Shown: in pieces, positions 1 through 64,000 of the stretch
How positions within the stretch are numbered: the first letter of the stretch is position 1
How the letters are laid out: every line of letters begins with the position of its first letter
NCBI RefSeq assembly: GCF_002531575.1
Contig: NZ_NWTI01000009.1
Span: 62,001-126,000, forward strand
Reading direction: 5' to 3'
From: Bradyrhizobium sp. Y36
GTDB lineage: Bacteria; Pseudomonadota; Alphaproteobacteria; Rhizobiales; Xanthobacteraceae
Length of the DNA stretch: 64,000 bases
Made by a program: the position numbers and the translations under genes
Notes under the pieces: generated by a model
Told to the model about the DNA's origin: nothing
The model's input: the letters and a program-made list of their open reading frames with translations, nothing else
Databases searched by the model: none

Positions 1-54
1 TTGTGTTCAACGCCTTCGAGGGACGATGCGGAGCGGAGAGCCGCTCCAGCTGCG

Positions 55-1251
55 TCACTTCGCCACGATTTCCGGCACCTTGCCCGCAGGCGGCGTATTG
101 CGGCTGCGCTGGGTGCGCACGATGCCGTCGATGATGGTCATCCCGATGCCAGGGAGGTCGCCGAGCTGGACGCTCTCCAGGATGGTCTTGCCGGGCGAGT
201 GCTGGGCCTTGTCCATGATGACGAAATCGGCGGCGCGGCCGACCTCGATCAGGCCGCAATCGAGCTGCCGCATCCGTGCGGTGTTGCCGGTGGCGAGGCA
301 GAACGCGATCTCGGCCGGCAATTCGCCGATCGAGGACAGCATCGAGACCATGCGCAAGATGCCGAGCGGCTGCACGCCGGAGCCGGCCGGCCCGTCGGTG
401 CCGAGGATCACGCGATGCAGCTCGTTCATCTCGCGTGCGATGCGCAGCGTGTAGAGTGCCGACCGCTCGTTGCCGTTATGAACGATCTCGAGCCCGCGCT
501 TGCAGCCCTCGCAGATGCAGCGAATCTGGTCGTCGGGCAGGGCGGTGTGGCCGCCATTGATGTGGCCGACGACGTCGGTGTCGGCTTCCAGCACCACGTC
601 CTTGTCGATCAGGCCGGAGCCGGGGATCGAGGGGCCGCCGGTGTGGATGGTGCTCTGGATGCCGTATTTGCGCGCCCAGCCGACCATCTTGCGCGCGGTC
701 GGGCCGTCCTTGACGCCGCCGAGGCCGACTTCGCCGAGCAGCTTGACGCCGGCAGCGGCCATCTCCTTGAAGTCTTCCTCGACCATCTCGCATTCGATCA
801 CCGGCGCGCCGGCGTGAACCTTCACGCCGCCCGGGCGCAAGGTCCAGAACGCGCGCTGGGCGAAGATCGCCATCGCCTTGAGACCGACGACGTCGCGGGG
901 TCGGCCGGGCATGTGGACCTCGCCCGCCGAGATCATGGTCGTGATGCCGCCATGGAGCGAGCTGTCGATCCAGTTGATCTGGTTCTGGCGGGGCGTCCAG
1001 TCGCCCGCGACGGGGTGGACGTGGCTGTCGATCAGGCCGGGGGTCACCGTGGTGCCGTTGGCATCGACGATGGTGGTCGCGCCTTCGGTGTCGAGGTCCT
1101 TGTAGCGGCCGATCGCGGTGATCTTGCCGTTCTCGGCCACGATGGTGTCGCCGTCCAGGATGGGCTTTTCCAGCGCGCCGGACAGGATCAGGCCGATATT
1201 CCGGATCACGAGCTTCGAGGGTCCGGTGGCCTGGGGTGCGTCATGCGCCAT
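55..1251 (-). CDS. Enamidase-like amidohydrolase
   Basis: A 398-residue member of the metal-dependent amidohydrolase superfamily. The first metal-binding pair is in GLIDSHVHP (His77, His79), a bridging acidic residue is likely in GEVGLGG (Glu174), further histidines are His203 in TIHTGG and His230/His235, and the catalytic Asp is in LGTDGPAG (Asp286). The C-terminal GRAADFVIMD block is the usual small beta-sandwich. The pattern resembles enamidase, which opens 6-oxo-tetrahydronicotinate in nicotinate breakdown, but the substrate here is inferred only by family resemblance. The start at 1251 has AAGGAG upstream. It is divergent from the ferredoxin reductase; the genes to its left lie outside the window. 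Confidence 0.8.
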   Translation of the reverse strand: MAHDAPQATGPSKLVIRNIGLILSGALEKPILDGDTIVAENGKITAIGRYKDLDTEGATTIVDANGTTVTPGLIDSHVHPVAGDWTPRQNQINWIDSSLHGGITTMISAGEVHMPGRPRDVVGLKAMAIFAQRAFWTLRPGGVKVHAGAPVIECEMVEEDFKEMAAAGVKLLGEVGLGGVKDGPTARKMVGWARKYGIQSTIHTGGPSIPGSGLIDKDVVLEADTDVVGHINGGHTALPDDQIRCICEGCKRGLEIVHNGNERSALYTLRIAREMNELHRVILGTDGPAGSGVQPLGILRMVSMLSSIGELPAEIAFCLATGNTARMRQLDCGLIEVGRAADFVIMDKAQHSPGKTILESVQLGDLPGIGMTIIDGIVRTQRSRNTPPAGKVPEIVAK

Positions 1252-1333
1252 GGAAAGGGCTCCTTATTCCCAACTGCAACGCTGTCGATCTTGGGCAGCC
1301 TTGACCCCGGGATCAAGCAGGATTATTCATTAG

Positions 1334-1353
1334 TGTACGAATGATCGTGTACA
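1334..1353. promoter_or_regulatory. Inverted repeat TGTAC-N10-GTACA between divergent genes
   Basis: The perfect half-sites TGTAC and GTACA are separated by ten bases and lie in the 157-base divergent gap between the enamidase-like gene and the ferredoxin reductase. The position suits an operator controlling either promoter. The half-sites share the GTAC core of the palindrome before the TetR gene at 10024, though with different spacing. No regulator is encoded next to it. Confidence 0.4.
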
Positions 1354-1408
1354 AACGACGCATAGCTGACCGCCTCGGAACCGCAAGCGAGCGACACGGA
1401 AGGGTGAG

Positions 1409-2182
1409 ATGAGCAATTTCAATCAGGAAAGCGTTTTGAGCGTCCACCACTGGACCGACACGCTGTTCTCCTTCAAGACCACCCGCAGCCCGACCTTCCG
1501 CTTCCGCAACGGCGAATTCACCATGATCGGGCTCAAGGTCGGCGAGAAGCCGCTGCTGCGGGCCTACAGCGTTGCCAGCGCCAATTACGAGGACACGCTG
1601 GAGTTCTTCTCGATCAAGGTGCCGGACGGCCCGCTGACCTCGCGGCTTCAGCACTTGAAGGAAGGCGACGAGATCATCGTCAGCCGCAAGGCCACCGGCA
1701 CGCTGGTAATCGACAACCTGGAGGAGGGGCGCAACCTCTACCTCATCGGCACCGGGACCGGCCTTGCGCCATTCCTGAGCGTGATCAAGGACCCCGAGAC
1801 CTACGAGCGGTTCGAGAAGGTCGTGCTGCTGCACGGTTGCCGGCACGTCAAGGAGCTCGCCTATGGCGAGATGATCAACGAGACGCTGCCGAAGGATGAA
1901 CTGATCGGCGAGTACATTCAGAATCAGCTGATCTACTACCCGACCGTGACCCGCGATCCCTTCCGCAACCGCGGCCGCATCACCGACCTCATCACGTCGG
2001 GCAAGCTGTTCAGCGACATCGGCCTGCCGGTGCTGGAAGCCGCCCACGACCGCGTCATGATCTGCGGCAGCCCGGCGCTGGTGGCAGATACCCGCGTGCT
2101 GCTGGGCGAGCGCGGCTTCGTCGAAGGCAATCACGGCGAGCCGGCCCAATTCGTGGTCGAAAAGGCCTTCGCCGAGCGCTAG
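1409..2182 (+). CDS. fpr: Ferredoxin--NADP+ reductase
   Basis: A 257-residue flavoprotein that moves electrons between NADPH and ferredoxin or flavodoxin in the cytosol. The FAD-binding signature RAYSVAS is at about 51-57, the NADP(H) phosphate loop GTGTGLAPF at about 114-122, and the nicotinamide-side cysteine motif MICGSP at about 217-222. It ends in an aromatic-poor extension (VVEKAFAER), as in the bacterial subclass of plant-type reductases. Length is typical. The start follows GGAAGGGTGAG. A P450 gene about 0.5 kb downstream could use it as electron donor, but the two are not clearly one operon. Confidence 0.9.
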   Translation: MSNFNQESVLSVHHWTDTLFSFKTTRSPTFRFRNGEFTMIGLKVGEKPLLRAYSVASANYEDTLEFFSIKVPDGPLTSRLQHLKEGDEIIVSRKATGTLVIDNLEEGRNLYLIGTGTGLAPFLSVIKDPETYERFEKVVLLHGCRHVKELAYGEMINETLPKDELIGEYIQNQLIYYPTVTRDPFRNRGRITDLITSGKLFSDIGLPVLEAAHDRVMICGSPALVADTRVLLGERGFVEGNHGEPAQFVVEKAFAER

Positions 2183-2277
2183 GCTCGCAGAAAGACCGTA
2201 TTTTCGCCGTCCGGCGGGCGTTGCGGCGCCGATTCGGCGCTTGATACACTGTGGGAGCGAATCAGCGGAGTTCCCAC

Positions 2278-2601
2278 ATGGTTGCGGACAGCGACAGCAA
2301 CATCGCCTGGCACCGGGTTCAGTTGAAGAAAAACCGTGCCGAGTTGAAGGCGGTGGAGACCGCACGCTTCACGATGGGCGAAATCGCATCCTCGAAGCGG
2401 AACGGCCAGACCCAGAAGACCATCTCGGAACTCAAGCGGAAGATCGCGCTGTCGGAGCGCGTGATCGCCGATCATGACAAGCGTACGCGCCGTCCGCTCG
2501 CAACCGACCTGCAGAGCCTCAGCAACGGCAGCTGGAGCCACTGGGACGCCTACACGCAACAGCAGCGCAAGACGGGCCAGCGTCCGCCGGGACGGGGGTA
2601 G
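2278..2601 (+). CDS. Small basic hypothetical protein
   Basis: About 107 residues, strongly charged and predicted mostly helical, with a central stretch rich in Lys, Glu and Arg (about residues 13-65) that could form a coiled coil. There is no signal peptide or membrane segment and no recognised domain. I chose ATG 2278 because AGCGGAG sits about seven bases before it; an upstream GTG at 2251 in the same frame lacks such a site. It stands alone between the ferredoxin reductase and the P450. Confidence 0.6.
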   Translation: MVADSDSNIAWHRVQLKKNRAELKAVETARFTMGEIASSKRNGQTQKTISELKRKIALSERVIADHDKRTRRPLATDLQSLSNGSWSHWDAYTQQQRKTGQRPPGRG

Positions 2602-2705
2602 CCGGTCTCTTGGCTGCTGCGCCGGAGGGACGTACGCAGACCCCCTTGCTACGGCCGAGCCGCGCACCATCTGGGGGAAACCTCAGCAATCGATCCGGTG
2701 ATGAC

Positions 2706-3977
2706 ATGGTCGTGCGCCTCGATTTCACCAGCGAGGCCTTCTTCCGCGATCCGCCCAAGGCGATTGCGAGCTTGCGCATGTCCGGCCCCGTGGTCGCGAC
2801 GCGCTTCCCTCTCGTCGGCGACGTCTGGATCACCACGACCCATGACGCCACCGCGCAAGTCCTGAAGGACGGCGCGACCTTCACGTTGCGCAAGGAGGAT
2901 GGCGACGTCGCCGGTTTGCGCTGGTGGATGCCGAGATACGTCAGGACCATCGCCAACAACATGCTGACGATGGACGAGCCTGACCATGCCAGGCTGCGCG
3001 GCATCGTGGACGAGGCCTTTCGCCGCCGCGCGATCGTCGCGATGGAGCCGCGCATCCGCGCGATTGCCGACGATCTGGCTGACGAGCTGTTCACGAAGGG
3101 AAACCCGGCTGATCTCGTCCAGCGCTACGCACGCATCCTTCCGCTCGCGGTGATCACCGAGCTGCTGGGCCTGCCACCGGCGGATCGTCCGCGGTTCATT
3201 GCCTGGGCCAACGAGATGTCCTCGCTGACCAATGTCGTCAGCTTCTTCCGCCTGTTGTGGGCGTTCCGAAAGATGCGTGCCTATCTCGAACGACAATTGC
3301 AGATGGCGCGCGAGCAGGGCGGCGAGGGCCTGATTGCCGAACTGATCCAGGTCGAGCGCGAGGGCGGCCAGATCACGCCGGATGAAATGGTCTCGATGGT
3401 GTTCCTGCTGCTTGCGGCCGGCTCCGAGACGACCACGCATCTCATCAGCGGTTCCGCCTATGAGCTGCTCAGAAATCCGGACTTGCGCGATTGGCTGGAA
3501 CAAGACTGGAGCCGTGTCGGACTTGCCGTGGAGGAGTTCCTGCGCTTCGTCGCGCCGGTGCAGTTCTCCAAGCCGCGCTATCTGCGGCGGGATATCGAGG
3601 TCGAGGGCGTGCGCCTGAAGAAGGGTGATCGCGTCATGGTGATGCTCGCTGCGGCGAACATGGATCCGGCAATGCACGAGCGCCCTGACAGGCTCGATCT
3701 CGAACGCAAGCCGAACCGTCACATGTCGTTCGGAACAGGAATCCATTTCTGCCTCGGCCATCAGCTCGCCCGCATCGAAGCTGCCTGCGCGCTGGAAGCG
3801 CTGTTCGTGCGATGGCCGAAACTCGGACTGGCCGTCGATCCCGCCGAGGTCCACTGGCGCAAGCGGCCGGGCCTGCGCGCGATCGCCGCGCTCCCCGTCA
3901 CGGCCGAGGGCCGCGGAACCAAGGCAACTGCGCGCAGTGAGGCGAGCGTCGATCGTTCCCTGACAGCGGCGAGCTGA
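2706..3977 (+). CDS. Cytochrome P450
   Basis: A soluble bacterial P450 of about 423 residues, a heme-thiolate monooxygenase. The I-helix oxygen-activation motif AGSETTTH is at about 238-245, the K-helix E-x-x-R is in EEFLRF at about 276, and the heme-binding loop FGTGIHFCLGHQLA carries the axial cysteine at about 348. Length is normal for the class. The frame is open upstream to 2610, but the P450 fold starts close to VVRLDF, so ATG 2706 is preferred. No ferredoxin gene is adjacent; the fpr gene upstream is a possible electron donor. The substrate cannot be told. Confidence 0.9.
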   Translation: MVVRLDFTSEAFFRDPPKAIASLRMSGPVVATRFPLVGDVWITTTHDATAQVLKDGATFTLRKEDGDVAGLRWWMPRYVRTIANNMLTMDEPDHARLRGIVDEAFRRRAIVAMEPRIRAIADDLADELFTKGNPADLVQRYARILPLAVITELLGLPPADRPRFIAWANEMSSLTNVVSFFRLLWAFRKMRAYLERQLQMAREQGGEGLIAELIQVEREGGQITPDEMVSMVFLLLAAGSETTTHLISGSAYELLRNPDLRDWLEQDWSRVGLAVEEFLRFVAPVQFSKPRYLRRDIEVEGVRLKKGDRVMVMLAAANMDPAMHERPDRLDLERKPNRHMSFGTGIHFCLGHQLARIEAACALEALFVRWPKLGLAVDPAEVHWRKRPGLRAIAALPVTAEGRGTKATARSEASVDRSLTAAS

Positions 3978-4021
3978 AGACAAGCGTCCGTTCTCAAATC
4001 TTCGTCGCGCCGGATCAATCG

Positions 4022-4046
4022 GGAACGGTGCGCTGTTCGTCCTGTT
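4022..4046 (+). promoter_or_regulatory. Possible EcfG-type (general stress) promoter
   Basis: GGAAC at 4022-4026, 17 bases, then GTT at 4044-4046. This fits the alphaproteobacterial EcfG consensus GGAAC-N16/17-GTT known from the PhyR/EcfG stress response. It lies about 160 bases before the small gene at 4205. Such short patterns occur by chance, so this is tentative. Confidence 0.3.
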
Positions 4047-4204
4047 GTCCCTGGCACATCGGTCGTGGCAATGAGTTCCAGGACCGTCAACATCGACGCC
4101 GCAGGGCCAGCAAGCGGGGATTGGAGATCCGATGCAAGCCACGCATGCGATGCAGGCCAGGCAACAGAAGCATTGAAGACGATTGCGGCAAGAGGAGAGA
4201 ACAG

Positions 4205-4447
4205 ATGCCATCTGGGCACGGCAATAAGACGCATTTCAGATCGGGCATGCATGGCAAGGGCGACGGCACCGGCGGCATGACCGACATCCCCAAGGACATG
4301 ATCGGTGACAACATGGTCCTGTCCAACCGCGACAAGGCACAGCATTCGGACATTCGCGGCATGGACGGCAAGGCGATCCAGACCGAGCAATATCAGGATC
4401 ATTCGGCGAACCGGCTCGACGAGGCGCCAGAGGCCGACGAGGCGTGA
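4205..4447 (+). CDS. Small hydrophilic hypothetical protein
   Basis: 80 residues, rich in Gly, Asp, His and Met, without membrane segment, signal peptide or recognised domain. The composition suggests a largely disordered protein. The frame is open from 4028, but ATG 4205 follows AGAGGAGAGAACAG, a strong ribosome site, and is taken as the start. It is followed by a good intrinsic terminator, so it is probably transcribed alone. A possible EcfG promoter upstream suggests a stress-induced role, which is inference. Confidence 0.65.
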   Translation: MPSGHGNKTHFRSGMHGKGDGTGGMTDIPKDMIGDNMVLSNRDKAQHSDIRGMDGKAIQTEQYQDHSANRLDEAPEADEA

Positions 4448-4469
4448 GCGCGTTCCTCCCGCTCAACTC

Positions 4470-4500
4470 GCGGACCGGTGTTCAGCCGGTCCGCTTTTTT
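4470..4500 (+). terminator. Rho-independent terminator
   Basis: A perfect nine-base stem GCGGACCGG / CCGGTCCGC with a seven-base loop, followed by six T. It ends the small gene at 4205. The loop and right arm overlap the last codons of the convergent DUF763 gene, whose stop codon lies in the loop. Confidence 0.88.
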
Positions 4501-5732
4501 GTGGTCGCCAGATCGCGCTCCCAGCCGAATACGGAGCGGCCGTCGAGATCGGGCGAGGCCGCGCGCTCGCCGGCGATGTAGGCCTCCACGGAAGGCCCGC
4601 GCGCGGTCCGCTCCAGCCGCCGCGCCTGATCGTCGAGCCGCTTCATCGCCTGCAGCTCTTCCTCGCGCCCGAGCTTGGCGTTCCGGATCGCGCCCTTCAG
4701 CACGCGGATGGTCTCGTCATAGACCTTGATCGGGACCGGGTAGGGATGCCGATCCTTGCCGCCATGGGCGAGTGAGAAGCGCGCAGGGTCCGCAAAGCGG
4801 TAGGGCGCGCCATGCACGACCTCTGCGACCATTGCCAGCGAGCGCACGGTGCGGGCGCCGACGCCCGGCGTCAGCAACAGCTCCGGGAAATCGACCGGGC
4901 CGCGCTCGGCTGCGGCCGCAAGAGTGCCGTGCAGGCGGCGGGCGAACACGTCCTTCGGCCTGACATCGTGATGCGCGGGCATGATCAAATGCGGCAGCAT
5001 GGCCTGCGCCGGCTCCGCTGCGGTCCCGATCAGCCGTTCGAATTCGCCGACGATGCGATCGGGGCCGAATTCCCCCAGCAGATCGAGCTGCGCGGTGCGC
5101 GAAATCTCGGCGCGATGGTCGGTGAGATTGACGATCTCGCCTTGCTGGGGGCCATCAATCGCACTGTGCGGCGTATCGACGAAACTCTTCAGTGCCTCGG
5201 AATGCCAGTGATAGCGGCGGGCCTGGCGCTTGTCGCCATTCATGCCCTGCTGCACCACCGTCCATTTGCCGTCGGCGGAGACGAAGAAGCCGTGGAGATA
5301 TAGATCGAAGCCGTCCTGCACGGCCGCGCTGTCGACCTTCGCCACCAGTCGGCTGGCGCGGGTGAGCTTCGCGCCGTCGAACCCGACGCGCTCGCCGAGC
5401 TGCATCAGCTCGTCCGGCGTCTTGCGCGAGTGCTGGCCGCGGCCGCCGCAGACGTAAATGCCGAGCTCGTCCTGGAGCGGCCCGAGCCCGCGCTTCAACG
5501 CGCCGATCACCGAAGTCGTGATCCCCGAGGAGTGCCAGTCCATCCCCATCACGGCGCCGAACGACTGGAACCAGAATGGATGGGACAGCCGCTGCAGAAA
5601 CGCATCGCGGCCGTAATGATGCACGATCGCCTGCGTGACGATCGAGCCGAGCGAGGCCATGCGGCTCGCCAGCCAGGGCGGAACCCGGCCTGTATGCAAG
5701 GGAAGATCGGCGCTGCCGCTACGTCGAGTCAT
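4482..5732 (-). CDS. DUF763 domain protein
   Basis: A 416-residue cytosolic protein that I recognise as the DUF763 family of unknown function, from blocks such as the N-terminal SGSADLPLHTGRVPPWLA, GMDWHSSGITTS, GIYVCGGRGQHS and LLTPGVGARTVRSLA. The last of these resembles a helix-hairpin-helix turn, so a nucleic-acid link is possible but unproven. The frame is open upstream to 5861; ATG 5732 is chosen because family similarity begins at TRRSGSADLP. It converges on the gene at 4205 and is divergent from the MscS gene. Confidence 0.8.
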   Translation of the reverse strand: MTRRSGSADLPLHTGRVPPWLASRMASLGSIVTQAIVHHYGRDAFLQRLSHPFWFQSFGAVMGMDWHSSGITTSVIGALKRGLGPLQDELGIYVCGGRGQHSRKTPDELMQLGERVGFDGAKLTRASRLVAKVDSAAVQDGFDLYLHGFFVSADGKWTVVQQGMNGDKRQARRYHWHSEALKSFVDTPHSAIDGPQQGEIVNLTDHRAEISRTAQLDLLGEFGPDRIVGEFERLIGTAAEPAQAMLPHLIMPAHHDVRPKDVFARRLHGTLAAAAERGPVDFPELLLTPGVGARTVRSLAMVAEVVHGAPYRFADPARFSLAHGGKDRHPYPVPIKVYDETIRVLKGAIRNAKLGREEELQAMKRLDDQARRLERTARGPSVEAYIAGERAASPDLDGRSVFGWERDLATTKKRTG

Positions 5733-5860
5733 GGAGATCCGGACCTTAGCGCAGTTCGGCGACGGTTGCACCAGCGGAATGCTGCGTTGCACTGGGCGGG
5801 GGAGCCAAGCCTGTTGGGAGGCGTTGAGCCGGCTATGTGAATGCAAGCACGGGGACAGCA

Positions 5861-7003
5861 ATGAACTGGCAGGCCCTCATGGCCGAGATCGATGGGATGC
5901 TCGGGTGGATACCGTCGTGGTTTGTCGGTCTGAGCCTCGTTGTCGGCGCCATCCTGCTTGCACTGTTCGCCTATCGGCTTGCGATGTGGCTGCTCACTCG
6001 CGCCTTCGGAGCCCGGCTTCCGCTGCTGGGCGTCTTCATCGACCGGACGGCAGGGCCCGCGCGACTGGCTCTTTGCCTGGCGGCCGTTGCGCTGGTGTTG
6101 CCGCTCGCGCCGCTCGACGACACGATCCGTACGCCGCTGATGCGCCTGTTCGTCGTGGCCTTCATCGCCCTGATCGGGTGGATCTCGATCCGGATCGTCG
6201 ACATGAGCGCGGCGCGCTATCTGCAGAATTTTCGCGACGTCACCGAGAACTTCGTCGCGCGCAAGCACGTCACCCAAGTCCGCGTGTTCAAGCGCGTCAC
6301 CGACACCATCATCGTCATCATCACGGTGTCGACCGCGCTGATGACGTTCGATTCGGTGAGGCAATACGGCGTCAGCCTGTTCGCCTCCGCCGGCGCGGCC
6401 GGTATCATCGTCGGTCTTGCCGCTCGGCCGCTGCTGAGCAATCTGATTGCCGGTCTGCAGATCGCGATCACCCAGCCGATCCGCATCGAGGACGCCGTGA
6501 TCATCGAGAACGAGTGGGGCTGGGTCGAGGACATCGCCTCGACCTATGTCGTGATCCGGCTCTGGGACTGGCGACGCATGGTGGTGCCGCTGTCCTATTT
6601 CATCGAAAAGCCGTTTCAGAACTGGACGCGCGACACCGCTTCGCTGATCGGCGTGATCGCGCTCCACGTCGATTATCGCGCCGACGTTCCCCGCATCCGG
6701 CGCTGGCTGGAGGACGCCGTGAAGCAGTCCAAGCTCTGGGACGGGGCAGTGGTCAATCTCCAGGTGATCGACGCGGACTCGCGCACCATCGAGCTGCGCG
6801 CGCTGGTCAGCGCGCGAAACGCGCCGCAATCCTGGGACCTGCGCTGCGAGATGAGGGAGAAGCTCGTCGCCTTCATTCGCGACGAGATGCCGGAGGCGCT
6901 GCCGCGCGAGCGCGCGATCCTGATTCCGTCGGCCGACGCGGATACCGAATTCCTGCGACGGCCTGCGCCACCCGAGAAGATGCGGGCAAATGCCCGCAAC
7001 TGA
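5861..7003 (+). CDS. MscS-family mechanosensitive ion channel
   Basis: About 380 residues. The N-terminal part has about four membrane segments (within residues 15-180). The pore-lining helix is the Gly/Ala-rich LFASAGAAGIIVGLAARPLL block, followed by the conserved beta domain with AITQPIRIEDAVIIENEWGWVEDI and the cytosolic alpha/beta domain. Such channels open under membrane tension and release solutes on osmotic downshift. ATG 5861 is preferred to an upstream GTG at 5837 because GGGGAC precedes it and the first membrane helix follows directly. It stands alone. Confidence 0.88.
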   Translation: MNWQALMAEIDGMLGWIPSWFVGLSLVVGAILLALFAYRLAMWLLTRAFGARLPLLGVFIDRTAGPARLALCLAAVALVLPLAPLDDTIRTPLMRLFVVAFIALIGWISIRIVDMSAARYLQNFRDVTENFVARKHVTQVRVFKRVTDTIIVIITVSTALMTFDSVRQYGVSLFASAGAAGIIVGLAARPLLSNLIAGLQIAITQPIRIEDAVIIENEWGWVEDIASTYVVIRLWDWRRMVVPLSYFIEKPFQNWTRDTASLIGVIALHVDYRADVPRIRRWLEDAVKQSKLWDGAVVNLQVIDADSRTIELRALVSARNAPQSWDLRCEMREKLVAFIRDEMPEALPRERAILIPSADADTEFLRRPAPPEKMRANARN

Positions 7004-7015
7004 TGCTCGGTGCGA

Positions 7016-7939
7016 TCAGCGGACGCCGGCAATGGCCGTATCGGCCGGTCGTCCCGCGCGGGGCCGCGGCTTGCGCAGCGTTCGCCTCGCCCAGATCAGG
7101 AGCCCGGTCGACAGCAGCGTCAGCAACGCGATCGAAGTCACGACATTGAGCGGCGATGCGATCAGGGCCGACCAGTTTCCTTCGTGGATCAGGCGCGGCC
7201 AGTTGCGCGGCAGCGGTGTGACCTCCGACGGGGTGACGGCATAGGCGCGCAGCTCTCCGCCGTCATAAAGCCTTGCCATCATGCGGCCGCCGCGGGTGCC
7301 GATCGAGATGACGTGCGACAGCTCATGCGAGGCCGCGACCATGCGGATCGCGTCCGGCAAAGCGAGAGGGCGGCCACCCGCGGCTGGAGGAGCGGCCGTC
7401 TGAAAGGTCAGGCCGAACGCCATGCACAGGCCGGTCAACGGACTGAGCAGGATCAGCGGCAGCGTGAACCAGGCGGTCCCCTTGTGCCATCCCGAGAGCG
7501 TGTTGCGCAGCCGCGGCAGCCCCATGACGATGCCGAGCAACAGGACGATCACCATCGCCAGCGTGGACGCCGTCACCAGCCAGGCCTGTCCCATGAGACG
7601 CTCGTGCGTGAAACGCGCCCAGAGGAAGACATTCGACAGGGGCGAGCTCACCGGCGCGGCTTCGCCGGTTGCAAGATCGATCGCCGGGACGTTCGTGCCC
7701 TGCAGCGTGATCTTCCGGCCGGCCGCGTTGATGGAGAGCCCGCGCGCCTTGCCGTCGGGATCGTATCGCTTCACCAGCTCGACGACACGGCCGGCATCGA
7801 TCGCGGCACCGCCAATGCCACTCGTTTGCACGAGCGGCTCGACGGACAGGATCAGGCCGGTGGCGATGATCGCGAACAGCGGAAGAGCGAAGACCAGAGT
7901 GATCCAGCGGTGAAGTCTCAACAATGCGGGTTTGCTCAT
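7016..7939 (-). CDS. PepSY-associated TM protein
   Basis: 307 residues of the PepSY-TM type. A first membrane helix (about residues 8-31, LRLHRWITLVFALPLFAIIATG) is followed by a periplasmic PepSY-like region, two central helices (about 145-175 and 195-220) with conserved H-x-x-L and W residues, and a last helix near the C terminus followed by an Arg/Pro-rich tail. In other bacteria such proteins sit with TonB-dependent siderophore receptors and may reduce ferric chelates; no receptor is adjacent here. ATG 7939 is chosen because the membrane helix follows at once; the frame runs open upstream. Confidence 0.75.
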   Translation of the reverse strand: MSKPALLRLHRWITLVFALPLFAIIATGLILSVEPLVQTSGIGGAAIDAGRVVELVKRYDPDGKARGLSINAAGRKITLQGTNVPAIDLATGEAAPVSSPLSNVFLWARFTHERLMGQAWLVTASTLAMVIVLLLGIVMGLPRLRNTLSGWHKGTAWFTLPLILLSPLTGLCMAFGLTFQTAAPPAAGGRPLALPDAIRMVAASHELSHVISIGTRGGRMMARLYDGGELRAYAVTPSEVTPLPRNWPRLIHEGNWSALIASPLNVVTSIALLTLLSTGLLIWARRTLRKPRPRAGRPADTAIAGVR

Positions 7940-8011
7940 GTGTCGTCTCGCGTGTTCTTTCGACCTTGCTCGCGCAGAGCCGTGCAAAACACAAATGACG
8001 CTTTGTCCATG

Positions 8012-8036
8012 TTGTTGCGTTGACTTGCAGCAACAA
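8012..8036. promoter_or_regulatory. Inverted repeat TTGTTGC-N11-GCAACAA
   Basis: Perfect seven-base arms in the 200-base gap between the end of the ABC binding protein and the PepSY gene, about 73 bases before the PepSY start. It could be an operator or a weak hairpin. No T-run follows on either strand. Confidence 0.35.
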
Positions 8037-8139
8037 GAATTAAAGTTCGCTGCGAGATGGGCCCACGGTGTTGGATTCGCGCGCGCACCATGTCGGCGTG
8101 CTCCGCGCGCCCGCACGCGTGCGCCAGCGGATCGGTGAG

Positions 8140-8940
8140 CTATTCGCGCTTGGCCTTGATCGCGCCGCGCAGGCCCGCCTGCTGCTGGATCGTGTCGAGC
8201 GCGCCGGATGATTGCTCGTCCGCCACGAAATGATTGAGCAGGGGCAGCGCGTCTTCGCGTCCCTTCGGGATCGCAATCGCCATGTGCTCCAGCCCCCAAT
8301 TGCCGTCGAGGATGCGGGCACCCGGCATCTGGTCGGACATCTCGAACAGCGTCGGCTTGTTGGTCGCATAGAGATCGATCTCGCCGCGGCCGAACATGCC
8401 GATGGCGGACTTGACGCTTTCGGCGGGAACGACGGTCGCGTTCTTGAACTTCGTCGGCAAAGTGCGCTCGGAGGTCGAGCCCTTGGTGACGCCGATCTTC
8501 ACGCCGGGCTTGTCGATATCCTCGACCTTGTCGATCGGCGACATCGCCGGGACGAGAAAGCCGAGCTCGATCGAGAGCACCGGCTGGCTGAAGCTGACGT
8601 CGTTCGCGCGCGCGGGCGTAGCGTTGGTGACGGTGAGGTCGACGTTGCCGTCATGGATGGCGGCGACGATGTCGGCGACGCGCTGAAACCTGACATAGTC
8701 GATGCCGACGCCGAGCCGTTTTGCCAGCTCGCCGCCAAGATCATAGGTGAGCCCGTGCGGCTTGCCGGCCGCATCGCTCACCATCGAAGTCGGGCTGCCG
8801 GGATAGATGCCGACGCGCAAGGTGCCGCTCGGCGCCAGCAGCTTTGCTTCGCCGTCGGCGCGTACGGGTGCACCGGATAAGCCGATGACGGCAAGCGCAA
8901 GCAGGGCTGTGCGCGCAATGTGGCGAAGAGAGGTCCTCAT
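8140..8940 (-). CDS. ABC-type polar amino-acid-like solute-binding protein
   Basis: 266 residues with a cleavable signal peptide (about 1-28, ending APVRA-DG) and the bacterial extracellular family 3 fold: GTLRVGIYPGSP, the polar LGGELAKRLGV block, VDLTVTNATPARA and IGVTKGSTSE. It would bind a small amino or organic acid in the periplasm. No ABC permease or ATPase lies nearby, so it is an orphan. Its start is ten bases after the stop of the Bug-type binding protein, so the two are probably cotranscribed. The ligand is unknown. Confidence 0.85.
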   Translation of the reverse strand: MRTSLRHIARTALLALAVIGLSGAPVRADGEAKLLAPSGTLRVGIYPGSPTSMVSDAAGKPHGLTYDLGGELAKRLGVGIDYVRFQRVADIVAAIHDGNVDLTVTNATPARANDVSFSQPVLSIELGFLVPAMSPIDKVEDIDKPGVKIGVTKGSTSERTLPTKFKNATVVPAESVKSAIGMFGRGEIDLYATNKPTLFEMSDQMPGARILDGNWGLEHMAIAIPKGREDALPLLNHFVADEQSSGALDTIQQQAGLRGAIKAKRE

Positions 8941-8950
8941 GGGTCGAGCC

Positions 8951-9928
8951 TCACTGCGCGCGGATATTGGCCGCCTTCAGCACCGGCTCCCATTTGGTCG
9001 CCTCGGCGTGCATGTAGGCGTCGAAATCCTTGGACGAGGATCCCACCGGGGCGGCGCCGATCTTGCCGAGCGTCGACACCACATTCGGGTCCTGCAGCGC
9101 GGCCTTGAGGTCGGTCTCGAGCCTGGCCACGATCTCCGGCGGCATCTTGGCCGGGCCGAGGACGCCCCACCAGACCGAGACATCGTAGCCGGGGACGCCT
9201 GACTCCGCGACGGTCGGGACATCAGGCAATGCCTTGGAGCGCTCGGCCGAGGTGACCGCGAGTGCACGCACCGGGCCGCCTTCGAGCTGGCCGATCGCCT
9301 CGGCCAGCGGGTTGATGCTGAGGGGAATCTCGCCGGCGATCACCGCGGTCAGCGCCGGTGCACCGCCCTTGTAGGGGATCGAGACGATCTTGGTGCCGGA
9401 CATGTATTTCAGGAGCTCGCCGGCGAGATGCGCCGAGGTGCCGTTGCCGGACATGCCATAGGAGAGCTTGTCCGGCTCCTTCTTCGCGGCGGCAAGGAGA
9501 TCGCCGAGGGTCTTGTACGGGCTGTCCTTGGCGACCACGATCGCGAGCGGGGACGAGGCGACTTCCGTGATCGCGGTAAAATCCTTGAACGTGTCGTAGG
9601 GCACGCTCGGATAGATGAACTGATTGAGCGGATGGCCGCTCGCGACCAGGATCAGCGTGTAGCCGTCGGGCGCGGCCTGGGTCAGCGCCTGCGAGGCGAC
9701 GATGCCGCCGGCCCCGGGACGGTTGTCGACCACCGGCTGCTGGCCCCAGGTCTTTGCGAGTGCCTGGGCCAGCGTGCGCGCGAGCACGTCGACCGCGCCG
9801 CCGGCGGCGTAGGGCACCAGAATGTGGACCGGTTTGCTGGGATAGTTGTCAGCGGCCTGCGCAGTGTTCCCCAGCAGCAGACCGGCACCCAGCATCACAC
9901 CGCCGATCATCTTGTTCAAACCCAGCAT
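8951..9928 (-). CDS. Bug-family tripartite tricarboxylate transporter binding protein
   Basis: 325 residues. A signal peptide (about 1-25, ending NTAQAAD) is followed by the Bug signature: YPSKPVHILVPYAAGGAVD, NRPGAGGIVA, then SYGMSGNGTSAHLAGELL and IPYKGGAPAL. Bug proteins bind carboxylic acids in the periplasm for TctAB permeases; no TctA or TctB is in the window. ATG 9928 is chosen because it starts the signal peptide and has AAGGAG upstream; the frame is open far upstream, which is an artefact. Divergent from the TetR gene and next to the pyrone-dicarboxylate operon, so a related carboxylate is a plausible ligand. Confidence 0.88.
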   Translation of the reverse strand: MLGLNKMIGGVMLGAGLLLGNTAQAADNYPSKPVHILVPYAAGGAVDVLARTLAQALAKTWGQQPVVDNRPGAGGIVASQALTQAAPDGYTLILVASGHPLNQFIYPSVPYDTFKDFTAITEVASSPLAIVVAKDSPYKTLGDLLAAAKKEPDKLSYGMSGNGTSAHLAGELLKYMSGTKIVSIPYKGGAPALTAVIAGEIPLSINPLAEAIGQLEGGPVRALAVTSAERSKALPDVPTVAESGVPGYDVSVWWGVLGPAKMPPEIVARLETDLKAALQDPNVVSTLGKIGAAPVGSSSKDFDAYMHAEATKWEPVLKAANIRAQ

Positions 9929-10023
9929 TTCCCAGCACTCCTTGCGGGCGTTTGCGTTGCTTGCCGTCGGTCTTCCGACCTGCCCGGACGCCGCCCATGG
10001 TTTTTGTTGACGAGACCTGATCT

Positions 10024-10041
10024 TTTGTACGATAGTACAAA
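10024..10041. promoter_or_regulatory. Palindromic operator TTTGTAC-GATA-GTACAAA
   Basis: A perfect seven-base inverted repeat with four-base spacer, ending four bases before the ATG of the TetR gene and about 95 bases from the divergent Bug-type gene. This is where a TetR dimer would repress its own gene and the divergent transporter gene. Assignment to that protein is inferred from position and symmetry. Confidence 0.7.
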
Positions 10042-10045
10042 TCAC

Positions 10046-10756
10046 ATGGTACGCAAGCCCACCAGCAAGGAATCGGCCCGCAAGCCGAACATGCGCGAGG
10101 CGATCCTCGCCGCGGCCGAGGAGCTGTTCGCCACCAACGGCTTCAACGCCGTCTCGGTGCGCGACATCGCGCAGGCCGCCGGAGCCAATCCGGGCAGCGT
10201 CACCTATCATTTCAAGACCAAGGACGGCCTGCTGCTGGAGATCTACCGGCGCCATTGCGGGCCGATGAACCTGCGCCGGTCGGAGCTGCTCGCGGCGGCA
10301 AAGCGCGTGCGCGATCTGCAGGACCGGCTGGAGGCGATCGTGCGCGCCTATGTGGTGCCGGCCTTCACCTCGGGCAGCGATCTTGCCGGCGGCGGGGCGC
10401 GCTTCACGCGGCTGCGCGCCGTGATGTCGGCCGAAGGCAATGAGGTCGCGCGAAAGATCATCGCGCAGACCTTCGACGACACCAGTCACGCCTTCATCGA
10501 TGCGATCCACGAGAGCCTGCCGCATATTCCGCGCACCGACATCGTCTGGCGCAGCCACTTCCTGCTCGGGGCGCTGTATTATTCGCTGGTGACGCCGGAC
10601 CGGGTCTCGCGCCTGTCGCGCGGCGAGGCCGACGGCAGCGATCCCGCCAATGCGATCGAGCAATTGGTGCAGGCCACCGTTGCCGCATTTCAGGCGCCGG
10701 CGCTCGACCAGGCCGCGCCCACACGTCGGCGGCAGGCCGTCAGCAACAAGACTTGA
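10046..10756 (+). CDS. TetR/AcrR-family regulator
   Basis: 236 residues. The N-terminal helix-turn-helix (about residues 15-62) has the typical ILAAAEELFATNGFNAVSV, RDIAQAAGANPGSVTYHF and KDGLLLEIYRR segments. The C-terminal helical part resembles the TetR_C domains that bind aromatic or acyl ligands. ATG 10046 lies directly behind the palindrome at 10024; open frame upstream to 9428 is antisense to the Bug-type gene and not part of it. It probably controls the divergent binding protein and perhaps the pyrone-dicarboxylate operon that starts 74 bases downstream, sensing a pathway intermediate (inference). Confidence 0.88.
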   Translation: MVRKPTSKESARKPNMREAILAAAEELFATNGFNAVSVRDIAQAAGANPGSVTYHFKTKDGLLLEIYRRHCGPMNLRRSELLAAAKRVRDLQDRLEAIVRAYVVPAFTSGSDLAGGGARFTRLRAVMSAEGNEVARKIIAQTFDDTSHAFIDAIHESLPHIPRTDIVWRSHFLLGALYYSLVTPDRVSRLSRGEADGSDPANAIEQLVQATVAAFQAPALDQAAPTRRRQAVSNKT

Positions 10757-10830
10757 AAAGAGCCGCCCGAGGGGAGGCGCGCAACCGCGCTTCCGCTTGC
10801 AGGCGGACGATGTGACAGGGTGTTGGAAAC

Positions 10831-11784
10831 ATGAACAGGCGGGAGTGCTTGCATCTCTTGACCGGGCTGGCCGGCACGGTCCTCGCGGGCGAGGTGCGCG
10901 CGGAAGAGCCGAAGGCGATGCCGACGATTACGCCGCCGGACCCCAATCCCAAAACGCCGTCGTTCAAGCTGCCGCCGAAATCCTGCGACAGCCATACCCA
11001 CATCTTCGGGCCGGCGTCGCGCTATCCCTTCTCCGAGAAGCGGCCCTACAACACGGCCGATGCACCGCTGGAGATGTTCCGGAGCGTTCATGAGAAGATC
11101 GGCGTCGAGCGCTGCGTGATTGTGAACGCGACCGTGCACGGCACCGACAATCGCGTCGTCACCGATGCCATCGCTGGAAGCGAGGGCGCATACAAGGGCA
11201 TCGCCAACGTCAACGACGAGATGACCGAGAAGGAACTGGGGGCGCTCGACAAGGCCGGCATCTGCGGCTGCCGCTTCGCCTTCCTCAAGCGCCTCGGCGG
11301 CGTCGGCGACATGAACAAGTTCCAGCGCATCGTGCATCGCGTTGCCGAACTCGGCTGGCACATCGACGTCTATTTCGAGCCGGGCACGATCGCCGAATTC
11401 GCGCCAATCCTCACTGCGCTGCCGACGCCTTATGTGATCGACCACATGGGGACGGTGCAGACCGGCAAGGGGCTGGACGACCCAGGCTTCACCTCGCTGC
11501 TCGACCTTCAGAAGAAAGACGAGAAGTGCTGGGTCAAGATCACGGGCCTGGAGCGCGCGTCCAGCACCGGCAAACCGTTCCAAGACGCCGTGCCGTTCGC
11601 GAAGGCGCTGATCGACAATGCGCCCAATCGCGTGCTCTGGGGCACCGATTGGCCGCATCCCAACGTCAAGGTCATGCCGAATGACGGCGAGATCGTCGAC
11701 CTGATCCCGCTCTTCGCACCCGATGCCAAGGTCCAGCAGAAGCTGCTGGTCGACAATCCCGCGCGCCTGTTCAAGTTCACCTGA
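10831..11784 (+). CDS. LigI-like 2-pyrone-4,6-dicarboxylate hydrolase, possible Tat signal
   Basis: 317 residues of the COG3618 amidohydrolase group. CDSHTHIFG (His55, His57), GCRFAFLKRL, YVIDHMG and WGTDWPHPN match the signature of LigI, which hydrolyses 2-pyrone-4,6-dicarboxylate to 4-oxalomesaconate. Unlike cytosolic LigI it begins MNRRECLHLLTGLAG and ends the leader near VRA-EE, which looks like a twin-arginine signal. The Arg residues that hold the carboxylates in LigI (GCR, KRL, LER) appear kept. It overlaps the next gene, a cytosolic homologue, by one base. Substrate assignment is family-based and supported by the GalB and GalC-like genes downstream. Confidence 0.75.
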   Translation: MNRRECLHLLTGLAGTVLAGEVRAEEPKAMPTITPPDPNPKTPSFKLPPKSCDSHTHIFGPASRYPFSEKRPYNTADAPLEMFRSVHEKIGVERCVIVNATVHGTDNRVVTDAIAGSEGAYKGIANVNDEMTEKELGALDKAGICGCRFAFLKRLGGVGDMNKFQRIVHRVAELGWHIDVYFEPGTIAEFAPILTALPTPYVIDHMGTVQTGKGLDDPGFTSLLDLQKKDEKCWVKITGLERASSTGKPFQDAVPFAKALIDNAPNRVLWGTDWPHPNVKVMPNDGEIVDLIPLFAPDAKVQQKLLVDNPARLFKFT

Positions 11785-12668
11785 TGAAGACGATGTACAC
11801 GCCGACCATTCCGCCGCCCGATCCGAACACGCGCACGCCGAAGTTCAAGCTGCCGAAGCTGTCCTGCGACGCGCATTGTCACATCTTCGGGCCCGGCTCG
11901 AAATATCCTTACGCGCCGGATCGCTCCTATACCCCGCCTGACGCGCCGCTGGAGGATTTCAGGGCGCTGCATGCCAAGCTCGGCGTCGAGCGCGCGGTGA
12001 TCGTCAATGCCAGCGTGCACGGCACCGACAATACGGTGGCGTTCGATGCGATTGCGCAAAGTGGCGGCGCCTACCGCGCGGTCGCCAATATCGACGACGG
12101 CATCACCGAGCGTGGCTTGCGTGTGTTGCACGAGGGCGGCTTTCGCGGCTGCCGTTTCAATTTCGTCCGCCATCTCGGCGGGGTGCCCGACAAGCGCGTG
12201 TTCGACCGTATCGTCGCGATGGTCACGCCGCTCGGCTGGCACATCGATCTGCATTTCGACGCGATCGACCTGCCTGAATATGCCGACATGCTGACCAGGC
12301 TGCCGCTGAGCTACACCATCGACCATATGGGCCGGGTGAAGGCGTCCGAAGGGCTCGATCAGCTTCCGTTCAGGATCCTGATCGAGCTGATGCAGCGCGA
12401 CGAGAAATGCTGGGTCAAGATCTGCGGCTCCGAGCGCGTGTCCTCGGCCGGTCCGCCGTTCACGGATGCGGTGCCGTTCGCACGAAAGATCGTCGAGACC
12501 GCGCCGGACCGTGTGATCTGGGGCACCGACTGGCCGCATCCCAACGTCAAGGTGATGCCGAATGACGGCGACCTCGTCGATTTGATCCCGCTGTTCGCGC
12601 CGGAGCCGGAGTTCCAGCAGAAGATCCTGGTCGACAATCCCGCGCGTCTGTTCGAGTTCGCTCCATGA
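11784..12668 (+). CDS. ligI: LigI-like 2-pyrone-4,6-dicarboxylate hydrolase (cytosolic)
   Basis: 294 residues, clearly paralogous to the upstream gene but with no leader. CDAHCHIFGP puts His31 and His33 at the same residue numbers I recall for Sphingobium LigI; GCRFNFVRHL, YTIDHMG and WGTDWPHPN complete the pattern. It should open the lactone of 2-pyrone-4,6-dicarboxylate in the cytosol, giving 4-oxalomesaconate for the GalB-like enzyme. One difference: where LigI and the first copy have WH..xYF, this copy has LHF. Its ATG overlaps the previous stop by one base, and it overlaps the carrier gene by four (ATGA), so translation is coupled. Confidence 0.78.
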   Translation: MKTMYTPTIPPPDPNTRTPKFKLPKLSCDAHCHIFGPGSKYPYAPDRSYTPPDAPLEDFRALHAKLGVERAVIVNASVHGTDNTVAFDAIAQSGGAYRAVANIDDGITERGLRVLHEGGFRGCRFNFVRHLGGVPDKRVFDRIVAMVTPLGWHIDLHFDAIDLPEYADMLTRLPLSYTIDHMGRVKASEGLDQLPFRILIELMQRDEKCWVKICGSERVSSAGPPFTDAVPFARKIVETAPDRVIWGTDWPHPNVKVMPNDGDLVDLIPLFAPEPEFQQKILVDNPARLFEFAP

Positions 12669-13966
12669 CGGCGCTCGCGATCGACAAGCCGCGCGGCCGG
12701 GCCTGGTGGAAGGAGCTCTGGATCCAGGTGCTCATCGCCATGGCCGCGGGCATCGCGCTTGGGATCGTAAGCCCGGAGGCGGGCGCCAAGATGCAGCCGC
12801 TCGGGGACGCCTTCATCAAGGCGATCCGGATGCTGATCGCGCCGATCATCTTCTGCACCGTCGTGCACGGCATCGCTCACATGGCCGACATGGCGCGTGT
12901 CGGGCGGGTGGCGTTGAAGGCAATCGTCTATTTCGAGATCATGACCACGATCGCGCTGATCATCGGTCTCGTCGCGGTCAACCTGATGAAGCCCGGCGTC
13001 GGCATGAACATCGATCCTGCCAGCATCAACGCCAGTGCGGTCGAGCCTTACGTCAAGCAGACGAGCGTCATCGGCTTCGTGCCGTTCCTGATGAACATCG
13101 TGCCGGCGACGTTCGTCGGTGCCTTCGCCGAAGGCAACATCCTCCAGGTGCTGTTCATCTCCGTGCTGTGCGGCTTCGCGCTGGTGCAGCTCGGCGAGCG
13201 CGGCGCGCCGCTGGTCCACCTGATCGACATCGCCGCCAAGATGGTGTTCGCGGTGGTCGGCTTCGTGATGTGGGCGGCGCCGATCGGGGCGTTCGGCGCC
13301 ATCGCCTTTACGGTCGGCAAATTCGGCGTGGGATCGCTGGCCTCGCTTGGCAAGTTGCTCGGCGGCTTTTACCTCACCTGCGTGGTCTTCATCGTCGTCG
13401 CGCTCGGACCGGTGGCCCGGCTGTGCGGCTTCTCGCTGTTCAAGCTGATCCGCTACATCTGGGAAGAGCTGCTGATCTGCATCGCCACGACCTCGTCGGA
13501 GACGGTGCTGCCGCGCATGCTGACCAAGCTGGAGAGAGCCGGCTGCGAGAAGAGCGTGGTCGGGCTCGTGATCCCGACCGGCTATTCCTTCAATCTCGAT
13601 GGCACCTGTCTCTATCTTGCGGCTGCCTCGGTGTTCCTGGCGCAGGCGACCAACACGCCGTTCGGGCTCGCCGAGCAGATTGAGCTCTTGCTGATCCTGC
13701 TCGTGACCTCCAAGGGCGCGGCCGGAATCGCAGGCGCGGCCTTCGTCGTGCTGGCGGCGACGCTGTCGGCCACCGGCACCATTCCGGTGACCAGCGTCGC
13801 GCTGGTGCTCGGCATCCATCGCCTGATGTCGCAGGGGCTGACGCCGACCAACCTGATCGGGAACGCGGTTGCGACCATCGCCATTGCGAAATGGGAAGGC
13901 GCGCTCGACGGCGAGCGTCTGAAGCGCGTGCTCGACGGCGACGAACCGGTGGTCGCAGCCGCTTGA
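12665..13966 (+). CDS. dctA: DctA-type dicarboxylate:cation symporter
   Basis: 433 residues of the DAACS family. About eight membrane helices and two re-entrant loops: the serine-rich TTSSETVLPRM motif at about 278-288, and IPTGYSFNLDGTCLY at about 302-316 with the substrate-binding Asn and Asp. Such carriers take up C4-dicarboxylates with protons or sodium. Within this operon it may import the pathway substrate or an intermediate rather than only succinate or malate (inference from context). It starts within the end of the LigI-like gene by an ATGA overlap. Confidence 0.85.
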   Translation: MTALAIDKPRGRAWWKELWIQVLIAMAAGIALGIVSPEAGAKMQPLGDAFIKAIRMLIAPIIFCTVVHGIAHMADMARVGRVALKAIVYFEIMTTIALIIGLVAVNLMKPGVGMNIDPASINASAVEPYVKQTSVIGFVPFLMNIVPATFVGAFAEGNILQVLFISVLCGFALVQLGERGAPLVHLIDIAAKMVFAVVGFVMWAAPIGAFGAIAFTVGKFGVGSLASLGKLLGGFYLTCVVFIVVALGPVARLCGFSLFKLIRYIWEELLICIATTSSETVLPRMLTKLERAGCEKSVVGLVIPTGYSFNLDGTCLYLAAASVFLAQATNTPFGLAEQIELLLILLVTSKGAAGIAGAAFVVLAATLSATGTIPVTSVALVLGIHRLMSQGLTPTNLIGNAVATIAIAKWEGALDGERLKRVLDGDEPVVAAA

Positions 13967-14036
13967 AATGAATCGGCTGCCGGTATTGAGAAGGGCGGCT
14001 TATGATGCTTACGAATGAGAGAGGGGAGTTCATCCC

Positions 14037-14750
14037 ATGAAGACAGGTCTCGTCGTCACCGCCCATCCCGGCGATTTCGTCTGGCGTGCCGGCGGCGCCA
14101 TCGCGCTGCATGCGAAGAAGGGCTACCGCATGAAGATCGTCTGCCTATCCTTCGGCGAGCGCGGTGAGAGCCAGTTCGCCTGGAAGGAGAAGGGCGCGAC
14201 GCTGGAATCGGTCAAGGCCGGCCGCAAGGACGAGGCAGAGCGCGCCGCCAAGCTGCTCGGTGCCGAGATCGAATTCTTCGACTGCGGCGATTATCCGCTC
14301 AAGCTGACGGAAGCGCATTTCGACCGCATGGTCGACATCTACCGCGAGCTCAATCCGAGCTTCGTGCTGACGCATGCGCTGGAAGACCCCTACAATTTCG
14401 ACCATCCGAACGCGGCGCATTTCGCGCAGGAGACGCGGGTCGTCGCGCAGGCGATGGGCCACAAGCCCGGCGCGCAATACAAATATTCGGCGCCGCCGGT
14501 GTTCCTGTTCGAGCCGCACCAGCCCGAGCAGTGCAATTACAAGCCGGACACGATCCTCAAGATCGACGAGGTCTGGAAGGAGAAGTACGAGGCCTTCCAG
14601 ATCCTGGCCGCGCAAAAACACCTCTGGGGCTATTACGAGCGCGTCGCGCTCAACCGCGGCATCCAAGGCAGCCGCAACACCGGCGTGCCCATGACCTATG
14701 GTGAGGCCTATCAGCGCCTGTTCCCGACGGTTGCGGAGGAGCTGGCATGA
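14037..14750 (+). CDS. galB: GalB-like 4-oxalomesaconate hydratase (PIG-L fold)
   Basis: 237 residues of the PIG-L zinc enzyme family. The usual AHPDDE motif reads [12 protein letters not shown] (His10, Asp13), and the second metal region is DPYNFDHP (about 117-124). [30 protein letters not shown] and HLWGYY match what I recall of Pseudomonas GalB, which hydrates 4-oxalomesaconate to 4-carboxy-4-hydroxy-2-oxoadipate. The placement between LigI-like hydrolases and a GalC/LigK-type aldolase fits that step. The start follows GAGAGGGGAG. It overlaps the aldolase gene by four bases. Confidence 0.85.
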
Positions 14751-15430
14751 AGCCGGTCGTCGTTCGCAACATCAAGCGTGCCGATCCCGCCGGCATGGCG
14801 GAGTACGGCGTCTCGACCGTGCACGAAGCCTATGGCCGGCTTGGCCTGATGAAGCCTTATCTGCGACCCGTCTGGGCGGGCGCGTCGATTGCCGGGCCTG
14901 CCGTCACCGTGCTGGCACAGCCCGGCGACAATTGGATGATTCATGTCGCGGTCGAGCAGTGCAAGAAGGGCGACATTCTCGTCGTCGGTTGCACCACCGA
15001 CAATACGGACGGCATGTTCGGCGAGCTGCTCGCGACCTCGCTGCGGGCGCGCGGCGTGCAGGGGCTGATCATCGACGCGGGCTGCCGCGACGTCAAGGCG
15101 CTGCACGAAATGAAGTTTCCGGTATGGTCGCGCGCGGTCTCGGCCAAGGGTACGGTGAAGGCGACGCTCGGCTCGGTCAACATCCCCGTGGTCTGCGCCG
15201 GCGTCAATGTCGATCCCGGCGATATCGTCGTGGCCGATGACGATGGCGTCGTCGTGGTGCCGAAGCGTTACGCTGCTGAGGTCGCCGAGAAGGCCAAGAG
15301 GCGCAACGCGGACGAGGGCGGCAAGCGCAAGCGGCTCGCCTCGGGCGAACTGGGGCTCGACATGTACAGCATGCGCGAGGCCCTGGCGAAGGCCGGGCTC
15401 GTTTACGTCGACAACCCCGAGGACGTCTGA
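14747..15430 (+). CDS. 4-carboxy-4-hydroxy-2-oxoadipate aldolase / oxaloacetate decarboxylase
   Basis: 227 residues of the RraA-like class II aldolase group (LigK, ProA, GalC). FGELLATS (91-98) and AGCRD (Arg114, Asp115) are the pyruvate- and metal-binding motifs, and the C-terminal RASGELGLD-type block with Met-Tyr follows. The enzyme cleaves 4-carboxy-4-hydroxy-2-oxoadipate to pyruvate and oxaloacetate, the last step of the protocatechuate 4,5-cleavage and gallate pathways. Its ATG overlaps the stop of galB (ATGA). The full Gly-x-Arg-Asp pattern and length match the family, and context is strong. Confidence 0.88.
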
Positions 15431-15449
15431 AGACAAGCGGAGCGGGCGG

Positions 15450-16319
15450 ATGGATCGTCTCAAGCTGAAGGCCGTGCTCGGCAATCACCCCCACGTTCAG
15501 GCGGTGAAGGGCGGTGCGCTCCGCTCCGACCTGTTCGATCTCGATTTCGTCGAATACACGCCGACCAACACCGCGTTCAAGCCGATGGTGCGCGAGCAGG
15601 CCTTCGACGTCTGCGAGATGGCGATCGTCACTTTTCTGATGGCGAAGGCGCATGGCAAGCCGCTGGTGCTGTTGCCGGCGACGATGATGGGCCGCTTCCA
15701 GCATTCCTATGCGCTGTACAATCCTGCGCAGGGAACGCTCGGACCGTCCGATCTCGAAGGCAAGCGCGTCGGCATTCGCTCGTTCACGACGACGACGGGC
15801 GCCTGGATCCGGGGCATCCTCGCCAACGACTACGACGTCAATCTCGACAAGATCCGTTGGGTGACGTTCGAGGATCCGCATGTCGCCGAATATGTCGACA
15901 CCACAGAGCGTGCGCCGAAGGACAAGAAGATCCTGCAGATGCTGCTCGATGGCGAACTCGACGCTGTTCTTGGCGAGACCTCGAACGATCCGAAGCTGAA
16001 TCCGCTGTTCCCCGATCCGGCGGCGGAGGCCACAAAATGGTACGCCCGGCGCGGCGTCGTCCCGGTCAACCATCTCGTGGTCGTGACCGAAAGGCTCGCG
16101 AAATCGCGCCCCGACGTGGTCGCGGGCGTCTATGATCTGCTCAAGCGCAACAAGGACCAGACGGGACCAGCGGCAACGCCCGACCTCGTGCCGTTCGGAA
16201 TCGAGGCCAACAGAAAGCCGCTCGAGCTGATCGTCGATTACGCCTTCCAGCAGGCGCTGATCCCGCGCCGTTATGCCGTCGACGAGCTATTCGACGAGAC
16301 GACACGAGGATTGAACTGA
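15450..16319 (+). CDS. 4,5-dihydroxyphthalate decarboxylase-like protein (Pht5 family)
   Basis: 289 residues without signal peptide, related to Pht5-type 4,5-dihydroxyphthalate decarboxylases, which share the fold of periplasmic binding proteins. Visible blocks are VREQAFDVCEMAIVTFL, LEGKRVGIRSFTTTTGAWIRG and GELDAVLGE. Pht5 makes protocatechuate from 4,5-dihydroxyphthalate, which would fit an aromatic-acid operon. Alternatively it decarboxylates or binds another acid. ATG 15450 has AGCGGAGCGGGCGG before it; open frame upstream overlaps the aldolase gene and is ignored. It overlaps the next gene by one base. Confidence 0.65.
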   Translation: MDRLKLKAVLGNHPHVQAVKGGALRSDLFDLDFVEYTPTNTAFKPMVREQAFDVCEMAIVTFLMAKAHGKPLVLLPATMMGRFQHSYALYNPAQGTLGPSDLEGKRVGIRSFTTTTGAWIRGILANDYDVNLDKIRWVTFEDPHVAEYVDTTERAPKDKKILQMLLDGELDAVLGETSNDPKLNPLFPDPAAEATKWYARRGVVPVNHLVVVTERLAKSRPDVVAGVYDLLKRNKDQTGPAATPDLVPFGIEANRKPLELIVDYAFQQALIPRRYAVDELFDETTRGLN

Positions 16320-17233
16320 TGGCGGATCCGAAGCGATGGCAGATCGGGTTGGTCGGATATGGCGAGGTCGGCCGGATCCTGGCCGAGGATCTGCGCCAAC
16401 AGGGTATCAAGGTCGCGGCCTATGACATCAAGCTCGGAGGCGAGCAGGGCGCTCCGCTGAGGGAGCATGCGACCAGATTTGGTGTCGTGCTCGCGGCGTC
16501 TCATGCCGAGCTGACCGCGAAATCCGATTTCATCATCTCCGCGGTCACGGCGAGCCAGGCCGTTCCGGTGGCGAAAGCCTGCGGGGCAGCGATCAACCAG
16601 GGCACCTGGTTCCTCGATTTCAACTCGGCCTCTCCCGGCGCCAAGCAGCGCGCCGCGGCGCTGATCGACGGCGCGTTCGGACGCTATGTCGAGGGTGCGG
16701 TGATGACCTCGGTGCCGCCGTATCGCATCAAGGTGCCGCTGTTGCTCGGTGGTCCCGGCGCGAGGGAGCTGGCGCCGCTGCTGAACGCGATCGGCTTTGC
16801 CGCGAAGGTTGCGAGCGACAAGCTGGGCGTGTCTTCGGCGGTGAAGATGTGCCGGAGCATCATGATCAAGGGCCTGGAGGCCATGGTCATCGAGAGTTTT
16901 ACCACCGCACGCGCTTATGGCGTCGAGGATGCAGTGCTGGCCTCACTCGCCGAGACCTTTCCGGCGATCAACTGGGAGAAGCAGGGGGCCTATTTCTTCC
17001 AGCGCGTGATCGAGCACGGCCGCCGCCGCGCCGAGGAGGTGCGCGAGGTCGCCGAGACGGTGCGTGAGGCAGGGCTGACGCCGTGGTCGGCGCAGGGCAC
17101 GGCCGAGCGTCAGGCCTGGGTGGCTGATCTGGCCGACGAAGGGCTGTTCGGCATCAGGGGCAGCAAGGAGTTCGCGCGCAGCGCTGATTGGCGTACCGAG
17201 GCCGACCGGATACTGGCAAGAATCAAGCGCTGA
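16319..17233 (+). CDS. NAD(P)-dependent oxidoreductase, DUF1932 type
   Basis: 304 residues of the 6-phosphogluconate / 3-hydroxyisobutyrate dehydrogenase superfamily. The Rossmann turn is GLVGYGEVGRILAEDL (about 10-25), with LDFNSASPGAKQ as the substrate-side motif and the all-helical DUF1932 C-terminal domain carrying the conserved Lys in SSAVKMCRSIMIKG (about 177-190). It is the last gene of the pyrone-dicarboxylate operon and overlaps its predecessor by one base. The substrate is probably a hydroxy acid from the same route. It is not LigC, the known semialdehyde dehydrogenase of the pathway, which belongs to another family. Confidence 0.75.
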   Translation: MADPKRWQIGLVGYGEVGRILAEDLRQQGIKVAAYDIKLGGEQGAPLREHATRFGVVLAASHAELTAKSDFIISAVTASQAVPVAKACGAAINQGTWFLDFNSASPGAKQRAAALIDGAFGRYVEGAVMTSVPPYRIKVPLLLGGPGARELAPLLNAIGFAAKVASDKLGVSSAVKMCRSIMIKGLEAMVIESFTTARAYGVEDAVLASLAETFPAINWEKQGAYFFQRVIEHGRRRAEEVREVAETVREAGLTPWSAQGTAERQAWVADLADEGLFGIRGSKEFARSADWRTEADRILARIKR

Positions 17234-17249
17234 TGCTGAACGCGAACGT

Positions 17250-17570
17250 TCAGCTCAGGACCTTGCCGACGTCGCGATAGCTGGAAATTTCGTCACGGGC
17301 GAGCTCGATCAGATCGACCAGACTCTTGGCCTTGCGGACGACCTGCTCCCTGGCGGGCGCGGCGCGGAACTCGGTGACGATCATGCGGATGCACTTGTCC
17401 GCGGTATCCAGCGTCCAGAGCGCGCGGGTCATGTCGTCCTGCGTGTGGATCGCCGAGATATCCAGGCCCGACAGGACTTCGCCGATCCCACTCAGTCGCT
17501 TGACGGCCGCTTCCGCGGGCGTGTTGGCCCGAAGGGAGCGATAATCGATGCTGCTGAACGCGTTGAACAT
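17250..17570 (-). CDS. Hypothetical helical protein
   Basis: 106 residues with no signal peptide or membrane helix, predicted mainly helical (TPAEAAVKRLSGIGEVL, MTRALWTLDTADKCIRMIV, KAKSLVDLIELARDEI). I do not recognise the family. It is convergent with the DUF1932 gene, 16 bases away. The gap of about 210 bases upstream holds only a weak GTCCGG/CCGGAC hairpin (near 17656-17674) and no evident gene. Confidence 0.55.
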   Translation of the reverse strand: MFNAFSSIDYRSLRANTPAEAAVKRLSGIGEVLSGLDISAIHTQDDMTRALWTLDTADKCIRMIVTEFRAAPAREQVVRKAKSLVDLIELARDEISSYRDVGKVLS

Positions 17571-17779
17571 TTACATACTTCCCCACTGAACCCAGATGGT
17601 CCAGAGCGCCCCTTTAGTATGATCCGGGCGGCCGCTTGTGCAATGCGCACAGCTACGGTCCGGGATTCTACCGGACTCGGTTTTGCGGCCAGATCGGCAG
17701 TAAAATCAAAGCGAAACGGGCCGAGGATCGGCAGTATTTCCCGACGATTTTACCGTTGGAACTGCGGCTGTAAACGCGA

Positions 17780-19021
17780 TCAGCTTTCGGGCCGGAACAG
17801 GGTGGGCCGTGGCCGCGCAAAGGTCGGTCGGCCGCCCTTGAAGCCCATCATGATGTCAGGCAGTTCGGCAATCGCGAAGCGGCTGTCGCGCGTATCGAGC
17901 ACAACGAGATCGGCGGGGTTGCCGACCTTGATGCCGTAATCGCCGAGGTTCATCAGCCGCGCCGGCTGCTCGGTCACGAGGTCGAGGCAAGTGCCGAAAT
18001 CAGCGACCGAGACCTGCGCGACGTTGGCATAGAAGTTTGCCATGCGCAGCAGCGAGGCATCGCCGAACGGCGTGAAGGGATTGAGCACGTTGTTGGTGGC
18101 GACCGAGCAGACGATGCCTTCGCCCGCGAGCTTGTGCGCAAGCGTCAGCCCGCGTGGCGCGTTGTGGGTCGCCTCGCGCCCCATCAGATAGAGGTCGGTC
18201 GCGGGCAGCACGGTGACGGCGACGCCTGATCTTGCGAGTTGCGCGGTAGTGGCCTGCATCCGCTCCGGCGGCAGGGCCGAGAGTTTTGTGGCATGGCCGA
18301 CCGTGACCCGTCCGCCGTAGCTGCGCCGCTCCGTCTGCCGGCAGACGTCGTCGAGATGGCTCCAGGAGGGATCGAGATCGAAGTCGAGATGGAGATCGAC
18401 GTCGACGTCGAATTCTTCCGCGAGATCGAAGATGCGCTCGAGATGGGCGTTCGGGTCGGTGTCGGTGTAAGGACAGCCGCCAATCACGTCGCCGCCGTCG
18501 CGCAGAGACTGGATCAGCAGGTCTTCGCTGCCGGGATCGTTGGTCAGGCCTTCCTGCGGGAAGACGCACAGCGACAGGTCGATCGCCCAGGCGTAATCGC
18601 GCCGCAGCCGCTTCACGGCTTCGAAGCTCCGCAGGCCGATCCGCGGATCAATTTCCACATGCGTGCGCATACGCGTCGTGCCGTGCGCGATGGCGCGTTC
18701 GAGCACCTTGGCACCGCGGGCGTAGACGTCCTCGACGGTGAAGTCGCGTTTCATCGCCGACACGGCCCGGATCGCGTCGCCGAGACTGCCGTGATCGTGT
18801 CCGCAGCGGTCGAGCAGGCAGGCCTTGTCGAGATGGATGTGGCTATCGACGAAGCCGGGCAGGGCCAGGTGTCCGGCGATATCGACCTCGACCGCTTCGC
18901 AGGCGAGCTTTGGCGCGATCGCGGCGATCCGGCTGCCTTTCACCCCGATGTCGACGGGCGCGGCGGATGATCGCAACAATGCGTTGCGGAAGACCAGGTC
19001 GAAGGCGGACTGGGTGATCAT
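17780..19021 (-). CDS. Cytosine deaminase-like amidohydrolase
   Basis: 413 residues of the CodA-like branch of the amidohydrolase superfamily. Metal-binding motifs are GFVDSHIHLDKA (about 56-67), VDLHLDFDLD, GHATKLSALP and a late acidic NNVLNPF block where CodA has a catalytic Asp region. Such enzymes deaminate cytosine, creatinine or related rings, or open cyclic amides. The run of alternating Asp and hydrophobic residues (EEFDVDVDLHLDFDLD) comes from a locally repetitive DNA stretch. It stands alone and is divergent from the NTF2-fold gene. The substrate is open. Confidence 0.8.
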   Translation of the reverse strand: MITQSAFDLVFRNALLRSSAAPVDIGVKGSRIAAIAPKLACEAVEVDIAGHLALPGFVDSHIHLDKACLLDRCGHDHGSLGDAIRAVSAMKRDFTVEDVYARGAKVLERAIAHGTTRMRTHVEIDPRIGLRSFEAVKRLRRDYAWAIDLSLCVFPQEGLTNDPGSEDLLIQSLRDGGDVIGGCPYTDTDPNAHLERIFDLAEEFDVDVDLHLDFDLDPSWSHLDDVCRQTERRSYGGRVTVGHATKLSALPPERMQATTAQLARSGVAVTVLPATDLYLMGREATHNAPRGLTLAHKLAGEGIVCSVATNNVLNPFTPFGDASLLRMANFYANVAQVSVADFGTCLDLVTEQPARLMNLGDYGIKVGNPADLVVLDTRDSRFAIAELPDIMMGFKGGRPTFARPRPTLFRPES

Positions 19022-19165
19022 GGCTCTTGTGGATGGAACTTAGAGCAATCGGCCGGGATCGGCGGCTCCAGATTATCGGCAGTGTAGCGAGGCAGGTGTT
19101 CAAAATATATGCATGGATTCCGCAACAGTAGCGGTAGTATTCCGTGAATCCGAGGAGAGCCAGCC

Positions 19166-19585
19166 ATGTCCGTTGCCGCACGAGCCGAAACCGCTCAATT
19201 GTCCGACGCCGCGATCGTGGAAGCCTATCTCACGGCATCGATGATCCCCGATCCCAATTCTGCGGCGGCCTATATGGCGCCGGGCACCGTGATCACCTTC
19301 ACCGGCGGGCGCGAGTTCGATCATCCGCGCGGCCCAACCGGCTTCAACGCCAAGCGCTACCGCTGGGTCAAGAAGAAGATGGACCGGTTCGACGTCTGCC
19401 CCGGTGACGGCGAGACCGTGGTCTACAGCGTCGGGACGCTCTATGGCGAATGGAAGGACGGCACCCCGTTCGAGGGCAACCGTTACGTCGATCGCTTCGT
19501 GGTGCGCAATGGCAAGATCACCAAGATGGACGTCTGGAACGACAGCGCCGAGCGCATCCTGGTCCAGCGCGGCATCGACGCGTGA
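19166..19585 (+). CDS. NTF2-like (SnoaL-type) protein
   Basis: 139 residues with the NTF2 cone fold: an N-terminal helix (SDAAIVEAYLTASM), a beta strand region with PGTVITFTGG, and the C-terminal strands GEWKDGTPFEGNRYVDRFVVRNGKI in pieces, ending MDVWNDSAER. Proteins of this fold are small ligand-binding enzymes or isomerases, and the exact role cannot be read. The start follows GAGGAGAGCCAGCC. It is divergent from the deaminase-like gene and may act on a related metabolite (inference). Confidence 0.75.
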   Translation: MSVAARAETAQLSDAAIVEAYLTASMIPDPNSAAAYMAPGTVITFTGGREFDHPRGPTGFNAKRYRWVKKKMDRFDVCPGDGETVVYSVGTLYGEWKDGTPFEGNRYVDRFVVRNGKITKMDVWNDSAERILVQRGIDA

Positions 19586-19761
19586 GGGCCGCTCCGGCGA
19601 CCCAAGGCCGGGCCGTCGCGGCGGAGACGACCATCGCTCGCCGTATCGAAAGCTGCGATAGCTGATAGGCGTCGGCACGTCTGGTGGCTTGCGCACGCCT
19701 GCGCTATCAACGCGCGCGATTGCGCGCCCGGCATGGAGGCGCGAGCCCCTAGGAGCAGCCG

Positions 19762-20670
19762 ATGCGTCTACCTGCCTTTATCCTGGCCCTCACATGTCTT
19801 TCCGGTGCAGCCTCTGCCGATGATCTGTCGGGCACGCTCCAGAAGATCAAGGAGACCAAGAAGATCACGCTCGGCTATCAGGAAGCGTCCGTCCCGTTCA
19901 GCTATCTCGACGGCAACCAGAAGCCTGTCGGCTTCGCCATGGACATCTGCCTGAGGATCGTCGATGCCGTGAAGAAGCAGCTGGGCATGGCCGACATCGC
20001 CGTCGACACGCTCGCCGTGACCTCCTCGAACCGGATCCCCCTGATGGTCAACGGCACGCTCGATCTGCACTGCTCGGCGACGACGAACAATGCCGACCGC
20101 CAGAAGCAGGTCGCCTTCACCAACACGCATTTCCTCAGCGCGACGCGGTTCGCTGCCAAGAAGGCCGCGAAGATCAACACCATCGACGATCTCAAGGGCA
20201 AGGCGGTCACGGCCGTCGCCGGCTCGGTCAACCTGACGCAGCTCGCCAAGGTCAATACCGATCGCAATCTCGGCATCAGCGTGATGCCGGCAAAGGATCA
20301 GGCCGAGGCCTTCCTGCTGCTCGAGACCGACCGCGCCCAGGCCTACGCGCTCGACGACGTGCAGCTCGCGGTCGCGATCGCGCGCTCGAAGGAGCCGCAA
20401 GCCTTCATGATCAGCGAGGAAGCATTTTCGAAGCCGGAGCCTTACGGCATCATGCTGCGCCGCGAGGATGCCCCGTTCAAGGCGCTGGCCGATCGCGCGA
20501 CCGCGGAGCTCTATGCAAGCCCGGAGATCGAGGTTCTCTACAAGACCTGGCTGCAATCGCCGACGCCGCCGAACGGCCTCAACTACAATGTCCCGATGTC
20601 GGCCGCTCTGCGCAACGCGTTCAAGAAGCCGAGCTCGAGCCCGGATCCGGACGTGTACGCGGCGAATTGA
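19762..20670 (+). CDS. Glutamate/aspartate-type ABC solute-binding protein
   Basis: 302 residues. The signal peptide (about 1-19, ending SGAASA-DD) precedes the family 3 fold: KETKKITLGYQEASVPFSY, GFAMDICLRIVDAV, GTLDLHCSATTNN, KGKAVTAVAGSVN. It resembles GltI-type binding proteins for acidic amino acids, with the C-terminal TPPNGLNYNVPMS block typical of that group. No permease or ATPase is adjacent, so it is an orphan binding protein. The start has AGGAGCAGCCG before it. The gap after it (20671-20924) holds nothing I recognise. Confidence 0.87.
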   Translation: MRLPAFILALTCLSGAASADDLSGTLQKIKETKKITLGYQEASVPFSYLDGNQKPVGFAMDICLRIVDAVKKQLGMADIAVDTLAVTSSNRIPLMVNGTLDLHCSATTNNADRQKQVAFTNTHFLSATRFAAKKAAKINTIDDLKGKAVTAVAGSVNLTQLAKVNTDRNLGISVMPAKDQAEAFLLLETDRAQAYALDDVQLAVAIARSKEPQAFMISEEAFSKPEPYGIMLRREDAPFKALADRATAELYASPEIEVLYKTWLQSPTPPNGLNYNVPMSAALRNAFKKPSSSPDPDVYAAN

Positions 20671-20924
20671 GACGAGGGCGCAAGGTCGCCATTGACGCGG
20701 CCTTTACGGGAACGGCGCGGCCGTCGATCAGGCCCTGAAGTGAGGAGTAGCGTGGTCCCCGCGAGACTGCGCTTCATCCGGAGAACGGTTGCTTCGCTGC
20801 TTCATTTCGCGATGCAGCGCGGCTGCTTGCTGTGTTGCCTTGCCGTGTCACTTTGGTCTTGCGGCTTCTATACTCGCTTTGATCCTGGGGCGGGCGAGAC
20901 GCACGGCTGCCTCGCCCGCACGGT

Positions 20925-22136
20925 TCAAGCATTCGAATATTTCTTCAGCTCGAACCGCGCGATCTGGTTGCGGTGCACCTCGTCCGGCCCGTCCGCGAGC
21001 CGCAGCAGACGCGCGGTCGCATAGGCCTGCGTCAAGCCGAAATCATTCGAGGTGCCGCCGCCGCCATGAGCCTGGATCGCCCAGTCGATGATCTGGCAGG
21101 CCATGTTGGGCACGGCGACCTTGATCATCGCGATCTCGGCCTTGGCCACCTTGTTGCCGACGGTGTCCATGGCATAGGCGGCGTTGAGCGTCAGCAGCCG
21201 GGCCTGCTCGATCATGATGCGGGCTTCCGCGATGCGCTCCTGGGTCACGGTCTGCTCGGAGACCGGCTTGCCGAAGGCGACGCGGCTGCGCACCCGGCGG
21301 CACATCTTTTCTAGTGTGCGTTCGGCAAGGCCGATCAGCCGCATGCAGTGATGGATGCGCCCGGGGCCGAGGCGGCCCTGCGCGATCTCGAAGCCGCGGC
21401 CTTCGCCGAGCAGCATGTTCTCCTTCGGCACGCGGACGTTGGTGAAGACGACTTCGGAGGCGCGATCGGGCACGCCGTAGAAGCCAAACACGGGCAGGGG
21501 ACGTTTCACCTCGACGCCCGGCGTGTCCATCGGCACCAGGATCATCGATTGCTGCTTGTGCCGGTCGGCATTGTCAGGGTCGGTCTTGCCCATGAAGATG
21601 CAGATCTTGCAGCGCGGGTCGGTCGCATTGGTCGTGTACCATTTGCGGCCATTGATGACGTAATGGTCGCCGTCGCGCACGATCGAACTTTCGATGTTGG
21701 TCGCGTCGGAGGAGGCGACCGCGGGCTCCGTCATCGCAAAGCATGACCGGATTTCGCCGGCGAGCAGCGGCTTCAGCCAGCGCTCCTTGTCCTTCTCGGT
21801 GCCATAGCGCTCCAGCACCTCCATGTTGCCGGTGTCGGGCGCCGAGCAGTTGAACACTTCGGGTGCCAGATGCGAGCGGCCCATGACCTCGCAGAGCGGG
21901 GCATATTCGAGATTGGTCAGCCCGGCGCCGTGGCTGGACTCCGGCAGGAACAGATTCCACAGGCCTTCGGCGCGCGCCAGCGGCTTCAGCTCCTCGACGA
22001 CCGGATAGACCTTCCACGGCCCGAGCTCCTCGGCCTCGCGATAGAACCGCTCCTCGTTCGGATAGATGTGCCGGTCCATGAAACTCTCGAGCTTGCGCTT
22101 GAGCTCGACGACTTTGGGCGACATCGGGTAGAGCAT
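20925..22136 (-). CDS. Acyl-CoA dehydrogenase (ACAD10/11-like)
   Basis: 403 residues. FAD-binding and active-site blocks are [18 protein letters not shown] (about 130-148), [31 protein letters not shown] and [16 protein letters not shown] near the C terminus. The catalytic base is expected after [10 protein letters not shown] as in long-chain and ACAD10/11 types. It oxidises acyl-CoA to enoyl-CoA in beta-oxidation. The start at 22136 has AAGGAG eight bases upstream. It lies 27 bases after the GH172 gene, downstream of an acyl-CoA synthetase on the same strand, which suggests one transcript. Confidence 0.9.
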
Positions 22137-22163
22137 CTTTCGTCTCCTTGATCGCAGCCGCAG

Positions 22164-23273
22164 CTACGCGATTTCGAGATAGTCCGGCCCGGGCAATGTC
22201 GGGAAGGGCGCGGTCGGCAGCGTCTGGTACCAGAACGCGACCGAGGCGATGTCGTCCTGCAATGGAAGATATTTTCCGTCCTTCGCGCCGGGTAGCCAGC
22301 CCAGTGCCTGGATCGTCACGCGCAGATCGCTCCGGAAGCGTACGGGATCGGGAATGTGCCAGCGGTAGAGGCCGAAGCGCTGCTGCGATTTGTAGACGCC
22401 GTCGGGACGGATCACTTGCGGCAGGCCGGAATAGGGCGTGGTGAACTCCACGTAGCGGGATTGTCCCTGGCCGGCATGCGCGACATGGGGATCGAAATTA
22501 TAGGAGCCGCAGAAATAGTCCTCTGTGCCGGTGCCGCAGATGGTCGGAAATTCGCCGTCGCCGTCGATGAAGAACTTGATCTCGCCTTCGCCCCACCAGC
22601 CGTTGTTGTTGACGCCCCAGGCCATGTAGGTCCCGATATAATGGCCTGCGCCGTTCACGCCATCGAGGATGGTGTAGACCTCCTTGAAAGGCAGCGGGTT
22701 GGTGCGGCGGAACTGCGCGTGGAAATAGGCGCACTCCTCGGGCACATCCGTGAGCGCATAGTTGATCTGGTAGTAGACCGTGAGCTGCTCCTCGCTGCGG
22801 TTCTCCAGCGTGAAGCGCGCGCGCTTGCGGAACGGCATCTCCCAATAGCAGTTGAACGCGCGGCCGGGATTGACGCAGACCGCGAGCGAGGACACCTGCG
22901 CGAACTCTTCCCATCCGCAGGCGAAGAAGTCGCCGGCGGGGCATTCGACGCTCGGCTGCTCCTGGTCGTCCCAATAGATGCGCAGGATCGAATGACGCAG
23001 ACGCCCGCGCGCCAAGGTCATCCAGATCTGCTGGATCGCCCCTTGTCCGGCGATGTCGGCGAGCACAAGGGTCGCGCCGGGTTCGATGACGACGTAAGGA
23101 GAGACCTTCCAGCCCTGTCCGAGATCGCGGGCCTGGCGCGCCGCGGGGCCGTCGACGGACATGCCGCCCTTGCCCTTCTCGCCTGAAATATTCTCGGGGC
23201 TGATGGAGCGTGTCTGCGCATTCGACAGGCGCGAGAGATTGCCGAGATGCAGACCCAATCCGGAAAACGCCAT
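22164..23273 (-). CDS. GH172-family (DUF2961) protein
   Basis: 369 residues matching DUF2961, now glycoside hydrolase family 172, a jelly-roll family whose characterised members act on fructofuranosides and difructose anhydrides. Key blocks are IQQIWMT and RIYWDDQEQPSVECPAGDFF in the first jelly roll, then WWGEGEIKFFIDGD (Glu219/Glu221 region) and CGTGTEDYFCGSY (237-249) with acidic residues likely to be catalytic. There is no signal peptide. GAGG precedes the start. A sugar hydrolase between an acyl-CoA synthetase and an acyl-CoA dehydrogenase is unexpected. Confidence 0.8.
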   Translation of the reverse strand: MAFSGLGLHLGNLSRLSNAQTRSISPENISGEKGKGGMSVDGPAARQARDLGQGWKVSPYVVIEPGATLVLADIAGQGAIQQIWMTLARGRLRHSILRIYWDDQEQPSVECPAGDFFACGWEEFAQVSSLAVCVNPGRAFNCYWEMPFRKRARFTLENRSEEQLTVYYQINYALTDVPEECAYFHAQFRRTNPLPFKEVYTILDGVNGAGHYIGTYMAWGVNNNGWWGEGEIKFFIDGDGEFPTICGTGTEDYFCGSYNFDPHVAHAGQGQSRYVEFTTPYSGLPQVIRPDGVYKSQQRFGLYRWHIPDPVRFRSDLRVTIQALGWLPGAKDGKYLPLQDDIASVAFWYQTLPTAPFPTLPGPDYLEIA

Positions 23274-23375
23274 GGTGTCCTCGATCCAAGGTGAGCGAGG
23301 CCTTGATATATCGCTCCTCGATCTACCAAAAGATGAAGACCGCGCGCGGAAGTGTCCGTACGCGATCGAACGCCG

Positions 23376-25001
23376 TCAACTTGCGCGATACTCCCTGAAC
23401 TTGTCGCGCAGCGCCGATTTCAGCACCTTGCCGGTGCCGGTCATCGGGAATTCGTCGAGAAATTCGACGGCGTCAGGCATCCACCAGTTCGCGATCTTCG
23501 GGCGCATGTGGTCGAGCAGGGTCTTGCCGTCGACGGTTGCGCCCTTCTTGCGAACGACGAGGAGGAGGGGACGCTCCTGCCATTTCTCATGATGGATCGC
23601 GACCACCGCGGCCTGCAGCACGTCGGGATGCGACAGCGCGACGTCCTCGAGCTGGATCGAGGAGATCCATTCGCCGCCGGACTTGATCACGTCCTTGGAG
23701 CGGTCGGTCAGCGTGACGTGGCCCTGCGGGTCGATCACTGCCATGTCGCCGGTGATCAGCCAGCCGTCGCGGTCGAGCCCTTCGTCCAGCTTCATGTAGC
23801 CGGAGGCGACCCAGGGGCCGCGGGCGCGCAAGTGACCGACGGTCTTGCCGTCGCGCGGCAGCTCATTGCCGGCATCGTCGACGATGCGCAAGGCGGTGCC
23901 GAAACAGGCGCGGCCCGACACCTGGCGCCGGTCGAATTTCTCCTTGTCGCTGAGATGCTCCGAGCCCGGCCGCAGGCCCGGCATCGAGCAGCCCAGCGCC
24001 TCGGTCATGCCCCAGGCCTGGATGTAGTCGATGCCGTAGTCGCGCTTGAGCGTCTCGACCATCGCGCGCGGCGGCGCCGAGCCTGACGACAATGTTGCGC
24101 GCAGCGTGGAGAACTTGTTGCCGGTGCGGCCCAGCCAGTCGAGCAGGATCAGCCAGAAGCTCGGCACGCCGGCGGAGAGCGTCACCTTCTCGCCCTCGAG
24201 CAGTTCATAGAGCTTGTCGGGCTCATAGTTGCGGCCGGGCAGCACCAGCTTAGAGCCGGTATAGGGCGCGGTGAACGGCATGTTCCAGCCGTTGCCGTGA
24301 AACAGTGGCGCCATCGGCATCATCACCTCGCGCACGCCTTCGACGTGCCCCGGCAGGAAGTCGAAATTGCAGCAGGTCATGGTCTGCAGAATCGCGGCGC
24401 GGTGCGAATAGATCACGCCCTTGGGATTGCCTGTCGTGCCCGAGGTGTAGCAGATCGTGGATGCGGACTTCTCGTCGAACTCCGGCCAGGCGAAGCCGGC
24501 GTCGTTCTCCTTGTCCAGCAATTCCTCGTAGCAAAAGACATTGGCAAGCTTGGTCTCCGGCATTCGTTCGCGCGAGGACATCACGACGTAAGCCTCGATC
24601 GTCTTCAGCTGCGGCGCGATCGTCTCGACGATCGGAACCGTGGCGCGGTCGATGAACAGCAGGCGGTCTTCGGCGTGGTTGATGATGTAGACGAGCTGCT
24701 CGGGAAACAGCCTGGGATTGATGGTGTGCAGCACGTAGCCCATGCCGGGCGCCGCGTAGAACATCTCGAAATGCCGGTGGGTATTCCAGGCCAGGGTGCC
24801 GACGCGGTCGCCTTGCTTCATGCCGAGCCGCTTCAGCGCCAGTGCCATGCGCTTGATGCGCGGATGGGCGTCGGCATAGGTGTAGCGATGAACGTCGCCC
24901 TCGATCTCGCGCGCGACGATCTCCGCTTCGCCGTGATAATCGGCAGCGTACTGGATCAGGCCGCTGATCAGGAGCGGCATGTCCATCATCAATCCCTGCA
25001 T
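23376..25001 (-). CDS. Acyl-CoA synthetase (AMP-forming)
   Basis: 541 residues. The adenylate-forming motifs are complete: ICYTSGTTGNPKG (P-loop-like), WGMTEALGCS, LITGDMAVIDPQGHVTLTDRSKD in two pieces, and a C-terminal GTGKVLKSALRDKF with the catalytic lysine. It activates a fatty or aryl acid to its CoA thioester. The medium/long-chain type PLFHGNGWN block is present. ATG 25001 has GGAGGAG upstream; an earlier in-frame start at 25037 is less likely. It is the first gene of a minus-strand cluster with GH172 and acyl-CoA dehydrogenase. Confidence 0.9.
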   Translation of the reverse strand: MQGLMMDMPLLISGLIQYAADYHGEAEIVAREIEGDVHRYTYADAHPRIKRMALALKRLGMKQGDRVGTLAWNTHRHFEMFYAAPGMGYVLHTINPRLFPEQLVYIINHAEDRLLFIDRATVPIVETIAPQLKTIEAYVVMSSRERMPETKLANVFCYEELLDKENDAGFAWPEFDEKSASTICYTSGTTGNPKGVIYSHRAAILQTMTCCNFDFLPGHVEGVREVMMPMAPLFHGNGWNMPFTAPYTGSKLVLPGRNYEPDKLYELLEGEKVTLSAGVPSFWLILLDWLGRTGNKFSTLRATLSSGSAPPRAMVETLKRDYGIDYIQAWGMTEALGCSMPGLRPGSEHLSDKEKFDRRQVSGRACFGTALRIVDDAGNELPRDGKTVGHLRARGPWVASGYMKLDEGLDRDGWLITGDMAVIDPQGHVTLTDRSKDVIKSGGEWISSIQLEDVALSHPDVLQAAVVAIHHEKWQERPLLLVVRKKGATVDGKTLLDHMRPKIANWWMPDAVEFLDEFPMTGTGKVLKSALRDKFREYRAS

Positions 25002-25177
25002 GGTCTCCTCCGGAAGCCACGTCGTTGCGTGGCGCACGCTTGTGATGTGCGCGCGAGGTTAGCGGAACGTCGCGCAGCGTTCACGCAAAAAACATGGGAC
25101 GTGATTGCATGCGTCACTTTTTCGGGGCTAACTGATCCCAGCTGCCGGCGAAGCAGCGTTCGCCGTGGAGGAAATTC

Positions 25178-27031
25178 ATGTCAGCGGAAAGACACAAGAC
25201 CGGTGCGGCCGGCGATCCTACGGTCGATGTTGCCGCACTCCGCGCGCGCTATCGCGACGAGCGCGACCGCCGTTTGCGCGCCGAGGGCAAGGCTCAGTAT
25301 GTCGAGGTGACAGGCGAGTTCGGCCGCTATCTCGACGATCCCTGGGCCGATCCCGGATTTGCGCGCGCAGCCGTCAGCGACGAGGCCGAGGTGCTCGTCG
25401 TCGGCGGCGGCTTTGGCGGGCTGCTCTGTGGCGCGCGTTTGCGCGAAGCCGGTATCGACGATTTCCGCATCGTGGAAAAGGCCGCCGATTTCGGCGGCAC
25501 CTGGTACTGGAATCGTTATCCCGGTGCGGCCTGCGATACCGAGAGTTACATTTATCTGCCGCTGCTGGAAGAGACCGGCTACATGCCGGTGCGCAAATAC
25601 GCCCGGGCGCCGGAGATCTACGAGCATTCCCGCCGCATCGGCCGTCACTTCAAGCTCTATGAGCGCGCGCTGTTTCAGACCGTCATCTCGCGAATGACAT
25701 GGCAGGAGCAGGAGGCGCGCTGGCTGGTCGAGACCGATCGCGGCGACCGGATCCGCGCACGCTTCGTCATTCTCGCCGGCGGTCCGCTCAGCCGGCCGAA
25801 GCTGCCGGGCATTCCCGGCATCGAGACTTTCAAAGGCCACAGTTTCCATACCAGCCGCTGGGATTACGGCTACACCGGCGGCAATGCGGATGGTGATCTG
25901 ACCGGCCTTGCCGGCAAGCGGGTCGGCATTATCGGCACCGGCGCCACCGCCGTGCAGTGCGTGCCGCATCTCGGCCGTGCGGCGAAGGAGCTCTACGTCT
26001 TCCAGCGCACACCGTCGGCAATCGGTGTGCGCGACGACCGCCCGACCGATGCGGGCTGGGCGCAGGGCCTGAGGCCCGGTTGGCAGCGCGAGCGCATGGA
26101 CAATTTCACCGCCGTGATATCAGGCGAGCCGTTCGAGCGGGACCTGGTGCAGGACGGCTGGACGGGCCTGCTCGGCGAGATCCTGCTGGCGCCGCGCCGT
26201 CAGCCGCAGCCGGTGACCTCGATGGAGGAGGCGCTGAAGGTCATCGAGCAGGCCGACTACCGCAAGATGGAGGAGATCCGCGCCCGGGTCGATGCGGTCG
26301 TCAGGGACAAGGCGACCGCGGACGCGCTCAAGCCCTGGTACAAGGCGTTCTGCAAGCGGCCGTGCTTTCACGACGAATATCTCGACACCTTCAATCGTCC
26401 GAATGTGCATCTCGTCGACACCCAAGGGCAGGGTGTCGAACGCATCACGGAGAACGCCGTCGTCGCGGGCGGCAAGGCTTATGAGCTCGACTGCCTGATC
26501 TACGCCAGCGGTTTCGAGGTCGGCACCGATTACGCGCGGCGCATGGGTTTCGAGGTTTACGGCCGCGACGGCGTGAGCCTGTCCGAACGCTGGCAGGGCG
26601 GCGTCAAGACCATGCACGGCTTCTACAGCCGCGGCTTCCCGAACTGCTTCCTGATCGTCACCGTGCAGGCCGGGCAGAGCGCCAACTTCCCGCACATCAT
26701 CGACGAGCAATCCCGGCACATCGCCTACGTCATCGACCAGGCTCGCAAGCGGGGTGCGCGGACGCTCGAGCCGACGCTCGCGGCCGAGAACGCCTGGGTC
26801 GACGAGGTCGTCAAGGCGGCGATCGGCCGCCAGACCTATCTCGCCGAATGCACGCCCGGATACTACAACAACGAAGGCGTGTTCGACCCGGTCGCGGCCA
26901 GAAACAGCCAGTATTGGCGTGGGCCGATGGCGTTCCTGCGGCTGCTCGACAAATGGCGGAAGGAGGGCAAGCTGGAGGGCCTCGAACTGACCGCTGGGGA
27001 CGGCTCGCCAGTTCCGGCTCGCACGACATGA
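25178..27031 (+). CDS. Baeyer-Villiger-type flavin monooxygenase
   Basis: 617 residues. The FAD Rossmann motif VVGGGFGG is at about 73-80, the NADPH motif [10 protein letters not shown] at about 251-260, and between them the Baeyer-Villiger fingerprint [12 protein letters not shown] at about 218-229. [15 protein letters not shown] is also typical of cyclohexanone-type monooxygenases. The extended N terminus (about 60 residues before the Rossmann fold) is like the larger steroid or phenylacetone-type members. It would insert oxygen next to a ketone. The next gene overlaps its stop by four bases, so the pair is coupled. Confidence 0.88.
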
Positions 27032-27831
27032 TCCCGGCCCCAACAGGTGCGACGCGGCTCTATGTTATCGTTGGTGATCCCATCGCCCAGGTGCGCTCGC
27101 CGGCCGGCGTCAGTGCCGCCGTTGCCGCGCGGGGGCACGATGGCATTCTCGTGCCCGTTCAGGTCGCGCCGGCGGATTTGCCCGATTTCCTTTCGGTCGC
27201 GACGCGGCTGACGAATCTCGACGGCATCGTCGTGACCATTCCGCATAAGTTCGCCTGCTACCAGGCCTGTACGAGTGCGACCGATCGCGCTCATTTCCTG
27301 GGTGTCGTGAACCTGATGCGGCGGCGCGCCGATGGCTCGTGGCATGGCGACATGGTGGATGGTCTCGGCTTCGTCGGTGCGGCACGGGCGAAGGGGATCG
27401 CTCCCGCGGGCATGCAGGCGCTGCTTGTCGGCGCAGGCGGTGCGGGGTCGGCGATTGCACTCGAACTGGTCGAGGCCGGCGTCAGCGAGCTTGCCATTCA
27501 TGATGGCCTGGCCGAGCGCCGCGACGCGCTGATCGGTCGGCTCAACGGTCTCGGCAAAGCGCCCGTGCGGGCCGGCACCATGGATCCCTCCGGCTTCGAT
27601 TTTGTCGCCAATGCGACGCCAGCAGGGATGAAAGAAGGCGATCCGCTGCCGGTCGATGTCGCGCGGCTCGCGCCGTCGGCCTATTGCGGCTGCGTCATCA
27701 CCAGGCCCGAGGTCTCGCCCTTCATCGCGGCCGCCCGCAGCATCGGCTGTGTCACGGGCACCGGCACGGACATGTATCAGCAGCACCAAGCCATCATGGT
27801 GGATTTCCTGCTGGAAACGGACGAGGCGTGA
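27028..27831 (+). CDS. AroE-like (shikimate/quinate dehydrogenase fold) protein
   Basis: 267 residues with the shikimate dehydrogenase fold: an N-terminal [10 protein letters not shown] block, VTIPHK with the catalytic lysine, GDMVDGLGF with the catalytic Asp, and the NADP turn [14 protein letters not shown] (about 131-144). The pocket differs from true AroE: the Ser-x-Ser and His-Asn of the first motif are replaced, Asn-Thr before the catalytic Asp reads Met-Val, and the end motif is [13 protein letters not shown]. It is therefore probably a dehydrogenase for another hydroxy or keto compound linked to the monooxygenase it overlaps (inference). Confidence 0.8.
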
Positions 27832-27950
27832 CCGCTGGTGTCAAGGGCTTTGACTGGATTGATTGTAGCCGCCGGGACTTGAGCGATGGCAACTGACGTA
27901 GGATCATGTGCTCGCGCGAGCCGGTCGCGCACCAGCAAAGGGAACGCGCA

Positions 27951-28766
27951 ATGATCAAGGGCAGAACAGTCGCAACGGCGGTGATTGGCGCGACCGCGCT
28001 GCTCCTCTCTCTGCCCATGGCCGAGGCCGCCACGTGCGGCAACGGGCCCGGCGGCTTCGAGGCCTGGAAGCGCGAGTTCAGTGCGGAGGCGCAAGGCAAG
28101 GGCATTGGCCAGACGGCGCTCGCGGCCCTGATGCAGGCCAATTACGCCAGCGCGACCATCGCGGCCGATCGCGGCCAGCGCAGCTTCTCGCTGACGCTCG
28201 ATCAGTTCCTCGCCAAGCGCGGTGCCACCACCATCGTCGCCAAGGGGCGGCAGCTCAAGCAATCGCAGGCAGCCTTGTTCGCCTCCATCCAGCAGCGCTA
28301 TGGCGTCCCGCCCGGACCCTTGATCGCAATCTGGGGCATGGAGACCGGCTTCGGCAGCCAGCGCGGCAATCAGAACATGCTGTCGTCGATCGCAACCCTT
28401 GCCTATGACTGCCGCCGTCCCGAATTCTTCACCGACCAGCTCTATGCGGCCCTGAAGCTGATCGACCGCGGCACGCTGTCGGGGGCGACGCGCGGCTCCA
28501 TGCATGGCGAGGTCGGTCAGACCCAGTTCATGCCCAAGAACATCCTGGCCTATGGCACCGGCAATCTCGAAGTTGCCGCCAATGCCCTGAACTCGACGGC
28601 GAATTTCCTCAAAGCCCATGGCTGGCGCGCGGGAGCCGGATACCAGCCCGGCGAGCCGAATTTCGCCGCCATCGAGGCTTGGAACGCGGCGGGCGTCTAT
28701 CAGAAGGCAATCGCGCTGATGGGCCGGCAGATCGATGAGGGCGGAGGGGCGGCCGCCTCGCGCTGA
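27951..28766 (+). CDS. MltB-like lytic murein transglycosylase
   Basis: 271 residues. The signal peptide (about 1-27, ending MAEAA-TC) is followed by the SLT_2 / GH103 domain: WKREFSAEAQGKGI, then the catalytic glutamate in IWGMETGFGS (about residue 129), GEVGQTQFMPKN and NSTANFLKAHGW. The enzyme cleaves peptidoglycan to 1,6-anhydromuropeptides in the periplasm. It lacks the C-terminal peptidoglycan-binding domain of longer homologues. ATG 27951 is preferred over 27906 because AAAGGGA precedes it and it begins the leader. Confidence 0.87.
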   Translation: MIKGRTVATAVIGATALLLSLPMAEAATCGNGPGGFEAWKREFSAEAQGKGIGQTALAALMQANYASATIAADRGQRSFSLTLDQFLAKRGATTIVAKGRQLKQSQAALFASIQQRYGVPPGPLIAIWGMETGFGSQRGNQNMLSSIATLAYDCRRPEFFTDQLYAALKLIDRGTLSGATRGSMHGEVGQTQFMPKNILAYGTGNLEVAANALNSTANFLKAHGWRAGAGYQPGEPNFAAIEAWNAAGVYQKAIALMGRQIDEGGGAAASR

Positions 28767-28954
28767 CAGGGAGCCGCGCTTCGAACGGGCTCCAGATTCT
28801 CGTTTTGACGCGTCGAACCGGCATTCGCTTCGCTCGAAAGCGTTCCTGCTCAGCAAGGCGTGATGCGCCGGCGCGAGAAAGTTGTTGCCATTGGGAACGG
28901 ACGGCACGAGGTTTGCTTTGATCAGATTCAGGGCTGGGCATGAGGAGACTCACC

Positions 28955-29176
28955 ATGGCAACCCAGATCGTGATGGACCAGACTGGCGATACGCGCCACG
29001 AGTTTGATCCTGGCAATGCCGAAGCGCTGGCGCGAGCCGAACGGCGCTTTCGGGAGCTGACCGGCGCTGGCTTCACCGCCGCCCTTCGAAACGGACCTGG
29101 CGAAGTCACCCGCATCAGATCATTCGACCCGACCGCGCAGGAAACGCTGTTCTATCCGCGCCTGGTCGGCGGCTGA
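28955..29176 (+). CDS. Small hypothetical protein
   Basis: 73 residues. MATQIVMDQTGDTRHEFDP leads into an amphipathic helix (EALARAERRFRELTGAGFTA) and a short strand-rich end (EVTRIRSFDP, ETLFYPRLVGG). It has no leader or membrane helix and I do not know its function; the pattern looks like a conserved rhizobial protein. ATG 28955 is chosen over 28940 because GAGGAGACTCACC lies in front. It is 12 bases before the next gene, so the two are probably one operon. Confidence 0.65.
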   Translation: MATQIVMDQTGDTRHEFDPGNAEALARAERRFRELTGAGFTAALRNGPGEVTRIRSFDPTAQETLFYPRLVGG

Positions 29177-29188
29177 TCTGAGCTGCTC

Positions 29189-29611
29189 ATGATCGCGGCA
29201 GTTTGGCTCCGCGCGCCGGCGCGTGCGCGTTTGCATGCGCTGCGTGAACTCTATCGGCGGTTCTTCGGCGAGAACACGCCGGACGCACGTGGCCGCCGGC
29301 TTCTGGCCGAATGGCTGTCGCCGGCGCAGCGCGCCCAGTTCGAGCAGCACCGCTATTTCGACGTCGTCGGCTGCGATACCGGCAAGACCTATCGCATCCA
29401 CTATGGTACGGCCGCCAATGTCCACGAGATCGACGAGGCCGGTATAGCGACAATGGGGTGGTGCTTCGTCCCGTCAGGTTTTCTGGTTCCGGGCGACGTG
29501 ATGCTGGCGCAGAAGATCGCGCTCGAGACGGACGAGCAGGGGGCGTTGGCACTTGCCAACCGGTTTCCACCGGCAACGCATTCGGAGCATTTCTACCGGC
29601 GGCCGTTCTAG
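29189..29611 (+). CDS. Hypothetical protein
   Basis: 140 residues, no leader. An Arg-rich N-terminal helix region (ARARLHALRELYRRFF) is followed by WLSPAQRAQFEQHRYFDVVG, a strand-rich centre (GKTYRIHYG, NVHEID) and GWCFVPSGFLVPGDVMLAQ. I have no domain name for it. Its position 12 bases after the 73-residue gene implies cotranscription and perhaps a joint role. Confidence 0.65.
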   Translation: MIAAVWLRAPARARLHALRELYRRFFGENTPDARGRRLLAEWLSPAQRAQFEQHRYFDVVGCDTGKTYRIHYGTAANVHEIDEAGIATMGWCFVPSGFLVPGDVMLAQKIALETDEQGALALANRFPPATHSEHFYRRPF

Positions 29612-29690
29612 CCGCGGGAGAATCCGATCGCTCCTCGATGGTCACCCTCCCTTCGGGCGACGTACCAGCGGACCGGCTGACGGCGATCCA

Positions 29691-29783
29691 TCAAGAGTGC
29701 GTGGTGCGATAGGCATCCAACGCATGCGCCGCGAAGACGCCGATGCTGCAAAGGGCGAGCAGTGCGGAGATCAGCTCGATCAT
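29691..29783 (-). CDS. Membrane micropeptide
   Basis: 30 codons. The peptide is one hydrophobic helix (IELISALLALCSIGVFAAHA) with a short polar tail (LDAYRTTHS), so it should be a single-pass membrane peptide. AGGAGG lies about seven bases before ATG 29783, a strong ribosome site. Its ATG overlaps the stop of another micro-ORF (ATGA at 29780-29783), which suggests translational coupling. No function is known to me. Confidence 0.65.
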   Translation of the reverse strand: MIELISALLALCSIGVFAAHALDAYRTTHS

Positions 29784-29863
29784 AGCTCGTCCTCCTGTGG
29801 GGGTTGGGCGACGAGGTTTTGACAGCAGGAATATTCGTAGATCAGATCGAGGAGGAATTGCAT
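29780..29863 (-). CDS. Micro-ORF coupled to membrane micropeptide
   Basis: 27 codons: MQFLLDLIYEYSCCQ then an acidic tail QEDEL. A moderate site AGGGA lies upstream. The stop overlaps the start of the 30-residue membrane peptide by the ATGA arrangement, and the tail codons contain that gene's AGGAGG. It may be a coupled small protein or only a leader that sets translation of the next one. The twin cysteines are notable in so short a peptide. Confidence 0.45.
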   Translation of the reverse strand: MQFLLDLIYEYSCCQNLVAQPPQEDEL

Positions 29864-30100
29864 GGTGGCCGTCCCTGTATCTATTTTGACAACCACTTAA
29901 CCGGCGATCTGTTTCAGGCGTGTTTCGTCGCATCCGGAATGGGGTTTCGCAGGGAACACTCGGGCCGGCGTTGTGCGCTGCGGTCTCGCCAAAATGCCGC
30001 GGCCCGAGAGGGGCGCGGGCCCGTCTTTCGGCTGCCGCCGGCCCTTGCGGCTCTCTCCCGGAGGTGGTCATCTCAGCTCGGGAACGCGCTGGAGGCTGCC

Positions 30101-30598
30101 ATGAAACGATTCCTTCTCGCCGTTTTGCTGACCGCGGGCGCCTTAACGGCCGGGCCGGCGCTTGCGCAGCAATCCAAGGTCGGCGACTGGACCATCGAAA
30201 AGCGGACGCAGGATACGCACTGTAATGCGAGCCGCGGCTACAAGGACAAGGACGACGAGAACCGCGACTACGTCATCGTGATCACCTATTCCGAGAAGGC
30301 GATCGTCATCGTGATGATCTACGACGGCTGGGAATGGGAGAAGGTCGGCGAGATCCTCCGGGCCGATGTCAGTACCGACGATGCGGACATCATGAAGAAG
30401 GCGAAGTGGGAGGTCATGGACAAGACCACCGTGCGCGGCATCTTCGAGTACGACCAGTCGATGATGGACCGCCTGTCGAAGGCAAAGCGCCTCACGCTCG
30501 ACTTCGAGGACGATGACGACGACAGTATCGAGATGCAGGTCCCGCGTGCCGGCGAAGCGCTGGCGGCGTTGAAGTTCTGCGAGGAGAACCGGAAATAG
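30101..30598 (+). CDS. Secreted acidic hypothetical protein
   Basis: 165 residues. A clear signal peptide (about 1-22, ending PALAQ) precedes GDWTIEKRTQDTHCNA, a strand-rich core (YVIVITYSEKAIVIVMIYDG) and an acidic stretch (DFEDDDDDSIEMQ), ending ALAALKFCEENRK. Two cysteines near the ends of the mature chain could form a disulfide. The GDW...C start recalls the invasion-associated-locus-B-like proteins of rhizobia, but I would not assign it. GGAGG precedes ATG 30101; upstream open frame is not part of it. Confidence 0.7.
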   Translation: MKRFLLAVLLTAGALTAGPALAQQSKVGDWTIEKRTQDTHCNASRGYKDKDDENRDYVIVITYSEKAIVIVMIYDGWEWEKVGEILRADVSTDDADIMKKAKWEVMDKTTVRGIFEYDQSMMDRLSKAKRLTLDFEDDDDDSIEMQVPRAGEALAALKFCEENRK

Positions 30599-30902
30599 GT
30601 TGCCGGTGCCGGCCGTGAAGGCGGCAAGACGGCGGCCTTGAAGTCGATCGCAGCGAGCAGGCGCGTGACTCTTCGCACACAGTCCGCGCGCTGTTCGCAT
30701 TTATCCTAGTCTTTGGCGAAACCGTCCAAGCCGCCCCCTGCGGTTGACGTTACGCAAGGACGATGTTCGATATTCCAGCATCCAGCTGCAACGTATTTTC
30801 AGTGTCGAAGGCGGCAATTGACCGGCCCGTCTTCTCCGCCAGTTCCCGGATCGCGGGCCCTTCGTCTCGCGCGGGCTACACGCAGATCGCGTCGTCCGCC
30901 CG
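30599..30902. other. Intergenic region without recognised genes
   Basis: About 300 bases between the secreted protein and the first LuxR-type regulator. I see no convincing small gene, terminator or operator; short G+C-rich inverted segments near 30612-30636 have no T-run. It presumably holds the promoter of the regulator. Confidence 0.4.
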
Positions 30903-32042
30903 ATGACGACCCACCAGGCAAATCGGTTCTCGTCCCTCATCGGCGAGATCTACGATGCGGCGATCGACCCCGCATTGCGCAGCAGCGCGCTGGAGCAGGT
31001 TGCGCATTTCGTCGGCGGTTGTGCCGCGATGATCGTCTCCAGGGATACGGCGCGGCTCTCGATCGAGATTCACCAGCATTTCGGAACCGATGCCCGCTTC
31101 CGCCAGCTCTACCGTGACCGCTATGTGGAGCTCGACCTTCTGCTCGATCGTCATCTCAATCTCGCCCCCGAGCAGACGATCGGCGTGACCGACATCATGC
31201 CCCATGAGGAATTTCTGGCGACGAGCTTCTATCGCGAATGGGTGGAACCGCAGGGGGCGATAGACCTCGCGACCATCGCGCTGGAGAAGACGGCCGCCCG
31301 CACCACGATCCTCCAGGTGTTGCGCCATCGCTCCCGTGGAACCGTCGACGACGCGATGCGTGAGCGCATGCGGCTGCTCGCTCCGCACATTCAGCGATCG
31401 CAGATCATGGGCCGGCAGATTCGGGCTCGTTCGCATACGGTAGACGATCTCGCCGATGTTCTCGACGGATTGAACACGGCGATCTGCCTGCTCGACGCAG
31501 ACGGCCGGGTTGTCCATGCCAACGCGGCGTGCCGTCAGCTGTTCGCCGATGCCAATCTGCTCGCGATGGTCGGCGACAGGATCGTGGCCCGCAACACCCA
31601 GACCGACAAAATATTCCGCGGCTTGTGCGAAATCGATGGAGGGCCCCGTCGTCAGATCGAGCTTGCGACATCGGCCGATGGACAGCATTATCTGCTTCAT
31701 GCCGTTCCGCTGAAGCGGGATCGCAGTCTGCCACGGGATATCGCAGCCACGATGCTCTTCGTTCAAAGAGCTTCCATGCTGCCGTTACTCGCAGCCGACG
31801 CGATCGCAGCAGCGTTCAGGCTGACGCCATCCGAACTGCGCGTGCTGATGGCAATCATCGAGATTGGCGGCGTTCCCGACATCGCCGCAAAGCTCGGCAT
31901 TGCCGAGACGACGGTAAAAACGCATCTCGGCCGTTTGTTCGAGAAGACGGGCGCCGGCAGGCAGGCCGATCTGGTGAAGATCGCCGCAGGCTTTGCCGTG
32001 CCCTTCGCGCGGCGGATGAGCGGAGATGACAGGGCCACGTGA
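30903..32042 (+). CDS. LuxR-type HTH regulator (paralogue 1)
   Basis: 379 residues. The C-terminal LuxR/GerE helix-turn-helix (about 308-365) reads LTPSELRVLMAIIEIGGVPD, IAAKLGIAETTVKTHLGRLF and EKTGAGRQADLV. The N-terminal half (IGEIYDAAIDPALR, EFLATSFYREWVEPQG) is a conserved sensor-like domain shared with two more regulators downstream, and a PAS-like middle (ICLLDADGRVVHANAACRQLF) follows. There is no response-regulator receiver domain and no acyl-homoserine-lactone domain. It is a transcription regulator with unknown signal. Confidence 0.85.
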   Translation: MTTHQANRFSSLIGEIYDAAIDPALRSSALEQVAHFVGGCAAMIVSRDTARLSIEIHQHFGTDARFRQLYRDRYVELDLLLDRHLNLAPEQTIGVTDIMPHEEFLATSFYREWVEPQGAIDLATIALEKTAARTTILQVLRHRSRGTVDDAMRERMRLLAPHIQRSQIMGRQIRARSHTVDDLADVLDGLNTAICLLDADGRVVHANAACRQLFADANLLAMVGDRIVARNTQTDKIFRGLCEIDGGPRRQIELATSADGQHYLLHAVPLKRDRSLPRDIAATMLFVQRASMLPLLAADAIAAAFRLTPSELRVLMAIIEIGGVPDIAAKLGIAETTVKTHLGRLFEKTGAGRQADLVKIAAGFAVPFARRMSGDDRAT

Positions 32043-32271
32043 TACGTCGTTGCGTGGCTCGATGTTGCGCGCCGCGCTCTCAATCCATTGTGATGGCGCG
32101 GACTCGCGGGTCCTCCGAACGCAGGACGCGAGTCATCCGAGACTTTCGTATATCAGCGCTCCTGAAAAGAAGAGCAGCGTACGCCGCACGAGCATGCCGC
32201 GACGGCATCGAACGCGCGTATGAGGAAACGACAGTGTATTGCCGGCCTGCTCGTCGGTTGGAGAGATTGCA

Positions 32272-33246
32272 GTGAGCAGCATGGGTGATTTTTCCGTTCT
32301 CAGTGTTTCAACGAACGAAATTCCAGAAGGCGAGCGTATCTCGATGCTTCGCGATTTCTATTGTCGCGGGGTGCTGAAGGCAGAGGTCGAGGCAAGGGAA
32401 GGAAAGCCGGCTGCGGCGAGCTTCACGTCTCACGTCCTGCCGGAGGCCCAGCTGTTGATCGGAGGGTTGTGCGGAGCGCGGGTCATTCGCACCAAGCAAC
32501 TGGTGGCCGACGGCGATGACAGTCTCGCCCTGATCGTGAACAGGTCCGGCGTCCTCGGGATATCCGAGCGGGGACACGATCTGAGGCTCCATGCAGGCGA
32601 GGCGGTCCTGACGAGCGCGGAGGACGTCACGACGTTCGAGCGATTGTTGCTGGGCAGCTGCTTCTCGCTACGCGTGCCGAGACGGGTGCTGGCGCCGATG
32701 ATCGTGGACGTCGATGATGCCGTGATGCGCGTCATGCCTGAGAGTTCCACCGGGCTCAGGCTGCTGGTCGACTACGCGGCGACGCTGGTGCGGGAGAAGG
32801 CGTTTGCGACGCCTGAGCTCCGGCAGCTCGGGGTCGGGCATCTGCACGATCTGCTGGCGCTCGTCCTCGGTGCGACCGGCGAGGTGCGGGAGTTGGCCGG
32901 ACGGCGCGGCGTCAAGGCGGCCCGGCTCCAGAAAGCGAAAGTCTCGATTGCCAACAATTGCTGGCGGCAGGATCTGTCGGTGGCCTCGGTTGCCCAGGAG
33001 CTCGGCGTGACGCCGCGATATCTCCAGCGCCTGTTCGAGGCCGACGGAAAGACCTTCTCGTCCTTCCTGATCGAGCAGCGCGTCAAGCGCGCGCATCGCA
33101 TGCTGAGGGAACCCGGATACGCCGAACGAACGGTGAGCTCGATCGCCTACGACGTCGGCTTCGGCGATCTCTCGTACTTCAATCGTTGCTTCCGGCGAAC
33201 CTATAACGCGACGCCGAGCGACATCAGGAGCGGCGAGGTGGCGTGA
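32272..33246 (+). CDS. AraC-family transcription regulator
   Basis: About 324 residues. The N-terminal part is an AraC-binding-like domain (cupin-type; LALIVNRSGVLGISERGHDL, LRLHAGEAVLTS). The C-terminal pair of helix-turn-helix motifs is SVASVAQELGVTPRYLQRLF and SSIAYDVGFGDLSYFNRCFR, the second matching the family signature. GTG 32272 is chosen because GGAGAG lies before it; ATG 32281 in the same frame is the alternative. It stands between two regulators of the LuxR family and near the autotransporter, which it may control (inference). Confidence 0.85.
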   Translation: MSSMGDFSVLSVSTNEIPEGERISMLRDFYCRGVLKAEVEAREGKPAAASFTSHVLPEAQLLIGGLCGARVIRTKQLVADGDDSLALIVNRSGVLGISERGHDLRLHAGEAVLTSAEDVTTFERLLLGSCFSLRVPRRVLAPMIVDVDDAVMRVMPESSTGLRLLVDYAATLVREKAFATPELRQLGVGHLHDLLALVLGATGEVRELAGRRGVKAARLQKAKVSIANNCWRQDLSVASVAQELGVTPRYLQRLFEADGKTFSSFLIEQRVKRAHRMLREPGYAERTVSSIAYDVGFGDLSYFNRCFRRTYNATPSDIRSGEVA

Positions 33247-33368
33247 CCACGCGCGACTGAATTCCAGCCATCTGCCGATTTCAATCAGCAAACGGGGATC
33301 CGACGTGATCCCTGATTGCGAAACCATGACCCAAGCATTGCGTGCGGCATCCGCAGCCGGAGTATTGA

Positions 33369-33617
33369 ATGCGCCGTTTCTTTTTCGACCTCCTGGTCGG
33401 CAATATCGTGAAGATCGATCCCGGCGGCATGGTGTTCGAGCAGACCAGCGCGACCTTCGTCGTTGCCGACGAGATGGCAAGGCATCTGTTCGTCTGGCGC
33501 GACGATCTGCGCGATCGCGACGCCTTTATCCGCGTCAGGGACGCTGGCGGGAACGAGATCTACCGCGCGCCGGTCTGGGCGGAGAATTCAGAGAAGGTCG
33601 GCTGGGACCGGGCGTAG
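33369..33617 (+). CDS. Small DUF6894-like protein
   Basis: 82 residues: MRRFFFDLLVGN, a central EMARHLFVWRDDLRDRD and a strand RVRDAGGNEIYRAPV. The pattern of an aromatic start, a middle helix and a final strand with RDxxG resembles the small DUF6894 proteins common in Bradyrhizobium. Function unknown. It has no leader. The start codon context is weak. It lies between the AraC gene and the autotransporter. Confidence 0.6.
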   Translation: MRRFFFDLLVGNIVKIDPGGMVFEQTSATFVVADEMARHLFVWRDDLRDRDAFIRVRDAGGNEIYRAPVWAENSEKVGWDRA

Positions 33618-33821
33618 CTCCTTCGGGGAAGGTGTCGCAATTGCGCACCAGTGCTGCACGAAGCCGCTTCGGTTCGTTGTGAGACAAAATCCGGTCGCAT
33701 CAGTCCAAGTCGGCGGCGGTGCTCGTCTCTAGCCTGACGCTCTGCGAATCCAAATTCGCGGGAACCGTCCTTCTTCGATCGGAGGAGGTGGACGAGGCAT
33801 ACCTTTGACGAGGGACTGGGA

Positions 33822-36350
33822 ATGATCGGGTTGGGCGGGGACGGCGTGGCCCATTGGCGTTCGCTGTGGCGATCGCTATGGCTCTTGGTGCCAGCCGCGC
33901 TGGTCCTCCCGGTGTTGACGAGCGAACCCGCCGTGGCCGCCTGTACCCCGACGGCGCCAGTCAGCAATGCGACGGTGGTGTGTGCCAGTGACACCGACAC
34001 CCAGCAGGGCAGCGGTACCGGCTACGGTACGAGCGGCGATGACAATAACTCCTACGACATCCGCGCGGGTGTGACCGTCCGCGGAGACGACTTTGGCTTC
34101 AAGGTGGGCTTCAACAGCGTTTTCACCAACGCAGGCACGATTAGTGGAACGAATGCGGCGGGTATTACCGGCGGCGACATGACGATCACCAACCTGGAAG
34201 GGGCGACGATTGCGGGCTTCAACGCCATTACGCCGACGTCAATCGTCCTCAGCAATGCCGGCACGGTCCGAGGCGAGGACGGGGCAATCGACACCAGCGG
34301 CAATGCAACCATCACCAACCTCGGGACGGGCCTGATCACGCAGACCCGAATAACGGGCGCCGCGATTTTCTCCGACCGTCTGGCGACGGTGAACAATTCC
34401 GGCACGATTGCCGGCCAGGAGGCCGGGATAAGGGCCAGAGATGTCAATCTGACGAACCTTGCCGGTGGTGCCGTGACCGCCCACGACAATGCGGTGTTCG
34501 CCGGTACGTCTGCCGTCATCGACAATGCCGGGACGATCAGCGCCGACGGCAGTACGGGCGTGGCCATCATTGCGGACACGGGAGATGCAACCGTCCGCAA
34601 CAGTGGTACGATCGGCGGGACCCAGTCCGGCATCAATGCCAGGAACGGTGCGGCGAACGTCCTGAATAGCGGCACGATCACCAGCGGCTCGACCGTCATC
34701 TTCGCCACGACGGTCAACGTGACCAATACCGGACAGATCGCAACGACGCTCGGCTTCGGCATGAGCGGCATCACGGTGAATCTCGACAACTCCGGAACCG
34801 TCACAGCGGATCGCGGCATCAACGCGATCTTCGGCAACGTCAACAATTCCGGGTCGATCATCGGCCGGAGCGCCGCCGTCAACGCCAACATCGCCAATGT
34901 GACGAATACAGGTCTGCTTCAGGGCTCGACCATCAATGGCACCGGCATCTTGACGACCCAGGCGACTGTCAACAATTCCGGAACGATTGTCGGCAGGATC
35001 GGCATCGAGTCGAGCGATGGATCGAACATCACGAACTCCGGCACGATTACCGGGGCCGGCGGGGTCGCGATCAAGCTTTCCAACAGGGCGGACACGCTGA
35101 CGCTGCTGCCGGGCTCGAAGATCAACGGCGTGGTCGATTTCGGCTTCGGCAATGACGTCGTCAACGTCAATTTCGTTCCGCTGAGCAGCCGGGTGTCGTC
35201 ACTGACGAGCATTCAGCTCCCGACCTTTGTCAACTTCAACGGCATCATCAACACCAACGCCGGAGGCGGGGGCTTCGCCGGCCCGAAGGTCTTTGCCGGC
35301 GACATGCTGGCAACCCTCGACCCCACCGCGCTGTCGCAGACCGACCGCACGTTGATGGATTTCACCAGCGGCGTCTCCTCGCTGGTGCAGGGCCGCCTGA
35401 GCGGCGGTGCAGGAACGGCCGGCAGCAACATGATGGCGATGGCCTATGCGCCCGAGACGGCGCAGGCCGGGCCCTTCACCAAGGCACCGCGCAGCCTCTG
35501 GACCGATCCGGCGCCGATCACGGTGTGGGCCAACAGCTTCGGCGGCCAGCGCATCCAGGACGAGACCGCCTCCACGCTGCGCGCGACCTCGACGGCCTGG
35601 GGCGGGGCGATCGGCGTCGATCGCAAGGTGCGGCCGGACTGGCTGGTCGGCGCTTTCCTCGGCGGCGGGCAGGGCGGCCTCTCCGTCGACCTCAACTCGC
35701 AGTCGGTCGACACCAATTACGTCTTCGCCGGCGCCTACAGCCGCTTCGAATGGGCCTCGCAGTTCTTCGACTTCACGATCCAGGGCGGCAATGCCGACAA
35801 CAAATCGCGTCGCCTGGTGCTGAACAATGCCGCGGCGGGCGGCATGGAGACGGCGATCGCGAGCTACAGCGGCTGGTACGTGAGCCCGGAGGTAGCCTAC
35901 GGCCACCGGCTCAACATCGGCAACGGCTATGTGCTGACGCCGACGGCGCGGCTGCGCTATGTCGCCGGCCGCTTCGACGGTTACAGCGAGCGCGGCTCGG
36001 CGCAGGGACTGTCCGTCGGCGGCCGCACGCTGCAGGATTTAGAGGAGCGCGGCGAGGTCGATCTGTCCCGCATCACGGGCCTTGCCGGCGGCGAGCTCAA
36101 GGCCAACATCCATGGCGGCGTGATCGCGCTGCAGCGCGCCGGCGACACCGCCATCAACACGGTGCTGCTTGGGCAGAGCCTGTCGTTCGTGACGCCGGGC
36201 AGCCGCAGCACGGTCGGTGCCGTCGCCGGCCTCGGCTTCGACTATCGCACCGGGGCCAACGTGTCCGTGTTCGGCGCGGTCGAGGGCGTGATGATGTCCG
36301 ACCAGAGCCGCACCGGCTCGGCCAAGGGCGGGGTCCGCGTCGCGTTCTGA
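33822..36350 (+). CDS. Autotransporter with beta-helix passenger
   Basis: 842 residues, a type V secreted surface protein. The signal peptide (about 1-43, ending PAVAA-C) includes a Trp/Leu-rich helix. The passenger (about 90-430) has about a dozen imperfect repeats of the form (N/T)N(S/A)GTI(S/T)G, as in right-handed beta-helices. The C-terminal autotransporter barrel (about 565-842) begins near [13 protein letters not shown] and ends in VRVAF, the usual terminal Phe for outer-membrane insertion. There is no protease motif, so it is probably an adhesin-like surface protein. GAGGGACTGGGA precedes ATG 33822. A strong hairpin follows. Confidence 0.9.
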
Positions 36351-36384
36351 GCCGGCATCAGCCCTGGCGGCTCGAACACGGTGC

Positions 36385-36417
36385 GCGCCGGCCGGGTGCC
36401 ATCCACCCGGCCGGCGC
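36385..36417 (+). terminator. Perfect 14-bp hairpin after the autotransporter
   Basis: A perfect stem GCGCCGGCCGGGTG / CACCCGGCCGGCGC with a five-base loop, 35 bases after the autotransporter stop. There is no T-run behind it, so it may act as a factor-assisted terminator or an mRNA 3' stabiliser rather than a classic intrinsic terminator. Confidence 0.6.
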
Positions 36418-36444
36418 CTCCTCCGATCGGAGGATGTCGCGTGC

Positions 36445-37614
36445 GTGGGTCGTGTTATTCTCGCCGGCATCGATCATTCAGTGCCATTTCGAGCCATGCA
36501 CGGACCGCAGAAACTGCCTGACCTCGTCGAGACCATCTACGATGCCGGGATCGATCCGTCCCGCTGGAATGAGGCCGTCGCCGGCATTCGGGATTTCGTC
36601 GGCGGCCAGGCCTGCGGCGTGTTTTCGAAGGATTCGATCAGCAAGTTCGGCGTCACCCACTATTATTGCGGAGCCGACCCGCATTTCATCCGGCTCTATG
36701 CCGCCACGCATTCGAAGTTCGACCCGCTCAGCGTCCTACCGCCACACGGCAGGGTTGTGAGCGTCCCGGACCTGGTCGAGTTCGCGGAATATCGCAAAGG
36801 GCGTTTTTACCAGGAATGGATGCAGCCGCAGGGCTGCAGCGATGCGGCCAATGTCGTGCTCGAGATGTCGAATGCGAACTGCCCCGTGATGATGACCGTG
36901 CTGTCGGGCCGCCGCATGGTCGACCGGAGCATGAAGGATCGCCTCTCGCTCCTTGTGCCGCATGCCAGCCGGGCGCTCCTGATCAACCGCGCCATGAGCG
37001 CGCAACTGACGCTGGCGACGGCACTGGCCGATGTCCTCGACAATTTGACGGCCGGGATCTTCCTGCTCGATGGCCTCTGCCGGGTGGTGCATGCGAATTC
37101 GGCCGGTCACGCTCTTCTCGCGGCCGACGACGTGGTGAGGTCGGTCGCCGGGCAGCTCGTGACCTCCAGCATGGAGGCCAACCAGGCGCTGCGCGAAACG
37201 CTCGCGGGCCGCGGCGACCATCTGTTGGTTGCCGCAAGCGGCAATGCGATGCCGCTGCAGTCATCGACGGGCGGGCGCTACGTCGCTCATCTGCTGCCAT
37301 TGTCATCGGTGCTGCGCAATTGCAGCGAGCGCGTCGTCGACGCAGCCGGCGCGCTGCTCCTGCGCAAGGTGTCGCTCGGCGGCCCGTCATATGGCGAATT
37401 GATCGCGCGGACCTTCGATCTGACGCCGGCGGAGCTCCGGGTGTTGCTGTCGATCGTCGAAATCGGCGGCGTCCCGGAGACGGCGGCGGCGCTGGGCATC
37501 GCGGAAACCACGGCGAAGACACATCTGCATCGCATCTTCGCCAAGACCGGCGTCAGCCGGCAGGCGGATCTCGTCAAGCTCGCGGCCGGGTTTGCCAACC
37601 CGCTCGTCAACTGA
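36445..37614 (+). CDS. LuxR-type HTH regulator (paralogue 2)
   Basis: 389 residues from GTG 36445, which has GGAGG 11 bases upstream; ATG 36496 in the same frame is where similarity to its paralogues begins and is a fair alternative. The domain order equals the gene at 30903: ETIYDAGIDPSRW and RKGRFYQEWMQPQGCSDAAN in the N-terminal domain, PAS-like GIFLLDGLCRVVHANSAG, and the C-terminal helix-turn-helix LTPAELRVLLSIVEIGG with ETTAKTHLHRIFAKTG. The next gene is its closest relative. No signal domain is recognised. Confidence 0.85.
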   Translation: MGRVILAGIDHSVPFRAMHGPQKLPDLVETIYDAGIDPSRWNEAVAGIRDFVGGQACGVFSKDSISKFGVTHYYCGADPHFIRLYAATHSKFDPLSVLPPHGRVVSVPDLVEFAEYRKGRFYQEWMQPQGCSDAANVVLEMSNANCPVMMTVLSGRRMVDRSMKDRLSLLVPHASRALLINRAMSAQLTLATALADVLDNLTAGIFLLDGLCRVVHANSAGHALLAADDVVRSVAGQLVTSSMEANQALRETLAGRGDHLLVAASGNAMPLQSSTGGRYVAHLLPLSSVLRNCSERVVDAAGALLLRKVSLGGPSYGELIARTFDLTPAELRVLLSIVEIGGVPETAAALGIAETTAKTHLHRIFAKTGVSRQADLVKLAAGFANPLVN

Positions 37615-37713
37615 CCCGCTCAACCGCTGCCGAAGTTGAACCTTTTGGCGCCGTGACAGACTCACGATAGCCCCCGGGCGTGAAGAACATTTCCCCAATC
37701 TCCGCGTTTGACC

Positions 37714-38844
37714 ATGGCTCTTCGGATGTCCCGAGTTCCCAAGCATTCCGAGCTGATCGAGAGCATCTACGATGCGGGGCTCCACCCTGAGTTGTGGAGC
37801 GATGTCGTGGTCATGCTCAATGCCTTCATCGGCAGCCAGGCCTGCGGCCTGATCTCGAAGGACACGGTCAGCAAGTCGGGCGCGACCCATTATTATTGCG
37901 GGGTCGATCCGCACTATATCCAGCTCTATTCCGAAACCTACTCGCGCTACGATCCGCTCGCCCGGCTTCCCCAGTACGGCGAGGTGCGCAACATTCCGGA
38001 CCTCGTGAATTTCGACGAGTATCGCCGCGGCCGCTTCTACCAGGAATGGCTCCGTCCCCAGGGCTGCGTCGACGTTGCCAACGTCGTGCTGGAGCAGTCG
38101 AAGTCGCCGTGCCCGATGTTGATGACCGTCATCCCGGGCAAGGAGATGCTCGATGCCGAGCAACGTGCGCGCATGCGGTCCCTGGCCCCGCATGCGAGCC
38201 GGGCGCTGCTGATCAACCGCGCGATCGAGCGGAAGCAGCAGCGCGCGACCGCGCTCGCCGACGTCGTGGATCGGCTGAATGCCGGCGTCATCCTGCTCGA
38301 TTCGGCCTGCCGCATCGTCCACAGCAATCCGGCCGCGGAGACGATCCTCGCGGCCGACGACGTCCTGCGTTCCATGGCGGGCCGGCTCGTGACGAGATCC
38401 TCCGAGGCGAATCTCGCCTTGCGCAACATCTTCCGTGATCCGGCAGAGGTGGCCGTCGCGGCGGCAATGGGTCGGAAGATCCCTCTGATGGCGCATGACG
38501 GATCGCACTACGTCGCGCATGTGATTGCATTGCCGTCGCTGCTGCGCGACGGCGCAACAGAGCGCACATCGGCGGTCGGGGCCTTGCTCGTCTGGAAGGC
38601 GGAACTCGACAGTCGCTCATGCGCCGGCCTGATCGATCGCACGTTCGAGCTGACGCCGGCGGAGCTGAGGGTCTTGCAGTCGATCGTCGAGGTCGGCGGT
38701 GTTCCGGAGACCGCGGTGGCATTGGGGATCGCCGAGACGACGGTGAAAACGCATCTGCATCGCGTCTTCGCCAAGACCGGTGTTTCGCGCCAGGCCGATC
38801 TCGTCAAGCTCGCCGCGGGATTTTCCAATCCGCTCCTGCATTGA
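37714..38844 (+). CDS. LuxR-type HTH regulator (paralogue 3)
   Basis: 376 residues, very similar over its whole length to the preceding regulator: ESIYDAGLHPELW, THYYCGVDPHY, RGRFYQEWLRPQGCVDVAN, ILLDSACRIVHSNPAAE and the final helix-turn-helix with ETTVKTHLHRVFAKTG. The shared SRQADLVKLAAGF ends show recent tandem duplication. ATG 37714 is preferred to a TTG at 37708; neither has a good ribosome site. A strong intrinsic terminator follows at 38919. Confidence 0.85.
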   Translation: MALRMSRVPKHSELIESIYDAGLHPELWSDVVVMLNAFIGSQACGLISKDTVSKSGATHYYCGVDPHYIQLYSETYSRYDPLARLPQYGEVRNIPDLVNFDEYRRGRFYQEWLRPQGCVDVANVVLEQSKSPCPMLMTVIPGKEMLDAEQRARMRSLAPHASRALLINRAIERKQQRATALADVVDRLNAGVILLDSACRIVHSNPAAETILAADDVLRSMAGRLVTRSSEANLALRNIFRDPAEVAVAAAMGRKIPLMAHDGSHYVAHVIALPSLLRDGATERTSAVGALLVWKAELDSRSCAGLIDRTFELTPAELRVLQSIVEVGGVPETAVALGIAETTVKTHLHRVFAKTGVSRQADLVKLAAGFSNPLLH

Positions 38845-38918
38845 TGCGCGTCGGGCCCGCACTCGCATCGCCGTAGCGCGCGACAGGTTCAAGCCGAAGA
38901 CATCATGATGAAGTGACC

Positions 38919-38950
38919 ACGCGTCATTCGATCGAATGACGCGTTTTTTT
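38919..38950 (+). terminator. Rho-independent terminator
   Basis: A perfect palindrome of 26 bases (half ACGCGTCATTCGA, positions 38919-38944) whose last base begins a run of seven T. It ends transcription of the LuxR-type genes about 75 bases after the last stop codon. Confidence 0.9.
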
Positions 38951-39074
38951 GCGTTCTCATTTAGTGAATCGTCACACGATTTCTTGTTCGACCGATCAGC
39001 TCTTCTGTGAAGCAACTCACAGCGGGTTGGAGTGAAGCCAACCATTCTCTCGGACAGGTTGAGAGGAGGTCGTC

Positions 39075-39332
39075 ATGCGAAGGACGTCATTTGCCATGGC
39101 CGACAAGTTCCGCGACATCGTCGCTCGCGTCGGCGCCGTGTTTCACGAGCAGCGCAAGATCGAGGCGCAGCGCGCATTGCGGCGCTATCACCATTTGCTG
39201 GCCCGGCCGGACGAGACATTGCCTTTGAACGAAACCATTTCGGTCAGCAAGCAAGAGGATATTTCGAGAAATGCCCACGGAATTGATGCGTGCGAACACG
39301 CTCCCGGCCACCCGGCCTTCGAGCGCGCGTAA
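39075..39332 (+). CDS. Small basic hypothetical protein
   Basis: 85 residues: MRRTSFAMADKFRDIVARVG, then a basic helix (FHEQRKIEAQRALRRYHHLL) and a polar tail. GAGAGGAGG six bases before ATG 39075 is an excellent ribosome site. It has no leader or membrane helix and no recognised domain. Its last 62 bases overlap, in another frame, the start of the membrane peptide gene at 39271. Confidence 0.6.
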   Translation: MRRTSFAMADKFRDIVARVGAVFHEQRKIEAQRALRRYHHLLARPDETLPLNETISVSKQEDISRNAHGIDACEHAPGHPAFERA

Positions 39333-39504
39333 TTTCAACATCGTTGCAATCGTGCTGACCGCAGCACTCGTCGCTCTTCAACTGGTTGGCCTCGCGATTC
39401 TGGAACGGTCCCACGCCCACGCGATGCACGTGTCGTTGCCGAGCGAGGCGGCCGTCTGCCCCGAAGGCGTCAATGCCGACGCTCCGCAGATTCCCTACGA
39501 TTGA
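39271..39504 (+). CDS. Small membrane hypothetical protein
   Basis: 77 residues with one membrane helix (about 24-44, VAIVLTAALVALQLVGLAIL) and a periplasm-type tail HAMHVSLPSEAAVCP with a single Cys. It overlaps the preceding small gene by 62 bases and its stop almost touches the TauE gene. AGAGGA lies upstream at a long distance. Whether both overlapping genes are translated cannot be settled from the sequence alone. Confidence 0.5.
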   Translation: MPTELMRANTLPATRPSSARNFNIVAIVLTAALVALQLVGLAILERSHAHAMHVSLPSEAAVCPEGVNADAPQIPYD

Positions 39505-39518
39505 CCGGAGGACGGTCC

Positions 39519-40247
39519 GTGCCTGATGTCGCAACTCTGATTCTGCTGAGTGTTGCCGTGTTCGCCGGCGCCTTCGTCTCCGGGCTCTCCGGCTTTGCGT
39601 TTTCGGCCGTGGCGGGCGCGATCCTGCTGCGCGTGTTTCAGCCGCTCGAGGCCGTGCCGCTGATGATGGCCTGCAGCATCGGCGTGCAGGCGACCAATCT
39701 GTGGGCGCTCCGGCGCAACATCCGCTGGGAAGGCAGCCTGATGCTGATCGTCGGCGGATTGATCGGCGTTCCCATCGCGATCTCGCTGCTGCAGTCGACG
39801 GATACGCATCTGCTGCGGCGCGGCTTCGGCATCGTCGTCGCGCTGTATGCCGCCTACATGCTGTTGCGGCCGACGCTGGTGACCGCCGGCGAAGCCGTGG
39901 GCCGCCACTGGGTCGCGCTGATCGGGTTCGGAGGAGGGCTCGTCGGCGGCCTGACGGCGATGCCGGGCGCCGTTCCGACGATCTGGTGCGACATGCGCGG
40001 CATGCCCAAGAGCGAGCAGCGCGGTCTCGTGCAGCCCTTCATCGCGGTGATGCAGCTCTTCGCCATCGTGCTGCTGGTCGGGCACCAGAACCTGTCGTCG
40101 AAGGTGTTCGTCGACCTCGCGGTCAGCCTGCCGGCGCTGTTCGCCGGCTCTGCGCTCGGCGTGATCGCCTTTCACCGCGTCAACGAGACGATCTTTCGCA
40201 AGACCGTGCTCGTTCTGCTGCTGATCTCGGGGATTTCCCTGATCTAG
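39519..40247 (+). CDS. TauE/SafE-family sulfite exporter-like permease
   Basis: 242 residues with about eight membrane segments and the two internal repeats of the TauE/SafE family (GAFVSGLSGFAFSAVAGAIL and GGGLVGGLTAMPGAVPTIW). Family members export sulfite, sulfoacetate or other organic acids. GTG 39519 is taken as start because GGAGG lies seven bases before it; TTG 39501 is in frame but unsupported. It ends tail-to-tail with the RND transporter gene, sharing four bases. Confidence 0.85.
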   Translation: MPDVATLILLSVAVFAGAFVSGLSGFAFSAVAGAILLRVFQPLEAVPLMMACSIGVQATNLWALRRNIRWEGSLMLIVGGLIGVPIAISLLQSTDTHLLRRGFGIVVALYAAYMLLRPTLVTAGEAVGRHWVALIGFGGGLVGGLTAMPGAVPTIWCDMRGMPKSEQRGLVQPFIAVMQLFAIVLLVGHQNLSSKVFVDLAVSLPALFAGSALGVIAFHRVNETIFRKTVLVLLLISGISLI

Positions 40248-43200
40248 TGCCCCGCACTCTGGACCGGCGCCGCGCTGATGTCGCTGCCGTGATGCACCAG
40301 CGGCTTGTTGCCGGTGATGGTTCGCAGCAGCACGTAGAACACCGGCGTCAGGAACAGGCCGAACACGGTGACGCCGATCATGCCGGAGAACACGGCGACG
40401 CCCATGGCGCGCCGCATCTCCGAGCCCGCGCCGGTCGAGAGCACCAGCGGCAGCACGCCCATGATGAACGCCATCGAGGTCATCAGGATCGGTCGCAGCC
40501 GCAGGCGGCTCGCCTCGATCGCGGCCCGGATCGGCGTGCGCCCGGCGAATTCGAGCTCGCGCGCGAATTCCACGATCAGGATCGCGTTCTTGGCGGAGAG
40601 GCCGACGAGAACGATGAGGCCGATCTGGGTGAAGACGTTGTTGTCGCCCTTGGAGATCCAGACGCCGAACATCGCAGCGAGCAGGCCCATCGGCACGATC
40701 ATGATGATCGAGAGCGGCAGCGTCAGGCTCTCGTAGAGCGCCGCCAGCACCAGGAACACCAGCAGGATCGCCAGCGGGAACACCCAGATGCCGGAATTGC
40801 CGGCGATGAACTCCTGATAGGTCAGGTCGGTCCATTCGAAGGCAAAGCCCGGCGGCAGCACCTCGGCCGCGATTCGCGTTGCAGCCTCCTGCGCCTGGCC
40901 CGACGAGAAACCGGGCGCGGCCGCCGCGTTGATGTCGGATGACAGGAATCCGTTGTAGCGGATCGCGCGCTCCGGCCCTGCGCTCTGGCGGATCGTGAGC
41001 AGCGCCGACAGCGGCACCATGTCACCGGAGGACGAGCGCACCTTCAACTGCCTGATGTCGTCAGCACGCGCGCGGAACGGCGCATCGGCCTGGACTCGGA
41101 CCGAATAGGTGCGGCCAAACTTGTTGAAGTCGTTGACGTAGTAGGAGCCGAGGTAGATCTGCAGCGTGTTGAACACCTCCGTCACGGGCACGCCGAGCTG
41201 CAGCGCCTTGGTGCGGTCGATGTCGGCGAACAGCTGGGGTACGTTGACCTGGAAGCTCGAGAACACGCCGGCGATCTCCGGCGCCTTCTGCATCGCCGCC
41301 ATGAAAGCGTTGGTCGCCTGGTTCAGTGCGTCATAACCGAGGCCGGCGCGGTCCTCGATCTGCAGCTTGAAGCCGCCGATGGTGCCGAGACCGTTGACCG
41401 GGGGCGGCGGAAACATGGCGATGAAGGCTTCCTGGATGCCGGCGTACTTCTTGTTGAGATCGGCCGCGATGGCATTGCCGCTCAGGGCCGGGCTCTTGCG
41501 TTCGTCGAACGGTTTCAGCGTCGAGAACACGATGCCGGCGTTGGACGAGTTGGTGAATCCGGAGATCGACAGGCCGGGAAAGGCGACAGAACTCTCGACA
41601 CCGGGCTGGGTCAGCGCGATGTCGCTCATCTTGCGGATCACCTCCTCGCTCCGGTCGAGCGTGGCGCCGTCGGGCAGGCGGGCAAAGCCGACCAGATATT
41701 GCTTGTCCTGGCCCGGCACGAATCCACCAGGCACCTGCTGGAACAGGAAGGCCGTGAGGCCGACCAGCACGACATAGAGACCCATGACGGCGGCCTTGGC
41801 CGAGATCACCCTGGTGACGCTGCCGCTGTAGTTCTCCGAGGAGCGGGTGAAGGCCTTGTTGAAGCCGCGGAAGAACCAGCCAAGGCCCTTTTCCATAATG
41901 ATCGTCAGCCGGTCTTTCGGCTCGTTGTGGCCCTTGAGCAGCAAGGCCGACAGGGCAGGCGACAGGGTCAGCGAGTTGACGGCCGAGATCACGGTCGAGA
42001 TCGCGATCGTCAGCGCGAATTGCTTGTAGAACTGTCCGGTGAGGCCGGAGATGAAGGCGAGCGGCACGAACACCGCGATCAGCATCATGGCGATCGCGAT
42101 GATCGGGCCGGAAACCTCGCGCATGGCCTGATAGGTGGCATCGCGCGGCGACAGCCCGCCCTCGATGTTGCGTTCGACGTTCTCGACCACGACGATGGCG
42201 TCGTCGACGACGATGCCGATCGCGAGCACGAGGCCGAACAGGCTGAGCGCGTTGATGGAGAAGCCGAACACGTGCATCACCGCAAACGTGCCGACGATCG
42301 ACACCGGCACGGCCAGCAGCGGAATGATCGAGGCTCGCCAGGTCTGCAGGAACAGGATCACCACCAGCACCACCAGCGCGATCGCCTCCAGCAGGGTGTG
42401 GATCACCGCCTCGATCGAGGAGCGCACGAACTGGGTGGGGTCGTAGACGATCTGGTAGGACACGCCTTCCGGCATGTTCTTCTTGATTTCGGCCATGGTG
42501 GCGCGGACGTTGTCGGAGATCTGCAGCGCGTTGGAGCCGGGCGCCTGGAAGATCGGGATCGCGACCGCCTGCTTGTTGTCGAGCAGCGAGCGCAATCCGT
42601 ATTCGGACGCTCCCAGCTCGATGCGCGCGACGTCGCGCAGGCGAACGACTTCGCCGCGTGTCCCCGTCTTCACCACGATATCCCCGAACTGCTCCTCGTT
42701 GGCGAGGCGTCCTTCCGCATTGACGGAGAGCTGCAGGTCGATCCCCCTGACGTTCGGGGAGGAGCCGACCACGCCGGCGGCGGCTTCGACGTTCTGCGCC
42801 TGAATCGCCTTCACGATGTCGCTGGCGGTCAGCCCGTGCTCGGCCGCCTTCTGCGGATCGACCCAGACCCGCATCGAATAGTCGCCCGCACCATAGAGCT
42901 GGACGTCGCCGACGCCGTCGATCCGCGCCAGCCGGTCCTTGACGTTGAGCACCGCATAGTTGCGCAGATACGTCATGTCGTAGCGGCCGTTGGGCGACAA
43001 CAGATGCACGACCATGGTGAGGTCGGGGGAAGACTTCTTGGTGATGATGCCGAGCTGGCGCACCACGGCCGGCAGCCGCGGCTCGGCCTGCTGCACGCGG
43101 TTCTGCACCAGCTGCGTCGCCTTATCAGGGTCGGTGCCGAGCCGGAACGTCACCGTCAGCGTCATCGCGCCGTCGGTGGTCGCCTGGCTCGACATGTAGA

Positions 43201-43432
43201 GCATGTTCTCGACGCCGTTGATCTGCTCCTCGATCGGCGTCGCCACCGTTTCCGCGATCACCTTGGGGTTCGCGCCGGGATAGGTCGCACGCACCACGAC
43301 GGAGGGCGGCACGACATCGGGATATTCCGAGATCGGCATCGCGAACAGCGAGATCAGGCCTGCGAGAAAGATCAGGACCGACAGCACGCCGGCGAAAATC
43401 GGACGATCAATGAAGAACTTTGAGAGATTCAT
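40244..43432 (-). CDS. RND multidrug efflux permease (HAE-1 type)
   Basis: 1062 residues of the AcrB/MexF type, the inner-membrane pump of a tripartite efflux system. MNLSKFFIDRPIFAGVLSVL starts the first helix, GIVVDDAIVVVENVERN in TM4 has the proton-relay Asp pair, large periplasmic loops lie between TM1-2 and TM7-8, and ILIVEFARELE lies near the end. Drugs are exchanged for protons. ATG 43432 is chosen because it begins the conserved N terminus. It is downstream of its adaptor gene on the same strand; no outer-membrane channel gene is in the window. Confidence 0.92.
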   Translation of the reverse strand: MNLSKFFIDRPIFAGVLSVLIFLAGLISLFAMPISEYPDVVPPSVVVRATYPGANPKVIAETVATPIEEQINGVENMLYMSSQATTDGAMTLTVTFRLGTDPDKATQLVQNRVQQAEPRLPAVVRQLGIITKKSSPDLTMVVHLLSPNGRYDMTYLRNYAVLNVKDRLARIDGVGDVQLYGAGDYSMRVWVDPQKAAEHGLTASDIVKAIQAQNVEAAAGVVGSSPNVRGIDLQLSVNAEGRLANEEQFGDIVVKTGTRGEVVRLRDVARIELGASEYGLRSLLDNKQAVAIPIFQAPGSNALQISDNVRATMAEIKKNMPEGVSYQIVYDPTQFVRSSIEAVIHTLLEAIALVVLVVILFLQTWRASIIPLLAVPVSIVGTFAVMHVFGFSINALSLFGLVLAIGIVVDDAIVVVENVERNIEGGLSPRDATYQAMREVSGPIIAIAMMLIAVFVPLAFISGLTGQFYKQFALTIAISTVISAVNSLTLSPALSALLLKGHNEPKDRLTIIMEKGLGWFFRGFNKAFTRSSENYSGSVTRVISAKAAVMGLYVVLVGLTAFLFQQVPGGFVPGQDKQYLVGFARLPDGATLDRSEEVIRKMSDIALTQPGVESSVAFPGLSISGFTNSSNAGIVFSTLKPFDERKSPALSGNAIAADLNKKYAGIQEAFIAMFPPPPVNGLGTIGGFKLQIEDRAGLGYDALNQATNAFMAAMQKAPEIAGVFSSFQVNVPQLFADIDRTKALQLGVPVTEVFNTLQIYLGSYYVNDFNKFGRTYSVRVQADAPFRARADDIRQLKVRSSSGDMVPLSALLTIRQSAGPERAIRYNGFLSSDINAAAAPGFSSGQAQEAATRIAAEVLPPGFAFEWTDLTYQEFIAGNSGIWVFPLAILLVFLVLAALYESLTLPLSIIMIVPMGLLAAMFGVWISKGDNNVFTQIGLIVLVGLSAKNAILIVEFARELEFAGRTPIRAAIEASRLRLRPILMTSMAFIMGVLPLVLSTGAGSEMRRAMGVAVFSGMIGVTVFGLFLTPVFYVLLRTITGNKPLVHHGSDISAAPVQSAGH

Positions 43433-43482
43433 GGCCTTGCCCCTGGGCAATATCTTTGTCGTCTCCCGACAGCTCCGCCGTC

Positions 43483-43512
43483 ATTCCGGGGCGCGAAGCG
43501 CGAACCCGGAAT
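43483..43512. repeat. Palindromic intergenic element (ATTCCGGG...CCCGGAAT)
   Basis: Arms ATTCCGGG and CCCGGAAT enclose GCGCGAAGCGCGAA, itself with GCGC-GAA-GCGC symmetry. From memory this looks like the dispersed 'CGTCATTCCGGGGCGCG' palindromic element scattered between genes of Bradyrhizobium and Rhodopseudomonas. It lies inside the efflux operon between adaptor and pump. Confidence 0.6.
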
Positions 43513-43550
43513 CCAGAGGCGATGTGCTCGGAGTTTCGTAGCTCGTTCGT

Positions 43551-43569
43551 TCCGGGCGCGCGGCCCGGA
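43551..43569. repeat. Hairpin TCCGGGC-N5-GCCCGGA
   Basis: Perfect seven-base arms with a five-base loop, ten bases beyond the 3' end of the efflux adaptor gene (minus strand). With the element at 43483 it forms a structured spacer of about 90 bases in the operon. It could attenuate or protect the transcript. There is no T-run. Confidence 0.55.
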
Positions 43570-43578
43570 GCGAGGTAA

Positions 43579-44820
43579 CTAGCGTTGCACCACATCCTGG
43601 TTGCTGTGGTTGGACGCCTGCTGCCCGCGCGCGCCCATCGCCGCGACCTCCGTCTTCAGCAGGGCTCCGGGACGCACGCGTTGCAGACCGTTCACGACGA
43701 TGCGGTCGCCGGGCTTCAGACCCGCGGTGACGATGCGCAACCCGTCCACGGCGCCGCCGAGCGTGACCGGCCGGTACACCGCGCGGCTGTCGTCGCCGAC
43801 CGCCATCACGAACTTCTTGTCCTGGTCGGTGCCGATCGCGCGCTCGTCGATCATCACGAGCGTCTGCTGCTTCGGCTGGCCCATGCGCACGCGGGCGAAC
43901 TGGCCGGGGATCAGCCGCCCGTCCTCGTTCCGGAACACCGCGCGGACACGGATGGTGCCGCTCTGGCCGTTGACCTGGTTGTCGATGAGCTGGATGTGGC
44001 CTTTCGCCGAGAGGCCGCCGGAGGTCGCCATCTCCACCGGGATCTGGTCGAGATTGCCGCGGTGGCCCGAGGCGTCCGCGATCGCGTTCAGCGCATGCAG
44101 CACGACTTCTTCGTCCGCATCGAAGGAGGCGTAGATCGGATTGACCGAGACCAGCGAGGTCAGCACCGGGGAGGCGGTGCCGGCGGCGACGAGATTGCCG
44201 ACGGTGACCTCGATCTTGCCGACGCGGCCGTCCACGGGCGCGCGCACCTCGGTATAGTCGAGATTGAGCTTGGCGGTCTGGAGCGTCGCCTCGGCGGCCT
44301 TCACGTTGGCGATCGCTTCGCGATTGGCATTCTCGCGCTGATCGAAATCGCGACGGGTCACGACGGCGTTGCCGACGAGCTGCGCGCCGCGCTCGACTTC
44401 GCTGTTGGTGAACACCACGCGCGCCTTCGCCGCTTCGAGCTGGGCCGCGGCCTTGTCGACTTCGGCCGCGTAGGGGGCAGGGTCGATCTTGAACAGGACG
44501 TCGCCGGCCTTCACCAGCGCGCCCTCGGTGAAGTTGGCAGACAAGATCGCGCCGGCGACTCGCGGGCGCAGCTCAACGCGATGGACGGCCTCGAGCCGGC
44601 CGGAGAAATCGTCCCACAGCGCGGTCTGCTTCGGTTCGATCAGCGCGACGGTGACGGGGACGGCCTGTTCAGCCGCGGCGGCGGTCGCCGTGGCCTGGGC
44701 GGCATGGAAGTAGCGGCCGGTCGCGATCGAGCCCGCGGCGGCGAGGGCGCCGACAATGGCGACGCCGCCGAGAAGGCGGCGGAAACGGCCGGCGGAAGAT
44801 GTTTCTTGGGAGGGGGGCAT
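43579..44820 (-). CDS. RND efflux periplasmic adaptor (MFP)
   Basis: 413 residues. An N-terminal membrane anchor (about 13-33, LLGGVAIVGALAAAGSIATG) is followed by the lipoyl/barrel-sandwich halves (RVELRPRVAGAILSANFTEG and NLDYTEVRAPVDGRVG), a helical hairpin between them (about 125-185) and the beta-barrel domain, as in MexE and AcrA. It links the pump to an outer-membrane channel. ATG 44820 directly follows the divergent promoter region with a TetR-type operator. First gene of the efflux operon. Confidence 0.9.
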   Translation of the reverse strand: MPPSQETSSAGRFRRLLGGVAIVGALAAAGSIATGRYFHAAQATATAAAAEQAVPVTVALIEPKQTALWDDFSGRLEAVHRVELRPRVAGAILSANFTEGALVKAGDVLFKIDPAPYAAEVDKAAAQLEAAKARVVFTNSEVERGAQLVGNAVVTRRDFDQRENANREAIANVKAAEATLQTAKLNLDYTEVRAPVDGRVGKIEVTVGNLVAAGTASPVLTSLVSVNPIYASFDADEEVVLHALNAIADASGHRGNLDQIPVEMATSGGLSAKGHIQLIDNQVNGQSGTIRVRAVFRNEDGRLIPGQFARVRMGQPKQQTLVMIDERAIGTDQDKKFVMAVGDDSRAVYRPVTLGGAVDGLRIVTAGLKPGDRIVVNGLQRVRPGALLKTEVAAMGARGQQASNHSNQDVVQR

Positions 44821-44836
44821 TTGCGCGCTCCAGATA

Positions 44837-44852
44837 TGTAGTGTTCACTACA
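44837..44852. promoter_or_regulatory. Operator palindrome TGTAGTG-TT-CACTACA
   Basis: A perfect seven-base inverted repeat 17 bases upstream of the efflux adaptor gene, in the 199-base divergent region with the tetR gene at 45020. The symmetry and place fit binding of that TetR as repressor of the pump. Confidence 0.7.
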
Positions 44853-45019
44853 AATGTGGAGCTGGATACCGCAGCGCAAGATACTTATGTATCAATCGCT
44901 AAGAAAAATGTACGTCGATACCGCGACAATTGGAAGACACAAGAAAAAGAAAGTTAGAACAAATAGATAGGGACCGGCGTTAGGCTGACACCGCCGGCCG
45001 CTTCCGAGGAGACAGGCAC

Positions 45020-45634
45020 ATGCGCATGGGACGCCCCCGCGAGTTCGACGCCGAAACGGCGTTGGACCAGGCGATGGAAGTGTTTTGGCGCCATGGCTAT
45101 GAGGGCGCCACCATCGCCCAGCTGACCGAGGCCATGGGCATCAATCCCCCCAGCCTCTATGCCTGCTTCGGCAACAAGGAAGGCCTGCTGAAGGCCGCGC
45201 TCGACCGTTACACCAAATTGCGCGGCGCCTGGATGGACGAGGTGGTCGCGGCCCGCACCGCGCGCGACGTCGCCGAGCGGATGCTGATGGGCATCGCCGA
45301 CAAGCAGACCGATCCCGCCAATCCGCCCGGCTGCCTGCTCGTGCAGGGCGGCATCGCCTGCGGCACCGGTTCCGAGAACGTCCCCTTCGAGCTCGCCGCC
45401 CGCCGCGCCCAGAACGAGGACCAGCTTCGCGACCGTTTTGTTCGCGCCAAGGCGGAAGGTGATCTCAAGTCGACGTCAGATCCCGCCGCGCTCGCGCGCT
45501 ACGTCTCGGCGGTCGCGGTCGGCATGGGGGTGATGGCATCCTCGGGCGCGGACCGCGAAGCGTTGCGGCAGGTGGCTGATGTCGCGGTGCAGGCGGTCGA
45601 GGCGCAGTCGACTGAGGTCCCTGCTGCCTCGTGA
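45020..45634 (+). CDS. TetR/AcrR-family regulator of the RND efflux operon
   Basis: 204 residues. Helix-turn-helix at about 10-57: TALDQAMEVFWRHGYEGAT, IAQLTEAMGINPPSLYACFG, with NKEGLLKAALDRY. The C-terminal domain has the PPGCLLVQGGIA pattern of the AcrR/NemR-like subgroup that senses toxic compounds. GAGGAGACAGGCAC precedes ATG 45020. It is divergent from the efflux adaptor. Its last codons (VAVQAVEAQSTEVPAAS) have an imperfect copy 1.3 kb downstream at 46829-46897, which suggests that the 3' end was duplicated or replaced when the region in between arrived. Confidence 0.88.
   Translation: MRMGRPREFDAETALDQAMEVFWRHGYEGATIAQLTEAMGINPPSLYACFGNKEGLLKAALDRYTKLRGAWMDEVVAARTARDVAERMLMGIADKQTDPANPPGCLLVQGGIACGTGSENVPFELAARRAQNEDQLRDRFVRAKAEGDLKSTSDPAALARYVSAVAVGMGVMASSGADREALRQVADVAVQAVEAQSTEVPAAS
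45599..45615 (+). repeat. Direct repeat, left copy (GAGGCGCAGTCGACTGA)
   Basis: 17 bases at the 3' end of the tetR gene, identical to 46871-46887. Including mismatches the match extends about 18 bases further upstream. The two copies flank an A+T-richer segment with one gene. Confidence 0.75.
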
Positions 45635-45915
45635 TGGCTCACGATTTTCTTCGCGGCTTAGCTGATAATGCCGCCACCTCGCGCAAGTGAGCTGAGCGTA
45701 GGCGCGCCTTTGAGCATATCCTTCATAGGACACCGATCTTCCACCATGGTCACTCGAACGGGCCACGATTGGAAGGCGGGCTCTACAGCGTGCATCTAGG
45801 AACGGGTCAGGTAACCTAAAGTAGAATTAGTTTGCCGCGTCATTCCGAGTAGATTCGGTGCCGGTCCTTTCCTATTCAAGTCATTTTCCGAACCATTTAT
45901 TTGGGTGAGAATCCT

Positions 45916-46791
45916 ATGAGCAATGGAGCCGATTCCCAGTTCGATATTGAACGAGAGAAGCTTAGCGTAGAGCGCTACAAGTCCAAGCTGGACTTTTGGA
46001 AATTTGTGCTTGGCAGTGTGTGTGCGGCTATTGCAATCGCAGCAATTCCACCCTCATTCCAGCTTGCCACAGCGTTTCTTGAGAGTGTGAGAAGCGATAA
46101 GGATCGACAAGTTAAGCAACAGGAATTTCGGGACGGCTATATCAAAGACTTCCTTAACAACGCGCTGAATCAGGATATCGAACTTCGGATCCGCTTCGCA
46201 CAATATTTTGCTTTTGTCTCCGCCGACACCTTTCGTAAGGGGTGGAATGACTATCGCAGCGAGTTGCAGAAACAACGGGACGATATCCGCAAGGATATCG
46301 ACCAAATGGAAGGCGATTGGCTGAAGGCCGTTCGAGCCAAGGAGCCTGATGATCTGCGAATAGAGCATCTCGAGCGCCGCTTAAAATGGGCTTATGCTGA
46401 GGTAGGATACGTCGAGAAGGATCGAAGTGCCTCGATCAATCCGCGCGCCAAGGTACAAGTGCCGGAATTGCCATCCGACAAGAACATTCAAGCCGCCAAT
46501 TATCGCGTATTTGTTCAATTTGCCGGTGTCATCACTCGTGACGAGATGCGAGTCATGATGCGTAAATTGGGCGATGTTGGTTGGAATGTTCAGGGCGCTG
46601 AACTCGGTGGCGAACGTACCCCGGCTGCCGCAGGGCTACAAGAAGTGCGCTTTTCGGACGCGGTTGATGAAGCGGCGGCAAGAGTACTCGCGCAAGCCGT
46701 ACAAGCTTCCAGCATAGTCTCCCGACCGGTTGTTGCGAAACTCAGCTCGGGAGTGCCAAAGGGCGCTCTTGAGGTTTGGATTAGCAGATAG
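45916..46791 (+). CDS. Membrane-anchored hypothetical protein in an A+T-richer insert
   Basis: About 291 residues. After a charged N terminus a membrane helix (about 27-52, FVLGSVCAAIAIAAIPPSF) anchors the protein; a charged helical region likely to form a coiled coil (YRSELQKQRDDIRKDIDQM) follows; the C-terminal part (ANYRVFVQFAGVITRDEMR to GALEVWISR) resembles SPOR/LytR_C-like alpha-beta domains in outline. No family is recognised. Its DNA is visibly richer in A and T than the neighbours and codon use differs, which suggests transfer. ATG 45916 is preferred to an upstream TTG. It sits between two copies of the tetR 3' end. Confidence 0.65.
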   Translation: MSNGADSQFDIEREKLSVERYKSKLDFWKFVLGSVCAAIAIAAIPPSFQLATAFLESVRSDKDRQVKQQEFRDGYIKDFLNNALNQDIELRIRFAQYFAFVSADTFRKGWNDYRSELQKQRDDIRKDIDQMEGDWLKAVRAKEPDDLRIEHLERRLKWAYAEVGYVEKDRSASINPRAKVQVPELPSDKNIQAANYRVFVQFAGVITRDEMRVMMRKLGDVGWNVQGAELGGERTPAAAGLQEVRFSDAVDEAAARVLAQAVQASSIVSRPVVAKLSSGVPKGALEVWISR

Positions 46792-46828
46792 TTGGTCGGA
46801 ATAATCCTGCCGCAGGGCAGGGCCTGGA

Positions 46829-46897
46829 AAGGCGCTGTCCTTGGTGGCAAGTGTGGCCGTGCCGGTGGTTGAGGCGCAGTCGACTGAAAGAACGTGA
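46829..46897 (+). pseudogene. Remnant of a tetR 3' end
   Basis: Reading in one frame to a TGA at 46895 gives ALSLVASVAVPVVEAQSTERT, which lines up without gaps with the C terminus of the TetR at 45020 (ALRQVADVAVQAVEAQSTE). The frame is stopped upstream at 46802, so this is only a tail. It is either the displaced original end of the gene or the relic of a decayed second copy. Confidence 0.7.
46871..46887 (+). repeat. Direct repeat, right copy (GAGGCGCAGTCGACTGA)
   Basis: Second copy of the 17-base repeat at 45599-45615, inside the tetR remnant. It marks the right border of the A+T-richer segment. Confidence 0.75.
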
Positions 46898-46930
46898 CGA
46901 CTATTAGCGTCGTCCCCTCTCATGTTGCGG

Positions 46931-48421
46931 TTATTTGGCAGGCAGCGACGGCGGCGCGACGAAGCCGCCGAACTCGCGTTCGATCAGCTCGGCGAGCGCG
47001 ATCGTCGTGCGGTCCTCCAGATATGGTCCGATGATCTGGACGCCGATCGGAAGGCCGGTGGGCGTGCGCTCGATCGGAACGGCGGTCGCCGGCAGTCCGC
47101 AGGTCGAGGCGGGGTCGGCCCAGATGAAGCACGCATCGGAGTAATTGTAGAGCTTGCCGTCGATGTCGAGCTGCCGCGCCTCGAACGGCTCGGAATGGTC
47201 GTGCGGAAAGGCCGGCACGGTGGCGACGGGATAGATCACCACGTCGAACTCGCGGAAGAACTGCTGCCAGCGTTGCTGCAGCTGCAGCCGGGCCGCGTCG
47301 GCTGCGAGCCATTCACGATGGAGCATGCCCCAGCCGCGGGCACGTTCGGCCTGCAGGCTGCGGTCGTCGGGTGAGAGTGCCGCGGCAAGGCCTTGCGCTT
47401 CGGCGAGCGCGGCGGGTGTCAGGCGCGGGCTTCGCGCGCCGTTGAGCAGCCTCATGTAGAGCCGCGCGGAGTCCGCAAGATCAGGCAGCGAGGCGCTGGC
47501 ACGCGCGACATGAGCGCCCGATCTGCCTAGCCGGTCGGCCAATCGTCCGATGGCAGAACGTACGGCGTCACCTGTCGGCATCAGCGGATGCGTATCGATC
47601 ACGAGGATCCTGAAATCCCTGAGATCGGCATGGCGAGGGGCGGGCAGTGCGAGCCGATAGCCGACCCCATCGCGCAGCTCGTCGGGGCCGGCGATGACGT
47701 CGAGCGACAGGGCAAGATCCGAGGCCGTGCGCGCCATCGGCCCAAGGACGGCGAGATCGCCCTGGCCGGGAACAGGCGGCGCCGGCGGCAGGTTGTATCC
47801 CCGCAGCGGCACCAGGCCAAGGCTCGGCTTGTGCCCGAACACGCCGCAGAAATGCGACGGGACCCGGATCGAGCCGCCGATATCCGAGCCGATCGAGAGC
47901 GGGCCGAAGCCTGCGGCGAGCGCCGCGCCCGATCCGCCCGAGGAGCCGCCGGGCGACCGGTCGAGATCCCATGGATTCCTGGTCGTGCCATAGATCTCGT
48001 TGTAGCTCTGGAAATCCCTGAGGCCGATCGGGATGTTGGTCTTGCCGATGATGATGGCGCCCGCCGCCTTCAGCCGCGACACGACGAGAGCGTCCTCGGG
48101 TGGCTGAAAATCCCTGAAATGCGGAAAGCCCCAGGTCGTCGGCAGGCCCGCGACGTTGAACGGCTCTTTCATGGTGACGGGGATGCCGAGCAACGGCCGC
48201 CGTTCGCCGCGGCCAAGCGCGGCATCGGCAGCGCGCGCGGCGTCTCTGGCGCGATCGAAATCGCGAACGATGATGGCGTTGATCTTGCCATCCAGCGCCT
48301 CGATGCGCGCGATGGTGTGTTCGAGCAACTCCGACGCCGACATCTTGCGAGCGTGCAGGGCGCCGAGAAGGGCGCTGATCGGGCCGTAGTCCAAGTCAGC
48401 AGCGTCCGCGGCTCTTTGCAT
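46931..48421 (-). CDS. Amidase (amidase-signature family)
   Basis: 496 residues. The Ser-cisSer-Lys triad is visible: Lys85 in PVTMKEPF, the cis-Ser in PGGSSGGSGAALAAGFG (about 158-173) and the nucleophile Ser184 in GSDIGGSIR. The enzyme hydrolyses a carboxylic amide; length and the FIWADPASTCGLPATAVP block are typical of acylamidase/6-aminohexanoate-type members. No leader, so cytosolic. GGAGG lies four bases before ATG 48421. It is divergent from the MFS gene across a 374-base gap. Confidence 0.88.
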   Translation of the reverse strand: MQRAADAADLDYGPISALLGALHARKMSASELLEHTIARIEALDGKINAIIVRDFDRARDAARAADAALGRGERRPLLGIPVTMKEPFNVAGLPTTWGFPHFRDFQPPEDALVVSRLKAAGAIIIGKTNIPIGLRDFQSYNEIYGTTRNPWDLDRSPGGSSGGSGAALAAGFGPLSIGSDIGGSIRVPSHFCGVFGHKPSLGLVPLRGYNLPPAPPVPGQGDLAVLGPMARTASDLALSLDVIAGPDELRDGVGYRLALPAPRHADLRDFRILVIDTHPLMPTGDAVRSAIGRLADRLGRSGAHVARASASLPDLADSARLYMRLLNGARSPRLTPAALAEAQGLAAALSPDDRSLQAERARGWGMLHREWLAADAARLQLQQRWQQFFREFDVVIYPVATVPAFPHDHSEPFEARQLDIDGKLYNYSDACFIWADPASTCGLPATAVPIERTPTGLPIGVQIIGPYLEDRTTIALAELIEREFGGFVAPPSLPAK

Positions 48422-48795
48422 GGGACCTCCATCTCGCGATCCGAAACAGTCGTGCCTTCCGGTCGGTTAATGGATCCGGACGAAGGCAACTCGATATGGC
48501 GATCGTGCAATCGTGCCGCTGTTTTGCCCGACGTGTCAAACGCGGCATCAGGCTCGGCCGCACGCAGGAAAATTCTTCAATGATTTGTACTTTGCATGGG
48601 GTTGTTTTCGCATTTCTTGTTTGAGAGGTGGCAGCCTGAGCATCAGCGGCCGGAAACGGATCGATACGCTCGCCCCTAAGAGTTTCTACACACAGTTCTG
48701 GCACCCTCCGCCCGTCAATCCGCAACCCGCATCGGCGCCTCTCATTGCGCGCACGAAAAGACGAGGCCCGCGGAAATCGAGGGGGCGTAAAAGCC
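48422..48795. other. Divergent intergenic region (amidase / MFS)
   Basis: About 370 bases with no convincing gene; an open frame through it on the plus strand has no family features. It holds the promoters of both neighbours and the repeat-like segment at 48525-48615. Confidence 0.4.
48525..48615. repeat. Possible dispersed Bradyrhizobium intergenic repeat
   Basis: TGCCCGACGTGTCAAA at the left and TTTGCATGGGGTTGTTTTCG at the right resemble, from memory, a degenerate repeat found in many Bradyrhizobium intergenic regions. The segment is richer in T than its surroundings. Only one copy is in this window, so it cannot be shown here. Confidence 0.3.
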
Positions 48796-50013
48796 ATGAC
48801 TGCACTTGCTTCGGACGCCGGTCGCGCGAGGGGTGGGATCGTGACGATCCTGTTGTGCGTCGTGCCGTTCAGTCAGATTCCGCTCGATGCCTATACGCCC
48901 GGCCTGCCGCAGATGGTGGTGGATCTCGCAACCGATTCCGCCTCGATGCAGAACACCGTCACCGCCTACATGCTCGGCATGAGTCTGGCGCTGGTGCCCG
49001 TCGGCATCGCCTCCGACACGCTCGGCCGCCGCAACGTCCTGCTCGCAGGCCTGTCCATGCTGATCGCAATGAGCATCGCCTGTGCGCTCGCCACCAGCGC
49101 CTCGCTGCTGCTCGGCTTGCGCTTCCTGCAAGGCATTGGCGGCTGCACCTGCCTCGTCGTCGCCTATGCTGTTGCGGCCGACTGCTTTCGCGGTCGTGAG
49201 CTCACGGCGATCTCCGGCCTGCTTGGCGCCGCCTGGGGCCTCGCGCCTGTGCTTGCGCCAGCGGCCGGCGGCTTCATCGTCGAGCTGACGTCCTGGCGCG
49301 GTGTCTTCGTCATCATTGCCATCGCTGCGGCCATCGTTGCCGCGATCGTCGTATGTCTCCTGCCCGAGACGCTGCCCGCTAATCGGCGCGCACCGTTCAA
49401 TCCGCGCCGCACGGCCGGCATCCTGCGCGAGGCGCTGGTCCGCCCGGGCTTCCTCGCTTTCGTGCTGGTGTTCGCCGCCGCGGCGAGCGCGCAGCTTGCC
49501 TTCGGCGTCGTCGCGCCGTTCTTCTATCAGACTGGCCTCGACTACTCCGCGGCGGTCTACGGCCTGGTCGCGCTGGGCCTTGGCGGCGTCAATCTCGCCG
49601 GCGAGCTCGGCTGCGCGCACTTCGCGCGCCTCGTGCCGGCCCGCATGCTCGGCTTCGGCGCCTTCGCGCTGTTTCTCGCAGGCTCAGCGGTTCTGACCGC
49701 AACCGGCCTGATCTTCGGTCTCGATGTCGCGTCGATCACGATCGGCGGCGCGCTGGTGCTCGGCGGCTGCGGCGTGCTGTGCCCGATGATGTACGGCATG
49801 GCGCTCGGCCTGTTCGAGCGCGACCACGGCCTGATCGGCGGTCTCATCAGCGCGCTCTGCTATCTCGCGGTCAGCGGTGCCATGGCGATCGCGGCGGTGC
49901 TGCCTGAGGCCACGCAGGCGCCGATCGGATGGCTTTATCTCGGCCTCTGCGCCATTGCGGGCGTGCTGCTCGCGATCTCATTGCCTTCGGCGCGGCACGC
50001 CGCACAGACTTAA
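48796..50013 (+). CDS. MFS exporter, Bcr/CflA type
   Basis: 405 residues with 12 membrane helices. VPFSQIPLDAYTPGLPQM is the family's first-helix pattern, GIASDTLGRRNVLLAG is the loop 2-3 motif of the major facilitator superfamily, and GAAWGLAPVLAPAAGGFI is the antiporter motif C region. Bcr/CflA proteins export drugs or metabolites with proton exchange. ATG 48796 is chosen because the fold begins there. It is 15 bases before the guanine deaminase gene, so it may export or, less likely, import purine-related compounds (inference). Confidence 0.87.
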   Translation: MTALASDAGRARGGIVTILLCVVPFSQIPLDAYTPGLPQMVVDLATDSASMQNTVTAYMLGMSLALVPVGIASDTLGRRNVLLAGLSMLIAMSIACALATSASLLLGLRFLQGIGGCTCLVVAYAVAADCFRGRELTAISGLLGAAWGLAPVLAPAAGGFIVELTSWRGVFVIIAIAAAIVAAIVVCLLPETLPANRRAPFNPRRTAGILREALVRPGFLAFVLVFAAAASAQLAFGVVAPFFYQTGLDYSAAVYGLVALGLGGVNLAGELGCAHFARLVPARMLGFGAFALFLAGSAVLTATGLIFGLDVASITIGGALVLGGCGVLCPMMYGMALGLFERDHGLIGGLISALCYLAVSGAMAIAAVLPEATQAPIGWLYLGLCAIAGVLLAISLPSARHAAQT

Positions 50014-50028
50014 GGAAGGAACCAATTC

Positions 50029-51426
50029 ATGACCACCGTCGGTATTCGCGGCACGTTCTTCGATTTCGTCGACGATCCCTGGAAGCACGTCGGCAACGAA
50101 CAGGCCGCTGCACGCTTCCATCAGGATGGTCTCATGATCGTCACCGACGGCGTGATCAAGGCGTTCGGTCCGTATGAGAAGATCGCCGCTGCGCATCCCG
50201 GCGTGGCGATCACTGATATCAAGGACCGCATCATCGTCCCGGGCTTCATCGACGGTCATATCCACCTGCCGCAGACCCGCGTGTTGGGTGCCTATGGCGA
50301 GCAGCTCCTGCCGTGGCTTCAGAAGTGGGTCTATCCGGAAGAGCTCAAATACCGCGATCGCAACTACGCGCGCGAGGGCGTGAAGCGCTTTCTCGATGCG
50401 CTGCTGGCGTCCGGCACCACCACCTGCCAGGCCTTCACCAGCTCCTCGCCGGTTTCGACCGAGGAGCTGTTCGAGGAAGCTGCACGCCGCAACATGCGCG
50501 TCATCGCAGGCCTCACCGGCATCGATCGCAACGCGCCGGCCGATTTCATCGATACGCCCGAGAATTTCTACCGCGACAGCAAGCGGTTGATCGCGCAATA
50601 CCACAACAAGGGGCGCAACCTCTACGCCATCACGCCGCGCTTTGCCTTCGGTGCCTCGCCGGAGCTCTTGAAGGCGTGTCAGCGCCTCAAGCACGAGCAT
50701 CCGGACTGCTGGGTCAACACCCACATCTCCGAGAACCCCGCCGAATGCAGCGGCGTGCTGGTCGAGCATCCGGACTGCCAGGATTATCTCGGCGTCTACG
50801 AGAAGTTCGACCTGGTGGGGCCGAAATTCTCCGGGGGCCATGGCGTCTATCTTTCGAACAGCGAGTTCCGCCGCATGTCGAAGAAGGGCGCCGCGGTGGT
50901 GTTCTGTCCGTGCTCGAACCTGTTCCTCGGCAGCGGCCTGTTCCGTCTCGGCCGCGCCACCGATCCCGAGCATCGCGTCAAGATGTCGTTCGGCACCGAC
51001 GTCGGCGGCGGCAACCGCTTCTCGATGATCTCCGTGCTCGACGACGCCTACAAGGTCGGCATGTGCAACAACACGCTGCTCGACGGCAGCATCGATCCCA
51101 CCCGCAAGGATCTCGCCGAAGCCGAGCGCAACAAGCTCTCGCCCTATCGCGGCTTCTGGTCGATCACGCTCGGCGGTGCCGAAGGCCTCTACATCGACGA
51201 CAAGCTCGGCAATTTCGAACCCGGAAAGGAGGCCGATTTCGTCGCGCTCGATCCGAACGGCGGGCAGATCGCGCAGGCGTGGCACCAGTCGCTGATCGCC
51301 GACGGCGGCGGTCCGCGCACGATGGATGAGGCCGCGAGCATGCTGTTCGCCGTCATGATGGTCGGCGACGACCGCTGCGTCGACGAGACCTGGGTGATGG
51401 GCAAGCGTCTCTACAAGAAGAGCTGA
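50029..51426 (+). CDS. guaD: Guanine deaminase
   Basis: 465 residues of the amidohydrolase superfamily. Zinc ligands are in VPGFIDGHIHLPQ (His77, His79), NTHISENPAE and FSGGHGVYLS, and the catalytic Asp in SFGTDVGGGNRFSM (about 325-338). The long N-terminal GTFFDFVDDPW block and the MISVLDDAYKV segment are typical of GuaD, which converts guanine to xanthine. AAGGAAGGAACC precedes the start. It lies in a probable operon after the MFS gene and before a membrane protein gene 11 bases downstream. Confidence 0.9.
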   Translation: MTTVGIRGTFFDFVDDPWKHVGNEQAAARFHQDGLMIVTDGVIKAFGPYEKIAAAHPGVAITDIKDRIIVPGFIDGHIHLPQTRVLGAYGEQLLPWLQKWVYPEELKYRDRNYAREGVKRFLDALLASGTTTCQAFTSSSPVSTEELFEEAARRNMRVIAGLTGIDRNAPADFIDTPENFYRDSKRLIAQYHNKGRNLYAITPRFAFGASPELLKACQRLKHEHPDCWVNTHISENPAECSGVLVEHPDCQDYLGVYEKFDLVGPKFSGGHGVYLSNSEFRRMSKKGAAVVFCPCSNLFLGSGLFRLGRATDPEHRVKMSFGTDVGGGNRFSMISVLDDAYKVGMCNNTLLDGSIDPTRKDLAEAERNKLSPYRGFWSITLGGAEGLYIDDKLGNFEPGKEADFVALDPNGGQIAQAWHQSLIADGGGPRTMDEAASMLFAVMMVGDDRCVDETWVMGKRLYKKS

Positions 51427-51437
51427 GACAGCAGCTC

Positions 51438-52421
51438 ATGAGTGCATCTGCGGATCCAGCCGGCCAACCGGTCGCTCTCGTCATCCAGCGCCGGATCGCG
51501 GACGACGGCTTCGCCGCGTTCGTGCGCTGGAATGGCGAGGTCGGCGAGGTGCTGAAGGCATGGCCAGGCTTCCTCAGCCAGGAGGTCGTGCCGCCGCAGC
51601 CGCCGGCGCATGTGGACTGGGTGACGATCGTGCGTTTCGCCAGCCCGGCCGCCGCGCGCGCCTGGCTTCAGAGCGAGGCGCGGGCCAAGCTGATCGGAGA
51701 GGTGCAGCGCTATTTCGTCGGTTCCGAGGATGTCCACATCCTGCCTGACAGCGGTGTCCAGCGCGACAGTGCAGTGTCCGCCGTCATCTCCTTCAAGGTC
51801 CCCGAAGGGCTCGAGGATGCGTTCCTGAAATGGCAGCAGCGCATCCAGGCCGCCGAAGCCGAGTTCAAGGGGTTTTTGCGCCACAAGATCGAGCGGCCGA
51901 TTCCGGGGCTGCATGACGAATGGATCGTCATCCTGTCGTTCGACTCGGATGCCAGCCTCAACGCATGGCTTGACTCGCCCGTGCGGCAGACGCTGCTCAG
52001 CGAAGGCGAGCGTTTCAATGCCGGCATGAACGTGAAGCGCGCGAGCTACGGCTTCAATTTCTGGTTCCCGTCTGGCAAGACGCAGTCGCCGGAGCAAGGT
52101 CCGGACTTCATCTGGAAGAGCAACCTGATCGTCCTCCTCGTGCTCTATCCGGTGGTCTACCTCTGGGGCATTTTCGTCAGCGGGCCGCTGATCGACAGCC
52201 ATGGCGTGCCGGTCTGGCTGTCGCTCTTCGTCGGCAATCTCGTCAGCACCCAGCTGCTCGGCTGGTGGCTGGTGCCTGCCGCCTTCAAGGCACTCGACTG
52301 GTGGATCGCGCCGAAGGCGGCGGTCAGTCGCCAGATCGCGGGCTACGCACTCCTTGCGGTGCTCTATGCCGCCTCGATGGGCCTGTACGCGCTGCTGCTT
52401 GCGTGGCATTGGGGACGGTAA
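51438..52421 (+). CDS. Tandem ABM-domain protein with C-terminal membrane segments
   Basis: 327 residues in two parts. Residues about 10-100 and 110-195 are two ABM-like ferredoxin-fold repeats (VALVIQRRIADDGFAAFVRW with WPGFLSQEVVPP; SAVISFKVPEGLEDAFLKW with FKGFLRHKIERP). Residues about 225-325 hold three membrane helices (IVLLVLYPVVYLWGIFVSG, WLSLFVGNLVSTQLLGWW, YALLAVLYAASMGLYALL). ABM domains oxidise or bind small aromatic or heme-like ligands; membrane-bound tandem forms are uncharacterised as far as I know. It follows guaD by 11 bases. Confidence 0.8.
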   Translation: MSASADPAGQPVALVIQRRIADDGFAAFVRWNGEVGEVLKAWPGFLSQEVVPPQPPAHVDWVTIVRFASPAAARAWLQSEARAKLIGEVQRYFVGSEDVHILPDSGVQRDSAVSAVISFKVPEGLEDAFLKWQQRIQAAEAEFKGFLRHKIERPIPGLHDEWIVILSFDSDASLNAWLDSPVRQTLLSEGERFNAGMNVKRASYGFNFWFPSGKTQSPEQGPDFIWKSNLIVLLVLYPVVYLWGIFVSGPLIDSHGVPVWLSLFVGNLVSTQLLGWWLVPAAFKALDWWIAPKAAVSRQIAGYALLAVLYAASMGLYALLLAWHWGR

Positions 52422-52473
52422 GGCCGTCCACCGTGCTGTCGCGGAGAGGGGCGGCCGCTGGACATCGACGACC

Positions 52474-53379
52474 ATGTTCGCCCTGACATTTCTCGGCACC
52501 TCGGCAAGCGTTCCTTCGGCGGAACGCAACCATCCAGCCCTGCTGATCGAGGCGGCCGGCCAGCGCATGCTGGTCGATTGCGGCGAGGGCACGCAGCGCC
52601 AGCTGCTGCGCAGTGGCGCCGGCTTTCGACGGCTCGACCGCATCCTGCTGACGCATGCCCATCTCGACCACGTGCTCGGCATCCCCGGCCTGTTCTCGAC
52701 GCTGCGCTTGCGGCAGGGCGCCGAGGTGATGACGGTTCACGGCGGCCCGGCCACGCTCGACACCGTCATCCAGATGCTGGCAGGCTTGTGGGGCGCGGGC
52801 AGAGCGCCGCTTCCGGTGGAATTCGTCGCCTTGGCCGCGGGACGCCTCATCGATGCCGGCGACTTCGTCATCGATTGCTTTCCGGTCCGCCATCGCGACA
52901 CCGACAGTTTTGGGTTCGTGTTCCAAAGCCCCTCACGCCGTCACCTTCGGCCGGATCGGCTCGCGGCGCTGGGCGTTCCTGACGGTCCCCTGCGCGGCGA
53001 GTTGGCCGCGGGCCGAGCCATCGTGATCGAGGGCGATCGAACGATCGATCCGGAAGACGTCCTGGGGCCGCCGAGCGGCGGCAAGAAGCTCGTGGTGATC
53101 GGTGACCTCGAGACCACCGACGGTCTGTCGAATGACGTCGCTGGCGCCGATTTGCTGGTGATCGAGGCAACCTTCCTCGATCGCGACGCCGCAACCGCGC
53201 GGGATTACGGCCATCTCACCGCGGCAGAGGCTGCGTCCTTTGCAGCCGCGAACGGCGTCCGCCAGCTCGTGCTGACCCATATGTCCGGACGTTACGAGGA
53301 CGCCGAGATCCTGGCCGAGGCGGTGAGGATTTTTCCGAACACTGAGATCGCCGCCGATTTCGATCACATCGTGGTCTAG
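52474..53379 (+). CDS. RNase Z-like metallo-beta-lactamase-fold hydrolase
   Basis: 301 residues. The zinc motif is THAHLDHVLG (His61, His63, Asp65, His66), further ligands are His in FPVRHRD and Asp in VVIGDLETT, and LTHMSGRY near the C terminus matches the LTH-S-RY motif of RNase Z, the tRNA 3'-processing endonuclease. MFALTFLGTSASVPSAERN is the RNase Z start. The second residue of the metal motif is Leu rather than the usual Gly. It may process tRNA or act on another phosphodiester. ATG 52474 starts the fold; upstream frame overlaps the previous gene. Confidence 0.8.
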   Translation: MFALTFLGTSASVPSAERNHPALLIEAAGQRMLVDCGEGTQRQLLRSGAGFRRLDRILLTHAHLDHVLGIPGLFSTLRLRQGAEVMTVHGGPATLDTVIQMLAGLWGAGRAPLPVEFVALAAGRLIDAGDFVIDCFPVRHRDTDSFGFVFQSPSRRHLRPDRLAALGVPDGPLRGELAAGRAIVIEGDRTIDPEDVLGPPSGGKKLVVIGDLETTDGLSNDVAGADLLVIEATFLDRDAATARDYGHLTAAEAASFAAANGVRQLVLTHMSGRYEDAEILAEAVRIFPNTEIAADFDHIVV

Positions 53380-53395
53380 TCGCGCCCGCCCGTGC

Positions 53396-54229
53396 TCAGC
53401 TCGTCAATCCCGACTTGATCGCGAGATCCTGCACCTGGGCTGTCAGCTGCATCAGCCGCGGCAGCGCCTGGTCGCGGAACGCTGCCATGTCCATGCGCAC
53501 CGCATCGATGGTGACGCTCAATCCTCCGATCACCACATCCTGCGCGTCGAAGACCGGTGTTGCCAGCGTGCGCAGGCCATAGGCGTTCTCTCCGTCGGAG
53601 ACGGCGTAGCCCTTCTTCTTCACGAGGTCGAGCCGGGCGAGCAGGGCATCGAGATCGGTCAGCGTCCGTTCCGACAGCTTGACGCGAGGGCGTGATTCCA
53701 GCCGCGCGATCTGCTCGTCCCGCGTCAGCTGTGCCAGCATGACGTGGCCGAGCGCGGCGCTGTAGGCGGGAATGCGCGTTCCCGGCCGGCGGTCCATCTT
53801 GTGGCGGTCGAGACCGGCGCCGACTCGCGCGAGATAGACCACGTCGCCGTCGTCCAGGATGCCGAGCGAAGCCGCATCGCCGACCTCGGGCACGAGGTTG
53901 CGCAGCAACGGCTCGACCATCGGCCGCAGCGATCCCCGCGTCAGCACGGTGTAGCCGAGGTCGAGGCAGGCAACTCCGAGGCGGAACCGCCGGCTCTGCG
54001 GCACCGCCTGGAGATAGCCGAGTTCGACCAGGGTCTGGATCAGGCGAAACGCCGTTCCACGGTCGAGATCGGCCCGTGCGGCAATCTCACTCAGGGTCAG
54101 CTCGAAGGCCTCGCTGCTGAAGCTCCGGAGCACGGCAAAGGCCTTCCCGACGGAAGCAACGTAGTTCTTTGGATTCTTCGGGGGCGTTTCCGCCTTGCGT
54201 TTCGCGGCCTTCTTCTCGCCCCTCGCCAT
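53396..54229 (-). CDS. IclR-family transcription regulator
   Basis: 277 residues. A basic N-terminal tail (about 1-22) precedes the winged helix-turn-helix (about 24-85: SVGKAFAVLRSF, LTLSEIAARADLDRGTAFRLIQ, LVELGYLQ), and the C-terminal effector domain follows with the typical YSAALGHVMLA and YGLRTLATPVF. It should control the divergent acid-sugar operon through the inverted repeat at 54309, sensing a substrate or intermediate. The start at 54229 has AAGG at some distance; the frame is open upstream. Confidence 0.88.
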   Translation of the reverse strand: MARGEKKAAKRKAETPPKNPKNYVASVGKAFAVLRSFSSEAFELTLSEIAARADLDRGTAFRLIQTLVELGYLQAVPQSRRFRLGVACLDLGYTVLTRGSLRPMVEPLLRNLVPEVGDAASLGILDDGDVVYLARVGAGLDRHKMDRRPGTRIPAYSAALGHVMLAQLTRDEQIARLESRPRVKLSERTLTDLDALLARLDLVKKKGYAVSDGENAYGLRTLATPVFDAQDVVIGGLSVTIDAVRMDMAAFRDQALPRLMQLTAQVQDLAIKSGLTS

Positions 54230-54308
54230 GCTCGATACCTTGCCACGACAGCCAGCGCTCTTGACGTGGCGGCAAGCTGATTTTACGACAGGGCAACTCA
54301 ATAACAAA

Positions 54309-54325
54309 TGTTCGCAATCCGAACA
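54309..54325. promoter_or_regulatory. Operator candidate TGTTCG-N5-CGAACA
   Basis: Perfect six-base arms around CAATC in the 122-base divergent gap between iclR and the DapA-family gene, 27 bases before the latter. Symmetry, size and position suit an IclR dimer site. Confidence 0.65.
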
Positions 54326-54351
54326 ATATCGATTTGACGATCGGAGGAAGT

Positions 54352-55275
54352 TTGTCGACACCATCGCTGCACCCCCATGGCGTGTTCTCCGCCGCACTGA
54401 CCCCGCTCGACGCCGAGCTGGCACCCGATCACGCGCGCTTCGTCGCGCATTGCCGTTACTTGCTGGACGAAGGTTGCGACGGCATCGCCCTGCTGGGGAC
54501 CACCGGAGAGGCGAACTCCTTTTCCGCGGCCGAGCGCATGGCGCTGCTCGAGGCGGCGGTGGCTGCGGGCATCGCGCCGCAGCGGCTGCTTCCCGGAACC
54601 GGCGTTGCCGCGCTCACCGAGACCGTTGCGCTGACGCGTCATGCGCTTTCGGTCGGCGTCGACACCGTGGTGATGCTTCCGCCGTTCTACTACAAGGGCG
54701 TCAGCGACGACGGCATCTACGCATCCTACAGCGAAATCGTGCAGCGCATCGGTGATGCCAGGCTCAGGATCGTGCTCTATCACATCCCGCAGATGTCGGC
54801 GCAGCCGATCTCGCATGCGCTGATCGAGCGATTGCGCAAGGCCCATCCGGCCACCTTCACCGGCATCAAGGATTCCTCCGGCGATTTTGCCAACATGACC
54901 GCGATGATCGATCGCTTCCCCGGCTTTTCGGTTCTGGTCGGGGCAGATCCGTTGCTGCTGCCGCTGCTGCGCAAGGGCGGGGCGGGGTGCATCACCGCGA
55001 CGTCCAATCTGGTCGCGCGCGACCTGGCCTATGTCTACAAGCATTTTCGCGACAGCGACGATGACGCGGCGCTCAAGGCGGCGCAGGCGCGCATCGTGAA
55101 GGCGCGCGAGCTGGTTTCGCGCTTCCCGCAGATGCCGTCGCTGAAGGCGATCGTTGCCGAGCGCACCGGTCATGCCGGATGGCAACGCCTGCGGCCGCCG
55201 CTGGAGTCCTTGCCGCCGGCCCAAGTGAAAGAGCTGCTTGCGGATGCCGCGGCATTCGCTGCTGCCACCGTCTAG
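54352..55275 (+). CDS. DapA-family lyase/aldolase
   Basis: About 307 residues with the TIM-barrel of the dihydrodipicolinate synthase/N-acetylneuraminate lyase family. ALLGTTGEANSFS holds the pyruvate-binding Thr-Thr, LYHIPQMS the Tyr, and FTGIKDSSGD the Schiff-base Lys. Members cleave or form 2-keto-acids. As first gene of an acid-sugar operon it is more likely a 2-keto-3-deoxy-acid aldolase or dehydratase than lysine-pathway DapA. TTG 54352 has GGAGGAAG just before it (short spacing); TTG 54334 is the alternative, so the start is uncertain. Confidence 0.85.
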   Translation: MSTPSLHPHGVFSAALTPLDAELAPDHARFVAHCRYLLDEGCDGIALLGTTGEANSFSAAERMALLEAAVAAGIAPQRLLPGTGVAALTETVALTRHALSVGVDTVVMLPPFYYKGVSDDGIYASYSEIVQRIGDARLRIVLYHIPQMSAQPISHALIERLRKAHPATFTGIKDSSGDFANMTAMIDRFPGFSVLVGADPLLLPLLRKGGAGCITATSNLVARDLAYVYKHFRDSDDDAALKAAQARIVKARELVSRFPQMPSLKAIVAERTGHAGWQRLRPPLESLPPAQVKELLADAAAFAAATV

Positions 55276-55301
55276 ACCTGGACCGGCGACGAGGCGAACC
55301 G

Positions 55302-56741
55302 ATGTCCGACTCTTTCCAGGATGCGCTGGCTGGGCTCGCCGCAATCGTCGGCGACAAGCACGTCATCGCATCCGGGGCCGACCAGGAGCCTTACGTGGTG
55401 GACTGGCGCGGGCGCTATCGCGGCCGCGCGGTCGCGGTGGTGAAGCCGGGCTCGACAGCCGAGGTCGCCGCCGTCGTGAGGTTCTGCGCCGAGAGGCGCC
55501 TCGCGATCGTGCCGCAGGGCGGCAACACCGGCATGTGCGGGGCGGCGACGCCAGACGATCGCGCCGGCAATGTCGTGATCCGGCTCGACCGCATGCGCAC
55601 TGTGCGCGACGTCAGCCCGCTCGCCAACACGATCACCGTAGAGGCCGGCTGCATCCTCGCGGAGGTGCAGGCCGCGGCGCGGGACGTCGATCGCTACTTT
55701 CCCTTGAGTCTGGGTGCCGAGGGCTCCTGCCAGATCGGCGGCAATATCTCGACCAATGCGGGCGGCACCGCGGTGCTGCGTTACGGTCCGACGCGCGACC
55801 TCGTACTCGGTCTCGAGGTCGTGCTGCCCGACGGGCGCGTCTTTAACGCCCTGCGCGCGTTGCGCAAGGACAATACCGGTTACGCGCTCAAGCAGCTCTT
55901 CATCGGCGCGGAGGGCACGCTCGGCATCGTCACGGCGGCCGTGCTGAAACTGTTCGCGCCGCCGCGCAGCTCGGCCACGGCGCTGTTGAAATTGCAGAGC
56001 GTCGAGCAGGTGCTCGAGATCATGCAGCGCCTGCGCGGCGCGGTCGGCGACCGGCTCGGCAGCCTCGAGATCATGTCGCGGTCGCAGGTCGAGGCGATCG
56101 CCGCGACCGTTCCGCATGTCACCATCCCGTTCGAGCTGACCACGCCCTGGTATCTGATCGTCGAGCTGACCGATACGCTCGCAGGTGTCGATCTCAACGA
56201 GCCCCTGGCCGCCGTCCTCGCGGATGCGATGGAAGCAGGGCTGGCCGAGGACGCCATATTGGCCACCAATCTGGGTCAGGCGAAGGCGATCTGGGCCGTC
56301 AGGCACAGCGTCTCCGAAGGCAACAAGCGCAGCGGCTATGTGGTGTCGCATGACAGCGTGGTGCCGCTGGAGCGTCAGGCGGTTTTCGTCGACAATGTCG
56401 AAGCCCGCATCAAGGCGGCCGTCCCGCATGCCAACGTCGTGATGCACGGCCATATTGGCGACGGCAACATTCATGTCGTGGCGCTGATCGATCGGGTGCA
56501 TTGCCAGGATCCGGAAGCGACGGCCAGGCTGGTGGCGCAAATCAACGAGATCGTCGATGACGAGACCGCGGCGCAGGGCGGGGCGATCAGCGCCGAGCAC
56601 GGCATCGGCATCACCAATCGCGGCAGGCTTGCCCGCGTCGCCGATCCGCTCGACATCGATCTGATGCGCGATATCAAGCGATTGCTCGACCCGCACGGGC
56701 TGATGAACCCCGGCAAGATCTTCGGCGCGGGAGCTAAATGA
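55302..56741 (+). CDS. FAD-linked D-2-hydroxyacid dehydrogenase
   Basis: 479 residues. The FAD_binding_4 domain shows PQGGNTGMCGAA (about 73-84) and EGSCQIGGNISTNAGG; the C-terminal oxidase domain has the metal and substrate motifs VVMHGHIGDGNIHV (about 378-391) and SAEHGIGITNRGRL. These are as in D-2-hydroxyglutarate or D-lactate dehydrogenases that pass electrons to a flavoprotein or quinone. In this operon it probably oxidises a sugar-acid hydroxyl. It overlaps the kinase gene by four bases. Confidence 0.88.
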   Translation: MSDSFQDALAGLAAIVGDKHVIASGADQEPYVVDWRGRYRGRAVAVVKPGSTAEVAAVVRFCAERRLAIVPQGGNTGMCGAATPDDRAGNVVIRLDRMRTVRDVSPLANTITVEAGCILAEVQAAARDVDRYFPLSLGAEGSCQIGGNISTNAGGTAVLRYGPTRDLVLGLEVVLPDGRVFNALRALRKDNTGYALKQLFIGAEGTLGIVTAAVLKLFAPPRSSATALLKLQSVEQVLEIMQRLRGAVGDRLGSLEIMSRSQVEAIAATVPHVTIPFELTTPWYLIVELTDTLAGVDLNEPLAAVLADAMEAGLAEDAILATNLGQAKAIWAVRHSVSEGNKRSGYVVSHDSVVPLERQAVFVDNVEARIKAAVPHANVVMHGHIGDGNIHVVALIDRVHCQDPEATARLVAQINEIVDDETAAQGGAISAEHGIGITNRGRLARVADPLDIDLMRDIKRLLDPHGLMNPGKIFGAGAK

Positions 56742-57846
56742 CGATGACGAGCGTCCGGCTGCTTGCTGATGACCTCACCGGTGCACTCGACACCGCGGCG
56801 GAGTTCGTGGGCCTGTGCGGACCGTTCGATGTCATCTGGCCGGAAGAGTTTACGCCGCGGGATTCCGGGAGCCTGGCAATCGATAGCGGCACCCGCGAGC
56901 GCGCGAAGGACGACAGCGTCGGGATCGTCGGACGCTTGGCGCCCCATCTGCTGGGTGCGACAATCGCCTACAAGAAGGTCGATAGCCTGTTGCGCGGAGC
57001 GTGGGTCGCAGAGCTTGGCGCCTGCCTGAAGGGCGGTCACTTTGCATCCTGCGTGGTTGCGCCGGCATTCGATTATCAGGGACGCCGCACCATAGGCGGG
57101 CAGCAATTCGCACGTACGGTGCAGGGCGAGTGGCATCGGGTCGGCGACGATCTCCTGACCCAGCTGCAACGCGAGGGCCTCGAGGCGCGGCAGGGCAGCT
57201 CCGATACGCCATCGCAGGGCGGTGTTCAGGTCTTCGACGCCGAGAGCGACATCGACCTCGACCGCGTCGTCGAGATCGGACGGCGCATGCCGGGTCCCGT
57301 GCTGTGGTGCGGAAGCGGCGGACTGGCCGGTGCGCTCGCGCGCAGTCACCGCGCCGATGCGCCAGGCCAATTGAAGCTGCCCGTGCTGGGGCTGTTCGGC
57401 TCCGATCAGCCCGCCACCGCCTCTCAGCTCGCTGCGTGCGGCGAGGCGACGATTGCGCTTGCGGAAGGCGAGGGCGCAGACCGCGTTCGGCGCAAGCTGG
57501 TCGACGATCGCGTGGCGATGGTCAAGTTCTCGCTCGCCGAAGGACTGACGCGCTCTGAAGCGGCACGGCGGATCGCGCGCGAACTGACCACGCTGATTGC
57601 GACGATCGATCCGCCCGGCACGTTGATCGTGGCCGGCGGCGAGACCTTGAAGGCTGCGTGTGTTGGTCTTGATGCCCATGCCCTCCAGGTGACGGGACGT
57701 ATCGTCCCGGGATTGCCGCGCTCGATCCTGCAAGGCGGGCGCTGGGCCGGTGTTGACGTCATCTCGAAATCCGGCGCATTCGGTTCCAGCGAGCTGTGGC
57801 GTGACCTGCTCCGGAACAATCATCTGCTCAGAATGGAGGGTCCGAC

Positions 57847-57850
<4 letters not shown>
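56738..57850 (+). CDS. Four-carbon acid sugar kinase (DUF1537; DtnK/OtnK type)
   Basis: 370 residues of the four-carbon acid sugar kinase family. The N-terminal RLLADDLTGALDTAAEF binds the acid, YKKVDSLLRGAW follows, and the C-terminal nucleotide domain has IVAGGETLKAACVGL and GAFGSSELWRDLL. Characterised members phosphorylate D-threonate, D-erythronate or 3-oxo-tetronate at C4. It is coupled by ATGA overlaps to both neighbours, an FAD dehydrogenase and a PdxA2-like enzyme. With PdxA2 it matches the known D-threonate pair. Shorter than usual by some 40 residues in the middle. Confidence 0.87.
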
Positions 57851-58884
<1,034 letters not shown>

Positions 58885-58894
58885 GATCGAGCCT

Positions 58895-60025
58895 ATGACC
58901 AACGCCTTCACGCCCATCGAAATCCAACGTCCCACCATCCTGGAGTTCGGCAACGGCACGATCATTGCCGCAGCGCGCTTTGCCGAGCGGATCGGCGCCA
59001 AGCGGCCGCTGGTGATCTCCGATCCCTTCAATGCTGCTCGCGTCGACACGCTGGCGCTGCCGGGGGCCGTCAAGGTGTTCGGCGAGGTCAAGCCCGAGCC
59101 GGACCTGCCCAATCTCGAGAGGGCCGTGGCGATGGCGAAGGACACCAAGCCCGATCTCGTCATCGGCTTCGGCGGCGGCAGTGCGATGGATCTCGCCAAG
59201 CTGGTCGCGGTGATGTGCACGTCCGACGTGCCCTTTGCCGACATCGTCGGGCCGGAGAAGGTGGCGGGCCGCAGCGTTGCGCTGATGCAGATCCCGACGA
59301 CGTCAGGCACCGGCAGCGAGGCCGGCACCCGTGCGCTGGTGACCGATCCCGTCAGCCGGAACAAGCAGGCGGTGCAGAGCCGGTTCATGCTGGCCGACAT
59401 CGCCATCGTCGATCCGGACCTGACGATGACCGTGCCGAAGGAGGTCACCGCGGCGACCGGCGTCGATGCGCTGGCGCATTGCGTCGAGGCCTATACCAGC
59501 CGCAAGGCGCATCCGGCCATCGACCTCTATGCGCTCGAGGGCGCGCGGCTGGTCGGACGTTATCTCAAGCGCGCGGTGGCCGATGGCAGCGACCGCGAGG
59601 CGCGCGCGGGTCTTTCGCTGGCCTCGCTCTATGGCGGCTATTGCCTGGGACCGGTGAACACGACCGCCGGCCACGCGGTGGCCTATCCGCTCGGCACGCG
59701 TCACCACGTGGCACATGGACTCGCCTGCGCGGTGATTTTCCCGCACACGCTGGCCTTCAACATGCCGGCCGTGGAGACGAAAACGGTCGCTGTGCTGGGT
59801 GCGCTGGGCTTGCCGGAACGCACCGATCCGAAGCTCGCATTCGACGCCACTTTCGGGTTCTGCAAGAACTTCGGCATCGAGATGCGGCTGTCCGCGCTCG
59901 GCGTGCCCAGGAACGACCTCGGCGTGATGGCGGATGAGGCGCACGCCATCCGCCGCTTGCTCGACAACAATCCGCGCGATCTGAGCCGGGATGCGATCCT
60001 GAACATGTACGAAGTCGCGTTCTGA
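58895..60025 (+). CDS. Iron-containing alcohol dehydrogenase
   Basis: 376 residues of the group III alcohol dehydrogenases. Nucleotide motif GFGGGSAMDLAK (about 92-103), QIPTTSGTGSEAG, and the metal ligands in GVDALAHCVEAY and NTTAGHAVAYPLGTRHHVAHG are present. Such enzymes reduce or oxidise small aldehydes and ketones, including semialdehydes and maleylacetate. It is next to PdxA2, 10 bases apart, and so probably belongs to the acid-sugar route. Start 58895 is taken because family similarity begins there. Confidence 0.88.
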   Translation: MTNAFTPIEIQRPTILEFGNGTIIAAARFAERIGAKRPLVISDPFNAARVDTLALPGAVKVFGEVKPEPDLPNLERAVAMAKDTKPDLVIGFGGGSAMDLAKLVAVMCTSDVPFADIVGPEKVAGRSVALMQIPTTSGTGSEAGTRALVTDPVSRNKQAVQSRFMLADIAIVDPDLTMTVPKEVTAATGVDALAHCVEAYTSRKAHPAIDLYALEGARLVGRYLKRAVADGSDREARAGLSLASLYGGYCLGPVNTTAGHAVAYPLGTRHHVAHGLACAVIFPHTLAFNMPAVETKTVAVLGALGLPERTDPKLAFDATFGFCKNFGIEMRLSALGVPRNDLGVMADEAHAIRRLLDNNPRDLSRDAILNMYEVAF

Positions 60026-60081
60026 CGCTTCTGTCGCGCGCGGCACCCAATCAACAACACGTAAAGGTAGAGGAAGCTTCG

Positions 60082-61053
60082 ATGAGATCGATGTGGCTTG
60101 GTTTTGTGTCGGCAGTGCTGCTGGCGACGTCACCTGTGAAGGCGCAGGATGCTTATCCGTCCAAGCAGGTGACGGTGATCGTTCCCTTCGCCGCCGGCGG
60201 CACGGCCGACATCTTCGCGCGCATGGTCTCGAATCATCTGCAGACGAAGTTCGGCAAGCCGTTCGTGGTCGAGAATGTCGCCGGTGCCGGCTCGATCCTC
60301 GGCGTGACACGGCTGGCGAAGTCGGCGCCTGACGGCATCACGCTCGGCCTTGCGAGCACGTCCGCGCTTGCGATCAACCCGTCGCTCTACGGACCGAAGC
60401 TCAGCTACCAGCCGGACAAGGATCTGGTGCCGGTCGCCCAGATCAGCGTCGTGCCCAACGTGCTCGTCGTCAATCCCAACAAGATCAAGGCGCGCACCGT
60501 GCCGGAGCTGATCGCCTATCTGAAGGCGAATCCGGACAAGGTCTCGTTCGGCTCGGCCGGCGTCGGCACGTCCCAGCATCTTGCCGGCGAGCTGTTCCAG
60601 CAGATGACCGGCACCAAGATGGTGCACGTGCCCTACAAGGGCTCGAGCCAGATGCTGACGGACCTCCTCAGCGGCCAGATCGATCTGGCCTTCGACAACG
60701 TGCCGCTGCTGCTGCCGCAGGTGAAGACTGGCCAATTGGCGCTGCTCGCGACCGCAACGCCCAAGCGCGCCGACTTCGATCCGCAGGCGCCGGCCGTTGC
60801 CGAATTCCTGCCCGGGTTCGAGGCGGTGGCCTGGCACGGCTTCTTCGTGCCGTCAGGTACGCCGAAGCCGATCGTCGAAAAGCTGTCGGCCGAGATCCGC
60901 GCCTTCATGCAGCAGCCGGAGACGGTGCAGAAGCTGGCCGAACTCGGTGCCACCGCGGTCGCCGTGGATTCCGAGCCGTTCGCGGCCTACATCGCCGCCG
61001 AGACGGCGCGCTGGAAGAAGGTGATCGAGGCCGCCAATATCAAGCTCGACTAG
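60082..61053 (+). CDS. Bug-family tripartite tricarboxylate transporter binding protein
   Basis: 323 residues. A signal peptide (about 1-22, ending SPVKAQD) precedes YPSKQVTVIVPFAAGGTAD, VENVAGAGSILG, SFGSAGVGTSQHLAGELFQ and VPYKGSSQML, the Bug pattern. It binds an organic acid in the periplasm, here probably the sugar acid handled by the preceding enzymes. Membrane partners TctA and TctB are not in the window. It is the last gene of the operon, with AAAGGTAGAGGAAG upstream of its start. Confidence 0.88.
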   Translation: MRSMWLGFVSAVLLATSPVKAQDAYPSKQVTVIVPFAAGGTADIFARMVSNHLQTKFGKPFVVENVAGAGSILGVTRLAKSAPDGITLGLASTSALAINPSLYGPKLSYQPDKDLVPVAQISVVPNVLVVNPNKIKARTVPELIAYLKANPDKVSFGSAGVGTSQHLAGELFQQMTGTKMVHVPYKGSSQMLTDLLSGQIDLAFDNVPLLLPQVKTGQLALLATATPKRADFDPQAPAVAEFLPGFEAVAWHGFFVPSGTPKPIVEKLSAEIRAFMQQPETVQKLAELGATAVAVDSEPFAAYIAAETARWKKVIEAANIKLD

Positions 61054-61225
61054 GCGGCAAAGCCACGGCGACGTTCGGCTGGCGATGCGCGTGAATGGTC
61101 GGGTCCCGCTCCTCCTGTTGAGGAGAGACGCCCCGTCCACCGCAACGCTTGCCAGCCCGGGGACGAGCGGGTAGAACCCTGCCACGCCTGAGCCGTGATT
61201 TGCGCCAAACGCGCTTCCGGCGACG

Positions 61226-61261
61226 GTCGAACAAATAATCAAGTCATTGAATTTGTTCGAC
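61226..61261. promoter_or_regulatory. Perfect inverted repeat before tRNA-Gln
   Basis: Arms GTCGAACAAAT (61226-61236) and ATTTGTTCGAC (61251-61261) are perfectly complementary around a 14-base spacer, and end eight bases before the tRNA. No T-run follows. It may be an operator, a hairpin processed with the tRNA, or an end of a mobile element. The CGAACA/TGTTCG cores recur in the IclR operator candidate at 54309, in opposite order. Confidence 0.6.
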
Positions 61262-61269
61262 TATTCCGT

Positions 61270-61343
61270 TGGGGAATGGTGTAACGGTAGCACAACAGAC
61301 TCTGACTCTGTTTGTCTTGGTTCGAATCCAGGTTCCCCAGCCA
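61270..61343 (+). tRNA. tRNA-Gln (anticodon CTG)
   Basis: 74 bases with encoded CCA. The acceptor stem TGGGGAA pairs with TTCCCCA, the anticodon arm is ACAGA-CTCTGAC-TCTGT with anticodon CTG, and the T arm is CTTGG-TTCGAAT-CCAGG. It lies between a transporter gene and a lysozyme-like gene on the other strand. Confidence 0.95.
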
Positions 61344-61430
61344 GTCGCCCGACGAGGATTGGTCGTCGCCGCCGGAGCGGCCCTGCAGGTCTGCCACCAT
61401 GTTCGGCGCCACAGATATGTCGGCCTGTCC

Positions 61431-62657
61431 TCAAGGTCCGGTGACCTCCTCGCAATAATCCGTAAACACCTTGACGTTTTGCATGTATCGCTCGGCGGCT
61501 GCGCCTGAGCCGTTGTAGGCCTTGATGGCCTTCCAGAGGTTTCCGCCCTGAGCGCTCAGTTTGCTGTCGAGCTCCTCGACGACGCGGCGCAGGCAATTGT
61601 CGAAACTGTACCATTCCCTGTTTTTGAAAAAATCTTCAGCGGTTTTGACGTGCTGCAAGTCGTATTGAAACAGGCCGTAGCCCTTGTAGACCCAGGGCTT
61701 GTCACCCCAGCCCTGGAGCTGGCGGGTCTTGTTCGCCTCCGCGATCAGCATGTCGGTGAATGGCTTTCCGTATTTGTCGCGGAACGCCTTGGTGTTCACT
61801 GGAAAGGCTGTGCGCGTTGTGCCGGGGTAGTCGCCGCTCGCATCGAACACTGCCCGCTCGACGATGGTCTGAACCGACTGGGTGCCGATCCAGGGAATCC
61901 ATTTATAGGCGGTTTCCTGGCACACGATCGCGCAGAGATGTTTGGGCTTGTAGGCCTTGCCGGCGCAGGCGTTCGTAAGCTTGTCGCCGAAATTCTGCAT
62001 CAGCCATCTGGCGCAGATCAGCGCCGACGCCTTGGAGATCGGTAGTAGCAGCGCCGTCTCCGCCGATACGGCTTCGAAAGCAGGAGTGGGCGTCGCAGTG
62101 AGCTGCTTGGTCGGTTCGCCGTCGATGACGATCGAGGCGTCCTTGATCCGGGTGGTGACCTCGTGTGCGAAAGCGGCGGGTGCGTGGGCCTTCAGGCTCT
62201 CCAACAGGGCGATCACGCGGCGGCGTGAATCCCAGAAGTCGATGAGGTCCTTGGGGCCGACGGCGCTGGTCGGATTGAGGCAGCCTATGCTCGACAAATA
62301 GAGGTTCGGCGGATGCGCGGGATGAATCAGAATGCCCGTTCGCGCGCCGGTCCCCAGCAGCAGGATGGCGGGCATCGGCGGTTTGCCGGCCACGTCCTCA
62401 CTCGTGGAATAGCCGATCGAACGGTAGTGACCGAACTGCGTCCATAGCGGATAGGTCTTTGCCTCGATGCGCTTGCCGTTGCTCGCGGTCGTGTTGTCGC
62501 CGGGCCCCAATCTTTCGCAGATGAAACCTGCCAGGGACGGCTGAGCTTCGCCGTCGATATAGACCTGGTAACTGCCATAGGTGCGTTGTTTCGATCCGCT
62601 CTTGTGCATCCCAAGGCGCTTGAGATGAAGCTCCCACCCCGTTCCCACGATTGGCAT
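61431..62657 (-). CDS. DUF5675-like / lysozyme-like fusion protein
   Basis: 408 residues without signal peptide. The N-terminal half (about 1-140) looks like DUF5675, a phage-associated fold: it has the cluster ICERLGPGDN, GILIHPAHPPNLYLSSIGCLNP with a late His-x-x-x-Ser-x-Gly-Cys pattern. The C-terminal half (about 235-408) looks lysozyme- or transglycosylase-like: AIVCQETAYKWIPWI with a candidate catalytic Glu, YGLFQYDLQH and WKAIKAYNGSG. The fusion suggests a peptidoglycan-acting toxin or effector, or a prophage endolysin relative. Its neighbour is tRNA-Gln, a common integration site. AAGGGAG precedes ATG 62657. Confidence 0.6.
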   Translation of the reverse strand: MPIVGTGWELHLKRLGMHKSGSKQRTYGSYQVYIDGEAQPSLAGFICERLGPGDNTTASNGKRIEAKTYPLWTQFGHYRSIGYSTSEDVAGKPPMPAILLLGTGARTGILIHPAHPPNLYLSSIGCLNPTSAVGPKDLIDFWDSRRRVIALLESLKAHAPAAFAHEVTTRIKDASIVIDGEPTKQLTATPTPAFEAVSAETALLLPISKASALICARWLMQNFGDKLTNACAGKAYKPKHLCAIVCQETAYKWIPWIGTQSVQTIVERAVFDASGDYPGTTRTAFPVNTKAFRDKYGKPFTDMLIAEANKTRQLQGWGDKPWVYKGYGLFQYDLQHVKTAEDFFKNREWYSFDNCLRRVVEELDSKLSAQGGNLWKAIKAYNGSGAAAERYMQNVKVFTDYCEEVTGP

Positions 62658-62751
62658 TTGACGCTCCCTTGTCAGATCATTGGCGGTCGCGATTCAATGG
62701 CGGTGGTGATGTCGTCCGCCGCGCGAGCGGCGGCGCGGCCACGGCGAGTTG

Positions 62752-63810
62752 CTATTTGGGCGCCGGAAGGGTGATGGCCCGGAAGGATTTCCCGGACCTG
62801 TCCGCCTTCTTGCACGCCTTGCTGCCGTCGTCGGACAGCAGCATCACGTTGCCCGCAATCGCGAACACCGCTTCCGGGTTGAAACCGGCGGGGAGAACCA
62901 CGTCCTTCATCCTGGCCGGCTTGTTGTCGCCTTCCTGGCCACTCCAGGTGTAGAGCGCGAATGGCGGCTTGATATTCGAATCCTCGGCGTCGAGATGCGG
63001 TCCGGCGACGATGACGTAGGTGCTGTTGATCCGGTCGATGCTGCGGATGCCGCGCCCCTCGAGAGTTTCCAACTGCCAGGTCTTGCCGAAGACGGGCTTC
63101 TTGCCGTCCACCACCTCGGCCGGATTGTCGAGCCGGATCACTAAAGCGTTGTTGGCGGGGCGCGGATTGCGGAATCCTATCAGGAGACGTCCGTCCGGCG
63201 TAGCGGCCAGCCCCTCGATGTTGAACCCGTTGTCTGATTCCGGAGGCGGCCCGTTCTTTTTCTTGTCTGGCGCATAGGCTTCGGCGAGCTTCAAGGGCTT
63301 CAGGTTCTCGTCACCGAGCATGTCCTCGCGCAGGCTCTTGTAGGCGACGGAATTGACCGGCTCGAGGCGAGGCCCCGCCGCATCCGACAGAATCCGTGTT
63401 GCGAACAGCCGCGCACGGCCCGGCTCGGCATCCCCGTCGGAATCGCGGCCATGCGAGCCGATCCAATAGATGCGATCGTCAATCCGCGCCGCTCCCTCGA
63501 TGTCGGCCTCCTTGAAGGCCGGTTGGCCGTCGGTTCCGGGTTGTTTCTTCTTGAGCGGCGCTTCGAGAAACTGATCGAGATTGAGTGCCCGGGCGTCCGG
63601 CTTTCCGATCTGGAAGATGTTGAGAACATTGCTGTCGTCGTCAGCAACGACGAAACGATCCTGGTCGAGTGCGACCGCTGCCGAGCCGTCGCAAGCGCCG
63701 CGATAGGTGAAGATCTCGCCGGGAGCTTGTGCGACCGCCAGCCCGGGAACCGCGACCGACAGAAGAATGGTGGTGATCAGCAAGCGCAATGCATGAGCAA
63801 TACGGACCAT
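62752..63810 (-). CDS. DUF3616-type secreted protein
   Basis: 352 residues. The signal peptide (about 1-28, ending GLAVAQ) is followed by a beta-propeller-like DUF3616 region: GSAAVALDQDRFVVADDDSN, ADIEGAARIDDRIYWIGSH, FNIEGLAATPDGRLLIGFR, RIDNP and GIRSIDRINSTYVIVAG. It has the repeating Gly-Leu-Ala and Asp-Gly pattern of propeller blades. The function of this family is unknown. GGAGAA lies before ATG 63810. It is 94 bases from the lysozyme-like gene on the same strand. The 190 bases after it to the window end show no further gene. Confidence 0.75.
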   Translation of the reverse strand: MVRIAHALRLLITTILLSVAVPGLAVAQAPGEIFTYRGACDGSAAVALDQDRFVVADDDSNVLNIFQIGKPDARALNLDQFLEAPLKKKQPGTDGQPAFKEADIEGAARIDDRIYWIGSHGRDSDGDAEPGRARLFATRILSDAAGPRLEPVNSVAYKSLREDMLGDENLKPLKLAEAYAPDKKKNGPPPESDNGFNIEGLAATPDGRLLIGFRNPRPANNALVIRLDNPAEVVDGKKPVFGKTWQLETLEGRGIRSIDRINSTYVIVAGPHLDAEDSNIKPPFALYTWSGQEGDNKPARMKDVVLPAGFNPEAVFAIAGNVMLLSDDGSKACKKADRSGKSFRAITLPAPK

Positions 63811-64000
63811 GCGCAATTCTCCGAACAACCAATAAAAAAAGTCAGCATGCACTTGCACCGCAGGCGTGTCAAATTGTTCAGCGCAACTGAGGCGCGCCGT
63901 ATGGCGCTGCGCCGCCGCCGCGCGACGGTTTGCCTCATCCGAAATTTGCATCCCGCCGTCGGATCGCCGCGCTCCTCATCGTCCTTGGGCCATGCAACCC

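Follow-up and report, generated by a model that had tools for sequence, protein, structure and literature searches.

A displaced tetR gene end and the variable tetR–amidase pocket of Bradyrhizobium

In Bradyrhizobium sp. Y36, about 1.2 kb of DNA of foreign composition lies between a TetR-family regulator gene and a convergent amidase gene, with a displaced and decayed copy of the tetR 3' end on its far side. Related genomes have the two genes next to each other (the empty site) or separated by unrelated cargo, and the contig carries no match to the integrase family searched for. Comparison of the 64-kb stretch analysed here (the window) with these relatives supports the view that DNA entered at the tetR 3' end, gave the gene a new end and displaced the native one. 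The region is probably a hotspot of accessory-gene turnover, with the window holding one allele of a variable pocket that is exchanged between convergent tetR and amidase genes via recombination in the flanks. The features of the locus are listed in Table 1; to the left of tetR lie the genes for an RND pump (ACR_tran) and an HlyD-type fusion protein.

Table 1. Features of the tetR–amidase region, in positions of the window
Feature	Position	Strand	Remarks
TetR-family regulator gene	45020..45634	+	204 aa, TetR_N match; ends in VEAQSTEVPAAS and a stop codon; adjoins RND efflux operon
Left 17-bp repeat copy	45599..45615	+	Similarity to related loci stops at tetR nt 591 (45610)
Foreign segment	45611..46828		A+T-rich; without DNA counterpart at the same place in the relatives examined
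Terminator-like hairpin at new tetR stop codon	45629..45644	+	Consensus match only
Orphan gene, 291 aa	45916..46788	+	The segment's one ORF; N part and C-terminal module
Decayed tetR 3'-end fossil, last ~65-69 nt	46829..46897	+	Reads VEAQSTERT at its end, then stop; contains right 17-bp copy (46871-46887)
Terminator-like hairpin in native tetR–amidase spacer	46896..46914	-	Consensus match only
Amidase (PF01425)	46931..48421	-	Convergent with tetR; right wall of the pocket

The displaced tetR end and the empty site in relatives

The 17-mer GAGGCGCAGTCGACTGA occurs exactly twice in the window, and a search allowing up to three mismatches found no third copy there (5 of 100 shuffles gave two matches at that tolerance). 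The agreement extends further to the left, with 37 of 48 bases equal in an ungapped comparison of 45568-45615 and 46840-46887, against 28 at the best other place in the window on either strand, which rules out a chance repeat. In the TetR reading frame the right copy gives LVASVAVPVVEAQSTERT followed by a stop codon at 46895-46897. Positions 46829-46893 score 38.6 bits with a profile of 46 orthologous tetR 3' ends, which was built without locus L153, where the tetR frame passes the usual stop; the best match not counted as a remnant, in 685 kb around related tetR genes, reaches 19.5 bits. An intact second tetR as the ancestor of the right copy was also considered and is ruled out, as tetR DNA matches the insert side by its final nt 552-596 only.

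The duplicated tetR 3' end that a sequence-only reading of this DNA had described is thus confirmed by the two exact 17-mers, the right one of which lies within a decayed tetR tail. The same reading had pointed to an A+T-richer stretch between the repeats with one gene of no known family, and this also holds: G+C content is 52.5% in 45616-46839 compared with 64.5% in the whole window, the lowest value among all 1,224-bp windows taken in 200-bp steps, and the stretch holds a single ORF of 291 aa. The region has three terminator-like hairpins, all of them consensus matches only, where shuffled sequence gives 1.3 (sd 1.2).

The state without the segment can be seen in related genomes, which were sampled as one genome per species (G000 being that of the window itself). 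The comparison rests on 100 tetR loci of the genus, chosen by hand among the better scorers of the 185 genomes in which tetR had a match, some of equal score being left out; their tetR genes are at least 87.8% identical to that of the window. In 47 of these loci the amidase lies no more than 41 bp from the tetR stop (overlapping tetR in L153), so that the empty site which the earlier reading had proposed to look for in relatives lacking the segment is present. The amidase match covers at least 480 residues in 43 of the 47. Truncation of the amidase at the pocket is often seen, and in the other four loci (L104, L140, L157, L164) just 32-85 aa of its 3' sequence match beside tetR. At L153 (genome G112) the tetR frame continues to 246 aa after an apparent one-base length change, and the amidase is matched over 489 aa.

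At empty sites TetR mostly ends in EAQSxxRT (EAQSADRT or near), and the EAQSTERT tail, which is how the window's fossil reads, is found in four of them (G263, G241, G180 and G170). Fossil and spacer together (46844-46930) are 86% identical to G263 over 88 nt. Joining 45020-45615 to the sequence from 46888 onwards yields a 201-aa TetR ending in EAQSTERT, and over 311 nt this join is 87.5% identical to G263. Because relatives carry EAQSTERT and the join is like G263, the right copy is taken to be the native tetR end and the left tail, VPAAS, the new one. The empty sites in relatives and the joined flanks therefore point to DNA having entered at the tetR end, where it brought the new tail (STEVPAAS) and displaced the old one. 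None of the observations that the sequence-only reading had named as speaking against it was made: the arrangement is not common to all relatives, the composition is not uniform and no intact second tetR is present.

Contents of the pocket and its orphan protein

Amidase sequence lies within the fetched ~5 kb after tetR in 60 of the 100 loci, at a distance of 0.7-4.2 kb in 13 of them (among these L141, where there is just an amidase end); the remaining 40 have no amidase in that stretch. When the window's own locus is included, the first 800 bp 3' of tetR fall into 19 groups among 101 loci. Fourteen pocket sequences were compared with each other and had no mutual DNA similarity at E 1e-4, save for the pairs L075/L079, L095/L102 and L084/L090, and the contents of the pockets of G000, G155 and G291 are unrelated. 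The 18 cargo or downstream ORFs of relatives that were scanned include members of the metallo-beta-lactamase fold, LTXXQ, pentapeptide, PCMT, PLD-like and rhomboid families, and others without an assigned family; none is an integrase, and the one sign of mobility genes among them is a sub-threshold transposase zinc-ribbon match (E 0.0093) in L129. In the 4.2-kb pocket of G155 (L074 2656-6522) there are three ORFs without confident families, the second having weak coiled-coil-type Pfam matches only. A collection of named genomes, which partly repeats the 100-locus set, gave 80 loci (79 titled Bradyrhizobium or Bradyrhizobiaceae and one Frankia), of which 25 have the two genes adjacent, eight are filled and 47 have no amidase within 6 kb.

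The orphan protein encoded in the window's segment consists of an N part (residues about 8-180) with one hydrophobic stretch and a coiled coil, and a C-terminal module (about 190-291), each of which occurs apart in other proteins. Searches of Pfam, NCBIfam, PADLOC and PHROGs gave no match for the ORF, either to a recombinase family or to any other, and a known defence or phage gene as cargo was rejected on PADLOC, PHROGs, phage and viral searches. None of the searches returned a protein that combines the two parts, whether in 265 genomes of the genus (13 matching, own included), in 397 genomes of the order (6 matching, own included), on plasmids (5 records, partial) or in phages (zero matches), and searches by peptide patterns gave no relatives in genome contigs or viral contigs. 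The genus, order, plasmid, phage and contig searches likewise gave no donor of the segment. Profile searches of both modules against solved structures returned nothing under E 0.1, and an AlphaFold model made from one sequence (mean pLDDT 40.7) was set aside.

The N part is 60% identical to a portion of a protein of G280 and 45.6% identical to sequence in four Rhizobium plasmid records. It recurs (window 45916-46461) with other C-terminal parts, namely DUF1353 in L065 and parts of no family in L067 and L068. The last 100 aa (window 46480-46788) are found again as the C-terminal part of patatin, TIR, nSTAND1 and WD40 proteins of the genus (L069, L033, L072, L070), and this module of ~100 aa has 12 invariant columns in seven sequences, among them F-A-G and L-x-x-W. 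The orphan thus joins an unnamed C-terminal module of patatin, TIR, nSTAND1 and WD40 proteins to a membrane and coiled-coil N part; going by the partners of the module, one might guess at a role in signalling or conflict.

Routes by which the segment may have been joined

The ancestral order would have been tetR, ending in EAQSTERT, a spacer of ~40 bp and the amidase. Foreign DNA of ~1.2 kb with one membrane-protein gene would have entered at the tetR end in the lineage of the window, upon which TetR would have lost its last few residues, which may have been dispensable, and come to end in VPAAS, the incoming DNA also bringing a terminator-like hairpin. Beside the amidase the former tail, ~65 nt long, would have remained, decaying. 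The join was probably made not by an integrase of the segment but by the host's own recombination, acting on related incoming DNA where the flanks are conserved, and at least one short-homology or illegitimate join would have fallen inside the tetR tail.

The flanks are informative in this regard. When 12 pieces of the window's flanks were compared with the 100 loci, G155 was nearest for six and G291 for four, the fetched stretch of G155 ending at the last three pieces; for the fossil piece the nearest locus was G263. That G155 and G291, nearest in most flank pieces, hold contents unrelated to those of G000 fits double recombination at conserved flanks. Similarity to G155 falls from 96.3% at 43850-44450 to 86.4% at 43250-43850, where G002 is the nearest locus (88.9%), and 43250-43850, in the pump operon, is a possible recombination border in the left flank. 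Nothing is shared in the 800 bp after tetR in 12 of the 21 pairs of loci that are at least 94% alike. The left break points of these 12 pairs lie at tetR nt 587-599, and in the five pairs that have both amidase ends the right ones precede amidase codon 490 by 2-23 nt.

The sister pair G296 (filled) and G297 (empty), which stands outside the 21-pair set as an upstream length difference hid it from the gap-free comparison, has flanks that are 99.1 and 99.4% identical, and differs in all that lies from the tetR end to the amidase end. Insertion into a G297-like empty site predicts that the tail and spacer are as alike as the flanks; the fossil-like tail and the spacer are also clearly diverged, up to the amidase end, and thus the whole pocket allele differs. 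Several observations count against recombination at the flanks. The SNP comparison described below was negative and no donor of the segment turned up; the left and right copies in the window share five bases past the conserved stretch, as a crossover core would; and fossils in several pockets start alike, which generic recombination does not predict.

The locus recalls the e14 prophage of Escherichia coli, which is reported to supply the 3' end of icd and to have a displaced 163-bp copy at its far end (PMC6379469). The window has the same architecture: a protein gene has received its new 3' end from inserted DNA, on the far side of which the old end now lies. Furthermore, 11 of the 31 bases 5' of the right 17-mer are not those of the left copy and the 17-mer itself is exact, as a crossover inside a core would leave. 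A decayed or integrase-less element of this type, inserted site-specifically at the tetR 3' end with GAGGCGCAGTCGACTGA as its core and carrying a substitute tail, is nevertheless an unlikely explanation. Across 101 loci tetR is conserved up to nt 591 and similarity drops directly after; 12 of the 17 supposed core bases are within this conserved part, which in 7 of 100 loci is followed by the other five, ACTGA. The exact 17-mer is therefore weaker evidence for an attachment core than it looks, though a crossover at that place would leave it. Compared with e14 as described (PMC6379469), the segment is small (~1.2 kb, one gene, no integrase or phage gene found) and the new tail consists of a few unrelated residues instead of a near-copy. 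There is no PF00589 match on the window's contig (C56 of G000), and in the 14 pocket genomes the nearest one on tetR's contig is at least 13.9 kb off or absent, some of these contigs being short. The integrase at 13.9 kb, in G240, was considered as a pocket gene and rejected, since it lies beyond the part that is collinear with the window. From one species to another the pockets mostly have unrelated contents, and the exchanged block of G296/G297 runs to the amidase end, past the supposed core. The earlier reading had proposed to look for the same membrane protein with the same borders elsewhere; when two candidate places were scored in each of 264 other genomes of the genus, no such second copy appeared.

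It is distinctly unlikely that cargo between tetR-tail repeats is excised as a circle and then integrated into further tetR tails through a single RecA-dependent crossover, and similarly doubtful that the tetR tail forms an integrase-free cassette site with repeats of ~50-65 bp, at which a fresh end and terminator would arrive each time and the previous tail be fossilised. Such exchange would account for the fossil tetR tails that lie beyond unrelated cargo; these are distinct by score in G245 (28.3 bits) and G232 (31.6). Weaker matches lie at the expected place in G291 (17.6), G022 (16.8) and G296 (10.2), but are not above background by score; G022 is collinear with G232, and both are without an amidase in the fetched stretch. 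Most of the fossils start at a similar place in tetR (profile positions 67-88, or 103 in the weakest). However, 10 of the 14 pockets with an amidase have no profile match to a tetR tail under E 0.01, the repeats are short (~50-65 bp only) and diverged, and neither a circle nor a shared cassette was seen. In G240 (L259 600-3910) the central part of the amidase gene is replaced by two tandem repeat-rich ORFs, and its two ends are kept. Either neighbour can thus leave remnants, an argument against a site specific to the tetR tail.

A single ancestral insertion in the clade or genus, which left the fossil and was followed by decay and replacement of the cargo, is very unlikely to have given this variety. 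It agrees with the finding that G000, G155 and G291 form one starred clade in which all pockets are filled, and that a tail remnant stands beside the amidase in both G000 and G291, but not with the lack of a remnant in G155 or with the different tail types of the remnants (TERT and AGKT). On the acrA–tetR tree the 14 filled loci call for 12 state changes, at least 10 of them forced by starred branches, which also speaks against one insertion. Shuffled labels gave a mean of 13.4 changes, with 64 of 500 shuffles as low as 12, and the filled pockets are thus scattered over the tree.

Exchange of pocket alleles by recombination at the conserved flanks hence remains the reading that we prefer, and the original join behind the window's fossil is not separable by sequence alone from an e14-like insertion. 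The earlier reading of an element inserted at the tetR 3' end stands in its account of the entry, the new gene end and the displaced tail, and is not supported in its comparison with integrative elements of the tRNA-site type; its alternative, recombination between tetR copies, fits better than an integrative element. A tRNA or known RNA as the target was rejected: the single tRNA that ARAGORN finds in the window is at 61270, and none of the Rfam families reaches threshold in 44000-48500.

Relation to described hotspots and significance

Hotspots lacking mobile elements have been reported, and double recombination at conserved flanking genes was proposed in 2017 as their mechanism (PMC5635113). 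The pocket resembles these hotspots in its conserved flanking genes, its turnover of unrelated cargo and the finding of no integrase. It differs in being seen between species of a single genus, with one genome each, and in having a displaced gene-end fossil. The extra flank recombination of those hotspots (PMC5635113) could not be shown for the pocket, where SNP density beside it was not higher with different contents (13 pairs against 14 like pairs, p 0.85; relabelled, 12 against 15, p 0.67). The 27 sister pairs of this test were read by hand off the acrA–tetR tree, and G135–G207 among them are not strict sisters. Taken alone, G296/G297 differ by 10 SNPs in the final 330 nt and by 4 in the 1,000 nt further off (p 0.0003). 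Literature on this Bradyrhizobium tetR–amidase site was not found by titles and the starts of abstracts, a coverage that leaves subscription journals mostly outside.

The pocket appears to be a clear case of a process already known, and not a new type of mobile element. Gene gain without integrases has been described for hotspots before, but single events are hard to see there; here, the displaced gene end marks where a join fell, and both the empty and the filled state occur among relatives. An unnamed protein module common to TIR, patatin and STAND-type proteins also comes to light at this site. For TetR itself, the comparison suggests that its last residues are free to vary with whatever DNA follows.
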